Shown here: positions 1 to 64,000 of the stretch, piece by piece
Layout: every line of letters begins with the position of its first letter
How positions within the stretch are numbered: the stretch's first letter is position 1
From: Anaerolineae bacterium
Lineage (GTDB): Bacteria; Chloroflexota; Anaerolineae; Aggregatilineales; UBA3940
Assembly (NCBI GenBank): GCA_016926255.1
Contig: JAFGOY010000031.1
Coordinates: forward strand, 62,001 to 126,000
Reading direction: 5' to 3'
DNA: 64,000 nt
The notes under the pieces: model-generated
What the model saw: only the letters and a program-made list of their open reading frames with translations
Told to the model about the DNA's origin: nothing
The model's database searches: none
Made by a program: the position numbers and the translations under genes

Positions 1-590
1 AGGCAGCGCGGATATTCGATGCAAACGACGGGATGCTTCGCACAGCCCAGGCGCTCGATCTTGGTATTGCCCCCGCCACACTATACACCATGCGAGATCG
101 GGGTATTATTGTTGAGGTTGACAGGGGGATTTACCGCCTATCCGGCTATCCCGAACTCAGCAGCCCCGACTTTGTAATCGTGGCGCTGCGCTATCCCCGC
201 GCGGTCATCTCGCTGATCTCGGCTCTTAGTTATCACGATCTGACTACGCAGATTCCCCATAGCGTTTATATTGCACTGCCACGTGGTATCAAAAAGCCGG
301 AGCCTCCTTATCCCCCGCTGGAGGTTGTCTGGCTGTCGGCGGAACCCTACGAGGCGGGTATCGAAACTATCGAGATCGACTCGGCGCCAGTAAAGATATA
401 CGGCAAAGAAAAGTCGATCTGCGACAGCTTCAAATTCAGGAACAAATACGGTGAAGACGTGGCAATAGAAGCTCTGAAAAACTATATGCGGCTGCCTGCT
501 TCCGAGCGGGATATGCCCGCGCTACTTCATTATGCCCGGATCAATCGTGTTGATAAAGTGATCCAGCCCTATCTCAAGGCATTGATATGA
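1..590 (+). CDS. AbiEi-type antitoxin (5' end outside window)
   Basis: This looks like the antitoxin of a type IV AbiE toxin-antitoxin pair. Such antitoxins repress their own operon through an N-terminal winged helix. The frame is open to the left edge, reading AARIFDANDG before the first internal Met at 33, so the true start is probably just outside the window. The N-terminal part (GMLRTAQALDLGI...LYTMRDRGII) fits the helix-turn-helix of AbiEi_4-like antitoxins. The central LRYPRAVISLISALSYHDLT stretch also fits that family. The stop codon overlaps the start of the next gene (ATGA), as expected for translational coupling to the toxin. Base composition looks lower in GC than the genes that follow, consistent with acquisition. 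Family assignment is from recognition of motifs only. Confidence 0.85.
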   Translation, partial: AARIFDANDGMLRTAQALDLGIAPATLYTMRDRGIIVEVDRGIYRLSGYPELSSPDFVIVALRYPRAVISLISALSYHDLTTQIPHSVYIALPRGIKKPEPPYPPLEVVWLSAEPYEAGIETIEIDSAPVKIYGKEKSICDSFKFRNKYGEDVAIEALKNYMRLPASERDMPALLHYARINRVDKVIQPYLKALI

Positions 591-1498
591 AACAGGTGAA
601 GAACCTTTCTGCTTCGGTAGCCCAGCGGCTGAAAAACGAAGCAAAGCGTACCAATCGGCCTTATAACGATCTGCTGCTTCTTTATGCCATCGAACGGTTT
701 CTATACCGGCTGGGGAAATCGGGCTATTGTAAGCGGTTCGTTCTCAAGGGTGGGCTGGCCCTGCTTACCTTCGACGCGGTTTTTCCGCGTGCTACACGTG
801 ACATCGATCTACTGGGCTTTACCGAAAACAGCATCGAGAATCTCGAATCAATCGTCAGGCAGGTGTGTCAAACACCGGTCGAAGATGATGGTGTAACCTT
901 CGACCTGGAGACTATCAAAGGTACGGTTATCAAAGAAGACGCGGAGTACAGCGGGGTCAGGTTGAAGTTCGATGCTTTTCTGGGGAACTCTAAAAGCCGT
1001 GCGCAAATCGATGTTGGGTTTGGAGATCGAGTTAACCCTGACCCTGAATGTCTGGACTATCCCACGATACTGGCAGATTCTCCGAAGCCCTGTATCCAGA
1101 TATATCTGGTGGAAACCGTTATTGCAGAAAAAGTCGAGGCAGTGATCAGCCTCGACCTGCTTAACAGCCGTCTGAAAGACTATTTCGATATCTGGTTTCT
1201 CTCTGAAACAATGTCAATTGATGGCGCGGTGTTGTCACAGGCTTTGAGAGACACATTCGAACAGAGGAAAACGAAGCTGCATATGCTGCCTGATGCATTC
1301 TTCGAGGAATTCAATACGGCACAAAACCGTCAGCAGTGGGAAGCCATGAAGAGAAAATCGCTCAATCCAGGTGTGTTTCCAGAATTGAGCGATGCTCTTC
1401 AACGCTTCCGAGTTTTTGTATCACCGGCTGTCGATGCTGCCTCTATCGGGCAGGAATTTACGAAAACATGGCAGCCGGATCGGCGGGATTGGCTGTAG
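587..1498 (+). CDS. AbiEii-type nucleotidyltransferase toxin
   Basis: This 303-aa protein is the toxin partner of the upstream AbiEi-like gene. AbiEii-family proteins carry a DNA polymerase beta-type nucleotidyltransferase fold, and characterised members modify tRNA or other targets and cause growth arrest or phage abortive infection. Visible motifs are FVLKGGLAL near residue 55 and RATRDIDLLG near residue 70, the usual KGG and DxD active-site signature. A later VAEKVEAV-like helix (IAEKVEAVISLDLLNSRLKDYFDIWFL) is also typical. It overlaps the antitoxin by 4 bases. The stop at 1498 nearly abuts the convergent next gene (1503). The target and any anti-phage role are not visible from the sequence. 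Confidence 0.87.
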   Translation: MKQVKNLSASVAQRLKNEAKRTNRPYNDLLLLYAIERFLYRLGKSGYCKRFVLKGGLALLTFDAVFPRATRDIDLLGFTENSIENLESIVRQVCQTPVEDDGVTFDLETIKGTVIKEDAEYSGVRLKFDAFLGNSKSRAQIDVGFGDRVNPDPECLDYPTILADSPKPCIQIYLVETVIAEKVEAVISLDLLNSRLKDYFDIWFLSETMSIDGAVLSQALRDTFEQRKTKLHMLPDAFFEEFNTAQNRQQWEAMKRKSLNPGVFPELSDALQRFRVFVSPAVDAASIGQEFTKTWQPDRRDWL

Positions 1499-1502
1499 CC
1501 CC

Positions 1503-4500
1503 TTATCCCTCCGCCTCGACGTTCGGCATAAGCAATCGCTGCACCGGGCCGGGGAGGACTGCTGCAAGCTGCTTCATCTCCCCATGTGCGAAGACGCGCA
1601 GCACAATCACCCCGGCGATGTAGACGCCCATCCCGCCCAGCAGCGCCAGCCACATATTGACGCCATCGAGCAGGTAGGTCACCGCACCGCAGGCCAGCCC
1701 CGCCGCCGCGATCCGCCACAGCATCCTGAACCAGGGAATGCGCCCCAGTTCGCTCAGGATCACCACGTAGAACATCCCCAGCAGCACCAGCTCGGAGAGA
1801 ATGGCAATCACCGCCGCTGCCGGATAGGAGTAGCGCGGGATGAAATACAGATTCGTGCCGATGGCAAACGCAGAGACAATCGCAAAGGCGATGGTCAGCG
1901 TGCGCTGACGGTTCAGCGCGATGATCACGTACTGCGTCACCGAGTTGATCCAGCCAAAGAGGATCGACCAGATGAAAATGCTCAACGCGATCGCGCCGTG
2001 CGGGAGATACTGCGATCCGCCGAGGATACGCACCAGGAAGGAGGCCAGCAGCGTGGTCATGATCGCCGTTGGGAGGGTGATCAGCGACATCAGCTTGATC
2101 GCCAGGATATAGGCGCGTTTCAGCGCCGGGCGATCCTCGATGGCCTGGCGGCTCATGATCGGGAAAAGCGACATTGTAAAGAACGACGGAATCACCATGA
2201 TCGCATCGACCCAGGTGTAGACCACCCCGTACCAGCCAACCACTGTACTGCCCTTCATCGCCTCGAGCAGCACGATGTCAATGCGGAAGAAGAGTGTCGC
2301 CAGCAGGTGATTGAGCATCAGCGGGAAGGATTCGCCGAGCGCGGAACGCTGGAGCTTCCAGTCGTAGACAAGGCGCGGCTTGAAGAACAGCTTGATCGCC
2401 ATGTAGCCCAGGCTGACCAGCGTAATGAAATTCACCGCTACGCTGACGGCAGCCAGCCCGATGATCCCCCAGCCAAGCAGCAGCGACCCGATCCCCAGAC
2501 TGGTCGTCAGGAAAGCGGCGACGGTCTGGATCGCGGCGGGATGTTCGGCTTTTTCGTAGGCGTAGAACAACGCGGTCAGGCCGGTCGAGATGGTCGAGAA
2601 GAACAGGCCAAAATACAGCAGGCCAATCGTCCACAGCGTCGACGGGTTGAGCGGTGGGCTGACGGTCGCCTGCCGGATGAGCAAAAATCCGATCAGCGCC
2701 GGGATGCCAATCAGGACGAGCAGCATCCGCAGGATCGAGGTGTTCATCAGGTAGCGGTTGGCCGAATCTTTGTGACGGGCCACTTCGCGGGTGAGGAAGG
2801 TGTTCAACCCGAAATTGGCGAGAATCTCAAACCACCCATAGATGGTGAACGCGTAGCGATAATCGCCTGCCCCCGCCGGGCCGAGCACGCGCAGCATGGC
2901 GAAGGTCAGCACGAAGGAGATGCCCTTATTGAACAGGTTCAGGACGATGGGCGTGACGGTGTTCTTCGCCACGCGCTGCACGTCGCTGCCTTCGGGGACT
3001 TCGCGGCCCCGGTAGATCAGACGCCACGTCCAGACGCCGCTGGCGAAAAGCAGCCCCATAAACGACAGGAAGGAGGTGAATGCCCCGAAGCGGAAGGAAT
3101 CAGGGCTGTACTTGAATCGCAATGTCCACTGGCCGGGGGGCAGATAAACGCCGAGGAAATTCCCGTTGACGACCATCACGTCGATCTCTTGCTCGGTGCT
3201 GTCCGCTGCGCCGAGTTCGCGCTGCCACGCCCGCCAGCCGGGGAAGTAGCTGTTGGTGACGATCAGGAAGCTCTCTTCGTCAAGGTCGAGATCGACCCAC
3301 ACTTCCTGCGCGTTGTAAACGGTGATCGTCGCCGGGGTATAGTCGATGGGTTCGCCGGATACGTCGTCGATCCGGTCTGCGAGTTCCTCCGGCACCTGGT
3401 CATCGGGCACCAGCACGTGATGGCGAACGTCTGTTTCGAGGGCAAGCTCTTCGAAGGTCAGCAGGACCTCCGAACCATCCCAACTATAAAGCTGCATACT
3501 GTCGACCGGCAGGGTGAAGGCTCGGGGGAGCGCCTCTTTGTTCTGGTAGATCAGCAGCGCGTCGTCTTCGTAGGCCAGCTCGTAGCGCGGGTTGTCGATC
3601 TCGATCTCGCTGACGATGTAGCGCGTGCCTAATAGATCGAGCAGCGGCGAATCGAGCGCGTCGGGATTGGTATCGTAGAGCGGCGCGATCCGGTTATAGA
3701 GCAGGTCGGTCTGCGGCATGATGATATGCATGTATTCGGCGTACTGACCGGGGATCAGGCTGTCGTAGCCGCCGATGCTTTCCAGGTCGTGGAGCCAGCC
3801 CATGTTGTCGTTCATCGTGTCGGCACCCGGCTCCTCGTAGACGCCGAAGCGCCACGGATCGAGGGGATCGACGTATTTCTGCTCGCGCATCCACTGGATC
3901 GACTCCGGCACTGCACTCAACCAGTCGGGGTTGGAAGCAGGGTTGAAGCCATAAGACCACACCCCCAGATCGACGATCACGACCAGCGCGGCCAGCACCT
4001 CCCAGATCGGGCGGCGTCCCAATCGCTCCGGCAGGAAGATCGGGCAGCGGCTCACCCGGATCACGATCCCGGTCAGCAGCAGCATCGCGGCGAAAAGGAG
4101 CACATTGCGCATCTCGTAAGAATAGAATGCCTGCGGCGTGGGGAGCGCGTCGGAGGCTTTGGCGAGGTTGGTGTAGGCCGACTCGACCCACCCACCGATG
4201 GCCCCGTAGAATACCCGGCTCAAGACGACTCCGAGTGCCAGCAGGCCGCTCCCGCCGATTAATACCCACCCGGCGATATCGATCAGTTTGCCGGGGACGG
4301 GCGATCCAGGCGGCTGCTTTTCCGATTTGTCGCCCAGGGTCAGGATATCAGCGCCGAAACCGGCCAGCACCGCCACGCAGAGCGTCAGCGGCCACGTCCA
4401 GCGGAAGGGCGCGCGTGATTGACTGAAGAAGGGCAGCCCATAATAAAGAAGCGCATAGACCGGGCGGCCAAACACGAACAAAAAGCTGAACACGCCCAGC

Positions 4501-5711
4501 GTCCCGAAGAGCAGGCGGTAGGGGCGGGCGGAGGTTTCGGTGCCTAACTGCCAGTCAGCGCGTTTGATGATCCGCTTGATAATCCAGTGGATCGCCGCGA
4601 TGCCCGCCAGCGCCATCGGCAGGAGACCCATATAAGCCCCGCCCTCGACGTAGTTCTTGATCCCCCAGTAGGTGTTGTCGACATGGACGGTCTGCCAGGA
4701 AAAGAGATCAAAGTAGGAATGGTGCGAGGGATTGCCGAAAAAGTCAGGCATCACAAAGGCAAGGATGCGCCGGGCCGGGTAACCCTGGGCCAGCACGTCG
4801 TAGAAGCTGGCCGATGCCCCCCCGGTGCGGAAGCTGCGAGTCGCCAACTGGTAGCTGGGGATCACCTGCACCGCACCCAGTGCTAATCCAAGTACTACCA
4901 ATCCGATCAACCATGCGCTGCGACCGATCAGCCAGCGCCACACGTCTTTGTCTTTGCGCCGGGCGATGACTTCAGCGATCAGCCGCCACGCGGCGAAAAA
5001 GCCCATCACCAGCAAGGTGAACATCAGCGCCTCGACGTGCCCGGCGAGCGCGGCCATCCCCAGGCCGATCCCGCCGATGGCGACCCAGGGCAGAGTCGAC
5101 GCACGGCCTCTGACCCGTGTACGGCGGATCACCAGTTCGATCATTGCCAGTTCGAGCGGGAGCCAGGCCGCCGTGCCGATGATCATCGGGAAGACGGCGC
5201 GGATCACGAAATAGGCACTCAACTGGTAGGCCAGCCCGGAGATCAGGCCGCTGGTGCGACGCACACCCAGGACGCGCATCAGCACATACATGAAGATTCC
5301 GGCCAGCCAGAGTTGAGTGACGGTGAACCACCCGTAGGCTTTTTCGATGGGAACGAAGAAATAGATCAGGCTGAACGGGTACAGCACCGACGACTGCCCT
5401 GCCGCGAGGAAGGGCGATCCGGCCAGGATGTTAGGCTGCCAGAGTGGAATCTGGCGCAGGCCGATCTGCCGCCGGGCGAACTGCTTCCAGACGAGATTCT
5501 CAAGCACGAGGTCGGAGAGCAGCAGGTTGTCCGGCTCGCCGACGTCGATCTCCTCACGCATGGCGCGATACGGCTCCCACTCGTAGAGATTGTCGGCGGG
5601 GAGCATCGTCTTATTGCCGAGCGTCTGTGGGAAGAAGAACAGCAGCGGGGCGATCAGCAAGACGGCGAGTATGATCAGATCGGGCTGGAAGCGTTTCAGT
5701 CGTTCTCTCAT
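1503..5711 (-). CDS. YfhO-like membrane protein fused to a polysaccharide flippase-like domain
   Basis: A 1402-aa polytopic membrane protein. Residues 1 to about 890 look like YfhO family proteins: a first TM helix followed by an extracytoplasmic LPADNLYEWEPYR-type loop, many TM helices, then a large soluble region (about 590-860) ending in the PGWRAW and LPPGQWTLRFKY stretches typical of the family. YfhO members of Gram-positives act in glycosylation of wall polymers. From about residue 911 the protein reads as a new start of an oligosaccharide flippase of the MATE/Wzx superfamily (VAKNTVTPIVLNLFNKGISF onward) with about 12-14 TM helices. Separate proteins are the usual arrangement. One frame is open throughout, so this is a fusion unless translation restarts inside. 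Val911 is a GTG codon that could mark the old start. Inferred role: assembly and export of a glycan at the membrane. Confidence 0.8.
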   Translation of the reverse strand: MRERLKRFQPDLIILAVLLIAPLLFFFPQTLGNKTMLPADNLYEWEPYRAMREEIDVGEPDNLLLSDLVLENLVWKQFARRQIGLRQIPLWQPNILAGSPFLAAGQSSVLYPFSLIYFFVPIEKAYGWFTVTQLWLAGIFMYVLMRVLGVRRTSGLISGLAYQLSAYFVIRAVFPMIIGTAAWLPLELAMIELVIRRTRVRGRASTLPWVAIGGIGLGMAALAGHVEALMFTLLVMGFFAAWRLIAEVIARRKDKDVWRWLIGRSAWLIGLVVLGLALGAVQVIPSYQLATRSFRTGGASASFYDVLAQGYPARRILAFVMPDFFGNPSHHSYFDLFSWQTVHVDNTYWGIKNYVEGGAYMGLLPMALAGIAAIHWIIKRIIKRADWQLGTETSARPYRLLFGTLGVFSFLFVFGRPVYALLYYGLPFFSQSRAPFRWTWPLTLCVAVLAGFGADILTLGDKSEKQPPGSPVPGKLIDIAGWVLIGGSGLLALGVVLSRVFYGAIGGWVESAYTNLAKASDALPTPQAFYSYEMRNVLLFAAMLLLTGIVIRVSRCPIFLPERLGRRPIWEVLAALVVIVDLGVWSYGFNPASNPDWLSAVPESIQWMREQKYVDPLDPWRFGVYEEPGADTMNDNMGWLHDLESIGGYDSLIPGQYAEYMHIIMPQTDLLYNRIAPLYDTNPDALDSPLLDLLGTRYIVSEIEIDNPRYELAYEDDALLIYQNKEALPRAFTLPVDSMQLYSWDGSEVLLTFEELALETDVRHHVLVPDDQVPEELADRIDDVSGEPIDYTPATITVYNAQEVWVDLDLDEESFLIVTNSYFPGWRAWQRELGAADSTEQEIDVMVVNGNFLGVYLPPGQWTLRFKYSPDSFRFGAFTSFLSFMGLLFASGVWTWRLIYRGREVPEGSDVQRVAKNTVTPIVLNLFNKGISFVLTFAMLRVLGPAGAGDYRYAFTIYGWFEILANFGLNTFLTREVARHKDSANRYLMNTSILRMLLVLIGIPALIGFLLIRQATVSPPLNPSTLWTIGLLYFGLFFSTISTGLTALFYAYEKAEHPAAIQTVAAFLTTSLGIGSLLLGWGIIGLAAVSVAVNFITLVSLGYMAIKLFFKPRLVYDWKLQRSALGESFPLMLNHLLATLFFRIDIVLLEAMKGSTVVGWYGVVYTWVDAIMVIPSFFTMSLFPIMSRQAIEDRPALKRAYILAIKLMSLITLPTAIMTTLLASFLVRILGGSQYLPHGAIALSIFIWSILFGWINSVTQYVIIALNRQRTLTIAFAIVSAFAIGTNLYFIPRYSYPAAAVIAILSELVLLGMFYVVILSELGRIPWFRMLWRIAAAGLACGAVTYLLDGVNMWLALLGGMGVYIAGVIVLRVFAHGEMKQLAAVLPGPVQRLLMPNVEAEG

Positions 5712-5747
5712 GGGCCTCTGGCAGGGACAGATGTACGCCCCAGATTG

Positions 5748-5769
5748 TTATCCACAGATGACACAGATT
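5748..5769 (+). repeat. Interspersed extragenic repeat, copy 1
   Basis: A 22-base sequence beginning TTATCCACAGATGACACAG is identical to the reverse complement of 62477-62498. The similarity continues loosely beyond it into an ACAGAT-rich tail. Both copies are intergenic. Its first nine bases match a DnaA box, but the surrounding sequence argues for a dispersed repeat. Confidence 0.7.
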
Positions 5770-5927
5770 GCACAGATAAATCCGCAGGCAAGTCTACCCT
5801 ATTTCGTGGGGGTTGTCAGGTGGGGGGAGGGTTTCGGGTATATTCGCACTTGGGGCGATGTGTATTCGATCCGGCACTGAAGCACCGGGCCAGAATCGGA
5901 TAGTGGGGACTGTGTTCCATCCAGCCC

Positions 5928-5957
5928 TTGACAATTAGTCGCACTATAACTTATAAT
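5928..5957 (+). promoter_or_regulatory. Consensus sigma-70-type promoter
   Basis: TTGACA at 5928-5933 and TATAAT at 5952-5957 are both perfect consensus hexamers, separated by 18 bases. The -10 element lies inside the left arm of a 17-bp inverted repeat, so a bound regulator would block polymerase. It points at the methyltransferase gene starting at 6023. Confidence 0.8.
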
Positions 5958-5983
5958 TTAGGAGCACCTAAATTATAAGTTAT
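5946..5983. promoter_or_regulatory. 17-bp perfect inverted repeat, likely repressor operator
   Basis: ATAACTTATAATTTAGG at 5946-5962 is followed by AGCA and its exact reverse complement at 5967-5983. The dyad covers the -10 box and the likely transcription start. The arms are AT-rich, with no T-run after them, so an operator is more likely than a terminator. The core TTAGG-N4-CCTAA resembles the half-sites of metal-dependent DtxR-family regulators, but the spacing differs from the classical 19-bp site. The regulator is not identified here. Confidence 0.7.
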
Positions 5984-6022
5984 TCCGTGCGCCAATTCCG
6001 GCCACCGGACAAGGAGTGGATC

Positions 6023-6751
6023 ATGGCACAGCACATCGTCGATGAAACCAAACAGGAGCACCCCACCCCGGGGGCGGTCGCCATAAAGGAGATCATCAGG
6101 ATGACGGCGTTTGGGGGGCTGATCGGTGCGCTGATCTTTCTCCCCGCCGGTCGGCTTGACTGGACGATGGGGTGGGTCTTTTTAGGGCTGTGGCTGGTGC
6201 CCAAGCTCGCCTACGTTTTCCTCCTGCTCTGGCGCGACCCCGATCTGCTGGCCGAGCGTGCCACGCGCCACGAAGATACCAAACGGTGGGACAAGATCAT
6301 CCTTCCGGTTTATTTTGTATTCGGTCTGGCAACGTTCCTCGTGGGTGGCCTGGACGGGGGCCGCTTCAGGTGGTCGGGTGAGATACCGCCAGCGGTGATC
6401 GCCGCCGCGATCATCATCTACCTGCTGGGCAATTCCCTGTCGGGTTGGGTCGTATTGACCAATCGATACGCCTCCAGCGAGGCACGCATCCAATCGGATC
6501 GCGGGCAGCAGGTGATCGCAGCCGGGCCTTACCGCTTCGTCCGCCATCCGATGTATCTGGTTGCGGTGCTCATCTGGCCGGTGACACCGCTGATCCTCGA
6601 ATCATGGTGGGCGATGATCCCCGGCACAATAACAGCGCTGATCATGGTCATTCGCACGGTATACGAGGATCGTATGCTGCTTGACGAACTCCCCGGTTAC
6701 GCCGAATACGCGCAGCAGACCCGCTTCCGGTTGTTTCCCGGTATCTGGTAG
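6023..6751 (+). CDS. Isoprenylcysteine carboxyl methyltransferase (ICMT/PEMT)-like membrane protein 1
   Basis: A 242-aa polytopic membrane protein. The start ATG at 6023 is chosen because AAGGAG lies six bases upstream. An upstream in-frame ATG at 5987 has no such site. The diagnostic motif GPYRFVRHPMYL (about residues 168-179) and the C-terminal ELPGYAEYAQQTRFRLFPGIW region are those of ICMT/NnrU/PEMT-type S-adenosylmethionine-dependent methyltransferases. Bacteria lack classical prenylated proteins, so the substrate, perhaps a lipid or thiol, is unknown. It is followed 11 bases later by a paralogue, and both probably share the promoter at 5928. The first 25 residues are a soluble tail before the first TM segment. 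Confidence 0.85.
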   Translation: MAQHIVDETKQEHPTPGAVAIKEIIRMTAFGGLIGALIFLPAGRLDWTMGWVFLGLWLVPKLAYVFLLLWRDPDLLAERATRHEDTKRWDKIILPVYFVFGLATFLVGGLDGGRFRWSGEIPPAVIAAAIIIYLLGNSLSGWVVLTNRYASSEARIQSDRGQQVIAAGPYRFVRHPMYLVAVLIWPVTPLILESWWAMIPGTITALIMVIRTVYEDRMLLDELPGYAEYAQQTRFRLFPGIW

Positions 6752-6762
6752 GAGCGAAGACG

Positions 6763-7473
6763 ATGACACAGCCCACAGTCGAGCAGCAGAAACCCCTGTT
6801 CAACATTGGCGACCTTATCAAGGTCGTGGTGATGCTGGCGATCATGGTCGGGGCGATGGCCGGGCTGGCTGGCCGCTGGGATTGGTGGGCAGGCTGGTCG
6901 TTTCTGGCGGTATTCTTCACCTACAGCCTGCTGCTGTTCGCGTGGCTGGCCCGGATCGACCCGGCGCTGATGCGAGAGCGAAAGAGGGACTCAGACGCAC
7001 GCAACCGGCCCTACGAGCGGACCATCATCCCGGTGATGGTCACGCTGGAGATCGCGGTGCTGGCCGTCGCCGCGCTGGACGGGGGACGCTTCGGCTGGTC
7101 GACCGTGCCGGTCTGGGTGCGGATCGCAGGCTGGGCGCTGCTGGCCGTCACCGGGGCGATCATCCCCTGGGTGTTCCGCACAAACACGTATGCCAGCGGC
7201 GTGGGGCGCATTCAGGACGACCGCGAGCACCACGTGATCGACAGCGGGCCGTATCGAACCGTGCGGCATCCGATGTACACCGGCGTGATCATCGCCTGCG
7301 CTGCGCTGCCGCTGACGCTGGGATCGTGGTGGGCGCTGATCCCGGGCGGACTGCTGGCCGGACTGTTCGTGGTGCGAACTGCGTTAGAGGATCGGATGCT
7401 GCACGAGGAACTGCCCGGTTACGACGAATACGCGCAGCGCACCCGCTACAGACTGATCCCTGGCATCTGGTAA
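6763..7473 (+). CDS. ICMT/PEMT-like membrane methyltransferase 2
   Basis: A 236-aa paralogue of the preceding gene with the same order of elements: a short soluble N-terminus, four to five TM helices, GPYRTVRHPMYTG (about residues 160-172) and the terminal ELPGYDEYAQRTRYRLIPGIW. The two proteins share the GGRFGWS/GGRFRWS loop, showing a tandem duplication that has since diverged. The close spacing suggests one transcript. Whether the two enzymes form a heteromer or act on different substrates cannot be read from the sequence. Confidence 0.85.
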   Translation: MTQPTVEQQKPLFNIGDLIKVVVMLAIMVGAMAGLAGRWDWWAGWSFLAVFFTYSLLLFAWLARIDPALMRERKRDSDARNRPYERTIIPVMVTLEIAVLAVAALDGGRFGWSTVPVWVRIAGWALLAVTGAIIPWVFRTNTYASGVGRIQDDREHHVIDSGPYRTVRHPMYTGVIIACAALPLTLGSWWALIPGGLLAGLFVVRTALEDRMLHEELPGYDEYAQRTRYRLIPGIW

Positions 7474-7486
7474 ATAGACAATCTGC

Positions 7487-8233
7487 CTATATCCCCGCCG
7501 CCTCCACCCGCGCCGCCGCGCGGCTGGCTCGCCAGTCTTTGATCGCAAAGGGCAGGTAGAGCAGTGTGAACAGCACCACCGCGATCACCATCAGGTGAAT
7601 CAGGTACCAGGGCCACTCAGGGAGCACGTCGATGAGGCTGGCGGTTTCGGGCTTGTGGTTGATGAAGAGGTAGTTGCTGCCCAGCAGCATATTGATCCCG
7701 AAGACCGGGATCGCATAGAGGAACAGGCCGATCAGCGTCTTGCGCAGCGATTTCCAGGTAGGGCGGAAGCCCTCGACGCCGGTCATGAAGCAGGCACTGA
7801 TGACCATCAGCGCATGCGAGCCATTGTTGACGAAGAAGCGCATGTGCGGAAATCCGTAGAGGCCGATATCGGGGGTCAGGAGCGCCTGGGTCGCGGCACC
7901 GAGCGCGAGGAAGTAAGCAAACTCGTAGAGCTTATAACTGCGCGTGAAAAGCATGATCGGCATCATCCACACCAGCACCGCGCACAGGTGCAGGGGCAGC
8001 ATGGTCTGCGGCGACCAGGTCCCGACGGCGATGTTCCAGATGTGCCAGATCAACTCATTGACGATCAGCGCCACGCCCAGCCCGATACGAAAGGCGCGTC
8101 GAGTTTTCTCGCCCGGCTTCCAGAAGAACATCGCTGCACCGGCTAATGCCACCAGCGCAAGATAGATCAGATGGGCTTTCCCGAACAGAACGAAGGGTTC
8201 GCCGGTATAGTCGAGGGCGAAATACTGGCTCAT
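7487..8233 (-). CDS. TIGR02206/YwaF-family membrane protein
   Basis: A 248-aa integral membrane protein with about six to seven TM helices. It begins with FALDYTGEPFVLFGKAHLIYL, which fits the YwaF (TIGR02206) family of conserved membrane proteins of unknown function. A loop with LPLHLCAVLVWMMP and a later NNGSHALMVIS segment are also typical. The start ATG at 8233 has GAGGAG seven bases upstream. The gene converges on the methyltransferase pair with a 13-base gap. No biochemical role is established for the family. Confidence 0.8.
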   Translation of the reverse strand: MSQYFALDYTGEPFVLFGKAHLIYLALVALAGAAMFFWKPGEKTRRAFRIGLGVALIVNELIWHIWNIAVGTWSPQTMLPLHLCAVLVWMMPIMLFTRSYKLYEFAYFLALGAATQALLTPDIGLYGFPHMRFFVNNGSHALMVISACFMTGVEGFRPTWKSLRKTLIGLFLYAIPVFGINMLLGSNYLFINHKPETASLIDVLPEWPWYLIHLMVIAVVLFTLLYLPFAIKDWRASRAAARVEAAGI

Positions 8234-8392
8234 GAGCGTCTCCTCAGAGATTATTGGTGGATACCATCTTTAGCTACAACACCGTTTTCCCCGGATCGTC
8301 TCACTGGCGGAGATAATCTTGCACAAAAGGGCAGAACTGTGCTTTATTTGCACAGGATCATGTAGAAAAGCTGTCACAGGGAAGGATGCCCG

Positions 8393-9418
8393 ATGGAACT
8401 CAACGATTTCATACGCCAGATGCCAAAAGCCGAGATTCACGTCCACATGGAGGGATCGATACGCCCCGAAACGCTGTTGAAGCTGGCCCGGAAAAACAAT
8501 GTCGAACTCCCCAGCGATACAGTCGAGGGGCTGCGCCGCTGGTACACCTTCACCGACTTCGACCACTTCATCAGCATCTACATTAAGATATCGGAGTGCA
8601 TCCAGACACCGGACGACATCGAGTTGATCGCCCGCGAGTTTTTAGAGGGTCAGGCCGCGCAAAACATCCGGTACAGCGAAGTGACCTATACCGCCCATAC
8701 ACACTACGAGCAGAAGGGCATCCCCTTCGACGAGCAGTTAGCTGCCTTGAACCGCGCCCGCGCCTGGGGAGAGCAAACGCTGGGCGTTCGGATGAACACC
8801 ATCATCGACATCTCGCGCCACGTCGATACGGAAGTGGGACTTATCACGGCGAAATGGGCGGTGGAGGGAATGGGACAGGGCGTGGTTGCGCTGGGCCTGG
8901 GCGGACCGGAAGTCAACAACCCGCCGGAGCGATTCGGCGGGGCGTTTCAGTTCGCAGCAGATGCCGGGCTGCCCGGTGTGCCTCATGCCGGTGAAACCGA
9001 GGGGCCAGCCAGCATATGGGGATCACTACGAGCATTGAAGGCAGTGCGGATCGGGCATGGGGTTCGATGCCTGGAAGACTCCGCCCTGGTGGACGAACTC
9101 CGCGAGAGGCAGGTTCCGCTGGAAGTCTGCCCGACCAGTAATGTGTGTCTCAAAGTGTTTCCCGATTTCGCCTCGCATCCCCTTCCACGCCTGCTGGATG
9201 AAGGCTTATATGTAACCCTCAACTCCGACGATCCACCCCTGTTCAACACCACCCTGACCAATGAATATCTTCAGGCCGCCGCTGCGTTTGGCTTCGATGA
9301 AGAGACTCTTCGGATGCTGGTATTGAATGCCGTCCGGGCGGCACTGCTGCCCGCCGAGGAAAAGCAGGCAATGCTCCAGGTTTACGAAACCGAGTTTGAA
9401 CAGTTAGGTAAATCATAG
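8393..9418 (+). CDS. Adenosine deaminase-family amidohydrolase
   Basis: A 341-aa TIM-barrel amidohydrolase, probably a cytoplasmic zinc enzyme that deaminates adenosine or a related 6-aminopurine. Metal and catalytic residues can be placed: His16 and His18 (IHVH), His198 and Glu201 (HAGE), His222 (GHGVRC) and Asp279-Asp280 (NSDDPPLF). The SDDPPLF form of the last motif is more like the adenine deaminase and aminodeoxyfutalosine deaminase branches than classical E. coli Add. The exact substrate is therefore uncertain, and no menaquinone (futalosine) pathway genes are nearby. The start at 8393 has GGAAGGA upstream. Confidence 0.85.
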   Translation: MELNDFIRQMPKAEIHVHMEGSIRPETLLKLARKNNVELPSDTVEGLRRWYTFTDFDHFISIYIKISECIQTPDDIELIAREFLEGQAAQNIRYSEVTYTAHTHYEQKGIPFDEQLAALNRARAWGEQTLGVRMNTIIDISRHVDTEVGLITAKWAVEGMGQGVVALGLGGPEVNNPPERFGGAFQFAADAGLPGVPHAGETEGPASIWGSLRALKAVRIGHGVRCLEDSALVDELRERQVPLEVCPTSNVCLKVFPDFASHPLPRLLDEGLYVTLNSDDPPLFNTTLTNEYLQAAAAFGFDEETLRMLVLNAVRAALLPAEEKQAMLQVYETEFEQLGKS

Positions 9419-9479
9419 CCGCCGCCGGGCCAAACCTGTATTTCCGGCACAGATCATCGACACAGAGCCGCCGACTTTA

Positions 9480-9488
9480 TGCTATACT
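9480..9488 (+). promoter_or_regulatory. Extended -10 element before kinase 1
   Basis: TGC followed by TATACT forms an extended -10 about 36 bases before the kinase start. No good -35 hexamer is seen, which is acceptable for extended -10 promoters. A similar TGC-TATAAT element precedes kinase 3. Confidence 0.5.
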
Positions 9489-9523
9489 GAGGCGCGTCAA
9501 ATTCAAAACACAAGGAACGCTCA

Positions 9524-11299
9524 ATGAACGACCTGATCGGGCAAAAGCTCGGTGCCTACCAGATTACCGGCGAGATCGGCCACGGCGGCATGGCCGATGT
9601 CTACCGCGCACACCAGCCATCCATCGACCGCGACGTTGCGATCAAGATGCTGCCTGCACACCTGATGCAGGATCGGCAGTTCCTCGATCGCTTCAACCGG
9701 GAAGTCCAGGTGATCGCAAAACTACAGCATCCGCATATCCTGTCCGTCTATGACTACGGCGAATACAACGGGCAGCCCTATATCGTGATGCAGTACGTGC
9801 CGACCGGCACGCTGGCTGACATCATCATTGCGTCGGCAAAAGGCCTGCCGCTTGTCGAAGTTGCCCGCCTGGTCGAGCAGATCGCCTCGGCGCTTGATTT
9901 CGCCCACGAAAAGGGGATCGTCCACCGCGACTTCAAACCGTCGAACGTGCTGCTCGACGAAAAGAAGAACGTCTACCTTGCCGACTTCGGGATCGCCAAA
10001 GTGATCGACGAAACCGCCCAACTGACCGGCAGCGGTATCGTCGGCACACCGTCGTATATCGCGCCGGAGATGGCAAGCCGAGGGGAAGTCACCCCGCTGG
10101 TCGACGTCTATGCGCTGGGGATTACCCTCTTCCAGATGCTGACCGGTCAACTGCCTTTCCAGAGTCCGACCCCGATGGCCGCACTGATGGCTCATATCAA
10201 CGACCCCGTGCCCGACGTCACCGCACTGCGTGCCGACCTCCCGCCAGGAGTGCAGGCAGTTGTCTCCCGCGCACTGGCTAAAGACCCATTCAAACGCTAT
10301 CAGACCGCGGGGGAACTCGCCGCTGCTTTGCAGAAAGTGGTCGAAACCGCTGCTGAGACGGAACCTTCAGAACCGCCGCTGCATACGCTCGAATCGCCGG
10401 TATTCAACAGGCCGCCGACTGCCCGCGAGGAACAGCCTACCCAACGGCGGCGAAAGACCGTACCCTGGATCGCTGTCGGCGTGGGGTTGGGCGCATTGGT
10501 CATCTGTGCAGGGTTGATAATCGGTGGGATGGTGCTGTCCAAAGCGCTGGGAGGGAAGCCGGCAGCAACGCCCGAACAGGACGCCGCCAAAACCGTCGAG
10601 CCGACCCGGACAGCTGACGCTACCGCAGCCCACACCGGCAAACAGACATTGACCGTTCCTACTGAGATCGTCCCCACCGAAAATGTCCCGCCGCCGACCA
10701 TCAACAGCGAACCCCAGGCGATTGACCTTGTACTGGGCGATCTCAGTACCTATACCACCTCGACCGGGGCAGTCTATTTTATCGGGGAGATCACCAATAC
10801 CGGGAATGTAGGTCTGGTTTACGTCAAGCTCACGATCATTCTGCGCGATCAGGCCAACAACTTACTCACCACCGAAACCGGCTATGTAGACCTGACCGTA
10901 CTGGAACCGGGCCAGACCGCGCCGATCTCGGTGCTGTTCGCCGACGGCGTGCCGGACTATCACCATTACGAATTTACATTGCAAGGCGACCCGGCGACCT
11001 ATCTCCACAGCTACAACGATTTTGAGATCATCGCCGACAACGGTCACATCGGCTCGTTGTCCGGGTATCAGATCGAGGGCGAGGTGCGCAATACCGGCGA
11101 TCACGCGGCAGAGTTCGTCAAGGTCGTCGCGAGTTTATACAACAGCGATGGGGTGATCATCGGCACCAGCTTCACCTATGTTTCAGCCGATATCCTCCAG
11201 CCGGGAGAGTCCTCAACCTTTGACCTGACCGTCTACTCCGTCCCGGCGGAAAGCATCGACAGCTACACGCTGATCGTACAGGGGAGTGAGGTCAATTAG
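9524..11299 (+). CDS. PknB-type serine/threonine kinase with extracellular FxLYD-like domains (kinase 1)
   Basis: A 591-aa receptor-like kinase. The kinase domain (about 12-275) has an intact glycine loop IGHGGMADVY, Lys41 (VAIK), Asp136 in HRDFKPSN and Asp154 in DFG, plus APEM and DVYALG, so it should be active. A Pro/Glu-rich juxtamembrane stretch is followed by one TM helix (about 313-337). The outside part has a Thr/Pro linker, then two beta-rich units (about 405-490 and 495-591) in which GEITNTGNVGLVYVKLTIIL and GEVRNTGDHAAEFVKVVASL repeat the same pattern as FxLYD domains. Such domains probably sense or bind envelope components. Its ATG has AAGGAA upstream. Confidence 0.88.
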   Translation: MNDLIGQKLGAYQITGEIGHGGMADVYRAHQPSIDRDVAIKMLPAHLMQDRQFLDRFNREVQVIAKLQHPHILSVYDYGEYNGQPYIVMQYVPTGTLADIIIASAKGLPLVEVARLVEQIASALDFAHEKGIVHRDFKPSNVLLDEKKNVYLADFGIAKVIDETAQLTGSGIVGTPSYIAPEMASRGEVTPLVDVYALGITLFQMLTGQLPFQSPTPMAALMAHINDPVPDVTALRADLPPGVQAVVSRALAKDPFKRYQTAGELAAALQKVVETAAETEPSEPPLHTLESPVFNRPPTAREEQPTQRRRKTVPWIAVGVGLGALVICAGLIIGGMVLSKALGGKPAATPEQDAAKTVEPTRTADATAAHTGKQTLTVPTEIVPTENVPPPTINSEPQAIDLVLGDLSTYTTSTGAVYFIGEITNTGNVGLVYVKLTIILRDQANNLLTTETGYVDLTVLEPGQTAPISVLFADGVPDYHHYEFTLQGDPATYLHSYNDFEIIADNGHIGSLSGYQIEGEVRNTGDHAAEFVKVVASLYNSDGVIIGTSFTYVSADILQPGESSTFDLTVYSVPAESIDSYTLIVQGSEVN

Positions 11300-11308
11300 G
11301 CCAGCCTA

Positions 11309-12382
11309 TCACCAGGCATAGGTTTCCGGTGCCTGACCACCTGGCCCCGGCCAGATTTCGTCCAGGCGGGCGCGAGTCTCCTCGCCCAGGTCGATCTCGA
11401 CTGCACGCAGGCTGCTTCGAAGCTGCTCAATCGTTCTCGTTCCAATGATCGGGGCGGTGACCACCGGGTTATCGAGCAGCCAGGCCAGCGCAGCCGCCGC
11501 CGGGGTTTCGCCCAGATCGCGGCACAGTGATTCGTAGGCTTCAAGCCGATCGCGGTGCGCCTCGATGTAGTCTTCGCCGAAAACGCCGCTGCGACGCCCC
11601 TGTCCCGACCCGGCTTTTTCGAGCAGCCCGGCCAGGCAGCCGCCGCCCAATGGGCTGTAAGGCACCAGCCCCAGGCCGTATTCACGGCAGGCCGGGATCA
11701 CCTCCAACTCGACCATCCGGTTGCTAAGGCTGTAGACACTCTGCTCGCAGACCGGCCCCAGGAAGTTTCGCGCCGACGCCTTCTCGCAGGACTGGGCGAT
11801 ATTCCACCCGGCGAAGTTGCTGCTGCCGACATAGATCACTTTGCCCTGCTCGACCAGCACCTCCATCGCCTGCCAGATTTCCTCCCAGGGGGTTTCGCGC
11901 CGCCGGTGGGCCGGTCGGACAAGATCGCGCTCCGGCACGCCCCACCACTCCTTGTACTGCTCCTGGACTTCTCCCCGGTCGATGTGGTGCATGTAGTACA
12001 GGTCGATATGATCGGTTTGCAGCCGACGCAGGCTGTCTTCGCAGGCTTTACGAATATGGTAAGCCGACAGCCCCCGGTCGTTGATCTCGGCGCTCATCAC
12101 AGCGTAGACTTTGGTCGCCAGCACGATTCGATCCCGGCGTGTCTTATCCTCGGACAGCCAGCGGCCAATGATCTCCTCGGTCAGGCCGATCCGTCCCCTG
12201 TCCGGTATCCAGCCCAGCCAGCCGTAAGAGTTGGCCGTATCGATGAAGTTGATGCCCTGTTCGAGCGCCTCGTTCAATATCGCGAGGCTGTCTTCTTCGG
12301 AGGTGTAGCAGCCGAAACTCATCGTTCCCAGGCATAACCGGCTCACCACAATGCCCGTCCGCCCCAGATGACTATACTGCAT
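11309..12382 (-). CDS. Aldo/keto reductase
   Basis: A 357-aa NADPH-dependent aldo/keto reductase with the catalytic tetrad placed at Asp48, Tyr53, Lys91 and His132 (FIDTANSYG, LATKVY, YYMHH). The C-terminal GTRTIEQLRSSL motif binds the 2'-phosphate side of NADPH in this family. The protein carries an extra region around 140-160 (KEWWGVPERDLVRPAHRRRE) compared with short members. It is the last gene of a minus-strand operon with a MerR regulator 14 bases upstream. The context resembles MerR-controlled detoxification of reactive aldehydes, but the substrate is inferred only. Confidence 0.9.
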   Translation of the reverse strand: MQYSHLGRTGIVVSRLCLGTMSFGCYTSEEDSLAILNEALEQGINFIDTANSYGWLGWIPDRGRIGLTEEIIGRWLSEDKTRRDRIVLATKVYAVMSAEINDRGLSAYHIRKACEDSLRRLQTDHIDLYYMHHIDRGEVQEQYKEWWGVPERDLVRPAHRRRETPWEEIWQAMEVLVEQGKVIYVGSSNFAGWNIAQSCEKASARNFLGPVCEQSVYSLSNRMVELEVIPACREYGLGLVPYSPLGGGCLAGLLEKAGSGQGRRSGVFGEDYIEAHRDRLEAYESLCRDLGETPAAAALAWLLDNPVVTAPIIGTRTIEQLRSSLRAVEIDLGEETRARLDEIWPGPGGQAPETYAW

Positions 12383-12396
12383 GATAGATTCCCCTT

Positions 12397-12783
12397 TTAC
12401 GTTTCTGTTGAAGCCTGTTCAAGCTGGTTCCGGTGATACTCGCAGTAGTAGTCGATTTTCCAGCGAATGAACGACAGATGTTTGCCAAGCTCCTGCATCT
12501 GCTGCTCGACCACGGCCTCGTGTGCTCTGAGAATGTTCAGGCGGTCGGCGACGGTATCATCGCCCTGCTGCATCAGCTCGATATACCGCTTAATATCGGT
12601 GATGGGCATCCCACCTTTTTTCAGACAGAGCACAAAGTTGATCTGCTCGACATCTTCCTGCGAGTAAGTGCGGTGACCGTTCTCCCGGCGGGTAACCGGA
12701 GTTACCAGCCCGATCTGCTCGTAATAGCGGAGGGTGTGAATACTCAACCCGGTCTGCTCTGAAACCTGCCCGATCGACATCAT
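12397..12783 (-). CDS. MerR-family transcriptional regulator (AdhR-like)
   Basis: A 128-aa regulator with a MerR winged helix at the N-terminus (IGQVSEQTGLSIHTLRYYEQIGLV) and a following HRTYSQEDVEQINFVLCLK helix, then a long dimerisation helix. No cluster of metal-binding Cys is seen in the C-terminus. The Cys residues (LCLKKGG and YYCEYH) match the electrophile-sensing AdhR-like group better than metal sensors. It sits between the NTF2-like gene and the aldo/keto reductase. A MerR-type promoter with a 19-bp spacer precedes the operon, so autoregulation is likely. Confidence 0.9.
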   Translation of the reverse strand: MMSIGQVSEQTGLSIHTLRYYEQIGLVTPVTRRENGHRTYSQEDVEQINFVLCLKKGGMPITDIKRYIELMQQGDDTVADRLNILRAHEAVVEQQMQELGKHLSFIRWKIDYYCEYHRNQLEQASTET

Positions 12784-12810
12784 ATGTGCCGCCTTTCTGC
12801 TGCGCCCGGA

Positions 12811-13227
12811 TCACTCGACCGGGGTTACCCGGTGCCAAAGCGCGTTGACGATCACCCATTCGCCGTTGAACTTCGCCAGGTGGAGGTAATCGACAAACGG
12901 CGAGGCAGCCATCTTTACACTCGCCATATCCTTGTAGATGTCGAAGATCGTCACCTCGTATCCCCGACCCTCTACCGGCGTACCAGCCCCGATCCCGGCC
13001 CGCGTGAACTCAACCATCCACGAGGCGCTCACCGGGGAAAGCAGGCTGCCCCCGGTTTTCTCATGAACGGAAATCTCGCGCTTGCACAGGTCGGGGTGCA
13101 GGCAGGCGGCCATCCGGTCGGCATCGCCCGTATACCAACCCTCGATGTAATTGGCGACCGTCTGCCTGATCGCCTCGATATCGGCAGTTGATGGCTTTGT
13201 GTCTGTTTGCTTCGTTTGTGCTGTCAT
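12811..13227 (-). CDS. NTF2-like (lumazine-binding type) protein
   Basis: A 138-aa protein of the SnoaL/NTF2-like fold, similar to the putative lumazine-binding group (Lumazine_bd_2). It has the ADIEAIRQTVANYIEGWYTGDADRMAACLHPDL opening and a closing KFNGEWVIVNALWHR strand pair. Members are usually small cytoplasmic proteins of unknown catalytic role. It is the first gene of the MerR operon and starts with ATG preceded by AAGGAAAACGGGAG. A link to detoxification is inferred from the operon. Confidence 0.8.
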   Translation of the reverse strand: MTAQTKQTDTKPSTADIEAIRQTVANYIEGWYTGDADRMAACLHPDLCKREISVHEKTGGSLLSPVSASWMVEFTRAGIGAGTPVEGRGYEVTIFDIYKDMASVKMAASPFVDYLHLAKFNGEWVIVNALWHRVTPVE

Positions 13228-13283
13228 CTCCCGTTTTCCTTTCGTTATCTATAAATGGATCGTTTCTTCTCGCTGCCGATATT

Positions 13284-13314
13284 ATCATAAAACCTGGAGT
13301 CGACTCTATGTCAA
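13284..13314 (-). promoter_or_regulatory. MerR-type promoter with 19-bp spacer and central dyad
   Basis: Read on the minus strand, TTGACA (13314-13309) and TATGAT (13289-13284) are separated by exactly 19 bases, the spacing diagnostic of MerR-activated promoters. The spacer centres on the dyad GAGTCGACTC (13297-13306), inside an imperfect 20-bp palindrome at 13292-13311. The start codon of the first operon gene is about 50 bases from the predicted transcription start. Confidence 0.88.
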
Positions 13315-13483
13315 GCAGTTGATTCGGAGAATCCCGGAACTGCCCGGCGGCCCGTCATCGATCAGTTCTTCAACGAATGCTTATTCTTTCCACATGATTT
13401 CTTAACATTCAGTCGATATCTTCAGAAAGCTGTTTAACGGTAACCGGAGATTACGATCTTATTGGAAGAAAAGGATAGAACCT

Positions 13484-14248
13484 GTGAAACACTATCGACT
13501 GACAGGCGGGATACTCGCCGCCCTGACCCTGCTCACACTGGCCGCCTGCTCCACCGGAGCAGCTACCGAAAGCGAACCGGCTGAGCCGGACATCGTCGTC
13601 GTGGACGAGGAAACCGGCGTCACCAGCGTCGACGAGACGGCGCTGGCCCTCCAAATCGACACCTACCCGGCAGGCGATCTGACCGCCGAGGAAGCCGCCG
13701 GGCTGCTCTACATGCGCGAGGAAGAAAAACTGGCCCACGATGTCTACGTGACGCTGTACGACCTGTGGGGGCTTCCCGTTTTTCAGAACATCGCCAGCAG
13801 CGAACTGACTCACACCGAGGCCGTCAAGACACTCATCGACCGCTACGGGCTGGATGACCCGGCGGCGGGGACGGTCGGCAGTTTCACCGATCCGACGCTC
13901 CAATCGCTGTATGATCAACTGGTCGACAGCGGGGCGGAGTCGCTGGAAAGCGCCCTGCGCGCCGGGGCAGCGGTCGAGGAGATCGACATTTTCGACCTGC
14001 AGGAGCGGATCGCCCAGACCGATCACGGTGATATCGCCCTGGTCTACGAGAACCTGATGCAGGGATCGCGCAATCACCTGCGGGCGTTCACCTCGACACT
14101 CGAACGTCAGACGGGCGAAAGCTACGTGCCGCAGTATCTTGATCAGGCCAGCTACGACGAGATCGTCAGCACGGGCATCGAGACCGGTGGTGCCGGTCGC
14201 GGCGGCGCGGGGAATGCTGGCGGGCGCGGGAACGGTCGGGGGCGCTGA
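13484..14248 (+). CDS. DUF2202 ferritin-like lipoprotein
   Basis: A 254-aa exported lipoprotein starting at GTG 13484 with AAGGAT upstream. The signal peptide ends in the lipobox LAAC (Cys21). After a short acidic linker comes a DUF2202 domain (about 60-220): MREEEKLAHDVYVTLYDLW, LTHTEAVKTLIDRYG, IAQTDHGDIALVYENLMQGSRNHLRAF. The Glu/His pattern is that of a ferritin-like four-helix bundle, so metal binding outside the membrane is plausible. The last 20 residues are an unusual Gly/Arg/Asn tail. A remnant of this 3' end occurs again at about 15040-15134. Confidence 0.88.
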   Translation: MKHYRLTGGILAALTLLTLAACSTGAATESEPAEPDIVVVDEETGVTSVDETALALQIDTYPAGDLTAEEAAGLLYMREEEKLAHDVYVTLYDLWGLPVFQNIASSELTHTEAVKTLIDRYGLDDPAAGTVGSFTDPTLQSLYDQLVDSGAESLESALRAGAAVEEIDIFDLQERIAQTDHGDIALVYENLMQGSRNHLRAFTSTLERQTGESYVPQYLDQASYDEIVSTGIETGGAGRGGAGNAGGRGNGRGR

Positions 14249-14270
14249 CCAGCAGAGATAGTTAGAAGCA

Positions 14271-14299
14271 AAAAGAGTCCCGAAGTGGGACTCTTTTTT
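14271..14299 (+). terminator. Rho-independent terminator after the DUF2202 gene
   Basis: AAAAGAGTCCC and GGGACTCTTTT form an 11-bp stem around GAAGT, followed by further Ts. A near copy occurs at 15102-15134. The A-rich left arm means it may also end the convergent minus-strand gene. Confidence 0.9.
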
Positions 14300-14342
14300 G
14301 ATTCAATATCGGTTTGGCGATATTCCAACCACGCCACGACTT

Positions 14343-14978
14343 TTATTTTGTATCGGCTCCATGCTCAGGCGGAGCGGAAAACGACCGATTTATGTACAAG
14401 ATATACCAGTGGTCATTCAGATTCTTTTGAAATCCTGTCCGAATGTATTTATAGAAACTATATATACCGACTAAGGCAAATGCCAGGACAATCCCCAGAA
14501 AAAGCCTTTCCACCGAGAAGGATGCTATCAGTAGATAGAGATTTACAGATCCGGCAAGGAGCCAGCCTGTAATAAGTATCTGCGCGGCGTGCTGCTCCGC
14601 GCTCAACTTGACCAGTCGAGCGCCCGCCTCCGGGGATGCGACTCTGATGGCGTCGTACTTCAGAGCGGCGGAGGGTTTCTCCGGGTCTATCTTCTCTTCT
14701 TCGTCCGGCTTCTTGCGAAAAAGGGAAGGAACTTTTGTGATTCCATACAGCACGATTGACAGGATGTAAGCGATTACCGCGAACAACAAAAATGTCCAGA
14801 GGGTGATGGGGAAATCGGGATCGGCCAGGTATTCACCCAGGAGTCCAAATGCCTTCGATGGCCCAAGCCAGGTGATCGCCCAGGTCAGGATGATGACCGT
14901 GCCCGGTATGACCCTTCCAATGATGTCATATGTCACCTGGGGGATGAGTTCTACCAGCGATGAAGCAGTTTTCTCCAT
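14343..14978 (-). CDS. Small membrane protein of unknown function (accessory gene)
   Basis: A 211-aa protein starting at ATG 14978, chosen over an upstream start because GAGGAG lies at proper distance. Two TM helices (about 25-45 and 60-80) precede a cytoplasmic charged segment (FRKKPDEEEKIDPEKPSAALKYD), then two more TM helices (about 130-175) and a short tail. I do not recognise the family. The N-terminal YDIIGRVIPG motif before the first TM helix recalls small membrane proteins seen in accessory islands, but this is weak evidence. GC content is visibly lower than neighbours. The gene lies between two copies of the DUF2202 gene's terminator region, suggesting insertion. Confidence 0.7.
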   Translation of the reverse strand: MEKTASSLVELIPQVTYDIIGRVIPGTVIILTWAITWLGPSKAFGLLGEYLADPDFPITLWTFLLFAVIAYILSIVLYGITKVPSLFRKKPDEEEKIDPEKPSAALKYDAIRVASPEAGARLVKLSAEQHAAQILITGWLLAGSVNLYLLIASFSVERLFLGIVLAFALVGIYSFYKYIRTGFQKNLNDHWYILYINRSFSAPPEHGADTK

Positions 14979-15039
14979 GTCTTTCTCCTCACATAATGCG
15001 ATCATATACAGGTACCCAATCACGCACAAGCATTTGTCT

Positions 15040-15084
15040 GGCACCGCTGCCGGACGTGGTCGCGGGAACGGTCGGGGGAACTGA
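15040..15084 (+). pseudogene. Remnant of the 3' end of a DUF2202-type gene
   Basis: Just before the second terminator hairpin a frame reads GTAAGRGRGNGRGN and stops, matching the Gly/Arg tail of the DUF2202 lipoprotein. Eighteen bases (CGCGGGAACGGTCGGGGG) are identical between 14225-14242 and 15061-15078. No upstream part of the gene survives, so this is a fragment left by duplication or recombination. Confidence 0.7.
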
Positions 15085-15101
15085 CTGGCGGAGATGAAAA
15101 C

Positions 15102-15134
15102 AAAGAGAGTCCCGGTTCGGGACTCTCTTTTTGT
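15102..15134 (+). terminator. Second copy of the DUF2202 terminator
   Basis: A 13-bp stem (15102-15114 with 15118-15130) around a GTT loop, then Ts. It shares the AGAGTCCC / GGGACTCT core with the hairpin at 14271 and lies in the same direction. It may also serve the convergent EamA gene. Confidence 0.88.
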
Positions 15135-15153
15135 TTGCGGTCGGGGGGCGATC

Positions 15154-16080
15154 TCAAGTCTCCGATACTGCTGCTCTGTGTTTCGACGGCATCGACTCCA
15201 GCGAGGTCAGGCCGATGGCGGCCAACACGCACACAATCCCGATCAGGTGGCCCCACTGAAACGACTCGCCGAGCATCACATACGAGCACAGCACGGCGAC
15301 AATCGGCGTCACCCCGGTGAAGATCGCGGCGGTGCTGGTCGATACTTTGGTCACGCCATCGAACCAGAACAGGTAAGCGAGGATCGTCATCACGGGCATG
15401 GCGATGAGCACAAAACTGGCATCGAGCCAGGTGACGGCTGAAAAGTCGAAGTGCAGCGCCTCGATGATGCCCTGCGGGGCAAACAGGATCAGGGCAAAGG
15501 TGCTGACGAGTGTCGCACTCATCAATGGGGAGACGCGCTCGGCGCTGAGTTTGCGGAAGACGGTAAACGACGCCTCGCCGGTGACCGCGCCGAGCACCAG
15601 CAGGCTTCCCAGCCAGGTACTCGCCGACTGCCCGCTGCCCGGCTCCAACGCGATTCCATTCACGGCCAGTATCCCGATCAGGGCCAGGGCGACACCCGCC
15701 GCCTGATTCCAGATGACCCGCTCACGCATGAAAACCCAGGAGATCAGCGCCAGGATCGCCGGGGTGGTCGAGGTGATGATCCCCCCGACGGCGGCGCTGG
15801 TGTGTTTCAGCCCGTTCAGCAGGAACATATTGAACAGAAACAAGCCGGTAAACGCCTGCAAAAAGTTCATCAGCCAATCGCGGCGGGTCATGATGCGCAG
15901 CTCATAGCGATGCCTCCAGGCGATGGCGATCAGGATCGGCGCGACGACCAGATAGCGCAGCAGCTGACTCAGCGAGACCGGGAAGCGGGCGATGACCGGT
16001 TTGGCAACCACGATGTATGTCCCGACCAACGCCATCGCACCGGCAAGTTTCAAATAGGTAACCACTCTCTCTTTATCCAT
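15154..16080 (-). CDS. EamA/DMT-superfamily transporter
   Basis: A 308-aa membrane protein with ten predicted TM helices arranged as two EamA repeats (about 8-140 and 155-295). Each half ends in the family pattern: SAAVGGIITSTTPAILALISWVFMRERV in the first and STAAIFTGVTPIVAVLCSYVMLGESF in the second. DMT transporters export small metabolites or amino acids, and the substrate cannot be told. It lies 49 bases after an AraC-family regulator on the same strand, a common pairing. Its start codon and ribosome binding site are within a strong hairpin. Confidence 0.9.
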   Translation of the reverse strand: MDKERVVTYLKLAGAMALVGTYIVVAKPVIARFPVSLSQLLRYLVVAPILIAIAWRHRYELRIMTRRDWLMNFLQAFTGLFLFNMFLLNGLKHTSAAVGGIITSTTPAILALISWVFMRERVIWNQAAGVALALIGILAVNGIALEPGSGQSASTWLGSLLVLGAVTGEASFTVFRKLSAERVSPLMSATLVSTFALILFAPQGIIEALHFDFSAVTWLDASFVLIAMPVMTILAYLFWFDGVTKVSTSTAAIFTGVTPIVAVLCSYVMLGESFQWGHLIGIVCVLAAIGLTSLESMPSKHRAAVSET

Positions 16081-16111
16081 CGATACGACTCCTTCACAGT
16101 TCGTATCGATG
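16078..16111 (-). promoter_or_regulatory. Hairpin enclosing the EamA start site
   Basis: An 11-bp perfect inverted repeat (CATCGATACGA, 16078-16088, with TCGTATCGATG, 16101-16111) has a 12-base loop carrying AAGGAG on the coding strand. The ATG of the EamA gene is in the 3' arm. As RNA it would pair the start codon and expose the Shine-Dalgarno in the loop. As DNA it could be an operator. Confidence 0.55.
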
Positions 16112-16129
16112 ATAAAGGATCGCGGGCGA

Positions 16130-16999
16130 CTAATCTTGAACGTTCTTGCTGATACTCTGGCGATAGCGGCCCGGAGTCACGCCGACGATACGGCGGAAGT
16201 GGCGCGTCAGGTGGCTTTGATCGGCGAAACCGGTATCGAAGGACACACGGGCAATCGGCTGGCCGGCGGCGAGGAGCTGCCTGGCCCGGCGAATGCGGAC
16301 ATGGTTCAGGTAAGCGTGGGGGGGCATCCCGATCACCTCGTGGAAAACGCGCACAAAATGAAAATTACTCATGCAGACCAGCCTGCCCAATTCGTCGAGG
16401 GTGATATTCCGCGTGTAGTTGTCCTCGATGTAGTCGCGGGCCAGCGCAACGACATCGCGCTCGTCACCTGCCGGACGGAGTTCCACGCGCGGATCGGCGT
16501 GGCGGGTGATCAGCAGGGCGAGCGTCGACAGCAGGCGTGTTTCGGCTTCGAGGGGAGAAGCGCCCTGCTCCAACGCCGCATGGATCGCGAGGAGCCGCGC
16601 AGCAATATCAGGATCGTGGATCACCGAGTCGGGGAAGAAGGGCAGCCCGGCGGGGCGATCCGCGATCTGCGTGGTGAGAGCGCACATGTGACCGGTATCG
16701 ATGTAAAACATGCGATACGTCCAGCCGTCGGCGTTGACCGCCTGCCCGTTGTGAACTTCGCCCGGATAGCAGCAGGGAACCGACCCGGCACCAGCGATAT
16801 GCTCCCGGTGGCGGTAATCGTAACGATAGGCACCCTTCGCCACCGCGCCGATCACATAATGCTCGTGCGTATGCGGGGCGAAGTTCTGCGTGCGGTAGTG
16901 GGCAAAGAGCAGCTCGCTGCCCGGCAGGATGGGCGTCTGCCAGTATTTCGCCCGCTCTCCCGCCGCGCGGTCGGGCGGCTGAGCCTTGTGTGCAGGCAT
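16130..16999 (-). CDS. AraC-family transcriptional regulator
   Basis: A 289-aa regulator with an N-terminal cupin-type ligand domain (about 25-165; HTHEHYVIGAVAKGAYRYDYRHREHIAGAGSV) and a C-terminal AraC double helix-turn-helix (about 185-285; ITLDELGRLVCMSNFHFVRVFHEVIGMPPHAYLNHVRIRRARQLL then IARVSFDTGFADQSHLTRHFRR). The SQL..HFRR signature of the second HTH is clear. It precedes the EamA transporter gene on the same strand and probably controls it. The inducer is unknown. Confidence 0.92.
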   Translation of the reverse strand: MPAHKAQPPDRAAGERAKYWQTPILPGSELLFAHYRTQNFAPHTHEHYVIGAVAKGAYRYDYRHREHIAGAGSVPCCYPGEVHNGQAVNADGWTYRMFYIDTGHMCALTTQIADRPAGLPFFPDSVIHDPDIAARLLAIHAALEQGASPLEAETRLLSTLALLITRHADPRVELRPAGDERDVVALARDYIEDNYTRNITLDELGRLVCMSNFHFVRVFHEVIGMPPHAYLNHVRIRRARQLLAAGQPIARVSFDTGFADQSHLTRHFRRIVGVTPGRYRQSISKNVQD

Positions 17000-17061
17000 C
17001 GATCCTCCTGTGAGGGGGATTGTATGCGATCAGGGGGATTTGATCTATAAAGGAATCATAA

Positions 17062-17080
17062 GAGCCTCGATCTGAGGCTC
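17062..17080 (-). terminator. Hairpin after the accessory nuclease-like gene
   Basis: GAGCCTC and GAGGCTC pair around GATCT. On the minus strand it follows the gene ending at 17146 and is trailed by a moderately T-rich sequence. It matches the hairpin at 18716-18734 in all but one base. Confidence 0.65.
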
Positions 17081-17145
17081 CTGGTGATCCGGTGTCGGGT
17101 TGGTGGAGGGCGATCTATTTAGCTTCACACCCCATGAATCGACCA

Positions 17146-18594
17146 TCAATGACGTTTCCTTGCTCGGCGTCTATACCTGCTTGCTGATAACTTCGGTTGA
17201 GCATTTACAAAGATAGTCTCCGGCATTCTTTTACCTTCAATTTTGAAATGTTCTTCAGCTTTTCGGAGATCAGCGATACGTTCCCTGGAACCCCCAACAT
17301 CTATAACAAGGTAGATTGCATATTCAGTTTTCTCAGCTTTTTGGTATTCACCAACTTGTACTTCAAATCCATGCAACATATATGGATTTGTGGTTAGCTT
17401 AACCTCTACCAACACTCGACTATGATACCCAGCACTTAGCTTGAAATCCACGGGACCTCTACCCGCGTTGGTTTCCCTACTTAAATCAAGATTGTTTGCT
17501 TCACAATATGAGTCCGCTACTGCATAGAATAACTTCTGAGCAGTCTCTTCTTTCCTGGGTTCCCGCCGATCATCATCTCTATAAAGAATAGTGTATAGTT
17601 GGTTGTTCTCTACCAAATCTTTAAACTTTCCACAAATCACTCTTACCACTCGTAGAACATCTTCAGGTGTGGCAAGCCGAGGAAGGCTTAATTCAAGAGG
17701 ATTTTCTTTTACAAAGCGGCGTGCTGCAAGGTACCAAACAATCTGGTCCGCTGGATCTTTATCAAAATCATATCTAACCGCAGGCAGGCCCTTGTAGGCT
17801 TTTATTACCTCCTGAAGTAAGTCTGGATAATCAAGAAAAATGGAACGTATCTGAGCTTTTGTTAATTGCTTGCGCGCTTCTGCCCATACTCGCCCTACTA
17901 ATTCATTTACTTTTTGCCTTAGAGTCTGATTTTCTGCAATCACATAGCCGATACCGTCCCAGCTATTAGCCGTAGGCAAATCTCGTAATATGTCGCAAGG
18001 GATAAGAATAATAGGGTAACCATTAAACTTGTTTCTAGGAAGATAATAAACTCTCTCTTTATAAGTTACTCTAAAAGTCTGAACCTCAAACTCACCAAAC
18101 ACTCGTTCCGAGTAAGCATACAGATCCTCGAGTATTATCCACCCTATCATGTCACTAATACGATCTGCACCTACCCCTTCTTCGAATACACCCAAAAGCT
18201 CAAAAAATTCCGGGGCTTTTATACCCGCGTCTACAATCTTCTTTGCAGTTTGGAGTACCTGACGACGAAGTTTCTTCCCCATACCACTACCTGAAGTACC
18301 GGAGGATGAGTAACCAATACACAGTCCTTTCATTTCTCCGAACTGAAAGAGCCTCCAAGCCTGTCTCCAAAAGACGTCTCCTGTATTCTCCGACTCAGCT
18401 AAAAGTTTAAGAATATCAGAATAGCGCTTTTGTATTTTCTCGTATGAACTCTTTAACTCTGGGGCTTCGGTACTTCTGAGAAGAAACGGATCTATAAAGA
18501 GATTGGTATCAATATCCAGAACAGCATCAAATGCTCCGGTAGCATCGAATGCCTCTTTATCAATTCCCAAATAGTCACTTATTGAAACCGGCAT
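17146..18594 (-). CDS. Uncharacterised protein with PD-(D/E)xK nuclease-like C-terminus
   Basis: A 482-aa protein if the ATG at 18594 is used. A GTG at 18612 is also open, and neither has an ideal ribosome binding site. I do not recognise the family. The N-terminus has a distinctive FDAVLDIDTNLFIDPFLLR segment. Near the C-terminus, PVDFK (Asp383) followed 14 residues later by VLVEVKL (Glu397, Lys399) fits the core of PD-(D/E)xK endonucleases, with a later helix (EVQVGEYQKAEKTEYAIYLVIDV) also fitting. The very C-terminus is basic (RYRRRARKRH). The gene is much more AT-rich than its surroundings and is flanked by duplicated terminator hairpins. A stand-alone defence role is a guess from these facts. 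Confidence 0.6.
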   Translation of the reverse strand: MPVSISDYLGIDKEAFDATGAFDAVLDIDTNLFIDPFLLRSTEAPELKSSYEKIQKRYSDILKLLAESENTGDVFWRQAWRLFQFGEMKGLCIGYSSSGTSGSGMGKKLRRQVLQTAKKIVDAGIKAPEFFELLGVFEEGVGADRISDMIGWIILEDLYAYSERVFGEFEVQTFRVTYKERVYYLPRNKFNGYPIILIPCDILRDLPTANSWDGIGYVIAENQTLRQKVNELVGRVWAEARKQLTKAQIRSIFLDYPDLLQEVIKAYKGLPAVRYDFDKDPADQIVWYLAARRFVKENPLELSLPRLATPEDVLRVVRVICGKFKDLVENNQLYTILYRDDDRREPRKEETAQKLFYAVADSYCEANNLDLSRETNAGRGPVDFKLSAGYHSRVLVEVKLTTNPYMLHGFEVQVGEYQKAEKTEYAIYLVIDVGGSRERIADLRKAEEHFKIEGKRMPETIFVNAQPKLSASRYRRRARKRH

Positions 18595-18703
18595 TTCCCT
18601 GCTCAGGCACACTGACTTAAAGTGGAATAGATAAAATGATAAAATGTATTACTTCAATTCAATCATATACAATCCATACACCAAACACAAGCTTTTCGCC
18701 ACG

Positions 18704-18734
18704 ATAAATAAAAAGGAGCCTCGATCCGAGGCTC
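18704..18734 (-). terminator. Rho-independent terminator of the 466-aa gene
   Basis: An 8-bp stem (GAGCCTCG 18716-18723, CGAGGCTC 18727-18734) around ATC, followed on the minus strand by CCTTTTTATTTA. It directly follows the stop codon at 18769 and is nearly identical to 17062-17080. Confidence 0.88.
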
Positions 18735-18768
18735 TCATTGATTCTCTATCAGGCTGCAACACAGCGAT

Positions 18769-20169
18769 CTACACCCTTACCACATCCTCCATGCACATGC
18801 CGTTGACCAGCAGTTCCGTCATCTGCGGGCGGGGCAGATCGGTGACCGCGACAACGCCGTGGCCGGGCAGCATCGCCACAACCACCCCATCGAGCGGCCC
18901 CGCCGACCTGAACGCCTCCGACTGGAACAGCGCCGAGAGCAGCATCAGCTCCGATTCGCGCACCCCGCAGGGCAGATCGATAGGCGGGAAGCGCTCCGGG
19001 TCGGGGTGGACGATCTCGATCAGATCGGGCCGGGTGATGCTTCCGGCGGCTGGTTGGCGGTGGAAATGTTCAATCGAGAGCACCTTCGGCTGGGCACCGT
19101 CCGGCAGCACCTCGATTGTCTCGTAGCGCGAGAAATGATCTTCCAGATAGTCGAGGAACGAGTCGAAGCTGTCGACCAGCCCGGCGCGGGTCAGCCACCC
19201 GGCGACGTAGACCATGCCGTTCTCGTGGGTCTCGACCGAGGGCGCGTTGAAGGTAATCGGGCAGCCGTCGGGCAGCGCTCGGACGTAACCGGCGGGCGTC
19301 ATCCTCCCGACCGGCACGATCTGCCCGTCGTTCGGATCGGCGCTCAGCTCGATCTTGCCGCCGCCGGTGGTCGTGACACCCATCACCCGCAGATTGACAT
19401 CGAGCTGGCTGCGCATCCCCTCGCCCAGCGCGGATCGATTCAGGAAGCGGAGCACACCCCGCACCTGGTTCGATGTGCCATACTTGCCGAGCGGCACTTC
19501 ATCCTCGATGTAGCCGACCGCGCCAAGCGCGCGCCCGGTATCGGCCATCTCCCGGTGGATCGGAGAGGCGCACCACTGATCCCAGGTCAGCCGGGAGGAT
19601 TCGTCACCCTCGTGGCCGGTCAGATGCTGCGCGCCGACGTGCGCCTGGATTCGCAGCACGACGCTGTCGAAGATATCGTCCTCGCTGCCGGTGAGCAGTT
19701 GATAGTTCCCGGCCATGCTCGCCCACAACACGCGGCTGATCGACGTACCGGCAGGGTCACCTTCGACCAGAAACCCAACGTGCCCCGACTTCCGCACGAG
19801 CAGCCCGCGTGCCGTATCGAAGGGGTCTTCGTCAGGCAGGTGATCGATAGTGGAGATCACCAGCCCCATTCCGCGCGGCTTGGGCAGCATCGTCAGAAAA
19901 TCGGTCGGCAGGATTTCGGCGTCGAAGCTGGGGGAGAAGCCCATCCCCAGGTGGGCGACCGGGCCGAGCATGGTTGGCGTGTCGGGCGGATCGACGAACA
20001 AGCAGCCGCCCGCTTCGAGGCGCTCTCTGATCTGCGCCAATACATATTCTTGCAGCGGGTTGTGAGGGGCAATCGCCACCCAGACGTTCAGCGGGCGCGG
20101 CTTCCAGCAGTAATACCCGTTCGTTCGAATCATACCCCCGCCCGATAAGGCAGACTGGCCTCTTGTCAT
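18769..20169 (-). CDS. Conserved hypothetical protein, 466 aa
   Basis: A soluble 466-aa protein with no signal peptide or clear TM segment. I do not recognise the family. The opening (GYYCWKPRPLNVWVAIAPHNPLQEYVLAQIRERLEAGG) reads like a nucleotide- or ligand-binding alpha/beta fold, and a mid-section LRVMGVTTTGGGKIEL is glycine-rich. The C-terminal third (RESELMLLSALFQSEAFRSAGPLDGVVVAML...VVAVTDLPRP) looks like a separate alpha/beta unit. GAGGAG lies three bases before the ATG. It ends in its own terminator and stands alone between transcription units. Codon use is like that of the core genes. Confidence 0.75.
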   Translation of the reverse strand: MTRGQSALSGGGMIRTNGYYCWKPRPLNVWVAIAPHNPLQEYVLAQIRERLEAGGCLFVDPPDTPTMLGPVAHLGMGFSPSFDAEILPTDFLTMLPKPRGMGLVISTIDHLPDEDPFDTARGLLVRKSGHVGFLVEGDPAGTSISRVLWASMAGNYQLLTGSEDDIFDSVVLRIQAHVGAQHLTGHEGDESSRLTWDQWCASPIHREMADTGRALGAVGYIEDEVPLGKYGTSNQVRGVLRFLNRSALGEGMRSQLDVNLRVMGVTTTGGGKIELSADPNDGQIVPVGRMTPAGYVRALPDGCPITFNAPSVETHENGMVYVAGWLTRAGLVDSFDSFLDYLEDHFSRYETIEVLPDGAQPKVLSIEHFHRQPAAGSITRPDLIEIVHPDPERFPPIDLPCGVRESELMLLSALFQSEAFRSAGPLDGVVVAMLPGHGVVAVTDLPRPQMTELLVNGMCMEDVVRV

Positions 20170-20324
20170 AATCTCCTCGATTGATACCCCCGTCTCACGA
20201 CGGGTCGCTTTGCACCAGAGATACTAACACCGCACCCGGTCAAATAGTTCTCCGTCGGTGGTGTCCCCTTGATAGTAACGTGTGCGGTCAGCAGGCGGCA
20301 AACCGGCCCACCGCGCCCGATCGA

Positions 20325-20660
20325 TTATTCGATGAATCCGTTCGTTTGCAGCCACTTCTTAAGCTCGATCTCGCCCGCCTCGGTGATCATGCTGCCCCGG
20401 TCGATCCCGCGCGGGCTGCTGCCCTTTTCAAGCGGCGCAGGCGTTTCGAAGGGCAAATCTTCACCCTTCCGGGCGACAATGATCGTCGGCACCGACTTGA
20501 ACCCCGTCCACTCGACCACCAGCTTTTCGGCTGCCGCGTCCTTATCGATATAGATCGTACGCGGGTTCATGCCGTACTGCGCGAAAACGCGATCAGCTTT
20601 GGCCTGGTACGGGCAAAAAGTCGACCGGGTATAGACGACCAGTTCTTTATCTTCAGACAT
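20325..20660 (-). CDS. Glutaredoxin-like protein with CPYQ site
   Basis: A 111-aa thioredoxin-fold protein: ELVVYTRSTFCPYQAKADRVFAQYG gives the active-site loop, and TGFKSVPTIIV gives the cis-proline loop. The usual second cysteine of CPYC is Gln, so only a monothiol mechanism is possible. The C-terminal third (about 70-111) is longer than in a minimal glutaredoxin. The gene lies 17 bases after the amidase gene on the same strand and is probably co-transcribed. Substrate unknown. Confidence 0.8.
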   Translation of the reverse strand: MSEDKELVVYTRSTFCPYQAKADRVFAQYGMNPRTIYIDKDAAAEKLVVEWTGFKSVPTIIVARKGEDLPFETPAPLEKGSSPRGIDRGSMITEAGEIELKKWLQTNGFIE

Positions 20661-20677
20661 TGTTCCTCCTCAGGCTG

Positions 20678-21895
20678 TCACGGGATGGGCGTGGATTCGA
20701 CCTCTTCCTCGTCGCCGATTGGCTCGTTGCGCAGGTAGCAAAGCAGCCCGCGCGCGATCCCCAGCGCGGCAACATCGGCGTGTTCGGTCAGCATCTCCCG
20801 ATCCATATACATGAATCCCACTTCGATAATCGCACCCGGCGTGCCGGGAGCCACTTCCCGAAAATTGTGGTACTGGGTCATGTCGTAGGTCACGCTGGGA
20901 TGGAAGGTCATCCCGGTTGTGTCGGCGTACCGGTCGATCAGGCAGCGGACAAGCCGGGTATCCTCCTCCGGTGTGGATGATTCGGCAAAACTGGCAACCT
21001 TGAACCCGGTCGCCGCATCGTTGATATAGTCACACGAATCGGCGTGGATCGAGATCACCGCCAGCCCACCGTACCCTTGCAGGCGCGGGTCGAACTCCTC
21101 CAGCAGGTCGACGGTGAAGCCGTGTTCCGAAAGCCACTCGACCACCAGCATGGCGATATTCTCGTTGACCTCCGCCTCGGTCAGCCCATCGGCACAGACT
21201 GCGCCAGGATCGTCGACGCCCGTTTCCGGGTAAATTCCCATATGCCCACTGACGATCCCAATATTGTTGAACGACATCGCAGCGAGTTCTTCTGTCGGTG
21301 GCGGGGGTGGATCGGTTGGAAGCGGTGTAGTCGATACCCCGCTCGACTGGGTCGCCAGCGCCACCGACAACTGGTCGACGGCCCCAGTTGGCATGAAAGT
21401 GGTCGGAGTCCACCACGTGAACAGCGTTGCGACAACCGCCGCGCTCAACACGATCAGGCCCAGCGTCCGCGCCAGCACGCCAAACCGGATCACCGGCACG
21501 CGGCTGCCCGATGCGGCGGCGGTGGGTTCTTCCTTTTTCTGGGGCGTAGTTTTGAGGATCGATTCGTTCGGCGGGATCGTCCCGCGCCGGTCACGCACCC
21601 GCACGACGGCGGGCGTTTTGACCGGCTCGTCGTTTACCGGCGGATCGAGGTCGTCGTCAAAGGTGAATGTCTCAAACGAGTCGGTGTCTTCTTCGGGTGT
21701 TTCTTCGTCATCGAGCGCGCTTTTCCGCACCAGCGGCACCTCGATGATTTCCTGGGGACGCATCATGGGTCGGGTCGGGGGGCGCGGGCTGCGGCGCTCC
21801 CCTGGCGGGCGCGATCCGAAAGGCGCGGCGCGGTCGTTGTCATCGCGTTCGCCGAATGGCTTCCGGAAGGGGGAGTCTCGATCTGAATCAGGCAT
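20678..21895 (-). CDS. N-acetylmuramoyl-L-alanine amidase (Amidase_3) with N-terminal membrane anchor
   Basis: A 405-aa zinc amidase that cleaves between muramic acid and the peptide stem of peptidoglycan. Residues 1-145 are an Arg/Pro and acidic low-complexity cytoplasmic region. One TM helix follows (about 147-167), then a Pro/Thr linker and the catalytic domain (about 210-395). Zinc ligands and acid can be placed at His218 (SGHMG), a Glu in TEAEVNENIA, His284 (SIHADSC) and Glu358 (AIIEVGFM). A cytoplasmic tail this long is unusual for an amidase and could be a site of control, for example by the kinases in this window. That last point is speculation. Confidence 0.88.
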   Translation of the reverse strand: MPDSDRDSPFRKPFGERDDNDRAAPFGSRPPGERRSPRPPTRPMMRPQEIIEVPLVRKSALDDEETPEEDTDSFETFTFDDDLDPPVNDEPVKTPAVVRVRDRRGTIPPNESILKTTPQKKEEPTAAASGSRVPVIRFGVLARTLGLIVLSAAVVATLFTWWTPTTFMPTGAVDQLSVALATQSSGVSTTPLPTDPPPPPTEELAAMSFNNIGIVSGHMGIYPETGVDDPGAVCADGLTEAEVNENIAMLVVEWLSEHGFTVDLLEEFDPRLQGYGGLAVISIHADSCDYINDAATGFKVASFAESSTPEEDTRLVRCLIDRYADTTGMTFHPSVTYDMTQYHNFREVAPGTPGAIIEVGFMYMDREMLTEHADVAALGIARGLLCYLRNEPIGDEEEVESTPIP

Positions 21896-21950
21896 GGGCT
21901 AATGATAATGTGCCGGGGGATGGGTCGCAAATAATTGTAGGGCGGGATTC

Positions 21951-21978
21951 ACCGCGAAGGATGCAAAGAACGCAAAGG
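21951..21978. repeat. GCAAAG-type interspersed repeat, copy 1
   Basis: A 28-base stretch starting ACCGCGAAGGATGCAAAG. It is the reverse-strand counterpart of 60172-60199 with a few differences. Sequences of this kind are scattered between genes in many GC-rich environmental bacteria. Confidence 0.7.
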
Positions 21979-21991
21979 AAATACAGATGGA

Positions 21992-22020
21992 CTAGCCCGG
22001 GGCTGAAGCCGCCGGGCTAA
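21992..22020. repeat. REP-like palindrome
   Basis: TAGCCCGG (21993-22000) pairs with CCGGGCTA (22012-22019), with an inner GGCT-GAA-GCC stem. The same kind of element occurs at 60133-60153 and, in variant form, at 62250-62271. Confidence 0.7.
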
Positions 22021-22059
22021 GGGTTCGTCTGGAAATATCGAGGAAGGAGAAAGATGGTT

Positions 22060-22746
22060 CTACGAAATCTTCTCCGCAAAGGCCCGGACCGGCATTGCGG
22101 CGACGGCCTTTGCCTTGAGCGGCACGGCGTAGAAGCGGAACGACTTCCCGTACAGCGCGTCGAGGTTCGCCATATTCTCCACGATCAGGATGTCACGCTT
22201 GAGAAACTCTGAGTGAGCCGGGCGCTCCGGGTCGGCGTGATCGTCGATGTTGATTGTATCGACGCCCACCAGCTTGACGCCGCGTTCGAGCAGTGCGGCG
22301 ATCAGCTCCCGCGAGATGAACGGATACTGATGGTAGGCATCATCGCCCCAGTAGCGATCCCAGCCAAAGTTGAACAGTACCGCTCGCCCCGCGAGATCGA
22401 GATCGGCAGGCAGCACATCAGCGCCGGGCGGGTTGGCCGGATCGCACCCCCGCACGTCGATCACCACGCCGGGGAGAATCACCTCGTCGAGCCGCACCTC
22501 GCTGATGTCGCGGCGGTCGGGCCAGCGGTGGAAGGGTGAATCGAGATAGGTGCCAATCGAGGTCTGGAACGACATCTCGGTCACTTCGAAAGAGGCTTTG
22601 CCCTGGTATCTTGGTGCCGATTCGGCGTGAGTCATGAAGGGGTGGATATGGGCGGTGAAAGGCGTCACTGTCCCGTCCTCGTTCTTCATCTTGAAGCCGG
22701 GCATCCCATCCTCGAAGGTGTGTGATAGATCGATGAAGCGTGACAC
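22060..22746 (-). CDS. Cyclase/kynurenine formamidase-family protein with altered metal motif
   Basis: A 228-aa protein of the cyclase (formamidase-like) family. The start is taken as GTG 22746 because AAGGAT lies upstream and the family consensus SRFIDLSHTFEDGMP begins there. The family's HxGTHxDxPxH metal motif is here S63-I-G-T-Y67-L-D69-S-P-F-H73, so two histidine ligands are replaced by Ser and Tyr while Asp69 and His73 remain. The later VGVDTINIDDHADPERPAHSEFL segment is well kept. Members hydrolyse formyl or cyclic amides, and activity here is uncertain. It starts four bases after the GNAT stop codon, so the two are co-translated. Confidence 0.82.
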   Translation of the reverse strand: MSRFIDLSHTFEDGMPGFKMKNEDGTVTPFTAHIHPFMTHAESAPRYQGKASFEVTEMSFQTSIGTYLDSPFHRWPDRRDISEVRLDEVILPGVVIDVRGCDPANPPGADVLPADLDLAGRAVLFNFGWDRYWGDDAYHQYPFISRELIAALLERGVKLVGVDTINIDDHADPERPAHSEFLKRDILIVENMANLDALYGKSFRFYAVPLKAKAVAAMPVRAFAEKIS

Positions 22747-22750
22747 GTGA

Positions 22751-23371
22751 TTATCCTTTCGGCTGGCGGAGCATCGTCCAGTGTGGAATCTCGGTGCCGG
22801 GGAGTTTGTCCTCGGACAGTACTTCGAAGCCATAGTGCTCGTACATCGCTACATTCGACGCGCGATTGGTGTAGAGATAGATCGGCATCTGCTCCCGGTC
22901 ACAGCGGGCGAGCATAGGGCGCATCAACCGGCTGGCATAACCCTTCCCCTGCTGATCCGGGTCGACGCCCAGCGGGTCGAGGAACCAGTGCGGAAAGGGA
23001 GTCTGCTCATGGTGCAGGTTTTCGATGAAGGTGTTGATCGGAAGCTGCTTTCGCAGCACGCCCAACCCCGACTTCAAGGCCAGCGACGGCGCCCGGCAGC
23101 GGATCAGATGCAAGAGAGTCCGCTCGATACGGGTCGAATAGACCCAGGCGGCAGCGCCTTCCAGCGCGGAGGTCGGCGCGTAGACTTCACCGAACAGCAC
23201 CCCATAGCGCACGATGAACTCGAAGGCGTACTTCAGCTTTTTGCGCCGCACCTGCGGATCGGGGAAGAAAGCGACCGAATGAACGTCCTCGAAGAAGGCC
23301 CGCGCAAGCATCGCCCCCGCCGGTTTGATATCCGCCCTGGTCAGGCGGTAGAGTTCTTCCAAACCGCTCAT
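22751..23371 (-). CDS. GNAT-family N-acetyltransferase
   Basis: A 206-aa acetyltransferase. The start is placed at ATG 23371 with AGGGGAG upstream. The acetyl-CoA-binding motif A is LGVDPDQQGKGYASRLMRPML (about 130-150), followed by IYLYTNRASNVAMYEHYGFEVL, the typical motif B. The N-terminus (DIKPAGAMLARAFFEDVHSVAFFPD) resembles a group of GNATs that act on small molecules. It is the first gene of a two-gene unit with the cyclase-family gene. Substrate unknown. Confidence 0.88.
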   Translation of the reverse strand: MSGLEELYRLTRADIKPAGAMLARAFFEDVHSVAFFPDPQVRRKKLKYAFEFIVRYGVLFGEVYAPTSALEGAAAWVYSTRIERTLLHLIRCRAPSLALKSGLGVLRKQLPINTFIENLHHEQTPFPHWFLDPLGVDPDQQGKGYASRLMRPMLARCDREQMPIYLYTNRASNVAMYEHYGFEVLSEDKLPGTEIPHWTMLRQPKG

Positions 23372-23480
23372 GATGATCTCCCCTGCGCCGATTATCCCGG
23401 CAGCCACAGTCAATTATACGTGCTTCGCGGAGCCTGCCCAATCCGGCGGTCACAACGCTGCTCACCACCCGATCACCTTC

Positions 23481-23533
23481 TTGACGAACACCTACCCTTC
23501 ATGTACTCTCTTGCTCAAGAGAACGCTCTCTTG
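23481..23533 (+). promoter_or_regulatory. Possible promoter and operator of the phosphorylase operon
   Basis: TTGACG (23481-23486) could be a -35, with only a poor -10 17 bases on. Downstream, CTCTTG-CT-CAAGAG (23508-23521) is a perfect small palindrome. The octamer CTCTCTTG recurs exactly 20 bases apart (23506 and 23526), two helical turns. This fits a regulator site ahead of the operon. Confidence 0.4.
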
Positions 23534-23574
23534 AAAACGCCCATCGCAGCCTCGTATCTTCCTCAGGGGTACCA

Positions 23575-26310
23575 ATGACCGGACATCGAAACGTTATTCA
23601 GGAGTGGCAGTTTACCGACGATCAGGGAACGTTCACGCTCCCCGCACCGCACCACACCAGCTATCTCTACTTCCCGCTCGTCAACAGCCGGGGGATGATG
23701 TCGGCGATCACACCCACGCTGCACGGGGACATCAAGACCGGGCAGAACGCCTATCTGATGCCGCCCGTCTCGCTCGAAGATTTGCACAACACGCGCTCGG
23801 CGCGCAATTTCTGGGTCAGCGTCGACGGCTGCGCCCCCTGGTCGGCGGCGGGGAACTCGGCACGGCAGATCGCCGACGATGCCGATCAGGTCAGCCTGGA
23901 AGCCGGGCTGCTCTGGCACAAGATCACCCGCAGCAGCGATACTTTCGGCCTGCAAGCCGAAATCACCAGCTTCGTGCCGATGACCAACGACACGGTCGAG
24001 CTGATGCGGGTGACGATCACCAACATCCACAATCAGCCAATCCGCCTGAATCCGACGGCGGCGATCCCGATCTACGGGCGCTCCGCCGACAACCTGCGCG
24101 ATCACCGGCACGTGACCTCGCTGCTGCACCGGATCGAAACCCACCCGGAAGGCGTGACCGTCTGCCCGACTCTCTCGTTCGACGAGCGCGGGCACGTTCC
24201 GAATACCGTGGCCTACGGCGTCTTCGGGATCGACCAGGATGGCACGCTCCCGGCAGGCTTCACGCCCATCGTCGAAGATTTCATTGGCGAGGGCGGCAGC
24301 CTCGACTGGCCCCAGGCGGCGGTCGATCCGCAGTCGACCCGACCGCAACCGGCGGGACTCACCTTTGCCGGTTACGAGACGATCGGCGGGCTGCACTTCG
24401 AAGCGATCACGCTCGATCCGCAGCAGTCGCACACTTACATCCTGATCCTCGCCTGTATGGATCAGGACGACGACCCCGGTACGCTCATCGAGGCGTACGG
24501 CAGCGAGGAGAAGTTCAGTTCGGCGCTTGCCGACTGTCAATCGTTCTGGCAGACCAGCGCCAGCGCCGCCGCCTTCCACACCGCCGACCCGACCTTCGAT
24601 CAGTGGATAAAGTGGGTGGTGATCCAGCCTACCCTGCGCCGCCTGTTCGGGAATTCGTTCCTGCCCGCCCACGATTATGGGCGCGGGGGGCGCGGATGGC
24701 GCGATCTATGGCAGGACTGCCTGGCCCTGCTGCTGACCGAACCCGACGACGTGCCGCATTTGCTGTTCAGCAGCTTCGCCGGGATTCGAATGGACGGCAG
24801 CAACGCGACGATTATCGGGGCTGCGCCGGGTGAGTTCAAAGCCGACCGCAACGATATCCCCCGCGTATGGATGGATCACGGCGTGTGGCCTTACCTGACG
24901 ACCCGACTATACCTCGACCAGAGCGGCGATCTCGGTTTCCTGCTGCGCCCGCAGACTTATTTCAAGGACACCCATATCAACCGCTGCACCGCCCACGACG
25001 AACGCTGGGACGCGGATCAGGGCACCCAATTGATGACCTCTGCGGGCGAAGCCTACCGGGGCACCGTGCTGGAACATCTCCTCGTGCAGCATTTGACCGC
25101 GTTCTACCATGTCGGCGAGCACAATATCATCCGGCTCGAAGGCGCTGACTGGAACGATGGGATGGACATGGCCCGCAGCCGGGGCGAAAGTGTCGCATTT
25201 ACGGCGCTCTACGCCAGCAACCTGCGCGATCTGAGCGACCTGTTCGCCGCCCTGATCGAGCGCGGCATAGACACTATCGATATCGCTGCCGAACTCCTCC
25301 CCCTGCTCGATACGCTGGGTGACCCAATCGACTATGACGATATCGCCGCCAAGCAGCGCCTTCTCGCCGGTTACTTCGACACCTGCCAGCACACGATCTC
25401 AGGCAAGACTGCCGCCGTCTCCCTGACCGATCTCGCCAGTGACCTGGCCGCCAAAGCCGACTGGCTCACCGGCCATCTCCACCAGCAGGAGTGGATCACC
25501 GACCGGGCCGGGTATTCGTGGTTCAACGGCTACTACGACGACGCCGGACAGCAGGTCGAGGGCGATCACCCTAACGGGGTGCGGATGACGCTCACCGGGC
25601 AGGTCTTCACACTGATGGGCGGGGTCGCCACCGACGAGCAGGCCCGGTCGATTGTCCGCGCCGCCCGCCGCTATTTACACGAACCGTCGATGGGCGGCTA
25701 CCGGCTCAACACCGATTTCGGCGAGACGAAGCTCAATATGGGCCGCTGCTTCAGCTTCGCCTTCGGCCACAAGGAAAACGGGGCGATGTTCAGCCACATG
25801 GCGATCATGTACGCAAACGCGCTCTATCAACGCGGGCTGGTCGACGAGGGCTTCGAGGTTCTCGACGACATCTACCGGCACTGCTGCAACTTCGAGACCT
25901 GCCGCATCTATCCCGGCATCCCCGAATACGTCAATGTGCGCGGGCGGGGGATGTATACCTGGCTGACCGGGTCGGCAAGCTGGTTCCTGCTCACGTTTGT
26001 CAACGAGGTCTTCGGCGTCAAAGGCGAACTGGGCGATCTCGTCCTCGAACCGAAGCTCGCCGCCGGCCAGTTCGACGCCGACGGTGCAGCCGGGATCGAC
26101 ATCGCCTTTGCCGGGCGCAGCCTTGCGATCACCTATCACAACGCCGGTCGGCTGGACTACGGCGCGTATCGGGTCGGTGCGGTAGCTCTGGATGGAGCCG
26201 TCCTCGAAGCCGATATTCAGACCGACCGCGCCCGGATCGATCGAGAGCGGATCGCCGCGCTCGATGTGAACCGGGCACACGAACTGCACGTCGAACTCGT
26301 GGAGAAGTAA
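23575..26310 (+). CDS. GH94-type glycoside phosphorylase (cellobiose-phosphorylase-like)
   Basis: A 911-aa cytoplasmic enzyme, probably an inverting phosphorylase that splits a beta-glucan oligosaccharide with phosphate to give glucose 1-phosphate. An N-terminal beta-sandwich (about 20-290; MSAITPTLHGDIKTGQNAY and SLEDLHNTRSARNFWV) is followed by the (alpha/alpha)6 barrel. Barrel motifs are GRGGRGWRDLWQD (about 365-378), GADWNDGMDMA (catalytic Asp region, 523-533) and YTWLTGSASWFLLTFVNEVFGV (about 792-813), the phosphate-binding part. GH94 fits best, with GH149/GH161 as nearby alternatives. It heads a three-gene operon with a cupin (2-base gap) and a second phosphorylase. There is no signal peptide. 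Confidence 0.78.
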   Translation: MTGHRNVIQEWQFTDDQGTFTLPAPHHTSYLYFPLVNSRGMMSAITPTLHGDIKTGQNAYLMPPVSLEDLHNTRSARNFWVSVDGCAPWSAAGNSARQIADDADQVSLEAGLLWHKITRSSDTFGLQAEITSFVPMTNDTVELMRVTITNIHNQPIRLNPTAAIPIYGRSADNLRDHRHVTSLLHRIETHPEGVTVCPTLSFDERGHVPNTVAYGVFGIDQDGTLPAGFTPIVEDFIGEGGSLDWPQAAVDPQSTRPQPAGLTFAGYETIGGLHFEAITLDPQQSHTYILILACMDQDDDPGTLIEAYGSEEKFSSALADCQSFWQTSASAAAFHTADPTFDQWIKWVVIQPTLRRLFGNSFLPAHDYGRGGRGWRDLWQDCLALLLTEPDDVPHLLFSSFAGIRMDGSNATIIGAAPGEFKADRNDIPRVWMDHGVWPYLTTRLYLDQSGDLGFLLRPQTYFKDTHINRCTAHDERWDADQGTQLMTSAGEAYRGTVLEHLLVQHLTAFYHVGEHNIIRLEGADWNDGMDMARSRGESVAFTALYASNLRDLSDLFAALIERGIDTIDIAAELLPLLDTLGDPIDYDDIAAKQRLLAGYFDTCQHTISGKTAAVSLTDLASDLAAKADWLTGHLHQQEWITDRAGYSWFNGYYDDAGQQVEGDHPNGVRMTLTGQVFTLMGGVATDEQARSIVRAARRYLHEPSMGGYRLNTDFGETKLNMGRCFSFAFGHKENGAMFSHMAIMYANALYQRGLVDEGFEVLDDIYRHCCNFETCRIYPGIPEYVNVRGRGMYTWLTGSASWFLLTFVNEVFGVKGELGDLVLEPKLAAGQFDADGAAGIDIAFAGRSLAITYHNAGRLDYGAYRVGAVALDGAVLEADIQTDRARIDRERIAALDVNRAHELHVELVEK

Positions 26311-26312
26311 CC

Positions 26313-26732
26313 ATGTCGAATCTGGTGGAAATCAGCGAATACACGGGGATCGGCTACCGCCCGTTGATCGACTACGGGGCGTGGCGGGTTGCCATATTGC
26401 GCTATCACCCCGAACTCGAACCCGATGCCATCCATGCCATGCAGCGCCACGATGAAACCGACGAGGTGTTCGTGCTCCTCGAAGGTCGCTGTATTCTCTT
26501 TCTCGGCGAAGGTGACGGGCAGGTCGAGGCGATCCACACCGAAGACATGCAGCCCCTGAAGCTCTACAACGTCAAACGGGGGGTATGGCATACCCACACT
26601 CTCAGCGCCGACGCCACCGTCCTGATCGTGGAAAACGTCGATACCTCCGATGCTAACTCCCCGGTCATCATGCTCACGCCGGAGCAGCAGGCCGAGTTAG
26701 TCCGGTTGACCCACCAGCTATGGAATGAGTGA
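26313..26732 (+). CDS. Cupin-fold protein between two phosphorylases
   Basis: A 139-aa single-domain cupin. The strands RHDETDEVFVLLEGRCILFL and KLYNVKRGVWHTHTLSADATVLIVEN form the two cupin motifs, with His/Glu residues able to bind a metal. The start is 2 bases after the upstream stop, and the next gene begins 9 bases after its end, so it is embedded in the phosphorylase operon. Sugar-binding or isomerising roles are plausible from the context, but nothing in the protein proves one. Confidence 0.75.
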   Translation: MSNLVEISEYTGIGYRPLIDYGAWRVAILRYHPELEPDAIHAMQRHDETDEVFVLLEGRCILFLGEGDGQVEAIHTEDMQPLKLYNVKRGVWHTHTLSADATVLIVENVDTSDANSPVIMLTPEQQAELVRLTHQLWNE

Positions 26733-26741
26733 GGGCGAAAT

Positions 26742-29700
26742 ATGGCCGATATGACCTTCGACGCACAGAACCGTTTCATTTTTGAGGATTACGCCAACAG
26801 GCCAACGTTCGCCAGCTTCCTGCCCGGAATCGCCGGGCCGATGGGCATCCCGATGTGGGTGTTTTACGTCAACCGGGGGCAGGCGGTGGCCGGGTTTGGC
26901 GTCGAAAGCAAAGACACGCCGATCACCGAGTTCGAACCGGCCAACAAAGCCTATCGAAATGTCTCCACGACCGGGTTTCGCACCTTCCTGAAGATCGACG
27001 GCAGCACTCACGAACCCTTTGCCCATACCATCGATCCGGCCATCGAGCGCAGCATGCATATCGGCATGAACGAGCTTGAGCTTGTCGAACGGTCGCCTGC
27101 CCACGCGCTCGAAACCCGCGTCCTGTATTTCACCCTGACCGGCGAACCGATCGCAGGGCTGGTTCGCCGGGTGACGATCAGCAATACGGGCAGCGCTCCC
27201 GTCGATCTGGCCGTCCTCGATGGCCTGCCGCTGATCTACCCGTTCGGGGTCGATAACCTGGTGACGAAAACCTTCTCCCGCACGGTCGAAGCCTGGATGG
27301 GGGTCGAGAACCTCGCGGAGAACGTCCCCTTTTACCGGCTGAGCCAGAGTCTCGTCGACAAAGCCGAGGTGACCGGGTACGAAGCCGGGCATTTCTACAC
27401 GACCTTCACCGCCGAAAGTCGCCTGCCCGCGCTGGTCGATCCCGACGTCGTTTTCGGGGAGAACAAATCGCTCAGCCAGCCCGATCGATTCATCGCCGGC
27501 GACCTGGAAAGCCTGTACCGGGCCGGGCAAATCACCACCGGGAAGACGCCCTGCGGGTTCTTCGGCACCGAAACGACGCTCTCCCCCGGCGAGTCGATCA
27601 CCCTCTACGGGATCGTCGGCCATGCCAGCAACCTCGACATCGCCCGCAGCGAAGCGGCACGTCTCGGCCAGCCGGAGCGAATCGAGGAACAGTACCGGGC
27701 GGCGCAGTCGCTGGCCCAATCACTGACCGACGCCGCCGCCGTGCAGACCGGTGAGCCGCTGTTCGACGCCTACACGCGCCAGACCTTCCTCGACAATGTG
27801 CTGCGAGGCGGCTGGCCGATCCTGCTCGGCGACCCCGATCAGCCGGTCGTCCAGCACATCTATTCCCGCAAACATGGCGACCTCGAACGCGACTACAACG
27901 ATTTTTACATCGCGCCGGAGTTCTATTCGCAGGGGAACGGCAACTACCGCGACGTCAACCAGAACCGCCGCGAAGATGTCTGGTTGAATCCCCGCGTGGG
28001 CGATTTCAACGTCCGGTCGTTCATGAACCTGATTCAGGCCGACGGCTACAACTCGCTGGTCGTCTACGGTAACCGGTTCACACTCTTACCCGAAAGGCGT
28101 GAATCGATTCTCAGTTTAGTCGATGATCCTGAAAAGCTGTCCGCCTTTTTCGATCAGCCGTTTACGCCCGGATCGCTGCTGAAGTTCGTGTCGGTGACCG
28201 GAATCGGGCTGCGCGTCGATGCGGAGGAATTTCTATCGCAGTTATTGCGGCAGGCAGACACCGGCTTCACCGCTGTTCACCACGAAGGCTACTGGGTCGA
28301 TCACTGGACGTACAACCTCGACCTGATCGAGAACTACCTGTCGATATACCCTGAGCGCAAAGCCGCGCTGCTTTTCGAGCAGCCCGACTTCACCTTCTAC
28401 GACAGCCCGGTGATCGTCCTGCCACGCGATCAGAAATACGTCATACGCGACGATGGCAAAATTCGCCAGTACGACGCGGTCAGGGAAGACCCCGAAAAGG
28501 CGGCGCTGATCGCCTCGCGGGAGACTCAGCCGAACGTGGTGCGCGTTGACAAGGGTCAGGGCGATATCTTCACGACTACCCTGTTCGCCAGGCTGGTGAC
28601 GCTCGCGCTGGTCAAGTTCGCCACGCGCGATCCGGGCGGCATGGGGATCGAAATGGAGGCGAACAAGCCCGGCTGGTACGATGCCGCCAACGGGCTGCCC
28701 GGCCTGTTCGGGAGTTCGATGCCGGAGACATTCGAGCTGGCCCGCCTCGTCGAGTTTCTACGTGCTGCCATCGCCGAACGGCCTCTGTCAGAGACAGTCG
28801 ACCTGCCGGTCGAGATCGTGGATTTGCTGCGGGGGGTTCTCGACGCCCTGCGCCAGCCCCTTGATCCGATGAGCTATTGGGATACGGTATCCACGCTGCG
28901 AGAGACCTACCGGGAGCGGGTTCGGTTAGGCTTTGACGGCAAGACGGTATCGCTGCCGCTGGGAGAGATCGACCGGGCGCTGGGCGATTTCGCCGGGCAG
29001 CTCCGGGCGGGTATCGAGCGTGCCCTGGCACTGAATGACGGCATCCCACCCACCTACCTGATCCACCACGCCCGCGACTACGATCTCCTCGACCCCGCCT
29101 CTCCCGCCGACGAGCGCCGGTTTGTCCGTGTTAAGAAGTTCGAGCCGGAAGTGCTGCCGCTGTTCCTCGAAGGCCCGGTCAGGTACCTAAAAACGCTCCA
29201 CGATCAGGCCGAGGCCCGCGCCCTGCATCAGCGGGTCAGGGAGAGCGATCTGTTCGATGCGAAGTTGAAGATGTACAAAACCAACGCTTCGCTCGCCGAC
29301 CAACCCATCGAGATCGGGCGCGCGCGGGCCTTTCCGCCCGGCTGGCTGGAGAACGAGTCGATCTGGCTGCACATGGAATATAAATACCTGCTCTCGCTGC
29401 TGAAAGCGGGGCTGGTCGATGCGTTCTACGAGGATTTTCGCAATGTACTGATCCCATTCCAGGACCCGGAAGTCTACGGGCGGAGCTTGCTCGAAAACTC
29501 GTCGTTCATCGTCAGCAGCGCCCATGTCGATCCCTCGCTGCACGGTCGCGGGTTCGTCGCCCGCTTGAGCGGTTCGACCGCCGAATTTCTCAGCATTCTG
29601 CACCACATCATGATCGGCCCCCGGCCCTTTACCGTCGAGGACGACCAGCTTTGCCTGCGCCTTGACCCGGCCCTGCCCGGCTGGCTGTTCGACGAAAGCG

Positions 29701-29918
29701 GGACGATCACCTGCACCTTCCTGGGCAGTACGACCGTCGAATATCAGAACGAATCGCGGCGCGACACTTTCGGCGAGGCAGGCGCGCGCCCGGTGCAGAT
29801 CGTGCTGACGCCGCGCAGCGGGGAGACGATCACGCTGGAAGGGGGAGTCATCCCGGCCCCATACGCCGAGCAGGTGCGAGATGGGATGTTCGAGAGGATA
29901 CAAATCGATCTGGACTAG
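26742..29918 (+). CDS. 1,2-beta-oligoglucan phosphorylase-like protein (GH94-type)
   Basis: A 1058-aa cytoplasmic protein similar in layout to bacterial 1,2-beta-oligoglucan phosphorylases of about 1100 aa. Recognisable blocks are ANRPTFASFLPGIAGPMGIP at the N-terminus, YSQGNGNYRDVNQNRREDVW (about 391-410), EGYWVDHWTYNLDLIENYL (about 515-533, catalytic Asp region), MEANKPGWYDAANGLPGLFG (about 637-656) and STAEFLSILHHIMIGPRPF near the end. These enzymes use phosphate to release glucose 1-phosphate from sophoro-oligosaccharides. GH149/GH161-type beta-1,3 specificity is possible. It is the last gene of the operon and is followed by a terminator. Confidence 0.72.
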   Translation: MADMTFDAQNRFIFEDYANRPTFASFLPGIAGPMGIPMWVFYVNRGQAVAGFGVESKDTPITEFEPANKAYRNVSTTGFRTFLKIDGSTHEPFAHTIDPAIERSMHIGMNELELVERSPAHALETRVLYFTLTGEPIAGLVRRVTISNTGSAPVDLAVLDGLPLIYPFGVDNLVTKTFSRTVEAWMGVENLAENVPFYRLSQSLVDKAEVTGYEAGHFYTTFTAESRLPALVDPDVVFGENKSLSQPDRFIAGDLESLYRAGQITTGKTPCGFFGTETTLSPGESITLYGIVGHASNLDIARSEAARLGQPERIEEQYRAAQSLAQSLTDAAAVQTGEPLFDAYTRQTFLDNVLRGGWPILLGDPDQPVVQHIYSRKHGDLERDYNDFYIAPEFYSQGNGNYRDVNQNRREDVWLNPRVGDFNVRSFMNLIQADGYNSLVVYGNRFTLLPERRESILSLVDDPEKLSAFFDQPFTPGSLLKFVSVTGIGLRVDAEEFLSQLLRQADTGFTAVHHEGYWVDHWTYNLDLIENYLSIYPERKAALLFEQPDFTFYDSPVIVLPRDQKYVIRDDGKIRQYDAVREDPEKAALIASRETQPNVVRVDKGQGDIFTTTLFARLVTLALVKFATRDPGGMGIEMEANKPGWYDAANGLPGLFGSSMPETFELARLVEFLRAAIAERPLSETVDLPVEIVDLLRGVLDALRQPLDPMSYWDTVSTLRETYRERVRLGFDGKTVSLPLGEIDRALGDFAGQLRAGIERALALNDGIPPTYLIHHARDYDLLDPASPADERRFVRVKKFEPEVLPLFLEGPVRYLKTLHDQAEARALHQRVRESDLFDAKLKMYKTNASLADQPIEIGRARAFPPGWLENESIWLHMEYKYLLSLLKAGLVDAFYEDFRNVLIPFQDPEVYGRSLLENSSFIVSSAHVDPSLHGRGFVARLSGSTAEFLSILHHIMIGPRPFTVEDDQLCLRLDPALPGWLFDESGTITCTFLGSTTVEYQNESRRDTFGEAGARPVQIVLTPRSGETITLEGGVIPAPYAEQVRDGMFERIQIDLD

Positions 29919-29955
29919 AGAAATATCGTGCACTCCTATAGCCCTCATCCTAAAT

Positions 29956-29983
29956 CCCTCTCCCTCATGGAGAGGGACTTTTA
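29956..29983 (+). terminator. Terminator of the phosphorylase operon
   Basis: CCCTCTCC and GGAGAGGG pair around CTCAT, followed by ACTTTTAT. The sequence around it (CCCTCATCCTAAATCCCTCTCC) also resembles a common intergenic repeat of Chloroflexota. Confidence 0.7.
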
Positions 29984-30023
29984 TATCATGCTCTGCAGAA
30001 TGATACCTCTAATTTGAAAGCCC

Positions 30024-30836
30024 CTATCGCCCCGACTCAATCGCTTTCTGTGCGACGTTATCGGTGAGCCGGGGAGCGATCAGCTTAACGAACACCCCGA
30101 CCTTACCGCGCAGTTCCATCACTTCTTCGCGCTTGCGGTGGGCCATCGCCCTGAGTGTGATTTCGACGCACTTCTCGGTCGACATCGCCTTCTCGTAATC
30201 GACCGGGTGATCCGTACCCAGCAGCTTGCCATCCGGCCCCGGAATGCGCGAGTGAATCCCGGTTGAGACGAAGCCGGGATAGATGCTCGTCACACTGACG
30301 CCGGTACCGATCAATTCGATGCGCAGCGAATCGGCGAACCCGACCAGCCCGTGCTTGCTGGCAGCGTAGGCGGTGCGCGTCGGGACGCCGTTGCGACCCG
30401 CCTGGCTGTTGATGAACACGATCCGCCCCTGCGTCTTTTTTAGGTACGGCAGCGCATAATAGGAGCAGTACATACTCCCCAGCAGGTTGACATTGATGAT
30501 CCGGTCGATGATTCCGAGGTCCTGAAGCTCGTCGAAGCGCGCCCACATGCTCGTACCGGCGTTGTTGACCAGCGTATCGATCCGCCCGTAGGCGACCACC
30601 GCTTTCTCGATCAGCGTGGCACACTGCGCCTTGTCGCTGACATCCGTCTCGACGACGGCGACTTCCGCGCCGCGCTCGCGGCAGGCGGCGGCGACCGCCT
30701 CCAGATTGTCGACCGACCGCGCCGCGAGCACCAGCTTTGCGCCCTGATCGGCAAGCTGGATCGCCATCTCCGCGCCGATCCCGGTCGATGCCCCGGTGAT
30801 GATCACTACGTTATCGTTGAAAGGCTGTTTCGCCAT
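30024..30836 (-). CDS. Short-chain dehydrogenase/reductase
   Basis: A 270-aa NAD(P)-dependent SDR of the classical type. TGASTGIG (14-21) binds the cofactor, NNAGTSMW follows in the middle, and the active-site pair is Tyr157 and Lys161 in TAYAASKHG, with a preceding Ser in INSQAGRNG. The C-terminal 35 residues (MAHRKREEVMELRGKVGVFVKLIAPRLTDNVAQK) form a hydrophobic helix as in membrane-associated SDRs. AGGAG lies before the ATG. Substrate unknown. It stands alone, divergent from nothing obvious. Confidence 0.9.
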   Translation of the reverse strand: MAKQPFNDNVVIITGASTGIGAEMAIQLADQGAKLVLAARSVDNLEAVAAACRERGAEVAVVETDVSDKAQCATLIEKAVVAYGRIDTLVNNAGTSMWARFDELQDLGIIDRIINVNLLGSMYCSYYALPYLKKTQGRIVFINSQAGRNGVPTRTAYAASKHGLVGFADSLRIELIGTGVSVTSIYPGFVSTGIHSRIPGPDGKLLGTDHPVDYEKAMSTEKCVEITLRAMAHRKREEVMELRGKVGVFVKLIAPRLTDNVAQKAIESGR

Positions 30837-30920
30837 GTAGAGTCTCCTTGCGATATTGATGGATGGTCAGTTGATTCAACCCGCCGGGTAAATAGCCGTT
30901 TCGATCCTTACGTCAACCTG

Positions 30921-30980
30921 ACGACCCCCTCTGACCGACCTTCGGTCGCCCATCTCCCCCAAACCTGGGGGGCGATCTGC
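30921..30980 (-). repeat. Palindromic intergenic element, copy 1 (inverted)
   Basis: Read on the minus strand, it has a CCCCCCAGG...GGGGGAGATGGGCGACC start and a GGTCGGTCAGAGGGGGTC end around a short palindrome (GACCGAAGGTC). Two other members, at 53720-53790 and 58166-58236, share these flanks with different centres. Confidence 0.65.
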
Positions 30981-30996
30981 GTCGGCTTCGCTCGAT

Positions 30997-31022
30997 ACGA
31001 TCTGTTCACCAGATCGTTTTTT
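30997..31022 (+). terminator. Hairpin with T-run, no plus-strand gene before it
   Basis: ACGATCTG and CAGATCGT pair around TTCAC and are followed by TTTTT. It has the form of a strong plus-strand terminator, yet both neighbouring genes are on the minus strand. Confidence 0.6.
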
Positions 31023-31036
31023 CGTTATTTATGAGC

Positions 31037-31882
31037 TTACTTCACCCATCTGCGCGACAGCCGCATCAACCCGGCAGTCAGCACATAGGGCAGCGCCGAC
31101 ACGACAAGCAGTATCAGCGTCGAGAGGAGAATCCTCCGGGCCAGCGGCAGGCCGAACAAGAGCCAGCCGGGGGCGATTGTGATCCAGCCGCCGCTGCACA
31201 GTGTCAGCAGGCCATAGGCCAGACCGAGGGTCAGCGGAAGCATCACGAGCAGCGTGATCGTCCCGGCGGTAGACCCTTTCCGAATGTTCAGCCCCAGCGC
31301 CACGCCCAGCGCTGCCGCCAGCCCGATCATCCCCCACAGGTCCGCCACCACGATCAACAGAGTCAGCCAGGCGGCAGGCGGTCCGAAGACCGGCCAGGGT
31401 TCGCACGCGCAGGGCGATCCAACATACATCAACGACGAACAGGTGATCGTGCAGAAGATTTGCGTCACGACGAGAGTCAGATAGATCATACCGAGCACGA
31501 TCAGCGGCAGCGCGGCGACATTCAAGCCGATCAGGATGCGCAGCCGGTACAGAACCCGGCCCACCAGCCCGCGCACGATCTCCCGTTCGGGGAGACTGGT
31601 CAGGCGGACGAGTTCAAATGCCTCGCTGCTGACCGTCCGGGTCGTCGACACGCCCGCCACCATTCCGACGACCGCCGGGCTGACAAGCGCCACCAGCCAG
31701 CCGAGGGCCATCAGCCAGACGGAGAGAATGGCAGGGGCGGGCATCCGCAGGATCGCCCTGGTGATGACAAACACCATCAGCAGCCCCAGCCCAAACGCGA
31801 TCCAGGCCACCACCCGGAGCATCGGCCATTTGCCGCGCTGAACGTTCTGCTGCACCAGTGGATTGTCAACCCAGTCAGTCAT
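31037..31882 (-). CDS. Polytopic membrane protein with a cysteine-rich loop
   Basis: A 281-aa membrane protein with about six to seven TM helices, of no family I recognise. The pattern of paired helices and the STTRTVSSEAFELVRLTSLPEREIVRGL loop recalls permease subunits of ABC-2 type exporters, which carry a similar amphipathic coupling segment. No ATPase gene is adjacent. A loop near residues 145-165 contains four cysteines (TCSSLMYVGSPCACEP plus the preceding FCTITC), which could bind metal or form disulfides. The gene lies just downstream of the terminator-like hairpin at 30997. Confidence 0.7.
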   Translation of the reverse strand: MTDWVDNPLVQQNVQRGKWPMLRVVAWIAFGLGLLMVFVITRAILRMPAPAILSVWLMALGWLVALVSPAVVGMVAGVSTTRTVSSEAFELVRLTSLPEREIVRGLVGRVLYRLRILIGLNVAALPLIVLGMIYLTLVVTQIFCTITCSSLMYVGSPCACEPWPVFGPPAAWLTLLIVVADLWGMIGLAAALGVALGLNIRKGSTAGTITLLVMLPLTLGLAYGLLTLCSGGWITIAPGWLLFGLPLARRILLSTLILLVVSALPYVLTAGLMRLSRRWVK

Positions 31883-31946
31883 GTGAAACCTCCGTCTTTA
31901 TTGTATTCACCTGCCATCATGATACAATGGGAACAGATCGACAATA

Positions 31947-31984
31947 ATCTATCCGAAATGAACAAAGTGAATTTACGGATAGAT
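31947..31984. repeat. ATCTATCCG palindrome, copy 1
   Basis: ATCTATCCG (31947-31955) and CGGATAGAT (31976-31984) enclose a 20-base AT-rich interior (AAATGAACAAAGTGAATTTA) that also begins and ends complementary. A near-identical copy lies at 37079-37117. It sits just before the deazaflavin-type oxidoreductase gene. Confidence 0.75.
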
Positions 31985-32000
31985 GTAGCAGGGAGCGGGA

Positions 32001-32594
32001 ATGATGGAAGAAGAACAACAAATAGAAACGATGAGCCGTTTCTTTAAACTCATGAACAAGTGCCTGATGGTGCCCATGTGGCGGCTGGGACTGGGTAAGA
32101 TCATCAACATGTGGCCCGACGTCTTCGGCCAGATCATGGTCGTGACCCACACCGGGCGCAAGTCGGAGAAGGTGTACCAGACCCCGCTGAACTACATCGT
32201 CAAAAATGGCGACGTGTACTGCATCGCCGCGTTTGGTGGGAAGGCCGACTGGTACCAGAACGCGATGGCGAACCCGGCAGTCGAAGTGTGGCTCCCCGAT
32301 GGCTGGTGGGCGGGCGTTGCGGAAGACGTCAGCGGGCGCGAGGATCGCCTGGAGATCATTCGCAGCATCATGATCGCCAGCGGGTTTGCGGCGAAGGCAT
32401 TCGAAAATATCGATGCGAAGACGATCAAGGAAGACGAACTCGCTTTTCTCAGCAACGACTACAAAGTGGTGCGGATCAAACGCGCCGAAGCACGCACCGG
32501 TAACGGCGGCCCCGGCGAGTTTAGCTGGATATGGCCGATTGCTACAATGGTGCTGGGCTTCCTGCTGCTAATCCGCCCGAAGAAGCGGCGTTAA
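32001..32594 (+). CDS. Deazaflavin (F420)-dependent nitroreductase-family protein
   Basis: A 197-aa protein of the split-barrel DDN/DUF385 family, which uses reduced coenzyme F420. The family signature VVTHTGRKSEKVYQTPLNYI with AAFGGKADWYQNAMANPAVEVWL is well kept (about 48-95). The C-terminal 20 residues (FSWIWPIATMVLGFLLLI followed by RPKKRR) form a TM anchor, uncommon for the family. The start is one of two adjacent ATGs (32001 or 32004). F420 use suggests an actinobacterial- or chloroflexotal-type cofactor pool. Substrate unknown. Confidence 0.85.
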   Translation: MMEEEQQIETMSRFFKLMNKCLMVPMWRLGLGKIINMWPDVFGQIMVVTHTGRKSEKVYQTPLNYIVKNGDVYCIAAFGGKADWYQNAMANPAVEVWLPDGWWAGVAEDVSGREDRLEIIRSIMIASGFAAKAFENIDAKTIKEDELAFLSNDYKVVRIKRAEARTGNGGPGEFSWIWPIATMVLGFLLLIRPKKRR

Positions 32595-32607
32595 CTATCC
32601 ATCCGAA

Positions 32608-33453
32608 TTACTCTTTTTCATCGATCCGGAAACTCTCGATGATCTGATCGAAAGTCGGAAGGTACGAATCGAAGCTGTCGGCGGAGGTGCCAACCGTGAT
32701 GATGTACATCTCCTCGCCAGCCTCAATCAGGTATTGGACAAGAACGATGTCTACAGCCTCTCCCGCGAGGTCGAGGCCGCTCATCCCGTAAGACAGTCTC
32801 CCGGCGGTTCCGGACGGCAGTTCGACCATTTCCTGTTCCAGCGGCGTGGACATCTCCAGCATGGACTCTAACGCCGCTGCATTCATGTCTACGAGCCGTT
32901 CGAACGACATACCGCCCGGTAGTTCCTGCCAGAAAATATTGATCGAAGCCGGGTAGCCGCGTTCCAGTCCCTCCGGCGAAATCTCGATGCCATAGAATTT
33001 GACACCCTGCGCAATCAGCATAGGAAGCATATCTTCCAGGTAGCTGGCGGCTAATATGTCCTGTTCAGCCACCGTATCGACTGCGTTATCGATCATCTCG
33101 TTGTCCAGGCTGACCGAATACCAGTCGGGAGGCATGGCTATCGAGAAGCCTTCTTCCGGCAGTGTGTAGAGATACCACCCATCTTCCAGTTCTGTTTCGA
33201 TGATGGCGGGCATTTCGGTCGGTGTGATGGTAGGCGTCGGCGAGGGCAGCGGCGTATCGGTTGGCGTGGGCGAGGGTTTCGGGGTCATGGTTGGCAGCGG
33301 GGTGGTGGTCATGATCGGCCTGGGCGTTGCCGGGGAAGCGGGGGTCGGCACGGTGGACTGTGCGGCGATCTGCGGGAGTGTTCCACACCCCAGGACAAAA
33401 ACAACGGATACAACAAGGATTGCAATCCGCCGGAAAGAATGTCCCTGGCCCAT
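32608..33453 (-). CDS. Lipoprotein with Pro/Thr linker and PsbP/DUF1795-like domain
   Basis: A 281-aa exported lipoprotein: signal peptide with lipobox VLGC (Cys23), a long Pro/Thr/Ser spacer (about 30-82) rich in PTPT-type repeats, then a globular domain (about 90-281). That domain opens YTLPEEGFSIAMPPDWYSV, as in PsbP/DUF1795-type proteins, and ends SADSFDSYLPTFDQIIESFRI. Such domains often occur as cell-surface or substrate-binding modules in this phylum. The gene converges on the oxidoreductase gene. Confidence 0.78.
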   Translation of the reverse strand: MGQGHSFRRIAILVVSVVFVLGCGTLPQIAAQSTVPTPASPATPRPIMTTTPLPTMTPKPSPTPTDTPLPSPTPTITPTEMPAIIETELEDGWYLYTLPEEGFSIAMPPDWYSVSLDNEMIDNAVDTVAEQDILAASYLEDMLPMLIAQGVKFYGIEISPEGLERGYPASINIFWQELPGGMSFERLVDMNAAALESMLEMSTPLEQEMVELPSGTAGRLSYGMSGLDLAGEAVDIVLVQYLIEAGEEMYIITVGTSADSFDSYLPTFDQIIESFRIDEKE

Positions 33454-33553
33454 GATAGTCCCTTTCTAAGACAATACCAGACACATACAGTATAGCCGGG
33501 ACGCCGCCCGGCACAAGCAGCAGGATACCTTGAACTTAACCTCCACCAGGATC

Positions 33554-33585
33554 AAAAAAAAACGCCCCGACACAAGGCCGGGACG
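33554..33585 (-). terminator. Rho-independent terminator of the thiolase gene
   Basis: On the minus strand CGTCCCG and CGGGGCG pair (one G-U) around nine bases, followed by nine Ts. It lies about 20 bases after the thiolase stop. Confidence 0.9.
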
Positions 33586-33604
33586 TCACCACATCCACTA
33601 CAAA

Positions 33605-34774
33605 TCACACACCCAATATATGCGTCACTACGGTTGAGCCGGTGCCGCCGATATTCTGCGCCATGGCGATCCCGGCACCCTGCACCTGGTTCTCGCCCGC
33701 CTCGCCTCGAAGCTGCGTCACTGCATCGACGATCCCATACACCCCCGTCGCCCCGACCGGGTGGCCGCGCGCCTTCAGCCCGCCCATCGTACAGATCGGC
33801 ACCCTCCCACCGATTGCAATCTCGCCGCTGCGGGCCAGGTCGGTGCCGTGGCCGCGCTCAGCGAACCCGCTGGCTTCCAGGCTCAGCGTTGCCATGATCG
33901 TGAAGGCATCGTGCAGTTCGAACAGGTCGATATCCTCCGGCCCGACCCCGGCAATGTCGTAGGCTTTCTGCACGCTGATCCGCGCCGCGTTCAGGCTCAA
34001 CATATCATGGCGGTCGTCGAGGTTCAGGCTGTCGGTGCCGGTGGTGCTCGCTAACACCCGCACCGGGATCACATTGCTCAGGTCGCGGGCCATTTCCAGT
34101 GGGCAGAGGATCGCCGCCGCTGCGCCGTCACAGACCGGCGAACTGTCGAACAGGTTGACCGGCGGCGCGATCATCGCCGCTTTGTTGTAGGTCTCGGCTT
34201 TGATCGCCCGGCGGAACATCGCGTTCGGGTTATTGACCGCGTTCTGGTGCGCATTGACGGCAAAGTTGGCGAACGCTTCGTGCGGGATGTCGTACTCGTA
34301 CATGTAGCGCTGCATCACCAGCGCGTTGAGCGCCACAAAGGTGACCCCGTGAACCACCTCGTAATCGGCATCGGCGGCGGTTGCCAGCGCGGAGGTGATC
34401 TCGTCCTTACCCACGTCGGTCATCTTCTCGACGCCGCACACGGCGGCCACGTCGACCATCCCGCTGGCGACGGCACGCACCCCGGCCTGGAAAGCCGCCC
34501 CGCCCGATGCACAGGCTGCCTCGACCGTCGCCGCCTCGATCCCGCGCCAGCCGCAGAAATCGGCGATCAGCGCACCAAGCTGTGCCTGATCGATGGTCCG
34601 CGCCGAGAGCATATTGCCCACGAACAGGGCATCGGGCCGGTCGATCCCGGCTTCGGCTAATCCTGCGTCATTCGCCGCCGCTTGCAGCGCATCGAACGCC
34701 AGATGACGCAGGCTCCTGTCCCACAGTTCGCCGAGCGGAGTCTGCCCTATTCCGATGATACATACATCGCGCAT
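33605..34774 (-). CDS. Thiolase-family protein (acetyl-CoA acetyltransferase/SCP-x type)
   Basis: A 389-aa thiolase. The acylated cysteine is Cys88 (VEAACASGG), and the C-terminal GGLKARGHPVGATGVYG supplies the catalytic His. The overall form is that of the SCP-x-like/archaeal thiolases, which often work with a DUF35 zinc-ribbon protein. No such partner is in the window. It could act in the mevalonate pathway or in fatty acid breakdown. It is a single-gene unit with its own terminator. The start ATG has GAGG upstream at a rather long distance. Confidence 0.87.
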   Translation of the reverse strand: MRDVCIIGIGQTPLGELWDRSLRHLAFDALQAAANDAGLAEAGIDRPDALFVGNMLSARTIDQAQLGALIADFCGWRGIEAATVEAACASGGAAFQAGVRAVASGMVDVAAVCGVEKMTDVGKDEITSALATAADADYEVVHGVTFVALNALVMQRYMYEYDIPHEAFANFAVNAHQNAVNNPNAMFRRAIKAETYNKAAMIAPPVNLFDSSPVCDGAAAAILCPLEMARDLSNVIPVRVLASTTGTDSLNLDDRHDMLSLNAARISVQKAYDIAGVGPEDIDLFELHDAFTIMATLSLEASGFAERGHGTDLARSGEIAIGGRVPICTMGGLKARGHPVGATGVYGIVDAVTQLRGEAGENQVQGAGIAMAQNIGGTGSTVVTHILGV

Positions 34775-34914
34775 GGTGATTGATCCTCATGGTAATCAGG
34801 TATTTGGCTGAATGGCAATGACAGGCTAGACCGGCACAATCGAAACAACCGGCGGCCTACGCCACACGGCATTATGCCGGGCAACTGCTTTCAGAAGCTA
34901 TCAATTCATGAAAG

Positions 34915-35586
34915 TTAGCGGTTTTCCAGCTTATCCGTGCCGGGTAGGTCAGCCTCAGCAGCATCGCTCCCTGGCGGCAGGGGTCGATCCTCCGGACAGC
35001 CGGGCAGACTTTCTTTGCAGGGAATGGGTTGGAGCAGCAGGATGCTCATATTGAGCTTGCCGAGTGAAATATGTGTTTGCTCGGCAAGCGACTGGGCGAT
35101 CCCTGTCCCCAGGGGATATCCGTTGACCAGCGTCCCGTTGGAACTGCCCAGGTCGATCAGGTAAAGGTGGTTAGGCGATGGTCTGAGCAGCGCGTGCCGT
35201 CGTGATACGCCCAGTTGAAAAGCATCCAGGGCGTCGAGATCAAGTTCCGGCGCATTTTCCCCCATATAGCCACGCCCGATCACCACGTCGGAGACGATCT
35301 CAAGAGGCAGCAAGCCGAAATGCTCCGGCCCGGCCAGCTCGAAGATGACCCGCCAGATCGTGGTGATCGCCTCACTGCCAACCGGCAGGCGGATGTATCC
35401 TCCCTTGATATCGAGATCATCCTGAATGCCAAAGGGATTATCCGTCATCCGCAGCAAATCGGTCCCGCGATTCAGCCGGTGGGTAAATCCCTTGCGTATC
35501 CTCTTGTTTGTCGATTCGTCCACAGCCCCGATCCTTTTAACCATCCACGAGACGGTCATATTATCTCTTAGGTTATCAGAGATCAT
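34915..35586 (-). CDS. FHA-domain protein
   Basis: A 223-aa cytoplasmic protein with one forkhead-associated domain (about 85-190). The phosphothreonine-binding signature is VIGRGYMGENAPE, then VSRRHALLR and DLGSSNGTLVNG. FHA domains bind phosphothreonine peptides made by PknB-type kinases, three of which are in this window. The N-terminal 80 residues hold no known domain. The C-terminus is Pro/Asp-rich. The gene overlaps the cobalamin adenosyltransferase gene by four bases, an odd functional pairing. Confidence 0.87.
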   Translation of the reverse strand: MISDNLRDNMTVSWMVKRIGAVDESTNKRIRKGFTHRLNRGTDLLRMTDNPFGIQDDLDIKGGYIRLPVGSEAITTIWRVIFELAGPEHFGLLPLEIVSDVVIGRGYMGENAPELDLDALDAFQLGVSRRHALLRPSPNHLYLIDLGSSNGTLVNGYPLGTGIAQSLAEQTHISLGKLNMSILLLQPIPCKESLPGCPEDRPLPPGSDAAEADLPGTDKLENR

Positions 35587-36137
35587 TTATTCGGCGCAAG
35601 CGACCCTGTTTCCCCATTCCGTTCTTCGGCCACCGACAGCACATAAAGCAGCGACGAAAGCCGGTTGATATAACGCACCAGTTCCCGGTTTTCGAGCAGG
35701 CCATCGTCGACCAGCCGGACGATCTCGCGCTCCGCCCGCCGGACGACCGCGCGGGCCAGGTCGAGCGCCGCCCCGGAGAGCGTCTCCCCGCTGACCGTGA
35801 ACTCGCGTGGCATCTCGATCCGCGCCCCAAAATCCTCGATCTGCGCTTCGATCCAGGCGACTTTCTCCGCGTCGATTTTGCGGAACTTCGCCGCGTTTTC
35901 TTTTGTGGCGGACATCTCGGACATCATCAGGTAAAGATCGCGCTGAATCTGGTAAACGGTCGATGCGGCTTCCGGGTCACGGATCACCGCGCGGGCAAGG
36001 CCAAGCGCCGCCTGTGCCTCGTCGACGATGCCGTAAGTCGATGGGCGGGGATGATATTTCTTCACTCGTTCCTTACCAAGCAGGCCAGTCGTGCCATCAT
36101 CACCAGTGGCAGTGTAGTATTTCGGTTCTCTGGGCAT
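35583..36137 (-). CDS. PduO-type cob(I)alamin adenosyltransferase
   Basis: A 184-aa enzyme that adds the 5'-deoxyadenosyl group of ATP to cob(I)alamin. The ATP-binding loop is TATGDDGTTGLLG (about 8-20), and further motifs are IQRDLYLMMSEM and ALDLARAVVRRAEREIVRL with the closing YINRLSSLLYVLSVAEE. The helical five-helix bundle pattern and length match the PduO group. It is translationally coupled to the following FHA gene. No other cobalamin gene is nearby. Confidence 0.9.
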   Translation of the reverse strand: MPREPKYYTATGDDGTTGLLGKERVKKYHPRPSTYGIVDEAQAALGLARAVIRDPEAASTVYQIQRDLYLMMSEMSATKENAAKFRKIDAEKVAWIEAQIEDFGARIEMPREFTVSGETLSGAALDLARAVVRRAEREIVRLVDDGLLENRELVRYINRLSSLLYVLSVAEERNGETGSLAPNK

Positions 36138-36333
36138 GTAGTCTCCTTACGTTGTTATGACTGATTATATCTAAATATGAGATGTTTGTTCTGCCCGACT
36201 CTGGTATCCTCATAGTTGGACGTTCAGCATATTTTCGGACAGGAACGGCGTAGGAATCCTGACCGATTAGCGTGTGTCAGGCGTGGAGTTGATCCCCACG
36301 GGATCGGCTAGACTGCCCTCGAATGAGGGTGCC

Positions 36334-37032
36334 ATGATGCGAAGCAGAGTACAGGGGTATAAAGCATTGACGAGGTTTATCGGTATGGCCGCCCGGTGGA
36401 TGATCGTGGTCGGGGCAGCGATTGTCTTCCTGGCGATAGTAGCCCGCTTCGGGGTGATCGCCTGGGCCGCCGGGCACATCCACACCCTCGAGGAAACGCC
36501 TGAGCGCCGGGTAGCAATCGTGTTCGGCGCTCAGGTCTACCCAAGTGGTCATTTGAGCGCCATGCTCGCCGACCGGGTCGCCACGGGTGCCGATCTTTAT
36601 CACCAGGGCAAGGTCGACGTGCTGCTGATGACCGGCGACAACCGGACGCTGGATTACAACGAACCGGCAGCGATGCGCGAATACGCCCTCAGTCTGGGCG
36701 TCCCGGACGAGGCGATTGTCCTCGACTACGGCGGGCGGCGCACCTATGACTCGTGCTACCGCGCCTACCACATCTTCGGGGTGACCGACGCCATCGCCGT
36801 CACGCAGCAGTTCCACCTCTCCCGCGCCGTGATGACCTGCTCCGCGCTTGGCATCGACGCGGTGGGGGTCGCCGCCGACTACCAGCGCCCGGCGGGCTAC
36901 CGGCGGTCGTCGCTCAATTACAGCCAGATACGCGAACTCCCCGCGACGGCCAACGCGCTGATCGACCTGCTGCGCAAGAATCAACCGCCGGTGATGGGCG
37001 AGCCGCTCCCGATCTTCCCCCACGAGGGGTAA
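36334..37032 (+). CDS. SanA/ElyC/YdcF-type DUF218 envelope protein
   Basis: A 232-aa protein with one N-terminal TM helix (about 13-38) and an extracytoplasmic DUF218 domain. The diagnostic stretches are [51 protein letters not shown] and [12 protein letters not shown]. SanA-like proteins affect envelope barrier function and vancomycin sensitivity in enterics. The start at ATG 36334 is preferred over a GTG 60 bases upstream because GAGGGT precedes it. A GC-rich hairpin follows the stop at 37040. Confidence 0.85.
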
Positions 37033-37039
37033 TACTAAA

Positions 37040-37061
37040 AGGAGCGGCCCTGCGGTCGCTC
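37040..37061. terminator. GC-rich hairpin after the SanA-like gene
   Basis: GGAGCGGCC and GGTCGCTCC pair with one G-T around CTGC. There is no T-run, so it may be a weak terminator or a mobile palindrome. Confidence 0.4.
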
Positions 37062-37078
37062 CCATGTGTTGAATTTCT

Positions 37079-37117
37079 ATCTATCCGAAATGAGCAAAGC
37101 GAAATTTACGGATAGAT
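37079..37117. repeat. ATCTATCCG palindrome, copy 2
   Basis: Same 9-bp arms as at 31947, here with a 21-base interior (AAATGAGCAAAGC then GAAATTTA). The right arm touches the stop codon of the dps gene, so this copy sits at a gene 3' end. Confidence 0.75.
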
Positions 37118-37554
37118 TAGCTCTGCCACGCCTTGATCATCCACAGGCGGCCCTGCAAGCCATCGCGCATCCCGTCGAGCAGGTTGACCGTCGTGCGGTC
37201 GCCTTCGGCCTCTGCCACTTCGATTGCATTGTCCAGTGCGCTGCTCAGCGTTTCAAGGTCAGCAGCAGTACGCTTGACCATCTTGACGCCATCGGGGATT
37301 TCGGAGTCTTCCGAAATGGAAGCCTCGTCCATGACCATCGCCAGCGTGTGGAGCGGCGTCCCGCCAAGGGCGACGACACGCTCCGCCAGTTCGTCGATGA
37401 CCTCGTTGACCTCGTCGTATATGCCTTCGAACAGCGCGTGAAGCTGGAAGAACTGCTTGCCCTTCACGTTCCAGTGATAGTGCCGCATCTTCTGGTAGAA
37501 AACCGTAAAATCGGCGACCAACCCATTCAATTCTTTGACCATCTTATCTGACAT
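37117..37554 (-). CDS. dps: Dps-family ferritin-like protein
   Basis: A 145-aa ferritin-like protein of the Dps type, which protects DNA by storing iron and consuming peroxide. Ferroxidase-site residues are His25/His27-Trp28 (MRHYHWNVKG) and His39 with Glu43 and Asp47 (LHALFEGIYDEV). The start ATG 37554 has GGGAG upstream and fits family length. The N-terminus is short, without a long Lys-rich DNA-binding tail. It stands alone. Confidence 0.9.
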   Translation of the reverse strand: MSDKMVKELNGLVADFTVFYQKMRHYHWNVKGKQFFQLHALFEGIYDEVNEVIDELAERVVALGGTPLHTLAMVMDEASISEDSEIPDGVKMVKRTAADLETLSSALDNAIEVAEAEGDRTTVNLLDGMRDGLQGRLWMIKAWQS

Positions 37555-37670
37555 CGCTAACTCCCTTTTTGCGAGTACATCTTTATATATCAAGTAACAC
37601 TATTGAGTATAGCATCTGGCCGGGGCCAGATCATGGCTTCCCGGCCTGAAGGGAGTTTTTTAACGGCGGT

Positions 37671-38402
37671 CTAACGATTATCTGCCAGCCGCCAGAGTGT
37701 GCCCAGCCGGGCTTCGAGCCGCTCGCCGAGCTTCTCCGGTTGATCGGTCGTCACGTCGTCGTGATTCTCGAAAACGACATACGGCACACGCTGTCCCTTC
37801 ACGGTGAGATATTCCGGATCGCCCGCGCTGAACGCGGCGAAATCGTCGTCTTTGTAGAGTCTTTCCATCTTGTCATCCGGTAGGCCGTGTTCGAGGATGC
37901 TGTCGGGTTTGTCGGGGTTGAAACGCCGCCGGTTCTTACGGAACGATTCCTCGTAGGTTACGTCGACATAGAGCACCACCGCCCGCGAGAGAATATCATC
38001 CGAAAGGTGATCGAACGCCTCCCGGTAGCCGCCGGATTCCGCTCCACGTGAGAACTCGATCAGCACCGTGTGATGATCATGGAAATCGGGGACATCCCGC
38101 TGGAGCTTATCGTATTCCAGGCTGATCCGACGGATCAGCACGTGCCACAGGACATTGTCGACGAAATACTGGTCGTCGTCCGAATGCAGGCGCGGATACC
38201 CTAACTCGTCGAGGAGGTCGTCTTCTTCGAACCACGCCCACAGCATCGGGAAATCATCGATCTCCCGCAGCCGCCCGATATGAAACCGCGTCGCACGTTC
38301 ATCGTCAGGCACGTTTTTCAGGTAATCGATGATCTCGCTCTTCCCCGAAGCAGGCCGCGCGATCAGGATCAGAATGTCGAAATGATTGGATTGTTCAGGC
38401 AT
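37671..38402 (-). CDS. P-loop NTPase, uncharacterised
   Basis: A 243-aa protein beginning MPEQSNHFDILILIARPASGKSEIIDYL, with a Walker A P-loop (about 14-22, ARPASGKS) directly at the N-terminus. The start is the ATG at 38402 with GAGGTG upstream. A longer open frame upstream lacks coding character. Later VLIEFSRGAESGGYREAF and SRAVVLYVDVTYEESFRKNRRRF look like the Walker B and lid regions of a nucleotide or adenylate kinase-like fold. Substrate unknown. It follows a membrane protein gene by 23 bases on the same strand. Confidence 0.78.
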   Translation of the reverse strand: MPEQSNHFDILILIARPASGKSEIIDYLKNVPDDERATRFHIGRLREIDDFPMLWAWFEEDDLLDELGYPRLHSDDDQYFVDNVLWHVLIRRISLEYDKLQRDVPDFHDHHTVLIEFSRGAESGGYREAFDHLSDDILSRAVVLYVDVTYEESFRKNRRRFNPDKPDSILEHGLPDDKMERLYKDDDFAAFSAGDPEYLTVKGQRVPYVVFENHDDVTTDQPEKLGERLEARLGTLWRLADNR

Positions 38403-38425
38403 AAACACCTCATTTTCACTGGCGA

Positions 38426-39193
38426 TCACTCGACCGGTTCTGAAGCAGGCGGCAGCGCTTCGGCGGCTTCGGTGATCCGGATCAGGTCGTCGAACCAGCT
38501 TCTGACGTTCTCCTCGTTCAGTATCGCTATCCGCGAATAGGCGATGCTCAGAAGGATGCCGTCCTGCCCGACGTTGATGCTGCGAAGCTCCGAGCCGTAC
38601 TGCTGCGACAGCAGCCGGGCGAAAGCGGCCCGCACCGGTTGATCGTCGAACAGCGACCGCGCCCACTGTTCATCACGCGACCAGACATACACACCGCTCA
38701 GTTCCGGGTAGTCGAGGTTGACCTGTATCAGCTTGGAGAGTCCACCAAACGCACTGCCCACACCCGTCCGGGTGCCGACTCCCAGGCGGGCGTCGACCGG
38801 CGAGTGGATCGTCAGCCGGTAATTCGGGCCGCGAGAAACCGACGCCGAAACCCGCCGCCCGCCGATCAGTCCCTCGTATTGACGCCAGAACAGCGCATAA
38901 CTGCGCCCGGCCAAGCCCAGCGGCGTGAAATACGCATCGAATTTGCGACCGCGCAGCATGGGAACGACGAAGAGCACAGCGACCATCATCACGCCCAGCC
39001 CCAGAATGACCAGCGCGCCAAACCCGATCAGCAGCATCACCCCGGTGTCACTGTTGTCGGACATGGAGATAAGCACCAGGAAAATCGCCAGGCAGACACC
39101 GGACACACACAACCCGATCAGCGCAGCGGCGATACCCCATATCCACCGGCGGCCCATCTCGGCTAAAAACGGACTCTTCGATTTATTGGTCAC
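38426..39193 (-). CDS. Membrane protein with two N-terminal TM helices
   Basis: A 255-aa protein starting at GTG 39193 (GAGGAGG upstream). Two TM helices (about 16-45 and 52-82) are followed by a soluble domain (about 95-250) in the cytoplasm or outside. The domain has YFTPLGLAGRSYALFWRQYEGLIGGRRVSASVSRGPNYRLTI, with no match I recognise. It precedes the P-loop gene and probably shares its transcript. Confidence 0.75.
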   Translation of the reverse strand: MTNKSKSPFLAEMGRRWIWGIAAALIGLCVSGVCLAIFLVLISMSDNSDTGVMLLIGFGALVILGLGVMMVAVLFVVPMLRGRKFDAYFTPLGLAGRSYALFWRQYEGLIGGRRVSASVSRGPNYRLTIHSPVDARLGVGTRTGVGSAFGGLSKLIQVNLDYPELSGVYVWSRDEQWARSLFDDQPVRAAFARLLSQQYGSELRSINVGQDGILLSIAYSRIAILNEENVRSWFDDLIRITEAAEALPPASEPVE

Positions 39194-39350
39194 AACTGCC
39201 TCCTCACACCTCAATCTATCAACTATATATACCTACAGATACAAACATGCTGCTATTAAGTGTGGCGAATTTTCAAAACTTGACAAGTGGGCCAGAAAAC
39301 TCCGCTGCTGCCTATTTTTTTCCTTCACTTTCCTACATCTGATGATTGTG

Positions 39351-39356
39351 TATAAT
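39351..39356 (+). promoter_or_regulatory. -10 element before kinase 2
   Basis: A perfect TATAAT preceded by TGTG, about 44 bases before the kinase start. No convincing -35 is seen in the AT-rich upstream sequence. Confidence 0.5.
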
Positions 39357-39399
39357 TCAGAATAGTCGAAGGGTCCGTGTTAGAAGTGGAGCATTCGTT

Positions 39400-41529
39400 A
39401 TGACAGATCTCACCGGGCGCACGCTGGGGCAGTATGAGATTCTTGAGGAGATCGGACGTGGCGGGATGGCCAATGTCTACCGCGCCATCCAGACATCCAT
39501 GCAGCGCGAAGTAGCGATCAAAGTGCTGCCCCGCCATTTTTTGCAGGATGAAACCTTCCTCGCCCGCTTCAACCGTGAAGTACAGGTGATCTCGCAGCTT
39601 GAACACCCGGCGATCCTGCCGGTTTACGACTTCGGCGAGGTCGACGGCCTTCCCTACATTGTGATGCGCTACCTGACCGGCGGCACGCTCGCCCTGCTCA
39701 TCAACCGCAATCCTCAGGGGATGCCGTTCGGCCAGATCGCCCAGGTGATCTCGCAGGTATCCGGGGCGCTCGATTTCGCCCACCGGCGCGGGATCATTCA
39801 CCGCGACTTCAAGCCCAGCAACGTCCTGATGGACACCGACGGCAACGCCTACCTGGCCGACTTCGGCATCGCCAAAGTCAGCGAATCGACGCTCTCGTTG
39901 ACCGGCACCGGCTTCATCGGAACGCCGGGCTACATCGCCCCGGAGATGGGACACGAGGGCGCGGTTACCTCATCGGTCGATACCTATGCGCTGGGCGTCA
40001 CCCTGTTCCAGATGCTCACCGGACGCATGCCCTATTACGCCGACACCCCGATGGGCACCCTGCTGGCCCATGTCAGCAGCCCGATTCCGAACGTGCTAAC
40101 CTACCGCCCCGATGCCCCCGAAGGCATGCAGGCGATTATCAACGGGGCGCTGGCGAAGGACCCGGCCAACCGCTACCCGAACTCCGGGCAGCTGGCCGAA
40201 GACCTGATCGCCGTGACCCAGGCGACCCGCGTGCATGGGGGCGACGAAGCGGGCGGCACTCAGCCGATGGTCACCCGCAAGCACGAACAGCTTACCGGCG
40301 ATCCGAATCAGGTGCCCGATTACCTGAACGGGCAGGCCACCGCGCCGCATTCCACGCCCCCCTCACCCTTCACGCCACCCGCCCCGACCAGCGCCCGCGT
40401 GGCGGAACCGGTCAGAGTACGGAAACGCCGACCGGCGCTGGTCTGGTTGTTCACCGTGCTGGGCTGCATTGCCCTGACCGCCGCCGGGTTATTGTTCTTC
40501 TTCCGTTCACCATCGACCGCTGTACTGGCGAACAATCTACAGGGCACCTTCGATGTGCTGGCCGGTAATGTGGAACCGGCGGCCACCCAGACGCCTATCC
40601 CCACCGAAGATGCTGAATGCCCGTATGGGGGAACCTTTGTCGCCGACGTATCCTATCCCAGCGGGGCGGTTGTCGAACCGGGAGAAGTTTTCGAAAAAGC
40701 CTGGCGCATCGAAAACAACGGCTGCCAGGACTGGCCCGGCGGTACGCAGCTCGTCTTTTCACATGGCGACCGCATGAACTCCCCTGATTTCGTCGCCATC
40801 CCGGAGACGGTTGTTGGCGGGCGGGCCAATGTCTCCGTCGTCCTGACCGCCCCTGAAGAACCGGGAACCTATGTCGGGTATTTCGAGTGTGTCTCCCCGG
40901 CTGGCACGTCGTTTTGCGAGATTTTCGTACAGGTTGTCGTTCCCCGCCCCGGTGACACCCCCGTTCCCACCGAAACACCCCAACCGACTCCCACTACGGA
41001 ACCAACCAGGGAACCAACAACCACCCCGCGCCCGCTGCCCACCAACACGCCAGAACCGGTCCCGATCAGCCCGGCCAGGATCACCGCACCAATCGTCAAT
41101 ATGTCCTATGATGGTGGCACATGGAATTGCAGCGAAGCCGAACCCGAACGCTGCTGGGTCAGCGCAACAAAAGACCCGCTGGGACCGTTCAGCGGTTACA
41201 GCGTCCAGTTCGTCGGCCCCCTGCTCCATCCCGTCCCGATTGCCCACCAGACGACCGCCCGCTACTTCCTGGAATACGATCAGCCGGTGTCGATTAAAAC
41301 GGTCTATATCGAAGTAGCCGGGCTGCACGAACACTCGGTCACCGTCTATGACGAAGCGTGGACAAGGCTGGGGGGAGTCGGGCCGCAGACGCTTGGCGAT
41401 GTTGACTTCACGACAACGATCCAGGTCAATTCACCGGCTGGCACGGCGTTCTATATCGAAATGGTCGACAAAAGTTCGAAGTGGACATACATCGGCAGGA
41501 TCGACGTCACGGCCTACGCCGCCAATTGA
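39400..41529 (+). CDS. PknB-type kinase with extracellular NBR1-like Ig domain (kinase 2)
   Basis: A 709-aa receptor-like kinase. The start ATG 39400 aligns exactly with kinases 1 and 3 (MTDLTGRTLGQYEI). The kinase domain (12-275) is intact: IGRGGMANVY, Lys41, Asp136 in HRDFKPSN, Asp154 in DFG. A Pro-rich stretch, one TM helix (about 346-366) and an outside region follow. That region has an NBR1-type Ig domain (about 405-515; KAWRIENNGCQDWPGGTQLVF), a Pro/Thr linker, and a final beta-sandwich (about 560-709; TARYFLEYDQPVSIKTVYIEV) like a discoidin/galactose-binding module. Wall or glycan sensing is inferred. A bidirectional terminator follows. Confidence 0.88.
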   Translation: MTDLTGRTLGQYEILEEIGRGGMANVYRAIQTSMQREVAIKVLPRHFLQDETFLARFNREVQVISQLEHPAILPVYDFGEVDGLPYIVMRYLTGGTLALLINRNPQGMPFGQIAQVISQVSGALDFAHRRGIIHRDFKPSNVLMDTDGNAYLADFGIAKVSESTLSLTGTGFIGTPGYIAPEMGHEGAVTSSVDTYALGVTLFQMLTGRMPYYADTPMGTLLAHVSSPIPNVLTYRPDAPEGMQAIINGALAKDPANRYPNSGQLAEDLIAVTQATRVHGGDEAGGTQPMVTRKHEQLTGDPNQVPDYLNGQATAPHSTPPSPFTPPAPTSARVAEPVRVRKRRPALVWLFTVLGCIALTAAGLLFFFRSPSTAVLANNLQGTFDVLAGNVEPAATQTPIPTEDAECPYGGTFVADVSYPSGAVVEPGEVFEKAWRIENNGCQDWPGGTQLVFSHGDRMNSPDFVAIPETVVGGRANVSVVLTAPEEPGTYVGYFECVSPAGTSFCEIFVQVVVPRPGDTPVPTETPQPTPTTEPTREPTTTPRPLPTNTPEPVPISPARITAPIVNMSYDGGTWNCSEAEPERCWVSATKDPLGPFSGYSVQFVGPLLHPVPIAHQTTARYFLEYDQPVSIKTVYIEVAGLHEHSVTVYDEAWTRLGGVGPQTLGDVDFTTTIQVNSPAGTAFYIEMVDKSSKWTYIGRIDVTAYAAN

Positions 41530-41543
41530 CCTTCCCTTATCAC

Positions 41544-41584
41544 AAAAGGGATCAGGCTCTATACGAACCTGATCCCTTTTTCTT
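41544..41584. terminator. Bidirectional terminator
   Basis: A perfect 13-bp stem (41544-41556 with 41568-41580) with A-run on the left and T-run on the right, between the converging kinase and lipoprotein genes. Confidence 0.93.
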
Positions 41585-41622
41585 TCTACCTGATATTAAC
41601 CTTGAGTCGGGGATAATTGATA

Positions 41623-42786
41623 CTAGGGCTCCTGCGCGTCCCACCAGTCTTGCCAGAGTGCCGCATCGTCGCCAAAGTTCTGCCCGGTGATACTCACCAG
41701 CGCCGAGATGAGGCTCTGCTCGACCGCGCTGCTGCACATCGAATCGGAGAGGCAGCCTATCAGTTCGGGGACAAACGGCATTCCCTGTGCCCCCAGGTAG
41801 CCTATATCACGGACCGCATATTTTTGAATATCGATCTGATTGGAATCCAGTCCAAAGAGAAGAACTTCATTACCCCAGAAGCGTCTCATGCCCTGGAGTA
41901 TCACATAGTAGCTTTCTCCAAGGAAGCGAGAATAACCGTAGCAGTTGTCTCTAATGTCTGGAAACTCTCCCGGCCTTGATTGGCTGCTGGAAGCAGACAG
42001 CATATCCCCGGCAGGCGAAGTAAGCTGCACCGTTCCGGACACACTGGCACCATCATAGCAATAAAACGTCTGGCCTGAAGACATTCCCACATAGGACTGC
42101 CCGTACATATTAATCGTTAGATCGACTGCCATTGTAGCAGCACAGTCCTCACCGGGATCAACAGGAGTCAACCCCAGTTCTGTGAGATAGGCAAGCGTCT
42201 CGTTATAGACATAATCGTAGTCGCTGTCTCCGGGGCCCAATACGGCAAATTCCGGCTTTTGAACCTGGTACATACCGATATGTTCCATTGCGAGTTCCAG
42301 ACACACCGTATCAACAGGGTCGCCACTCCAGCCATTGATGATTGGTGGCGGCTCCTTTGACCACGTTACTACTTCCAAAATAGTGTTCAAATCTTCGGGA
42401 TAATCTACTTCCCCAACGGGCACCCAGGCAGTGATGCCGTCTGATGTTTCAACGTATAACCAGAGACTCTCTTCATCACGTCCCTGGAGGGACAATTCAT
42501 CACCGTTCACTGCAATACCTATCACAGGATAATCCACGCCGGGACCATTGCGCAGTTTGACCTCTTCTGCAATGACGGAAACCAGTGGGAGCGGTGTCGG
42601 AGAAGGCGTACTGGTACTGGTTGGGGAGGGTGTGATTGTGGGAGTTGGCGTATTGGTTGCGGTGGGGGCAGATGTCGATGTTGGCGTGTCGGCTGTTGTG
42701 GGAGTCAAAGTCGGCACGGCCATTTCCTCCAGCCCACAACCAACAATAAATGTCAAGACAAGCAGCAAAAAGCCGGACTTGCGCAT
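41623..42786 (-). CDS. Lipoprotein with bacterial SH3 domain
   Basis: A 387-aa exported lipoprotein: ATG 42786 with GGAGCG upstream, lipobox IVGC (Cys17), a long Pro/Thr/Ser spacer (about 25-68), then an SH3b domain (about 70-130; EEVKLRNGPGVDYPVIGIAVNGDEL). The remaining 250 residues form an unknown domain. Within it, FYCYDG, ACTM-like and PELIGCLSDSMCSS provide several cysteines likely to be in disulfides. SH3b domains usually bind peptidoglycan or peptides. It is the downstream neighbour of a histidine kinase gene on the same strand. Confidence 0.82.
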   Translation of the reverse strand: MRKSGFLLLVLTFIVGCGLEEMAVPTLTPTTADTPTSTSAPTATNTPTPTITPSPTSTSTPSPTPLPLVSVIAEEVKLRNGPGVDYPVIGIAVNGDELSLQGRDEESLWLYVETSDGITAWVPVGEVDYPEDLNTILEVVTWSKEPPPIINGWSGDPVDTVCLELAMEHIGMYQVQKPEFAVLGPGDSDYDYVYNETLAYLTELGLTPVDPGEDCAATMAVDLTINMYGQSYVGMSSGQTFYCYDGASVSGTVQLTSPAGDMLSASSSQSRPGEFPDIRDNCYGYSRFLGESYYVILQGMRRFWGNEVLLFGLDSNQIDIQKYAVRDIGYLGAQGMPFVPELIGCLSDSMCSSAVEQSLISALVSITGQNFGDDAALWQDWWDAQEP

Positions 42787-42882
42787 AGAATCGCTCCTAT
42801 ATGTATTCAATGCTGATTAAAACACGGGAAAAGTGCTTTAGTTATCAAAGCAGGAAATGTGATATCCCCAGGGTCAAGATGA

Positions 42883-45111
42883 TTATTTCGGAGACTCTTT
42901 GATCTCCGGCAGGATGAAGTAGAACAGGCTACCCTCGCCGACTTTACTCTCGACGCCAACCTCGCCGTCGAGCCGCTCAGTGATGCGCTGCACGATTGAA
43001 AGCCCCAGTCCATGCCCCTTCAAATTGGCCTGCACCAGCCGGGTAAACGGCCTGAACAGTTTCTCCTGCTGCTCCCCGGTCAGGCCCTTACCGTTGTCTT
43101 TCACCCAGAACCGGATCATGCCGTCACCGGCCCGGTCATACCCCAACTCGACACGGGGCGGGTCGCCGCCGTATTTCAGCGCATTGCTGATATAGTTGAC
43201 CCATATCTCTTCGATCCAGGGCGCATAGCCCTTCACGACCGGCCACTCGTTCGCGTATTCAATCTCGACCTCGTATTCGTCGCACAGCGGCCCCATCCGG
43301 GCGATCACTTCTTCAACCACCATCTCCATCGGTACCGGCCCGATGGTCAGTTCTTCCATCGTCCGCACCCCGGCCAGCAGCAACAGCGCCTGGATGATGT
43401 CGATCGCCTTGTCCGCCCCCTCCATCGAATAGCGCAGATACTGTTTAAAGGTCTCGTCGTCCAGATCGTCAAAGGCTTCGAGCAGAAGTTGTGAGTAGCC
43501 CCGGATCAGCCCCAGCGGGTTCTTCAGGTCGTGGGCGACCGTATGCGCGAACGCGTCCAGTTCCTTGACCAGTTTATCGCGTTCTTCGTAGGCGTTGGCA
43601 TTGTCGATAGCAACTGCCACCCTCGCCGCCAGCATTTTGACCGACTCGAACACTTCGTCCGAGAAGCGCTCCGGGTACTCCGTCTCGATGGTCAGGAGAC
43701 CGATCAACCCCCGATTGGATCGCAGCGGCACGCTGATCTGCGCCTTTGTCTCCGGGATGATCGCTACGTAATCGGGAACAGCGGTCACGTCGCGCACTAT
43801 CATTGCTTGCTGCTCGCGGATCACCCGCCCCGCGATGCCCTGGTCAATCGGGTGAGGCTTATCGATCACGCCCGGCGGGTAGTGCCCCAGGGCATGAACG
43901 ATGTTGATCTCGTTCCCTTCGATGACGCCGATGAAGGCGGCATCGGCCAGCGAGAGTCGCAGCGCTGCATCGATGGCGATATCCAGTACATAGGTGATAT
44001 CCAGTTTGCGCGTCAGTTCGTGGTCGACCCGCCGCAGTGTCCTCAGGCGATCCAGCGTGGCCGTCAGTTCCATCTGCACTTTCACCGGCTCGGTGATGTC
44101 ACGCAGGATGATCAACCGTCCCACGTATCCCCGCCGTTGACCCTTCAGCGGCGTAATTCGCAGATCGTAATGTCTTTCCTCTCCTTCGAATGTGATAGAG
44201 ATTTCTTCGTGCGCCTCCTCGACGTTTTCGTAGGCTTTGATCACTTCGATCCAGTCCGGGAGAACCTCGGTAGTTGGCATACCGATCACCTGATCGAGGC
44301 CGGGTTTGGCCAGCCTGCGGGCAGCCGGGTTCAACTCCAGAATCCGGTGCTGTGAATCGGTGATAATGACCGCATCCCCCATGCTCGCCAGCAGCGCGTC
44401 GCGCGCCACCGGCACGATATCGAAAAGCTTGTAGCCAAACAGCCCAATCGCTATACAGATACAGGTTATCGTCAATGCGTATGAGTTCGTATCCAATCCA
44501 GTCGGGGTAATTCCGGTCTGATAGAGCGCGTAGGTTATCAGGGGCACAGTCAAACCGATCAGAACGATCAGGGATTGGTTGCGATACAGCGCCTCGGAGC
44601 GAGCGACATGCTGGGCGACCAGCACAACGCCGATGACTGCGGAAAATATGTAATACCCGACCTGTGCCCAGTACCAGATTCCCTTGTCAAACGTGACAAA
44701 GTATTGATCCCCGGTCTGGATCAGTCTCATGTTGTTCCAGATCATGCCATGCAGATCGTTTGTCCAGGCAAAGGCGAGAACAAAAACCGGGATGACGAAC
44801 AACGCCACCATGTTGACGGCAGTCAGGTAGCGTTCGTTGCCGGTGTAGTCCAGCACCAGGGCCAGTATCAGGGCCGGGAAGAACACAACGCCGAGATATT
44901 CGAATTTGAGCCAGAAGCGCACCTGTTCGAGCGTGGTGCTGCCCAGTTCCATGATGTAGCCGATCAGATAGATGAAAATAGCGAGGCTGATCAATCCCAG
45001 GTAGATCGCACCGGGGGCAGAACGGCGGTGCCAAGACAGGAGAGTAATACTCAGCACGACAACCGTACCGAGGATAAGCGGGATTGCATACGAAGAAAGA
45101 TGCCAGCTCAT
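42883..45111 (-). CDS. 7TM-PAS-GAF sensor histidine kinase
   Basis: A 742-aa membrane sensor kinase. The N-terminus is a seven-helix sensory domain (about 1-220) of the His_kinase_7TM type. Then follow a PAS domain (about 240-350; ILELNPAARRLAKPGL), a GAF domain (about 375-510), the dimerisation helix with phospho-acceptor His527 (AFAHTVAHDLKNPLGLIRGY), and the ATPase domain (N box WVNYISNALKYGG, G1 VKDNGKGL, G2 GHGLGLSIVQRI). No response regulator gene is adjacent, so it is an orphan here. The input signal is unknown. Confidence 0.92.
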   Translation of the reverse strand: MSWHLSSYAIPLILGTVVVLSITLLSWHRRSAPGAIYLGLISLAIFIYLIGYIMELGSTTLEQVRFWLKFEYLGVVFFPALILALVLDYTGNERYLTAVNMVALFVIPVFVLAFAWTNDLHGMIWNNMRLIQTGDQYFVTFDKGIWYWAQVGYYIFSAVIGVVLVAQHVARSEALYRNQSLIVLIGLTVPLITYALYQTGITPTGLDTNSYALTITCICIAIGLFGYKLFDIVPVARDALLASMGDAVIITDSQHRILELNPAARRLAKPGLDQVIGMPTTEVLPDWIEVIKAYENVEEAHEEISITFEGEERHYDLRITPLKGQRRGYVGRLIILRDITEPVKVQMELTATLDRLRTLRRVDHELTRKLDITYVLDIAIDAALRLSLADAAFIGVIEGNEINIVHALGHYPPGVIDKPHPIDQGIAGRVIREQQAMIVRDVTAVPDYVAIIPETKAQISVPLRSNRGLIGLLTIETEYPERFSDEVFESVKMLAARVAVAIDNANAYEERDKLVKELDAFAHTVAHDLKNPLGLIRGYSQLLLEAFDDLDDETFKQYLRYSMEGADKAIDIIQALLLLAGVRTMEELTIGPVPMEMVVEEVIARMGPLCDEYEVEIEYANEWPVVKGYAPWIEEIWVNYISNALKYGGDPPRVELGYDRAGDGMIRFWVKDNGKGLTGEQQEKLFRPFTRLVQANLKGHGLGLSIVQRITERLDGEVGVESKVGEGSLFYFILPEIKESPK

Positions 45112-45312
45112 GGATATGCCACCAACTTATTTGGCCGGATAAAGTCTCTCTGTTGATCTATTGTAGTGTAAGTCCCTGTTTTATGCAGGTTTATTGGCGT
45201 AACAATACTATCCCAGTCAACCACTTGTGAGACGCCGCGATAATGAGTATCGTTAGTGTAGAGCAAAAACCAGATAGAACGCTGGTGGTTAACGCCTATC
45301 GAGGTCCCATCG

Positions 45313-46884
45313 ATGCAATATGAGTATCCTTCTCAACCCACTCCTGAAGTGCCTCCCCGGAAACGCCGGGCCCTGTTCCCGGCAGGTAAGCCGGTGCAGG
45401 CAGCGCTCGTCGGCACGCTGATCGGGCTGGCCGGGTTTACGTTCATTGCCGGGGTGATGATCCTCAGCTTCTATTTCTATTACCAGGTATCCGAACGTAT
45501 TTTGCTCGGCGTAGCGGTCGGCGAGATCGAACTGGGCAACCACTCAATCGATGAGGCCGCCGACCTGCTCGAAGACACCTGGAACGCCGACGAGTACATC
45601 CACCTCTCGGACGGCGAGCAAACCTGGGCGGCATCGGCCCGCAGCCTGGGTCTCGCCATCGATGCGCAGGCGACCGCACAGCAGGCGCAGCGAATCGGAC
45701 GCAGCGGTAAATTCTTCGCCGATATCGGCGCGGCGCTCACCGGGCTGTTCGGCAGCTATCAGGTGACGCCGGTCGTCGCCCTCGATCGCGACACGGCCCG
45801 CGAAGGGCTGACCGAATGGGCCGACACCATCACCGCCGAACCGGTCAACGCGACCATTGCCTTCGAAGGTGGGCAGGTCGTCGCCGTGCCTGCCATGCCC
45901 GGTTATACCCTTGATGTCGAGGCCAGCCTCGACGTGCTCGCCTATGCCCCCGGCGCGATTGTCGCCGAGGGGACGCTCCCGCTGGCCCTGACGCCGATCC
46001 AGCCTGCCGTCACCGATGTGTCGCCGGTGCTGGCCGAAGCCCAACAGCTTCTCGGCGGCCCGCTGACACTCACCGCCTACGATCCCGTCACCGACGTATC
46101 GACCACTTTTGACGAGCAGCCCGAAGTCGTCGCCTCGTGGCTGGCCGTCGAAGACGGCGAGAGCGGCCCGCAGATCACCGTCGATCAGGCGGCGCTCGAA
46201 GATTACTTCGCCACGCTCGAAAACCGCTTCGGCACCGGCTTGACCGTCGACGCTGAGAAAAACACCGAACCGGTCGCCGAGGCGCTGAGGGCAGGCGAGG
46301 CTCCGACGATCATCCTCGGCCACACCCCGACCGTCTACACCGTCCAGGCCGGTGACTCCCTGATCAGCATCTCCTGGGATGTCGGGATGCCCTACTGGCG
46401 CATCCTCGAAGCCAATCCCGGCATCGACGAGAACTCGCTGACGGTCGGCCAGATGATTACCATCCCCTCGAAGGATGACCTGCTCCCGCTGCCCGTCGTC
46501 CCGAACAAGCGGCTCAAAGTCAGCATCGGCAACCAGCGATTGTGGGTCTACGAGAACGGCACGATGGTTCACGAGTTTGTCATCAGCACCGGCATCGAGG
46601 ATTCACCCACCCAGCCGGGCGTCTTCCAGGTGCAAACCCACGAATTGAACGCCTATGCGAGCAACTGGGATTTGTTCATGCCCCATTTCCTGGGCATCTA
46701 CGAAGCCTGGCCCGGCTTCATGAACGGCTTTCACGGGCTGCCCACCCGCAACGGCGGACAGATTCTCTGGGCCGCTTCGCTGGGTCGCCCAACCTCCTAC
46801 GGCTGCATCATCCTCGACATTCCCGACGCGGAGTGGCTGTACAACTGGGCCGACGACGGCGTTGTCGTCGAGGTTGTGGAGTGA
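45313..46884 (+). CDS. L,D-transpeptidase with PG_binding_4 and LysM domains
   Basis: A 523-aa membrane-anchored wall enzyme. A cytoplasmic Pro-rich start, one TM helix (about 33-58), a VanW-type peptidoglycan-binding region (PG_binding_4, about 70-230), a LysM repeat (about 340-388; YTVQAGDSLISISWDVG and NSLTVGQMITIP) and a YkuD catalytic domain (about 398-523). The catalytic cysteine is Cys498 in SYGCIIL, with a preceding conserved His/Gly loop (GFHGLP). It crosslinks peptidoglycan through 3-3 bridges or attaches proteins. It is followed by UPF0173 with a 24-base gap and SD AAAGGAG. Confidence 0.92.
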   Translation: MQYEYPSQPTPEVPPRKRRALFPAGKPVQAALVGTLIGLAGFTFIAGVMILSFYFYYQVSERILLGVAVGEIELGNHSIDEAADLLEDTWNADEYIHLSDGEQTWAASARSLGLAIDAQATAQQAQRIGRSGKFFADIGAALTGLFGSYQVTPVVALDRDTAREGLTEWADTITAEPVNATIAFEGGQVVAVPAMPGYTLDVEASLDVLAYAPGAIVAEGTLPLALTPIQPAVTDVSPVLAEAQQLLGGPLTLTAYDPVTDVSTTFDEQPEVVASWLAVEDGESGPQITVDQAALEDYFATLENRFGTGLTVDAEKNTEPVAEALRAGEAPTIILGHTPTVYTVQAGDSLISISWDVGMPYWRILEANPGIDENSLTVGQMITIPSKDDLLPLPVVPNKRLKVSIGNQRLWVYENGTMVHEFVISTGIEDSPTQPGVFQVQTHELNAYASNWDLFMPHFLGIYEAWPGFMNGFHGLPTRNGGQILWAASLGRPTSYGCIILDIPDAEWLYNWADDGVVVEVVE

Positions 46885-46908
46885 ACTTTACCGAAAGGAG
46901 CAGTCACC

Positions 46909-47598
46909 ATGACCACTAAAATTACCTGGTTAGGGCATGCGGCCTTTTCCCTTGATATTGATGGTCAGCGCGTTCTGATCGACCCGTTTCTCAGCGGTAA
47001 CCCGAAGGCAGCCGCCACCCATGAATCCCTCCCGGCGGATTATATTCTCGTCTCGCACGGGCACGGCGATCATATCGGCGACACGGTGGCGATTGCCCAC
47101 CGGACCGGGGCGAAAGTGATCGCCAACACCGAGATTATCCACTGGCTGATCGGCAAGGAAGTGGCCAATACCCATTCGCAGCACATCGGCGGCGGGTATC
47201 ATCACCCGTTTGGCTACCTCAAGCTGACCATCGCCCATCACGGATCGCGTCTCCCCGACGGCGGTGACGGCGGCAACCCGGCGGGCTTCCTGATCACCAC
47301 CCTCGACGGACATAAAATCTACTTCGCGGGCGATACCGGCCTGTTCCTGTCGATGAGCCTGTACGGTGACGAGGGGATCGACCTGGCGCTGCTGCCCATC
47401 GGCGACAATTTCACGATGGGGCCAGATGACGCCCTGCGGGCGGTCAAACTGCTGCGCCCCAAAACCGTCATCCCGATGCACTTCGGCACCTGGAAACCCA
47501 TCGAGCAGGACGCCGCCGCCTGGGTCGAGCGCGTCAACGCCGAAACGGAATCGCAGGCCGTGCTGCTCCATCCGGGGGATACGTTTACGCTGGGTTAG
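46909..47598 (+). CDS. UPF0173 metallo-beta-lactamase-fold hydrolase
   Basis: A 229-aa metal-dependent hydrolase of the UPF0173 family. Metal ligands are His50, His52, Asp54 and His55 (SHGHGDH), with later AHHG, GDTGLF and PMHFGTW motifs. The length and the MTTKITWLGHAAFSLDIDG start match family members closely. The physiological substrate of the family is not established. Its ATG is preceded by AAAGGAG. Confidence 0.92.
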   Translation: MTTKITWLGHAAFSLDIDGQRVLIDPFLSGNPKAAATHESLPADYILVSHGHGDHIGDTVAIAHRTGAKVIANTEIIHWLIGKEVANTHSQHIGGGYHHPFGYLKLTIAHHGSRLPDGGDGGNPAGFLITTLDGHKIYFAGDTGLFLSMSLYGDEGIDLALLPIGDNFTMGPDDALRAVKLLRPKTVIPMHFGTWKPIEQDAAAWVERVNAETESQAVLLHPGDTFTLG

Positions 47599-47633
47599 CA
47601 GCACCGTGTCTGCCGGGCATACAATCGAGTATA

Positions 47634-47685
47634 TTGCTGGCATATATCGTCTGGCGATATGCAGGGGGGCGATCTCTGCCAGCAA
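47634..47685. repeat. Nested palindrome between UPF0173 and DUF554 genes
   Basis: TTGCTGGCA (47634-47642) and TGCCAGCAA (47677-47685) form outer 9-bp arms. Inside, CATATATCG / CGATATG make a second imperfect stem. Could end the upstream transcript or be a mobile palindrome. Confidence 0.5.
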
Positions 47686-47755
47686 CACTTTCCCTCATTT
47701 GCCCCAACCCACCATCTACGGGTATAAACAACCAACACGAACACCTGGAGACAGC

Positions 47756-48484
47756 ATGACCGGAACCTTCATCAATATCGCCACCGTCCTCGTCGGGACG
47801 ATCCTTGGCCTGTTACTCGGCGGGCGGCTCAACGAGAAAGTCAAGCAGACGGTGATGGCAGGGCTGGGTCTGGTGACCATCGTCAACGGCATCCACATGA
47901 CCCTCGAAACCTCGAACATCCTGATCATGCTCGGCTCGGTGCTGGTCGGTGGCATCCTCGGCGAGTGGTGGCACATCGAAGACGGCCTGAACTGGCTTGG
48001 AAGCAAGCTCGCCGACCGTTTCGACAAAAAAGAAGCCGGTGACGACAGCGGTTCGCGCTTCATCCGGGGTTTCGTCACTGCCTCGCTGATCTTCTGCGTC
48101 GGGCCGATGACGATCATCGGTTCGATCCAGGACGGTCTGGTCGGCGATTACCGCCTGCTCGCCATCAAGTCGATGCTCGACGGGTTCGCCGCGCTGCTGT
48201 TCGCCTCCAGCCTGGGGATCGGAGTCGGCTTCTCGACCATCGTCATCCTGATCGTGCAGGGCGGGCTGAGCCTGCTGGCAGGGCAGGCCGCGGCCATTCT
48301 CACCGACCCGATGATCGCCGAGATGACCGCCGCCGGTGGCGTGTTGATTATGGCAATCGGGGTCGGGCCGCTGCTCGAACTCAAGCCGATCCGGGTCGGC
48401 AACCTGCTGCCTGCCTTACTGCTCGCCCCGTTGATCGTCTGGATACTGACCCTGCTGGGTATTCCGCTCGCTCCACAGTTCTGA
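47756..48484 (+). CDS. DUF554 membrane protein (YdfK-like)
   Basis: A 242-aa integral membrane protein of the DUF554 family (YdfK/YqgA). Start ATG 47756 with GGAG upstream. Seven or so TM helices, beginning TGTFINIATVLVGTILGLLLGGRLNEKVKQTVMAGLGLVTI and with the highly conserved FVTASLIFCVGPMTIIGSIQDGLVGDYRLLAIKSMLDGFAALLFAS. It is likely a transporter-like protein, substrate unknown. The next gene follows in 13 bases. Confidence 0.92.
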   Translation: MTGTFINIATVLVGTILGLLLGGRLNEKVKQTVMAGLGLVTIVNGIHMTLETSNILIMLGSVLVGGILGEWWHIEDGLNWLGSKLADRFDKKEAGDDSGSRFIRGFVTASLIFCVGPMTIIGSIQDGLVGDYRLLAIKSMLDGFAALLFASSLGIGVGFSTIVILIVQGGLSLLAGQAAAILTDPMIAEMTAAGGVLIMAIGVGPLLELKPIRVGNLLPALLLAPLIVWILTLLGIPLAPQF

Positions 48485-48497
48485 GATTGGGGGCCTG

Positions 48498-49580
48498 ATG
48501 TCTGAGCAAAACCCCGACGAACCTCCCAGGCGGTCACAGACGACGGCCCTGTACAGGTTCTGGCGTAAAACATTCATCCGGGTGCGGCGGTTCGCCGTTC
48601 ATAAAGTCTGGCCTGCCGTCAAAGCCACCGGCTGGGTGATCTGGGAGACGCTCAACCAGTTTTCGATGGATCGCGCCTGGCAGAAAAGCGCCGCGATCTC
48701 TTTCTTCACGCTGATCTCTGCCGCGCCGCTGCTGATCGTCGTCGTGCGGGTGGCCGGGGTCTTTTACCAGCAGCGGGTGGCCCAATATGAGATCGTCTAC
48801 GAACTGGAGGAGATGGTCGGCGACGAGGTGGCGGGAACGGTCGAGCAGATCATCGAAGAAAATGAAGACAGGCCCGAACGGGGTAATGTGCTCAACGCCC
48901 TGATCGGCGTCGGCTCCTTTTTGTTCGGCGCGACCTCGGTGTTTTCAAACCTCAAGCACGCGCTGAATTCGGCCTTTGGCGTCCATCCCAGGGTCGGGCG
49001 TGGAGTCGGGGATTTTCTGAGGAACCGTACCATCGCCTTTCTGTTCACGATAGGCATCGGCCTGTTGATTGTCGCCCTGCTGGTGTTCAACGCCGCGATC
49101 ATCTTCGCCTATCGCTATTTCAGCGGCCTGCTGCCTGCCAGATGGTTCGACCTGATCCGCACCCTGATCGACGTACGGGTACTGCGCGTTGTCCTCCGTG
49201 TTATCCTGATCACCATCCTGATCGCGCTGATCTTCCAGGTGCTCCCCGACACCACGATGGCCTGGCGCGACGTGTGGATCGGCGCAGGGGTGACCTCACT
49301 GCTCATGACCGCCGGGCAGGTGTTATTCGGTATTTACCTGAGCTACAGCTCGATTGGATCGGCTTACGGTGCGGCGGGATCGCTGGTCGTGGTGCTGGTC
49401 TGGGTTTATTATTCGGCGCTCGCCTTTTTCTACGGCGTGGAATTTACATACGTTTATGCCAATAACTACGGGTCACAGATTAAAATAGAAGAGGAGCGCC
49501 TGATAGAACGGGCCAGGCAGCGCCTTCGCCGGATTCGTGAACGGCGGGCGCAGGGCCGGGCAAAGTCAGTCGAAGGGTAG
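48498..49580 (+). CDS. YihY/BrkB-family membrane protein
   Basis: A 360-aa inner-membrane protein with six TM helices. It contains the family's SAAISFFTLISAAPLLIVV opening and SIGSAYGAAGSLVVVLVWVYYSALAFFYGVEFTYVYANNYG ending. Members were first called BrkB or ribonuclease BN by error and have no proven function. The C-terminus is a charged coiled tail (KIEEERLIERARQRLRRIRERRAQGRAK). It belongs to a run of plus-strand membrane genes. Confidence 0.92.
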   Translation: MSEQNPDEPPRRSQTTALYRFWRKTFIRVRRFAVHKVWPAVKATGWVIWETLNQFSMDRAWQKSAAISFFTLISAAPLLIVVVRVAGVFYQQRVAQYEIVYELEEMVGDEVAGTVEQIIEENEDRPERGNVLNALIGVGSFLFGATSVFSNLKHALNSAFGVHPRVGRGVGDFLRNRTIAFLFTIGIGLLIVALLVFNAAIIFAYRYFSGLLPARWFDLIRTLIDVRVLRVVLRVILITILIALIFQVLPDTTMAWRDVWIGAGVTSLLMTAGQVLFGIYLSYSSIGSAYGAAGSLVVVLVWVYYSALAFFYGVEFTYVYANNYGSQIKIEEERLIERARQRLRRIRERRAQGRAKSVEG

Positions 49581-49589
49581 TCGATAATC

Positions 49590-50423
49590 GTGAATCTCTC
49601 AGCGCAGGTGCTTGACTTTTTGACCGGCATCATGACTCCCCTGTTGATAGCGGGGCTGGCGATGGGGTTGTCCAGACTGGCAATCCAGGCCGTCCTCTGG
49701 CTGACATCCGTTCGCCGCCAGCGGATGCTCGCCCACGTGGTGCCGGTCGACGTGACCGGCCAGGCCGAACTTCCCCAGATATTGATGCCGGTTGTATCCA
49801 GTTTGGAGGAAATGGATTTCGAGCGGGTGGGTGAGGCGGAGGTCATCCCACCGGGGCGGCCCCCGATGACCATGTGGATACTGGCCGAACCGAACAGGAT
49901 GTGCCATGTCGAAGTATCGCTGATTCAAGGGATGCCGATTGTCCTGTTCGTCACGATGTTCTCTGCCTACACCAACAACCGGGCATTTGCGGTCACCGCT
50001 TACCCATCCGGCCCGCAGACCGAGCAGCCGGATTACATCGCCCACACGGTCGAGGAGAGTCTCGACGCCGCCTACCGCCACCAGCGTTTGTTGGTCGAGC
50101 ATTTCCGCGAGACGCCGCTTGCACAGTTTCGCGTCGATAGTATGGACCAGTTTATCGAATACAGCCGCATCTATAACATTCACTTCGCCGGTCGGTTAGG
50201 CGGAGAGTCGCGGCGAAGGAGGCTGGGAGGCATTGCCAGCAGTGCCTATGATGTGGTGGTCTTCGGCGGCCTGACTGCCGCCAGCCTCTGGTTGAACATA
50301 CCGCATTCACAACTGGTCTATTTGATTTTACCGCTGCTGCTTTCGATGATTCTCGTTCACCGGCTCCTGGAAGGAGCCAGAGCGCCCACCCACCCCAAAC
50401 CGGGCGGGTGGCGAAGACCATAA
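49590..50423 (+). CDS. Unknown membrane protein, tandem paralogue A
   Basis: A 277-aa protein starting at GTG 49590 (nine bases after the BrkB stop). One TM helix at the N-terminus (about 10-35), a soluble domain (about 45-220) and two close TM helices near the C-terminus (about 225-262). The soluble domain has MWILAEPNRMCHVEVSLIQGMPIVLFVTMF and YIAHTVEESLDAAYRHQRLL. I know no family. It shares its plan and several motifs with the next gene (VVPVDVTG vs VVPIDVSG, AYRHQ, YSRIYN). Confidence 0.72.
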   Translation: MNLSAQVLDFLTGIMTPLLIAGLAMGLSRLAIQAVLWLTSVRRQRMLAHVVPVDVTGQAELPQILMPVVSSLEEMDFERVGEAEVIPPGRPPMTMWILAEPNRMCHVEVSLIQGMPIVLFVTMFSAYTNNRAFAVTAYPSGPQTEQPDYIAHTVEESLDAAYRHQRLLVEHFRETPLAQFRVDSMDQFIEYSRIYNIHFAGRLGGESRRRRLGGIASSAYDVVVFGGLTAASLWLNIPHSQLVYLILPLLLSMILVHRLLEGARAPTHPKPGGWRRP

Positions 50424-51269
50424 GTGATTCTGGTGTCGCCAATCTTCGATTTCTTAACGCGCATCTTTGGCCCACTTCTGCTGGTCAGCCTGACCGCCGG
50501 AGTGGTCAACCTCGCATTCCGAATCCGCATCTGGATGAGGTCTCTTCAGACCCTTCGTGGGATTTCCAACGTCGTCCCCATCGACGTAAGCGGCGAAACG
50601 GTGCTCCCCCCGGAGGAAATCCACCCAATCCTGATCACACTCCTGTCGCTCAACTTCAAACGACTGGGAGAAGTGCAGGTGAAACTGCCGGGGCATCCAT
50701 CGCCCCATTACCGGTGGGTGCTGGCCTCTCCTGCCGGCCTGACTCACGCCGAAGTCTCGTCCACCGATGGCCGCCCGATGGTCGTTTTCGCCAGCCTGTT
50801 CACGTCCCCCGATCCGGCCCGGCATGCGGCAGCGATCACGTCTTACCCGGCAGGGTTCATCTTCGACGAGCCGGATTACAAGGCCCACGCGGTCGGCGAC
50901 AGCCTCAAGGCTGCTTACCGCCACCAGTTGACGCTGATGATGACCTACCGGGTGCAGATGGGCGATCCGCTCTGCGTGGACAATATGCTCGATTTCATGA
51001 TCTACAGCCGAATATACAACTCGGAGTTCGGGGTGATGTTCTACCAGCCGGTAGCCCGCAAAGCCGGGTTGTCTCTGATCGGGAGCCTCTACGACGTACT
51101 GGTTGCCGCCGGGGTGGTGGTCTGCTACTATTTGTTCGATTTGCAGGCCGCGTTGTTGATGGCGATTTCCATCCCCCTCCTGCTCTCGGTCTTTCTTGTC
51201 GACAACCTCTTGAAACGGGCCTGTAAAGTCGAATACCGACCTATGTCGGACGACTACTCTTTATTCTAG
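50424..51269 (+). CDS. Unknown membrane protein, tandem paralogue B
   Basis: A 281-aa paralogue of the preceding gene. Its GTG start (50424) follows directly on the upstream TAA with no spacer, so translation is almost surely coupled. Same layout: N-terminal TM helix, about 170-residue soluble domain with WVLASPAGLTHAEVSSTDGRPMVVFASLF and YKAHAVGDSLKAAYRHQLTL, then two C-terminal TM helices. The pair may form a heterodimer. Function unknown. Confidence 0.72.
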   Translation: MILVSPIFDFLTRIFGPLLLVSLTAGVVNLAFRIRIWMRSLQTLRGISNVVPIDVSGETVLPPEEIHPILITLLSLNFKRLGEVQVKLPGHPSPHYRWVLASPAGLTHAEVSSTDGRPMVVFASLFTSPDPARHAAAITSYPAGFIFDEPDYKAHAVGDSLKAAYRHQLTLMMTYRVQMGDPLCVDNMLDFMIYSRIYNSEFGVMFYQPVARKAGLSLIGSLYDVLVAAGVVVCYYLFDLQAALLMAISIPLLLSVFLVDNLLKRACKVEYRPMSDDYSLF

Positions 51270-51437
51270 AATTGTCATAACACAGCCCACTTACCTCCGA
51301 GTCAACCCTGACGCCGGAACCCTGCCGGACCAACAAAGCATACTCTAATCGCTTGTGCTATACTGTTGACGAGCCTGTTTACGCGTCGGGTATTACCTGT
51401 TCCGTGAGCTTCCCCCGGCGCTTCGAGGATCGTAAAC

Positions 51438-53654
51438 ATGAGCAATAACCCGGACGAAAACCCAACACCGGCAGCCGAGCCGACTCCAGCCGAAAATCCA
51501 ACACCGGCAGCCGAACCGACCCCAGCCGAAAATCTAACACCGGCAGCCGAACCCACGCCGGTCGAGACGGTTGAGGAGAAACCGCTTTTCACCTTTGAAC
51601 CGGTCGATAAGCCGGATGATCCTGCCACCCCCTACCTCGCCCCCGATCTGCCACCCTATTTCATCCCGCGCCGCGAACTGGCCGAACTCAAGAAGCTGCT
51701 CCTGAGCCGCCCTACCTCATCGCTTGCCCCGCTGACGCTCTTCGGCCCCAGCGGTTCGGGCAAAACATCGCTCGCCATCGCACTGGCACATGACGCCGAT
51801 ATGCTCAAAACCTTCCCCGATGGCGTCCTATGGTATTCGCTCGGCGATAACGGCGATGTGCAGCATGCCCAATCCGTGTGGGGGAAGGCGCTTGGCTTCG
51901 ATCTCGACAATCTGCCCGACACCGCCAGCCGCGCCGTCCGCCTGCGTACCCGCCTGCGTGACGCCCATGCCCTGCTGATCATCGACGATGTGACCGATGT
52001 CGAACAGGTCAAGGCACTGAACGTCGGCGGGCCGGGCTGTGCCCGCCTGATCACCACCGATAAAGGCGATGAGATTACTTTTGCCTTCAAGACCCGCCGC
52101 TTCGAACTCGACCAGGTCAGTGAAGAAGAGGCGCTCGATCTGCTCGTCAGGTGGGCGGGGATGCTCCCCGACATCTACCTGCCGACCGTCAAGGAGATCG
52201 TCAAGCGGCTGGCTTATTCCCCGCTGACCCTCGCGCTGGTCGGGGCGCAGGCGCGGCAGGGGATCACCTGGCTGCGTCTCCTCGAGATCCTCCGCGACGA
52301 CCAGGGGCCAATCGTCACCCTCGACCCCGACGAACCCGAAACCCGGCAGAATGCGCTGGGGCTGGTGATCAATCTCGTGCTCAGTCGATTCGGCAGCGCG
52401 GGACTCCAGCGGGCGATTGAATTAGGCGCGTTCGCCGCCGGAACGGGATCACCGTTCTCGGTTGGCGCTGCCGCCGCCTGCTGGAAAATGGAAGAAGACG
52501 ACGCCCGCAGCACGCTCGATACGCTGGTCGGCGCGTCGATCATCCAGCGCCTGCCTGATGACCTGTTCGCCCTGCACCGATCCTTACGCGATCACCTGCG
52601 CCGCAGCGCCCGCCCCGGCGTCGTCGAAACCGCCGAGGAGCGCATCCGCAATTATTACATCACCCAGATCGAACAGGCGTCTGCCCCCACCCGCGAGATC
52701 GACAGCCAGATCGGGCAGGTGATGGCCGCCTACAACCAGATCACCGCCGTAGACAGCTCCCGCAGCGATCTCTTTGCCGACGCGCTGATGAGCTACTTCG
52801 AGAAGCGCGGCCTGTGGAGCAACTTCGTCCGCCTCGCCCGCCATATCTGCGACGCGGCCCGCATCGGCGGTGACGTGATCCGCGAGTATTCCACGTGCAG
52901 CGACCTGGGTTACGCATATACCATCCTCGGCCAATACGACGAGGCAAAGGGATGCTTCGAACGCTCGCTCGCCGTCAGCCGCGAGCTGGGCGATACGTCC
53001 GGCGAGGCATCGGCGCTCAACAACCTGGGCGCGATCTTAGAGCGCCAGGGGGCCTATCTGGAAGCGCTCAACCACTACCAGGAAAGTCTCAATCTCCAGG
53101 AAGACCTGGGGATGCCCGAAGACACCGCCGAGGCGCTGAACAACGTCGCCGGGGTGCTCTACCGGCTCGAGCAGTGGGATGACGCCCTCAAGGGTTTCCA
53201 GCGTTCGCTCGACATGTACACCGTGCTCAACGACCGGAACGGGCAGGCCCAGATATGGTTGAACATTGGTGCGGTCTACGAACGCCTCGGCCACGACGAC
53301 GAGTCCGAATCGGCCTACCAGCGCTCGCTGGCGATCTACACCAATCAGGGCCACGAGATCGGGCAGTCACAGGCGCTCAACAACCTGGGGATCATCTACT
53401 TCAACCAGAACGAACCCGACCGGGCGCTGTCGCATTTCAAGCGCTCCCTCGCGCTTAAAGAAAAGCTCGGCGACCGCCACGGTGAAGCATCGACGCTCAA
53501 CAACATTGCCCTGCTCTACGAGCGCACCGGCTCGATTGCGCTGGCGCTCGAACACTTCGAGCAGTCGTTCCAGATTCTCGACGTGCTCGACGATCCGCGC
53601 GCGGACGTCGTGCGCGGGAACATCGAGCGGCTGAGAGAAGAGATGGACAAGTAG
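51438..53654 (+). CDS. STAND-type NTPase with TPR repeats
   Basis: A 738-aa signalling ATPase of the AP-ATPase/NB-ARC kind. Residues 5-42 are three Pro/Thr/Glu/Ala repeats from 36-bp DNA repeats. The NTPase domain (about 70-400) has Walker A FGPSGSGKTSLA, Walker B ALLIIDDV, a sensor ARLITTDKG and the SPLTLALVG version of the GLPLA motif. After a winged-helix region come six or so TPR units (about 485-735) with repeated EASALNNLG / EALNNVAGVLYRL patterns. STAND proteins act as switches in regulation or anti-phage defence. No effector domain is fused and none is adjacent, so it is more likely a regulator or scaffold. Confidence 0.85.
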   Translation: MSNNPDENPTPAAEPTPAENPTPAAEPTPAENLTPAAEPTPVETVEEKPLFTFEPVDKPDDPATPYLAPDLPPYFIPRRELAELKKLLLSRPTSSLAPLTLFGPSGSGKTSLAIALAHDADMLKTFPDGVLWYSLGDNGDVQHAQSVWGKALGFDLDNLPDTASRAVRLRTRLRDAHALLIIDDVTDVEQVKALNVGGPGCARLITTDKGDEITFAFKTRRFELDQVSEEEALDLLVRWAGMLPDIYLPTVKEIVKRLAYSPLTLALVGAQARQGITWLRLLEILRDDQGPIVTLDPDEPETRQNALGLVINLVLSRFGSAGLQRAIELGAFAAGTGSPFSVGAAAACWKMEEDDARSTLDTLVGASIIQRLPDDLFALHRSLRDHLRRSARPGVVETAEERIRNYYITQIEQASAPTREIDSQIGQVMAAYNQITAVDSSRSDLFADALMSYFEKRGLWSNFVRLARHICDAARIGGDVIREYSTCSDLGYAYTILGQYDEAKGCFERSLAVSRELGDTSGEASALNNLGAILERQGAYLEALNHYQESLNLQEDLGMPEDTAEALNNVAGVLYRLEQWDDALKGFQRSLDMYTVLNDRNGQAQIWLNIGAVYERLGHDDESESAYQRSLAIYTNQGHEIGQSQALNNLGIIYFNQNEPDRALSHFKRSLALKEKLGDRHGEASTLNNIALLYERTGSIALALEHFEQSFQILDVLDDPRADVVRGNIERLREEMDK
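51456..51563 (+). repeat. 36-bp tandem repeat inside the STAND gene, three units
   Basis: Units at 51456-51491, 51492-51527 and 51528-51563, each encoding ENPTPAAEPTPA or a close variant. The third has diverged most. Being in frame, copy number change would only shorten or lengthen the N-terminal tail. Confidence 0.9.
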
Positions 53655-53719
53655 CGGTCGGTTTCTCCCCCAACCTGGAGCGATTGGGTTGTCCTCTGGT
53701 TCATACAGTTCAGGCCGCA

Positions 53720-53790
53720 CCTGCCCCCGTGGGGGAAGTGGCGAACTGAGGTTCGTGTGTGAACCGAAGGTTCGGCGAAGGGGGTGAGGT
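53720..53790 (+). repeat. Palindromic intergenic element, copy 2
   Basis: Starts CCTGCCCCCGTGGGGGAAGTGG and ends GCGAAGGGGGTGAGG, as in the copies at 30921 and 58166. The centre here has GGTTC/GAACC and CCGAAGGTTCGG palindromes. Lies just before the SRPBCC gene. Confidence 0.65.
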
Positions 53791-53818
53791 TAGCTACCTG
53801 TACAACCCAGGAGGCCCC

Positions 53819-54661
53819 ATGACCCCAATCACACAATCCCTGATAACCCTCGCCCTGATCACCACCCTCGAACTCGCCGTCTACGCGATCTTCCTCCGCC
53901 CCCGAATCGCGTCATGGGGTGCAACCCGCGACGAAGCCACCTCCCCCCTGCCCGGCGACGATCTCGCCCCCGGTGGCATCGACTCCACCCGCGCGATCAC
54001 CATCGATGCGCCGATCAACGAGGTCTGGGCGTGGATCATCCAGCTCGGCGCGGATCGGGGCGGCTTTTTCAGCTACGCCTTCATCGAGAAAGCGCTCGGC
54101 TACGAATTCCGCGAAGCCGACATCGTCCCCGAATTCGAAGACATGCCCGTCGGGCGGATCGTCCCCGCCTCGCTCGACGAGTCAAAGAGCTTTATCGATT
54201 ACAATTTCCGGGTCACTGCCGTCGATCCGGGGAAGTGGTATGTGCTGGCAAACTGGGGCGCGTTCGTCGTGCGGGAGATCGATGCCGGACACACCCGCCT
54301 GATCGTCCGCACGCACCGGCAGGAGCACCCGACCCTGTGGCACAAAATCGCCGACTTTTTTGGCATGACCGTGCACTACATCATGGAGCGCCGCATGCTG
54401 ATCGGGTTCAAGGCGCAGGCCGAAGCCGGGCCGGGTGTGCGACTTCCCTCGTGGCCCGACAACCTGTGGCTGCTCGGCCTTGTTCTGTCGGCGGTGGGCA
54501 TCATCGCCCTGATCTTCTTCGGCGGCGGCATTCCCGCCATCGTGCTGTCGGCGGTCTATGCGACGCTCTGGCTCGTCACGCTCCTGATCGTCGATCCGCG
54601 CCCCGGATACAGCCTCGCGCTGCTGCTGATCGTCGCCGGGTCGCTCGGCTGGCTGATCTGA
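53819..54661 (+). CDS. SRPBCC-fold membrane protein
   Basis: A 280-aa protein: an N-terminal TM helix (about 5-25), an SRPBCC/polyketide-cyclase-type domain (about 50-205; ITIDAPINEVWAWIIQLGADRGGFFSY and WGAFVVREIDAGHTRLIVRT), then three to four TM helices at the C-terminus. The start ATG 53819 has a perfect AGGAGG four bases before it. SRPBCC domains bind hydrophobic ligands in a deep cavity, so a lipid-related role is possible but unproven. Confidence 0.85.
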   Translation: MTPITQSLITLALITTLELAVYAIFLRPRIASWGATRDEATSPLPGDDLAPGGIDSTRAITIDAPINEVWAWIIQLGADRGGFFSYAFIEKALGYEFREADIVPEFEDMPVGRIVPASLDESKSFIDYNFRVTAVDPGKWYVLANWGAFVVREIDAGHTRLIVRTHRQEHPTLWHKIADFFGMTVHYIMERRMLIGFKAQAEAGPGVRLPSWPDNLWLLGLVLSAVGIIALIFFGGGIPAIVLSAVYATLWLVTLLIVDPRPGYSLALLLIVAGSLGWLI

Positions 54662-54668
54662 TCGCCGG

Positions 54669-56018
54669 TCACCCCTGCGCGGCGATCAGCGATTGGTACC
54701 ACCGCCCGCTGTCCTTGACGATCCGCTCCTGAGTCCGGTGATTGACATACACGATGCCAAAGCGTTTTGAGTAACCCTCGGCCCATTCGAAATTATCGAG
54801 CAGCGTCCACACGAAATAGCCCCGGCAGTTCGAACCTTCATCGATGGCCTGTCTGACCCCCGCAAGATGGGCCTGTAAATAAGCCGTTCGCTTCTCGTCA
54901 TGCACCCGGCCATCGACAACCGTATCGGTGAACGCCGCGCCGTTCTCGGTGACATAGCAGGCCGGATTGCCGTACTCGTTTTTCAAGAGCATCAGCACCT
55001 CGTACAATACCGGGGGATAGACCTCCCAGCCCATCGATGTATACTGCACGCCATCCTGCTCGAATTCCCCGTCGGGAGCTTCCGGCCCCACACCGCTGAA
55101 CCCCATGCCGATAGCCCACCGGTTGAATCGAACGCGGTCGCGGGTGTAGGTGTTGATGCCGACATAATCGAGCGGCACGGCGATGGTCTGCATATCGCCC
55201 GGTTCGATTTTCACGCGGGCAGGCCACAACTGATCGGTGAACTGCGGCGGGTATTCGCCGTGAAAAATCGGATCGAGGAAGGTGCGCCGCATCAGGGCAT
55301 CGGCTTTTACCACCGCCCGCCGATCCTTCTTCGATCCGGTCAGCGGATAGATCGGGCGAAGGTCGAGCGCGATCCCGACCTTTGCATCCGGTTCCCCGGC
55401 TTTGATCGATCTGGCTGCAAGTCCGTGCCCCAGCATCAGGTGATGCACCACCTTGAAGAACTGTAACGGCTTTCGATATCCCGGCGCGTGCCAGCCCATC
55501 ACGTGGCCCAGCGCGGCGACCATCATCGGTTCATTGAGCGTCATCCAATCGGTGACCCGGTCGCCCAGGCTCTCGACCATCAACGCGGCGAAGTCGGCCA
55601 GCCACGCGGCACAGTCCCGGTTCATCCAGCCGCCCTGATCCTGTAGCGCCTGCGGCAGTTCCCAGTGATACAGGTTGACGCAGGGTTTGATCCCCGCCGC
55701 TAATAGTTCATCGACCACCCGTTTGTAGAAATCCAGCCCCTTTTCGTTGACCCTCCCGAGCCCATCGGGCAGCACGCGCGGCCAGTTGATCGAAAAGCGG
55801 TAGGCATGTAGTCCAAGCTCCTTCATCAGTGCGATGTCTTCTGCGTAGCGGTGATAGAAATCGCAGGCCACATCGCCCGTATCGCCGTTTTTGATCTTGC
55901 CCGGCGTATGGGCAAACCGATCCCAGATCGATTCGCCTTTGCCGTCTTCGTTCCACACGCCTTCAATCTGGTAGGATGACGCCGCTGCGCCAAATACAAA
56001 TCCATCCGGGAAGTTCAT
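54669..56018 (-). CDS. GH1 beta-glucosidase
   Basis: A 449-aa cytoplasmic family 1 glycoside hydrolase, which removes terminal beta-glucosyl or related residues with retention. The acid/base is Glu163 (TLNEP) and the nucleophile is Glu358 (YVTENGAAF). The NFPDGFVFGAAASSYQIEG start and the closing FEWAEGYSKRFGIVYVN are standard. The ATG 56018 is preceded by GGAGAAC. It lies 25 bases after a MarR regulator gene on the same strand and near a divergent glycosyltransferase gene, so it may hydrolyse glucosides under MarR control. Confidence 0.94.
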   Translation of the reverse strand: MNFPDGFVFGAAASSYQIEGVWNEDGKGESIWDRFAHTPGKIKNGDTGDVACDFYHRYAEDIALMKELGLHAYRFSINWPRVLPDGLGRVNEKGLDFYKRVVDELLAAGIKPCVNLYHWELPQALQDQGGWMNRDCAAWLADFAALMVESLGDRVTDWMTLNEPMMVAALGHVMGWHAPGYRKPLQFFKVVHHLMLGHGLAARSIKAGEPDAKVGIALDLRPIYPLTGSKKDRRAVVKADALMRRTFLDPIFHGEYPPQFTDQLWPARVKIEPGDMQTIAVPLDYVGINTYTRDRVRFNRWAIGMGFSGVGPEAPDGEFEQDGVQYTSMGWEVYPPVLYEVLMLLKNEYGNPACYVTENGAAFTDTVVDGRVHDEKRTAYLQAHLAGVRQAIDEGSNCRGYFVWTLLDNFEWAEGYSKRFGIVYVNHRTQERIVKDSGRWYQSLIAAQG

Positions 56019-56043
56019 ATCGTGTTCTCCGCTGTTGGTGAGA

Positions 56044-56481
56044 TTACTGCCAGTCATAGCCGAGACTGTGGGACGCCTTTTGCAGCAGTCGATGCAGGTG
56101 CTGCTTCTCGTCCTCGTCAAGCGCCGAAAGGAAATCGCGGGTATATTGGGCGGCATTGGACAGCGTATCCTGATAGGCCCGCTGCCCGTCTTCGGTCAGG
56201 TTCAGCCACCAGTTGCGCCGATCCGCCCGATCCTGCTCTTTGACGATCAATCCCTTTTCGACGAGCTTCTGCACCTGAAGCGATACCGGCCCCGGACTGA
56301 TGTGCATCGCTTCGGCAAGCTGCCGCGAGTTGATCGGGGCAAGCTGGCCCAGCACCATGATCACCGAGCGTTCGGCGACGGTAAACGCGACGTCTTCCTC
56401 GCTGGCGCGTTCCTCATAGGCGTTCACCAGGCTGAACAACGCCTGGTTGATCTGTAAGTACTCTCTATCTGACAGGCTCAT
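56044..56481 (-). CDS. MarR-family transcriptional regulator
   Basis: A 145-aa winged-helix regulator: ERSVIMVLGQLAPINSRQLAEAMHISPGPVSLQVQKLVEKGLIVKEQDRADRRNWWLNLTEDGQRAY covers the DNA-binding domain (about 30-100). Terminal helices form the dimer. MarR proteins usually repress and are released by phenolic or other small ligands. It heads an operon with the GH1 gene and diverges from the GT1 gene. A palindrome 15 bases before its start is a likely operator. Confidence 0.92.
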   Translation of the reverse strand: MSLSDREYLQINQALFSLVNAYEERASEEDVAFTVAERSVIMVLGQLAPINSRQLAEAMHISPGPVSLQVQKLVEKGLIVKEQDRADRRNWWLNLTEDGQRAYQDTLSNAAQYTRDFLSALDEDEKQHLHRLLQKASHSLGYDWQ

Positions 56482-56490
56482 AGCTGCCTT

Positions 56491-56531
56491 ATATAGTTTT
56501 AATTTAAAACGATTTTATTGTAAAACTATAT
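56491..56531. promoter_or_regulatory. Putative MarR operator region
   Basis: GTTTTAATTTAAAAC (56496-56510) is a perfect palindrome with one central base. It lies inside a wider 11-bp inverted repeat (56491-56501 with 56521-56531). The region lies between the MarR gene and the divergent glycosyltransferase and is strikingly AT-rich. Confidence 0.65.
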
Positions 56532-56661
56532 TTCGGGCTTGTCAACCCAATTGCTTTCTGAGAAGATCGGCTGGCACCTTGATCGGCGCATCGAACACCT
56601 GCGTGAAGAGTTTAAATGATCGCACTCTCTCGATCATCACAGCAGGCGGAGGAAAATCACC

Positions 56662-57834
56662 TTGCGCGTTCTGTTCACCCTACAGCCCATGTTCGGCCAC
56701 TTCCATGCGATGGTTCCACTCGCGCTGGCCCTGAAAGATCACGGCCACGAGGTGGCCTTCGCCACCGGCGAAAGCTTCGGCCCGGTCGTCGAACACGTCG
56801 GATTCCGGCATTTCACCTGTGGCCGCGACTGCGAGGACAATCGCCACATGCTCGAAGAGCTTCCCGAATGGCCGTCCATCGAGGAGAAGGTCGACAACCC
56901 CGGCGTCAGGCAGTTGTGGGGATTCATCCTGGGATTTGCCCCGCAGATGCTCGACGACCTGATCGACCTGATCGGGGAGTGGCAGCCCGATCTGATCGTC
57001 CGCGACCCTTCCGAGTTCGCCAGCACTGTCGCGGCGGAACTGTTCGACCTGCCCTACGCCAGCATCCACTGGGCGCTCTATATCTCGACCTGGGGCTGCG
57101 ACGAACCCCTCAACGCGCTAAGGCGTCGCTGCGGCCTGCCCGACGATCCCGACTTTGCATCGTTCGACCGCTATTTCATATTGAATGCGCTGCCGCCTTC
57201 GTGGGAGCTTCATCCAGACCGGCCCCGCGTGATTCACCGGTTCTGTATGCCGCCCTTCGATCAGAGTGTCAGCGGCAGCCTTCCCGCCTGGGTCGGCTCC
57301 CTGCCCGATCAACCCACCATCTATGCCACGCTGGGCACGGCCTTCAACCGGCAGCCCGGCCACTTCCGCGCACTGATCGACGCGTTCAGCGCCGAGGCGT
57401 TCAATGCGATCATCACCGTCGGGAAGTCGACCGATCCGGCCCGGTTTAACCCCCTGCCGGAGAATGTGAAAGTCGAGCGGTACATCCCGCAAACGCTGAT
57501 CCTGCCCACCTGTGACGTGATCATCTTTCACGGGGGATTCAACTCGCTGCATTCGGCGATCTGGCACGGCCTGCCGATGGTGATCACCCCCCAGGGCGGC
57601 GGCGATCAGCGCCCGGCGGCAGACCAGTGCGACAAGCTCGGCCTCGGCGTGATCGTAGAGGGCGACCCGCCGGAGCCGGGAGCCATCAACCGGGCGGTCA
57701 GGACGGTATTGGAGCAGCCTTCGTATCGCCAGCGCGTCGGCCAGTTCCGCTCCGAGATGATGGCCCTCCCCGATCTTTCCGAGGCGGTGCGTCGATTGGA
57801 AAACCTGGCAAGAACCCGCGAGCCGCAGATTTGA
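56662..57834 (+). CDS. GT1/MGT-type glycosyltransferase
   Basis: A 390-aa UDP-sugar-type glycosyltransferase of the macrolide/steroid glucosyltransferase kind (GT-B fold). It starts at TTG 56662 with GGAGGA eight bases before it. The N-terminus MRVLFTLQPMFGHFHAMVPLALAL has the acceptor-side catalytic His. The C-terminal donor motif is FHGGFNSLHSAIWHGLPMVITPQGGGDQRPAAD (about 290-325). Related enzymes inactivate antibiotics or modify natural products by adding glucose. No biosynthetic cluster is nearby, so a detoxification role under the divergent MarR is the simplest reading. Confidence 0.9.
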   Translation: MRVLFTLQPMFGHFHAMVPLALALKDHGHEVAFATGESFGPVVEHVGFRHFTCGRDCEDNRHMLEELPEWPSIEEKVDNPGVRQLWGFILGFAPQMLDDLIDLIGEWQPDLIVRDPSEFASTVAAELFDLPYASIHWALYISTWGCDEPLNALRRRCGLPDDPDFASFDRYFILNALPPSWELHPDRPRVIHRFCMPPFDQSVSGSLPAWVGSLPDQPTIYATLGTAFNRQPGHFRALIDAFSAEAFNAIITVGKSTDPARFNPLPENVKVERYIPQTLILPTCDVIIFHGGFNSLHSAIWHGLPMVITPQGGGDQRPAADQCDKLGLGVIVEGDPPEPGAINRAVRTVLEQPSYRQRVGQFRSEMMALPDLSEAVRRLENLARTREPQI

Positions 57835-57840
57835 TAGTAT

Positions 57841-58101
57841 CTACAGCTCCCTGATCTCCCCAACCGCCTGCACATCGACCGGCACGCCGTCGAGACTGGT
57901 TGGCAGCACCCGCTCCGCGTCCAACGCCGAGAGCGGGTGTTTCTGTTTGACCATCACCACGATGCACACCTCGTCGGTGTATTCACCGCCCCGCTGACGC
58001 AGCCCCACGCCCACCCCCACGACATCCGGGTGGGCCATCAGTTTGCCCTCGTACTGGTTCTTGACCTCCAGCGCCCGCGCCAACTGGCCTTTGTCCGGCA
58101 T
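57841..58101 (-). CDS. Small conserved hypothetical protein
   Basis: An 86-aa soluble protein, MPDKGQLARALEVKNQYEGKLMAHPDVVGVGVGLRQRGGEYTDEVCIVVMVKQKHPLS... The core VVGVGVG-x-EVCIVVMVKQK fits the small N-terminal domain found in some bacterial trypsin-like proteases and as a stand-alone protein. ATG with AGGAGG-like sequence (CTCAGGAGGAAAC) upstream. Function unknown. It converges on the glycosyltransferase. Confidence 0.75.
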   Translation of the reverse strand: MPDKGQLARALEVKNQYEGKLMAHPDVVGVGVGLRQRGGEYTDEVCIVVMVKQKHPLSALDAERVLPTSLDGVPVDVQAVGEIREL

Positions 58102-58165
58102 AGTTTCCTCCTGAGCGGTCTATTGACCACTCCATCCCCCCCGGCGATCTTCGGCTCGTGTTCTT

Positions 58166-58236
58166 ACCTGCCCCCTGAAAGGGGGAAGTGGCCGACATGA
58201 CATCGGCTTTGCGATGTCATGTCGGTCGTAGGGGGT
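58166..58236 (+). repeat. Palindromic intergenic element, copy 3
   Basis: Opens CCTGCCCCCTGAAAGGGGG and closes GGTCGTAGGGGGTC like the other two copies. The centre is a perfect 14-bp inverted repeat (CCGACATGACATCG, 58192-58205, with its complement at 58212-58225). Confidence 0.75.
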
Positions 58237-58262
58237 CAAAAGGTGAACGTTAGATCAGACTC

Positions 58263-59063
58263 TCAGGCGACCTTCCGCCCCTCCCGCACCCGCTTGATCA
58301 CCATCCCTGGCAGCGCCAAAACCCGCCAGAAGGCGACCGCCGCCATCCCGTGCGCCAGCACCGCGAACAGGGGCGGTGTCTGATAGGTGTAATACGTCCA
58401 GCACTGGCGGGTCGTTCCCCACAGTTCGAGGAAGTAGCCCAGTCCCGACCCCGCGATGAAGGTGATCGCCTGCGTGCGAAAGCCTTTCGGCGTACCGATC
58501 AACAGCGCACACAGAATCAATGAGATGACCGTCAGCGACTTGTCGATGGTCGGCCAGACGAAGACGAGCAGCAGCACGACGAAGGGCGCGAACACCGCGA
58601 TATAGATCGCCCGCCAGCCCTTCACGCCGATCCGCTCCCCCGACAGCCCGTCGAGCAGCTTCACCAGCCGGTCGATGGTCAGGCTGGCAATCGGCCAGGC
58701 GGGGATGATCCACAGCGGCGGGCGTTCGAGCGTGTAGTACGTCCACAGCACGGTTTGCGTCCCCCAGCTTTCGATCACCAGCCCGCCGATCAGCCCGATC
58801 CCGATGATCGGCAGGTCGGCCTTGAGATCGGCCCCGCTGACCAGCACCACCGACATGAATGCAAAGATGCCCAGCAGCAGCCAGTCGAAGGTGCGCCACC
58901 ATTCGCCCTGCCAGTCGATCAGCGCCAGGTATTCCTCGGCCAGCGGCCACCAGATATAGATCACCAGCCCGATGATCAGCGTCATCGCGCCCAGCAGCAC
59001 GGAGCTGTGTCGAGTCCAGCGGAGTAAGGGAGTGTCGGGTTGTTTGTCGGGTTGGACGTCCAA
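58263..59063 (-). CDS. Polytopic membrane protein with internal repeat
   Basis: A 266-aa protein with about seven TM helices. Two segments repeat: ESWGTQTVLWTYYTLERPPLWI (about 100-121) and ELWGTTRQCWTYYTYQTPPLFA (about 208-229), showing an internal duplication of a helix pair. A Glu before WGT and a WTYYT loop in each half recall the Caroten_synth (CruF/DUF422)-type carotenoid hydratases, but the match is loose and no carotenoid genes are near. Function unknown. Confidence 0.7.
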   Translation of the reverse strand: MDVQPDKQPDTPLLRWTRHSSVLLGAMTLIIGLVIYIWWPLAEEYLALIDWQGEWWRTFDWLLLGIFAFMSVVLVSGADLKADLPIIGIGLIGGLVIESWGTQTVLWTYYTLERPPLWIIPAWPIASLTIDRLVKLLDGLSGERIGVKGWRAIYIAVFAPFVVLLLVFVWPTIDKSLTVISLILCALLIGTPKGFRTQAITFIAGSGLGYFLELWGTTRQCWTYYTYQTPPLFAVLAHGMAAVAFWRVLALPGMVIKRVREGRKVA

Positions 59064-59238
59064 AAGAATTCTCCGATTGTTGGGACTCAGGGGCTTTGCC
59101 CCTGTAACCCCACAACCTTTTGAAAAAGGTTGACCAAAACCATATGTTCATTCATCGGGCGCAGCCCGATAAATGAATTATAGGGTGAAGGGAAATAATT
59201 TCCCTTTCAGGGTACGGGGCAGCGCCCCGGAAATTGTA
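59064..59238. repeat. Palindrome-rich spacer
   Basis: Contains a series of stem-loops: CAGGGGCTTTGCCCCTG, AACCTTTTGAAAAAGGTT, a 14-bp arm pair with one mismatch (TTCATTCATCGGGC 59147-59160 with GCCCGATAAATGAA 59164-59177), GGGAAATAATTTCCC and GGGGCAGCGCCCC. No coding sequence. Looks like a stack of mobile palindromes. Confidence 0.65.
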
Positions 59239-60114
59239 TCACAGCTTGGCTTTGAAGAACCCGATCACCCGTTCACGGTACGCCTCCGGCTCGATCTTCT
59301 CCGCCTCGCGGTGACCGGCTCCCTCGACGCGCCACAGGTCTTTCGGATCGCCGCACGCATCGAACAGTGCCTGCTGATCGGCGAGCGGCACGAAAGGATC
59401 GCTCCCCCCGTGAATGAACAGCACCGGGCGCGGGCTGATCTCCCCCACCTCCCCCAGCGGACTGGCATCATCCAGGCTGATCCCGCCCAGCCGCAGTTCG
59501 ATGAACCTGACCACCAGCCCGGCGAGAGGTTTCAGCGGCAGCCCGACCTTATCGCGGAATGCCCCCTGGATAACATGGAACAGGTGCCGGTTCGCCCCAT
59601 CGGCGACGACGCACACAACCCGCTTATCTTCGGCGGCCACCCGCAGCGCGATCCCGCCCCCCAGCGAGAAGCCCAGCAGCCCGATCCGTTTGACTCCCCG
59701 CGCCTGTAGAAAATCCATTGCCCCGATCAAGTCCTGCGATTCGTCTACGCCCAGCGTCACCCGCTGCCCATCGCTGATGCCGTGCCCCCGCCAGTCGAAT
59801 TGCAGTACGTCGAACCCCGCTTTGTAGAAAACGGGGAGCAGCGCCGTATCGCCGTCCATGCTGCCGAACAGCCCCGCGCAGAAGATCACCACCGGGCGGC
59901 GGCCCTGCTCACCCGTCAACCGACCGCCGAGCCTGACTCCGTCCCGCGCGGTGAAGGTCACGTGCTCGAAAGGCAGTTGATACTCGTCCGGCGTGCAGGG
60001 CGGATCGGGTTTCCATCGGCGGGTCGCACGGCCCGCCAGCAGCCACGCAGCGATCAGGATAATGGCGATGAGTACGATCAGCGCGACAAGCACATCGACC
60101 AGCACAGGCGGCAT
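59239..60114 (-). CDS. Alpha/beta hydrolase with membrane anchor
   Basis: A 291-aa serine hydrolase. An N-terminal TM helix (about 5-28) is followed by an alpha/beta-hydrolase domain with the oxyanion-side FCAGLFGSMDG, nucleophile Ser in GFSLGGG (about 155), an acid in GGSDPFVPL (about 236) and His in GAGHREAE (about 263). It resembles bacterial lysophospholipase-like or BAAT-type hydrolases exposed outside the membrane. Substrate unknown. Confidence 0.88.
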   Translation of the reverse strand: MPPVLVDVLVALIVLIAIILIAAWLLAGRATRRWKPDPPCTPDEYQLPFEHVTFTARDGVRLGGRLTGEQGRRPVVIFCAGLFGSMDGDTALLPVFYKAGFDVLQFDWRGHGISDGQRVTLGVDESQDLIGAMDFLQARGVKRIGLLGFSLGGGIALRVAAEDKRVVCVVADGANRHLFHVIQGAFRDKVGLPLKPLAGLVVRFIELRLGGISLDDASPLGEVGEISPRPVLFIHGGSDPFVPLADQQALFDACGDPKDLWRVEGAGHREAEKIEPEAYRERVIGFFKAKL

Positions 60115-60132
60115 TACATTTTCCTTCCCGTT

Positions 60133-60199
60133 CCCGGCGCTAAAGACGCCGGGCTAATGCTATGTTTTTACCCTTTGCGGTCTTTGCGTCCTCTGCGGT
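60133..60199. repeat. REP-like palindrome and GCAAAG-type repeat
   Basis: CCCGGCG-N7-CGCCGGG at 60133-60153, then a 28-base CCTTTGCGG...CTCTGCGGT repeat at 60172-60199. This repeat matches 21951-21978 and, interrupted, 61560-61634. Confidence 0.75.
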
Positions 60200-60205
60200 T
60201 AACCC

Positions 60206-61444
60206 TCAGAACCGAACCTCGACCGCCGCCGCGCCGTTCTCATCGACCGTAAACGCGGCTTCCTGATCGTGCCACCGGACGGCGTAATCGCCCAGCCAGC
60301 CCTCGAATCGGACATTGCCCCCGGCATCGGTCGCTATCGTCGTCGGCGCGAACCACCACTCGCCCTTGACCAGCCCCATCAGTGCATCGTAGGCCGGTTT
60401 CCGAGACAGGTCTTCCCGCACATATCCCGACGGCGCTTTCAGCCAGCCGCCATCGACCACGCCCCAGTTGGTGATCGCCTCGACGCGTGGATTCGCCAGC
60501 AGCGTCTTGTAGAACTCGACCACTTCCTCGGCCTGGCGCTGTTCGCCTTCGGGAGTCGTCGGCCACTCATCGACCTTGTGATCGTTCAAGTCGACGATCT
60601 CCGGCGGCATCAGTTCGCCCGACACCAGCGACACCTCGGTGAAGTGCAGCGGCAGCCCGAAGTGATCGTAGCGTTCGAGTATTTGCAGCGTCTTTTCCTG
60701 CCCCCAGTAACCCTGGTGCATGTGCGATTGCAGCCCGATCACATCGATGCTGATCCCCGCTTCGAGGCAGCCTTCAATCAGGATTTCGTAGGCAGTCGAC
60801 AGGTCGAAGTCGTTGATCAGCAGCGTCGCGTCCGGGTTCGTCTTGCGGGCCGCCTCGAACACCGTCCGCACGATCCCGATCCGCCCCAGATGCTGCGCCA
60901 GCTTGGTGATCCCGTTCTCCTCTTTCTCGAAGATGGGCATGATCACTACCTCGTTGATCACGTCCCAGGTATCGATCACCCCGGCGAAGTCGGCCACGTC
61001 TCGCCTGATCCGCGCTACCTGCGCTTTGGCGATCTCCTCGTTCGACATGTCGAGCAGCCAGGGGGCGGTCAGCGTGTGCCAGCAAAGCGGATGCCCTTTG
61101 ACCAGGCAGCCGCGATCCGCGAACCAGCGAGCCGTCTTGAGCAGGCGCTCGGTGTCGGGTTTGCCGCGCTCCGGCTCGAATCCCCGCCAGTAGAAAGGCA
61201 GGGTGATCTGGTTATACAGGTCGAGCAATATCTGGTTGTGGCGTTCTGCGTAGACTTTCTCCTCGCCTTCGAGTTCGCCGCTTGCCAGCGGAATGATGTC
61301 GAAGCCAATGCAGCCGAACAGAAATTTGTGCTTTTGCTGCTCGATCTCGACCGCCTGCTGCGCCAGCGGCGCGCCATCAGGTCCCACGATATGCAGCGTC
61401 ACCTCCGCCGAACGAATCTCTTTGATTGTCTGGTCAACATTCAT
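60206..61444 (-). CDS. GH10 endo-1,4-beta-xylanase, cytoplasmic form
   Basis: A 412-aa family 10 hydrolase cutting beta-1,4-xylan or xylo-oligosaccharides. The acid/base is Glu165 (WDVINEVV) and the nucleophile is Glu270 (PLHFTEVSL). The substrate-binding VKGHPLCWHTL is clear. A carbohydrate-binding-like domain at the N-terminus (about 10-45; EVTLHIVGPDGAPLAQQAVEIEQQ) and a beta-rich C-terminus (about 345-412) frame the barrel. No signal peptide is visible, which suggests action on imported oligosaccharides. ATG with GGAGAC upstream. Confidence 0.9.
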   Translation of the reverse strand: MNVDQTIKEIRSAEVTLHIVGPDGAPLAQQAVEIEQQKHKFLFGCIGFDIIPLASGELEGEEKVYAERHNQILLDLYNQITLPFYWRGFEPERGKPDTERLLKTARWFADRGCLVKGHPLCWHTLTAPWLLDMSNEEIAKAQVARIRRDVADFAGVIDTWDVINEVVIMPIFEKEENGITKLAQHLGRIGIVRTVFEAARKTNPDATLLINDFDLSTAYEILIEGCLEAGISIDVIGLQSHMHQGYWGQEKTLQILERYDHFGLPLHFTEVSLVSGELMPPEIVDLNDHKVDEWPTTPEGEQRQAEEVVEFYKTLLANPRVEAITNWGVVDGGWLKAPSGYVREDLSRKPAYDALMGLVKGEWWFAPTTIATDAGGNVRFEGWLGDYAVRWHDQEAAFTVDENGAAAVEVRF

Positions 61445-61559
61445 CGCTGTGTCTCCTATTGTCAGGTACTATCACCCGGTCACAATGCCTCTATCATACA
61501 CGGGAACCCATCCGATGCTAAATCGCCTGCCACATTCCATCCCCTTTATCTTCGTTTTT

Positions 61560-61634
61560 CTTTGCGTCCTCTGCACGGACGTTTCGCCACAGGCGAAACC
61601 CCCAAACGACCGAAGGTCGTCGTCCTCTGCGGTG
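61560..61634. mobile_element. 46-bp palindromic insertion in an interspersed repeat
   Basis: The repeat CTTTGCGTCCTCTGCGGT (intact at 60180-60199) is split here. The 10-base CGTCCTCTGC appears at 61565-61574 and again at 61621-61630. Between them, 46 bases carry two hairpins (GTTTCGCC-ACA-GGCGAAAC and ACGACC-GAA-GGTCGT). The pattern is that of a small insertion with a target duplication. Confidence 0.65.
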
Positions 61635-61715
61635 AGTCCCTTCTTTCCCTCTTGACTCTCCAGTCGCTGGAGGCCCGACAATAGAGTCAGCTTATCCAAT
61701 CACAAGGAGGTTGAC

Positions 61716-62234
61716 ATGCAAGCAGTATCACAGACCCAATCACAGGCAGCCGACATTGGGCAGGAAGCCGCGCCGTTCAAGCGGGGCGTCCTCGGCTGGA
61801 TCGCCGCTGGGCTGAACGCGCTCGCCGCGATCAATGCCAGCTTCGTCTTTCTCGTCCAGATGAAGTCTGGAGTCCTCGGCTGGCTGATGATGAACACCTG
61901 CACGCCCAGCATCGCTCTCTACCTCGCCGGTTTCCTGATCGGCAGCCCGGCGATCATGACTGCCGGGTCGGTGCTGATGTTCCGCTACGGCACCCTCGGA
62001 TTGTTCGTCTTTAGCTGGGACGGCTACAACATCTTTGCCCAGGTCGGCCACCTGCTGATGACCGCCGCCGTGATCCTCACCGCCGTCGACATCGTGAAGA
62101 ACCGGCGCTGGCGTCAGTTGTGGATCGGGCTGGCGGTCGGTGCCGTCCTCGTCGTGATTTTCGCCATTGCTCAGAATGCCTACTTCGCCGCCCATCCCGG
62201 CCTGCTCGAAGCCCTGTTCAGCGGCACCTACTGA
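61716..62234 (+). CDS. Small membrane protein, four TM helices
   Basis: A 172-aa protein with a strong AAGGAGG before its ATG. A soluble 25-residue start is followed by four TM helices (about 26-48, 62-82, 96-115 and 122-155). The text GLNALAAINASFVFLVQMKSG and VQVGHLLMTAAVILTAVDI-like helices give no family I know. It is a single-gene unit followed by a REP-like hairpin. Function unknown. Confidence 0.72.
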   Translation: MQAVSQTQSQAADIGQEAAPFKRGVLGWIAAGLNALAAINASFVFLVQMKSGVLGWLMMNTCTPSIALYLAGFLIGSPAIMTAGSVLMFRYGTLGLFVFSWDGYNIFAQVGHLLMTAAVILTAVDIVKNRRWRQLWIGLAVGAVLVVIFAIAQNAYFAAHPGLLEALFSGTY

Positions 62235-62554
62235 TTCAGATCAGCGTTTGCCCGGTGCTCCAGCACCGGGCACTTTCCACCATCTGTGTTATCTATATCA
62301 CTGTTGATAATCTCCTGCCTCCACCTCTTCGATCCACCTGCACTCCCTATCGCCGCTCTCGATAAATCAAAAATTAGCGTAATTCGCGCAATTCGCGGAC
62401 CGAATCCCTGCTATCCCCCATCCCAATCGATCCAAGTCCCAGCGACAACAAGCTCCCACCTACCATAAATCTGTAGAATCTGTGTCATCTGTGGATAATC
62501 CCCCACCGTGCTATAATGACGACGGTTGTCAATGGTCATCAGGGGTGGGGAACT
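62235..62554. other. Intergenic region made of degenerate repeats
   Basis: No ORF is convincing. It contains a tight 10-bp palindrome (62250-62271, GCCCGGTGCT-CC-AGCACCGGGC). Decayed ATCTGTGTTATCT-type repeats follow, then an AATTCGCGCAATTCGCGG stretch and an exact 22-base copy (62477-62498) of the repeat at 5748. The last 45 bases hold the kinase 3 promoter and ribosome binding site. Confidence 0.65.
62509..62517 (+). promoter_or_regulatory. Extended -10 element before kinase 3
   Basis: TGC followed by TATAAT gives a perfect extended -10, about 38 bases before the ATG at 62555. No good -35. Confidence 0.55.
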
Positions 62555-63886
62555 ATGGTCGATTACACCGGGCGGATGATAGGGCAGTACGAGATCAGAT
62601 CGATGCTGGGGGTGAGCGGCGTCTCGAAGGTGTACCAGGCATGGCAGTCTTCACAGCATCGCGACGTTGCAATTAAGATTCTCCCCCAAGAATTCCTCGG
62701 CGATCAGACCTTCATGGAGCGCTTCGATCGCGAGGTTAACATCGTTGCCAACCTCAATCATCCCCACATCGTCCCGATCTATGATTTTGGCGTCATCGAC
62801 GACAATCCTTACCTTGTCACCGCTTACTATAAGGGCCACACCCTTGAACGCCACATTCCGCAGTTCCTCGTCGGGATGCCGCTGATCGACGCGTCAACCA
62901 TCATCACCCAGATTGCCAGTGCACTCACCTTTGCTCACGGTGAGGGAATCATCCACCGCAATGTCAAACCCTCGAATATCCTGCTCGACCTCGACGGGAA
63001 TGCCTACCTGTTCGATTTCGGGATCGCCAAGATCGTCGAAGCCTCTGCCGAACTGACCGGCGACAAAGTGCTTGGATCGCCGTTGTATATGGCTCCGGAG
63101 ATGGGATCGCCGGGCGGCGTCACCCCGCTGGTCGATATTTACGCACTGGGCATCACATTATTCGAGATGCTCACCGGTCGGCCTCCCTACAATGCCAACC
63201 ATGCAATCGGCATTCTGCTTGCTCACGTCAAGCAGCCCGTCCCGAAGATCGGCGACCTCCGCCCCGATCTCCCGGTCGCGATCCAGTCGGTCATTGATAA
63301 GGTGCTGGCCAAGAATCCGGCCCAGCGCTACCAGACCGCCGTCGAGTTTGCCGACGCGCTGAAATTCGTTGTTGACCGTGATGAAGACAGTACCGATTAC
63401 CACACACCACCTATGGGCCGCCGCAAACCCGGCAGGGAAGAACAAGAGCTGTACCTCAGGAGCGCCATCCCGATTGACGCCCGCCCGGAAGATGGCCCCT
63501 CCGAGGATGAGTCGCCGGTAACAGAGCCACCGCTCGGCACCAAACCCGATCCGCAGATCGCTGCCGAAATGAAACAGAACGGTGATGAATCCGCGCTGCC
63601 GGACGAGGAATCTGATTCGGCCCAAAAGACCCGGCTGGGAACGCCAGCCGCCCAGCCGGAGCCGCCCGATCAGCCGTCTACTATCCCGCATCCGGACAAA
63701 CTGCCCACCGAACCGCCGACCCTCACCAGCCCGCAGAAACTACCATCACAGCCGCAGGAAAAACCCGATCGGGAAATCCCCCGCCGCGTCGCCCGCTGGG
63801 TATGGCTGGTGCTGGCAGCCGGTATCATGCTCGGTTTCCTGCTGGTCGCGGTTATCGCCATTGCGTTCTTCTCCGGGCTGATCTGA
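62555..63886 (+). CDS. PknB-type protein, probable pseudokinase (kinase 3)
   Basis: A 443-aa membrane protein colinear with kinases 1 and 2 over the kinase domain (MVDYTGRMIGQYEI at the start, Lys41 in VAIK and Asp154 in DFG all in the same positions). However, the catalytic HRD is HRN (Asn136), and the glycine loop is LGVSGVSKVY instead of IGxGGMAxVY. Both changes point to weak or no phosphotransfer, though ATP binding may remain. A Pro/Glu/Ser-rich region (about 285-415) leads to one TM helix at the very C-terminus (about 420-443), so there is no extracellular domain. It may act as a scaffold or regulator of active kinases. Confidence 0.85.
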   Translation: MVDYTGRMIGQYEIRSMLGVSGVSKVYQAWQSSQHRDVAIKILPQEFLGDQTFMERFDREVNIVANLNHPHIVPIYDFGVIDDNPYLVTAYYKGHTLERHIPQFLVGMPLIDASTIITQIASALTFAHGEGIIHRNVKPSNILLDLDGNAYLFDFGIAKIVEASAELTGDKVLGSPLYMAPEMGSPGGVTPLVDIYALGITLFEMLTGRPPYNANHAIGILLAHVKQPVPKIGDLRPDLPVAIQSVIDKVLAKNPAQRYQTAVEFADALKFVVDRDEDSTDYHTPPMGRRKPGREEQELYLRSAIPIDARPEDGPSEDESPVTEPPLGTKPDPQIAAEMKQNGDESALPDEESDSAQKTRLGTPAAQPEPPDQPSTIPHPDKLPTEPPTLTSPQKLPSQPQEKPDREIPRRVARWVWLVLAAGIMLGFLLVAVIAIAFFSGLI

Positions 63887-63914
63887 CTGAGTGTCGAAAC
63901 ATTTCCAGGTCCCC

Positions 63915-64000
63915 TCACTCATAGGCCAGAATCTCCCTGATCGTCAGCCGCGACGCGTACTGCGCCGGGGCAAGGCTCGCCGCCGCGCCGATCACTATTA
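63915..64000 (-). CDS. FtsX/MacB-type ABC permease, C-terminus only
   Basis: At the right edge the minus strand reads VIGAAASLAPAQYASRLTIREILAYE and a stop at 63915. The A-x-x-PA-x-x-A-x-R-L-x-x-x-E-x-L-x-Y-E pattern is the typical C-terminal end of FtsX-domain permeases (MacB, LolC). The rest lies outside the window. Only 28 codons are visible, so the call rests on this short motif. Confidence 0.6.
   Translation of the reverse strand, partial: IVIGAAASLAPAQYASRLTIREILAYE

Follow-up and report, generated by a model that had tools for sequence, protein, structure and literature searches.

Duplicated gene tail and terminator around an orphan membrane gene in an Anaerolineae genome, with tail stubs at five further genes

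Introduction

Cis-mobilizable elements typically carry gene ends that restore their target, and serial accretion of such elements is common. The minimal mobile elements of Neisseria are small cassettes that are swapped between conserved genes, with uptake-sequence terminators near their borders. Insertion with long target duplication was described for restriction-modification genes of H. pylori by Nobusato et al. (2000), as far as that work is summarized in PMC1643837, PMC3031569, and PMC2749054. Homology-facilitated illegitimate recombination is an observed process (PMC3240628); it is described as rare, and has been proposed for Vibrio immunity-gene arrays with displaced 3' ends and for Rhs genes (PMC5361080). 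The locus described here, in which an orphan membrane gene lies between two copies of the tail and terminator of a DUF2202 gene, resembles each of these systems in part.

Sequence and scans

The window, i.e., the whole stretch of DNA that was analyzed (64,000 nucleotides), is positions 62001-126000 of contig C55 in a draft assembly of 4.61 Mb (82 contigs, 2.7% contamination); coordinates given without a contig are those of the window. The closest protein relatives of this genome are in the Chloroflexota, Anaerolineae. We read 1.25 of the 4.61 Mb in stretches, comprising 900 kb (C55, C57, C40, C82, and C50) and a second 350 kb. In the 900 kb, both flanks of every gene were compared, as was every gene with its surroundings; the second 350 kb was scanned for further tail stubs. 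Gene calls for the scans were simple ORF picks, and the scans were devised after the first stub cases were known.

The DUF2202 locus

The features of this locus are as follows.

13484-14248, plus strand: DUF2202 lipoprotein gene (the host gene), intact, 254 aa, Gly/Arg-rich tail (ORF; PF09968, E=8e-58)
14222-14259, plus strand: left copy, inside the gene, of the tail, the stop and the start of the 3'UTR (direct repeat, 84%)
14270-14298, plus strand: left terminator-like hairpin, AAAAAGAGTCCC-GAAGT-GGGACTCTTTTT
14343-14978, minus strand: accessory gene, orphan membrane protein of 211 aa with about four predicted TM segments by hydropathy (ORF; ATG after AGGAG)
15040-15084, plus strand: tail stub, 14 in-frame codons GTAAGRGRGNGRGN and TGA, a DUF2202-type C terminus
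15100-15132, no strand assigned: right terminator-like hairpin
15154-16080, minus strand: EamA transporter gene, the right neighbor, convergent with DUF2202 (PF00892, E=1e-38)

The DUF2202 tail and terminator are repeated 832-836 bases downstream. An earlier note on this DNA had reported 18 identical bases from the last DUF2202 codons at 14225 and 15061, and this run was confirmed inside a 38-base direct repeat (14222-14259 and 15058-15095) with 32 identical bases (84%); within the stub, nucleotide likeness to the DUF2202 tail is clear starting at 15058. The terminator hairpin, also said to be duplicated, is present in both places as a strong terminator-like stem (z of about -5), the hairpin repeat being 34 bases long (79%), and a joint local alignment of 14222-14303 with 15058-15136 scored 71 against a 99% point of 30 for random segments of the same contig. 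The right-hand copy does keep a stop after its Gly/Arg tail, as had been noted, since it reads GTAAGRGRGNGRGN followed by TGA, and it resembles the DUF2202 tails of two relatives (L018 and L019), which end in RGGRGNGRG and a stop.

These sequences are essentially confined to this locus. The stem GAGTCCC-N5-GGGACTC occurs at these two sites only in the 4.61 Mb, and the Gly/Arg tail has no other match in the genome with fewer than three mismatches and one further site with three. The two hairpins differ by paired changes, so that the stem is kept. As the right hairpin is situated 21 bases past the end of the minus-strand EamA gene, it probably terminates that gene too. Elsewhere on this contig, two similar GCCTCCC...GGGAGGC terminators (C55:5893-5912 and 6221-6238) lie about 330 bases from each other, and no long ORF separates them.

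A single copy of the DUF2202 gene was found in the genome. Among Chloroflexota DUF2202 proteins there is one (L022:900-2220) in which a Gly-rich linker connects two DUF2202 domains within a single frame. A literature search of partial coverage found no mention of DUF2202.

The gene between the copies is about 50% GC compared to 59-65% in its surroundings, which agrees with its earlier description as an AT-richer gene bracketed by direct copies. Its product had no Pfam match above the cut-off, no NCBIfam or PADLOC match and no significant PHROG. Searches of 60 related and 399 sampled Chloroflexota genomes turned up no relative, chance SecY matches aside, nor was there any match in viral contigs, plasmids or phages. 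Two distant matches (L131 and L132) were rejected as homologs of the membrane protein because they are SecY and coincidental. We also rejected a transposon insertion with a short (2-15 bp) target site duplication, as the membrane protein is the sole ORF and the duplication is about 80 bp.

One explanation for this layout is that the membrane gene took the place of the body of a second DUF2202 gene, which once ended at 15084. Several of 80 loci in other lineages do have tandem or fused DUF2202 copies, and the stub is an in-frame DUF2202-type tail with its own stop and terminator. Against this, there is no trace of a DUF2202 body at the right copy beyond about 14 codons. Since only a short coding stretch is common to both copies, the DUF2202 locus alone cannot decide the matter.

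A second, weaker locus

The same layout had been thought to occur again at 17062-18734. The features there and next to it, together with a promoter-like element that is shared with the DUF2202 locus, are as follows.

17062-17080, minus strand: second hairpin copy, GAGCCTC-N5-GAGGCTC, beyond accessory gene 2
17146-18612, minus strand: accessory gene 2, 488 aa, 42% GC, possible C-terminal nuclease-like region
18716-18734, minus strand: terminator hairpin of the 466-aa gene, GAGCCTC-GGATC-GAGGCTC then CTTTTTATTT
18769-20169, minus strand: host gene of this locus, 466 aa, no Pfam family
14995-15030, minus strand: promoter-like element CTTGTG-N15-GTATATGAT-N-G-N-ATT, upstream of the membrane gene
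18656-18691, minus strand: a further copy of this element, upstream of accessory gene 2

The likeness to the DUF2202 locus holds in part. The hairpin is duplicated (score of 34 vs. a 99% null of 27), but no earlier host codons are, and beyond the hairpin the two sites agree only weakly (39 of 57 bases, the stop region among them and at an unchanged offset). The stem GAGCCTC-N5-GAGGCTC has three occurrences in the genome. The third (C55:27610) precedes a lower-GC nuclease-like gene, the two together spanning C55:27609-29451, and was rejected as a bracketed insertion, as it has no second copy; that gene is 47% GC and its C terminus looks like an Mrr-type nuclease. Similar hairpins at C55:53327 and 55010 were likewise rejected because they belong to tandem related genes. 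The 466-aa protein has relatives of 54-55% identity in two family members. Relatives of its gene in two genomes (G001 and G008) have a different downstream gene and hence do not provide an empty site.

Based on its matches (phrog_30194, E=5e-114; PADLOC PDC-M36A, E=1e-10; NOV_C, E=0.12), accessory gene 2 is a candidate defense gene. It is sparsely distributed, with homologs in 7 of 399 other Chloroflexota genomes, and none of these homologs has clear duplicated flanks; no match was found in phages. The 36-base promoter-like element is found upstream of both accessory genes only, in a search of the genome allowing up to three mismatches. Its sharing by these two lower-GC genes is suggestive only, as the pattern was picked after both copies had been seen.

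Tail stubs elsewhere in the genome

Six host genes in the 1.25 Mb, DUF2202 among them, have nine tail stubs in total. The other five host genes are as follows.

C40:40928-41689: HD-domain gene, tail KLLEWRAELPVKPEL and stop, compared to a 15-codon stub KLLEWRADLPVKPES and stop at 39656-39700
C50:46662-48443: permease, stubs of about 45 codons and a stop at 45342-45477 and of 21 codons at 44500-44564
C50:94918-96480: amylase-like gene, three stubs at 98099, 98822, and 99583
C50:72735-73244: DUF1684-like gene, stub at 75366, beyond methyltransferase-like and deacetylase-like genes
C50:53546-54889: glycerate-kinase-like gene, stub with a stop at 61282-61372, 6.4 kb downstream

Each stub comprises part of the last ~45 codons only, lies on the same strand as the host gene and is downstream of that intact gene, mostly beyond lower-GC accessory genes. 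The HD-domain stub, for example, lies beyond a WD40/TolB-like lipoprotein gene of 47% GC, and at the permease locus (C50:43931-48443) there are lipoprotein or membrane genes of 45-47% GC between and beyond the two stubs. At the amylase-like locus (C50:94918-99700), the genes between the stubs, as named from their sequences, encode a lipoprotein, a HicAB-like pair, a response regulator and a DUF433/DUF5615-like pair. Most stubs end in a stop, and most of those outside DUF2202 consist of codons without a clear copy of the terminator. In the identical scan, copies of gene heads were few and weaker.

The earlier suggestion that terminators are recurrent entry points for accessory genes is thus modified by these data: recurrence was found, at five further host genes, but what recurs is the 3' gene end and not the terminator. 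Terminators as a general target were rejected, as the two stems are locus-specific and duplicated flanks are absent from most low-GC genes. When the proposed search around other low-GC genes was carried out in the 900 kb, 5 of 61 had similar flanks, which indicates that tail-duplicating insertion is not the general entry route. The pattern is also patchy, since C50 carries four of the six host genes and the second 350 kb contained no new stub, although one gene there lies between similar hairpins. A control of 400 kb from another genome of the order yielded at most one or two candidate tail copies.

Several other repeats were observed during the scans. An upstream sequence of 42-79 bases is present in three direct copies (C40:85478, 86350, and 87173) that bracket two successive genes, the second of 44% GC, and similar terminator-like hairpins (AAAAAACGAGGCCGGGGA...) at C32:18949 and 21063 flank a 648-aa gene. 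A tail match at C55:93031 and 99079 was rejected as a stub because it is a palindromic repeat. In the window, the palindromic repeat ATCTATCCGAAAT...ATTTACGGATAGAT occurs at 31947-31990 and 37079-37121, has a match in C57 too, resembles a dispersed REP-like element and is once situated inside the end of a coding ORF.

The recurrence of stubs bears on several explanations. The earlier note had left the choice between an insertion and a tandem duplication with replacement; tail-duplicating insertion fits the DUF2202 locus, and its recurrence is supported by the stubs at the five further genes, which decay of tandem copies fits poorly. Such decay would require tandem copies to have arisen and been lost separately at six unrelated genes, and to have done so three times at the amylase-like gene; we consider it unlikely. 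We regard it as very unlikely that small elements integrated site-specifically at gene 3' ends through a recombinase supplied in trans, which would leave the tails as attL/attR-like sites. Consistent with such integration, the tail copies are at 3' ends only, and target-restoring gene ends and serial accretion are typical of such elements; against it are the lack of a recombinase-like gene in the inserts read, at least six unrelated target genes, and boundaries that vary within one target (gene nt 1458, 1492, and 1462 in one host gene; nt 1647 and 1678 in another). Variable boundaries on the same host tail argue against a fixed attachment core. Least probable of all is that strain variants were joined into one contig during assembly. 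Although the assembly is a draft with the contig number and contamination given above, the copies are only about 80-94% identical with no long exact overlaps, several loci are affected, and the inserts have their own genes and a different base composition.

Divergence between stubs and host tails

The dN/dS for stubs relative to host tails was 0.29 for all stubs. With one stub per gene it was 0.41, for which neutrality was rejected (p=0.003) and a value of 0.5 was not (p=0.39). One permease stub has six silent and no replacement changes. As the differences are mostly silent, part of the divergence between stubs and hosts arose under protein constraint. The dN/dS values would fit an incoming allele that had already diverged, or else a stub that was duplicated and drifted while the gene remained constrained; we lean to the former based on the permease stub and the paired changes in the DUF2202 hairpins.

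A drifting stub is expected if a break or a transposition-like entry duplicated a target of about 20-140 bp, with the copies identical at first. This close rival ranks behind homology-facilitated illegitimate recombination, and we consider it possible, if on the unlikely side. Its layout matches the restriction-modification gene insertions of H. pylori, the one-stub-per-gene dN/dS would fit half-constrained divergence, and it would explain the copies of hairpin and tail without a donor homolog. It leaves the preference for gene ends unexplained, however, and the permease stub and paired hairpin changes point to constrained divergence.

Proposed additive insertion at gene 3' ends

Our tentative preference, held at somewhat short of even confidence, is that the membrane gene was added horizontally at the DUF2202 3' end, most likely by homology-facilitated illegitimate recombination. 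The incoming DNA would have had, beside the accessory gene, a diverged form of the 3' end of the host gene, and would have paired with the resident gene through this 3'-end homology, while its other end would have been joined to a site just before the resident stop codon with no homology involved. DUF2202 would remain complete, and the resident tail would be left as a stub, i.e., a partial tail with its stop and terminator beyond the membrane gene. Since no host gene is disrupted and the majority of stubs supply a stop (for DUF2202, also a terminator), such insertions should be tolerated and can pile up, as they may have done at the permease and amylase-like loci.

Several observations favor homology-facilitated illegitimate recombination: the duplicated and unique tail and hairpin with a lower-GC orphan inside; the nine stubs at six genes, all downstream, on the same strand and from the last ~45 codons; the serial arrays at the permease and amylase-like genes; and the excess of silent changes, together with the permease stub and the paired hairpin changes. 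Stub boundaries that vary within one host gene are what illegitimate joins are expected to produce. Counting against this mechanism, a dN/dS of 0.41 is also expected from simple duplication and stub drift, random illegitimate joins should leave longer stubs as well as the short tails that were seen, the process is described as rare, and the second 350 kb had no new stub. Canonical end joining lends no support, as Ku was not found in the genome. Neither an empty site nor a donor was found, the nearest DUF2202 relatives being only ~57-62% identical, and insertion as the event is therefore an inference.

We also considered a dedicated process in this lineage that would place cassettes at the 3' end of ordinary genes, each time restoring the tail. 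This seems doubtful; if true, gene ends would be serial landing sites and the displaced stubs would record the order of arrival. If additive insertion at gene ends is correct, the stubs would be fossils of gene gain that needed no transposase or integrase, giving its site, order and rough age, and accessory genes (toxin-antitoxin-like pairs and perhaps candidate defense genes) could enter while host genes stay unbroken. A scan for short downstream copies of C termini could measure tail-stub insertion in any genome.

Comparison with known insertion systems

As with cis-mobilizable elements and genomic islands that are integrated at the 3' ends of genes, a gene end is duplicated beyond the insert and accretion is possible; in contrast to them, no recombinase was seen in the inserts read, and there are many different targets and no fixed core. 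The small cassettes with terminators near their borders are similar to the minimal mobile elements of Neisseria, but the hairpins here are locus-specific, in contrast to uptake-sequence terminators, which are a genome-wide repeat.

The resemblance to insertion with long target duplication is that an accessory, often lower-GC gene is flanked by long, variable direct repeats of the target with no transposase. In the available accounts of the H. pylori work, such insertion was shown by comparison of two strains, for restriction-modification genes, whereas no empty site was found for our loci. Here, moreover, the repeat is a gene 3' end and the copies have diverged, and the cargo is mostly lipoproteins, toxin-antitoxin-like pairs and orphans, the membrane orphan included, and not the restriction-modification genes of the usual case.

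In common with homology-facilitated illegitimate recombination (PMC3240628; PMC5361080), a new module would push the old 3' end downstream and there are serial arrays; the one homologous anchor and one illegitimate end of that process are proposed here from sequence. The 3' end that is displaced at effector and Rhs loci codes for another toxin domain (PMC5361080), whereas here it is a redundant copy of an ordinary gene's end. Our limited literature search found no paper that describes tail-stub scars of ordinary genes. The scars themselves are shared with known kinds of insertion, and in this genome they are redundant tails of ordinary genes with mixed cargo.
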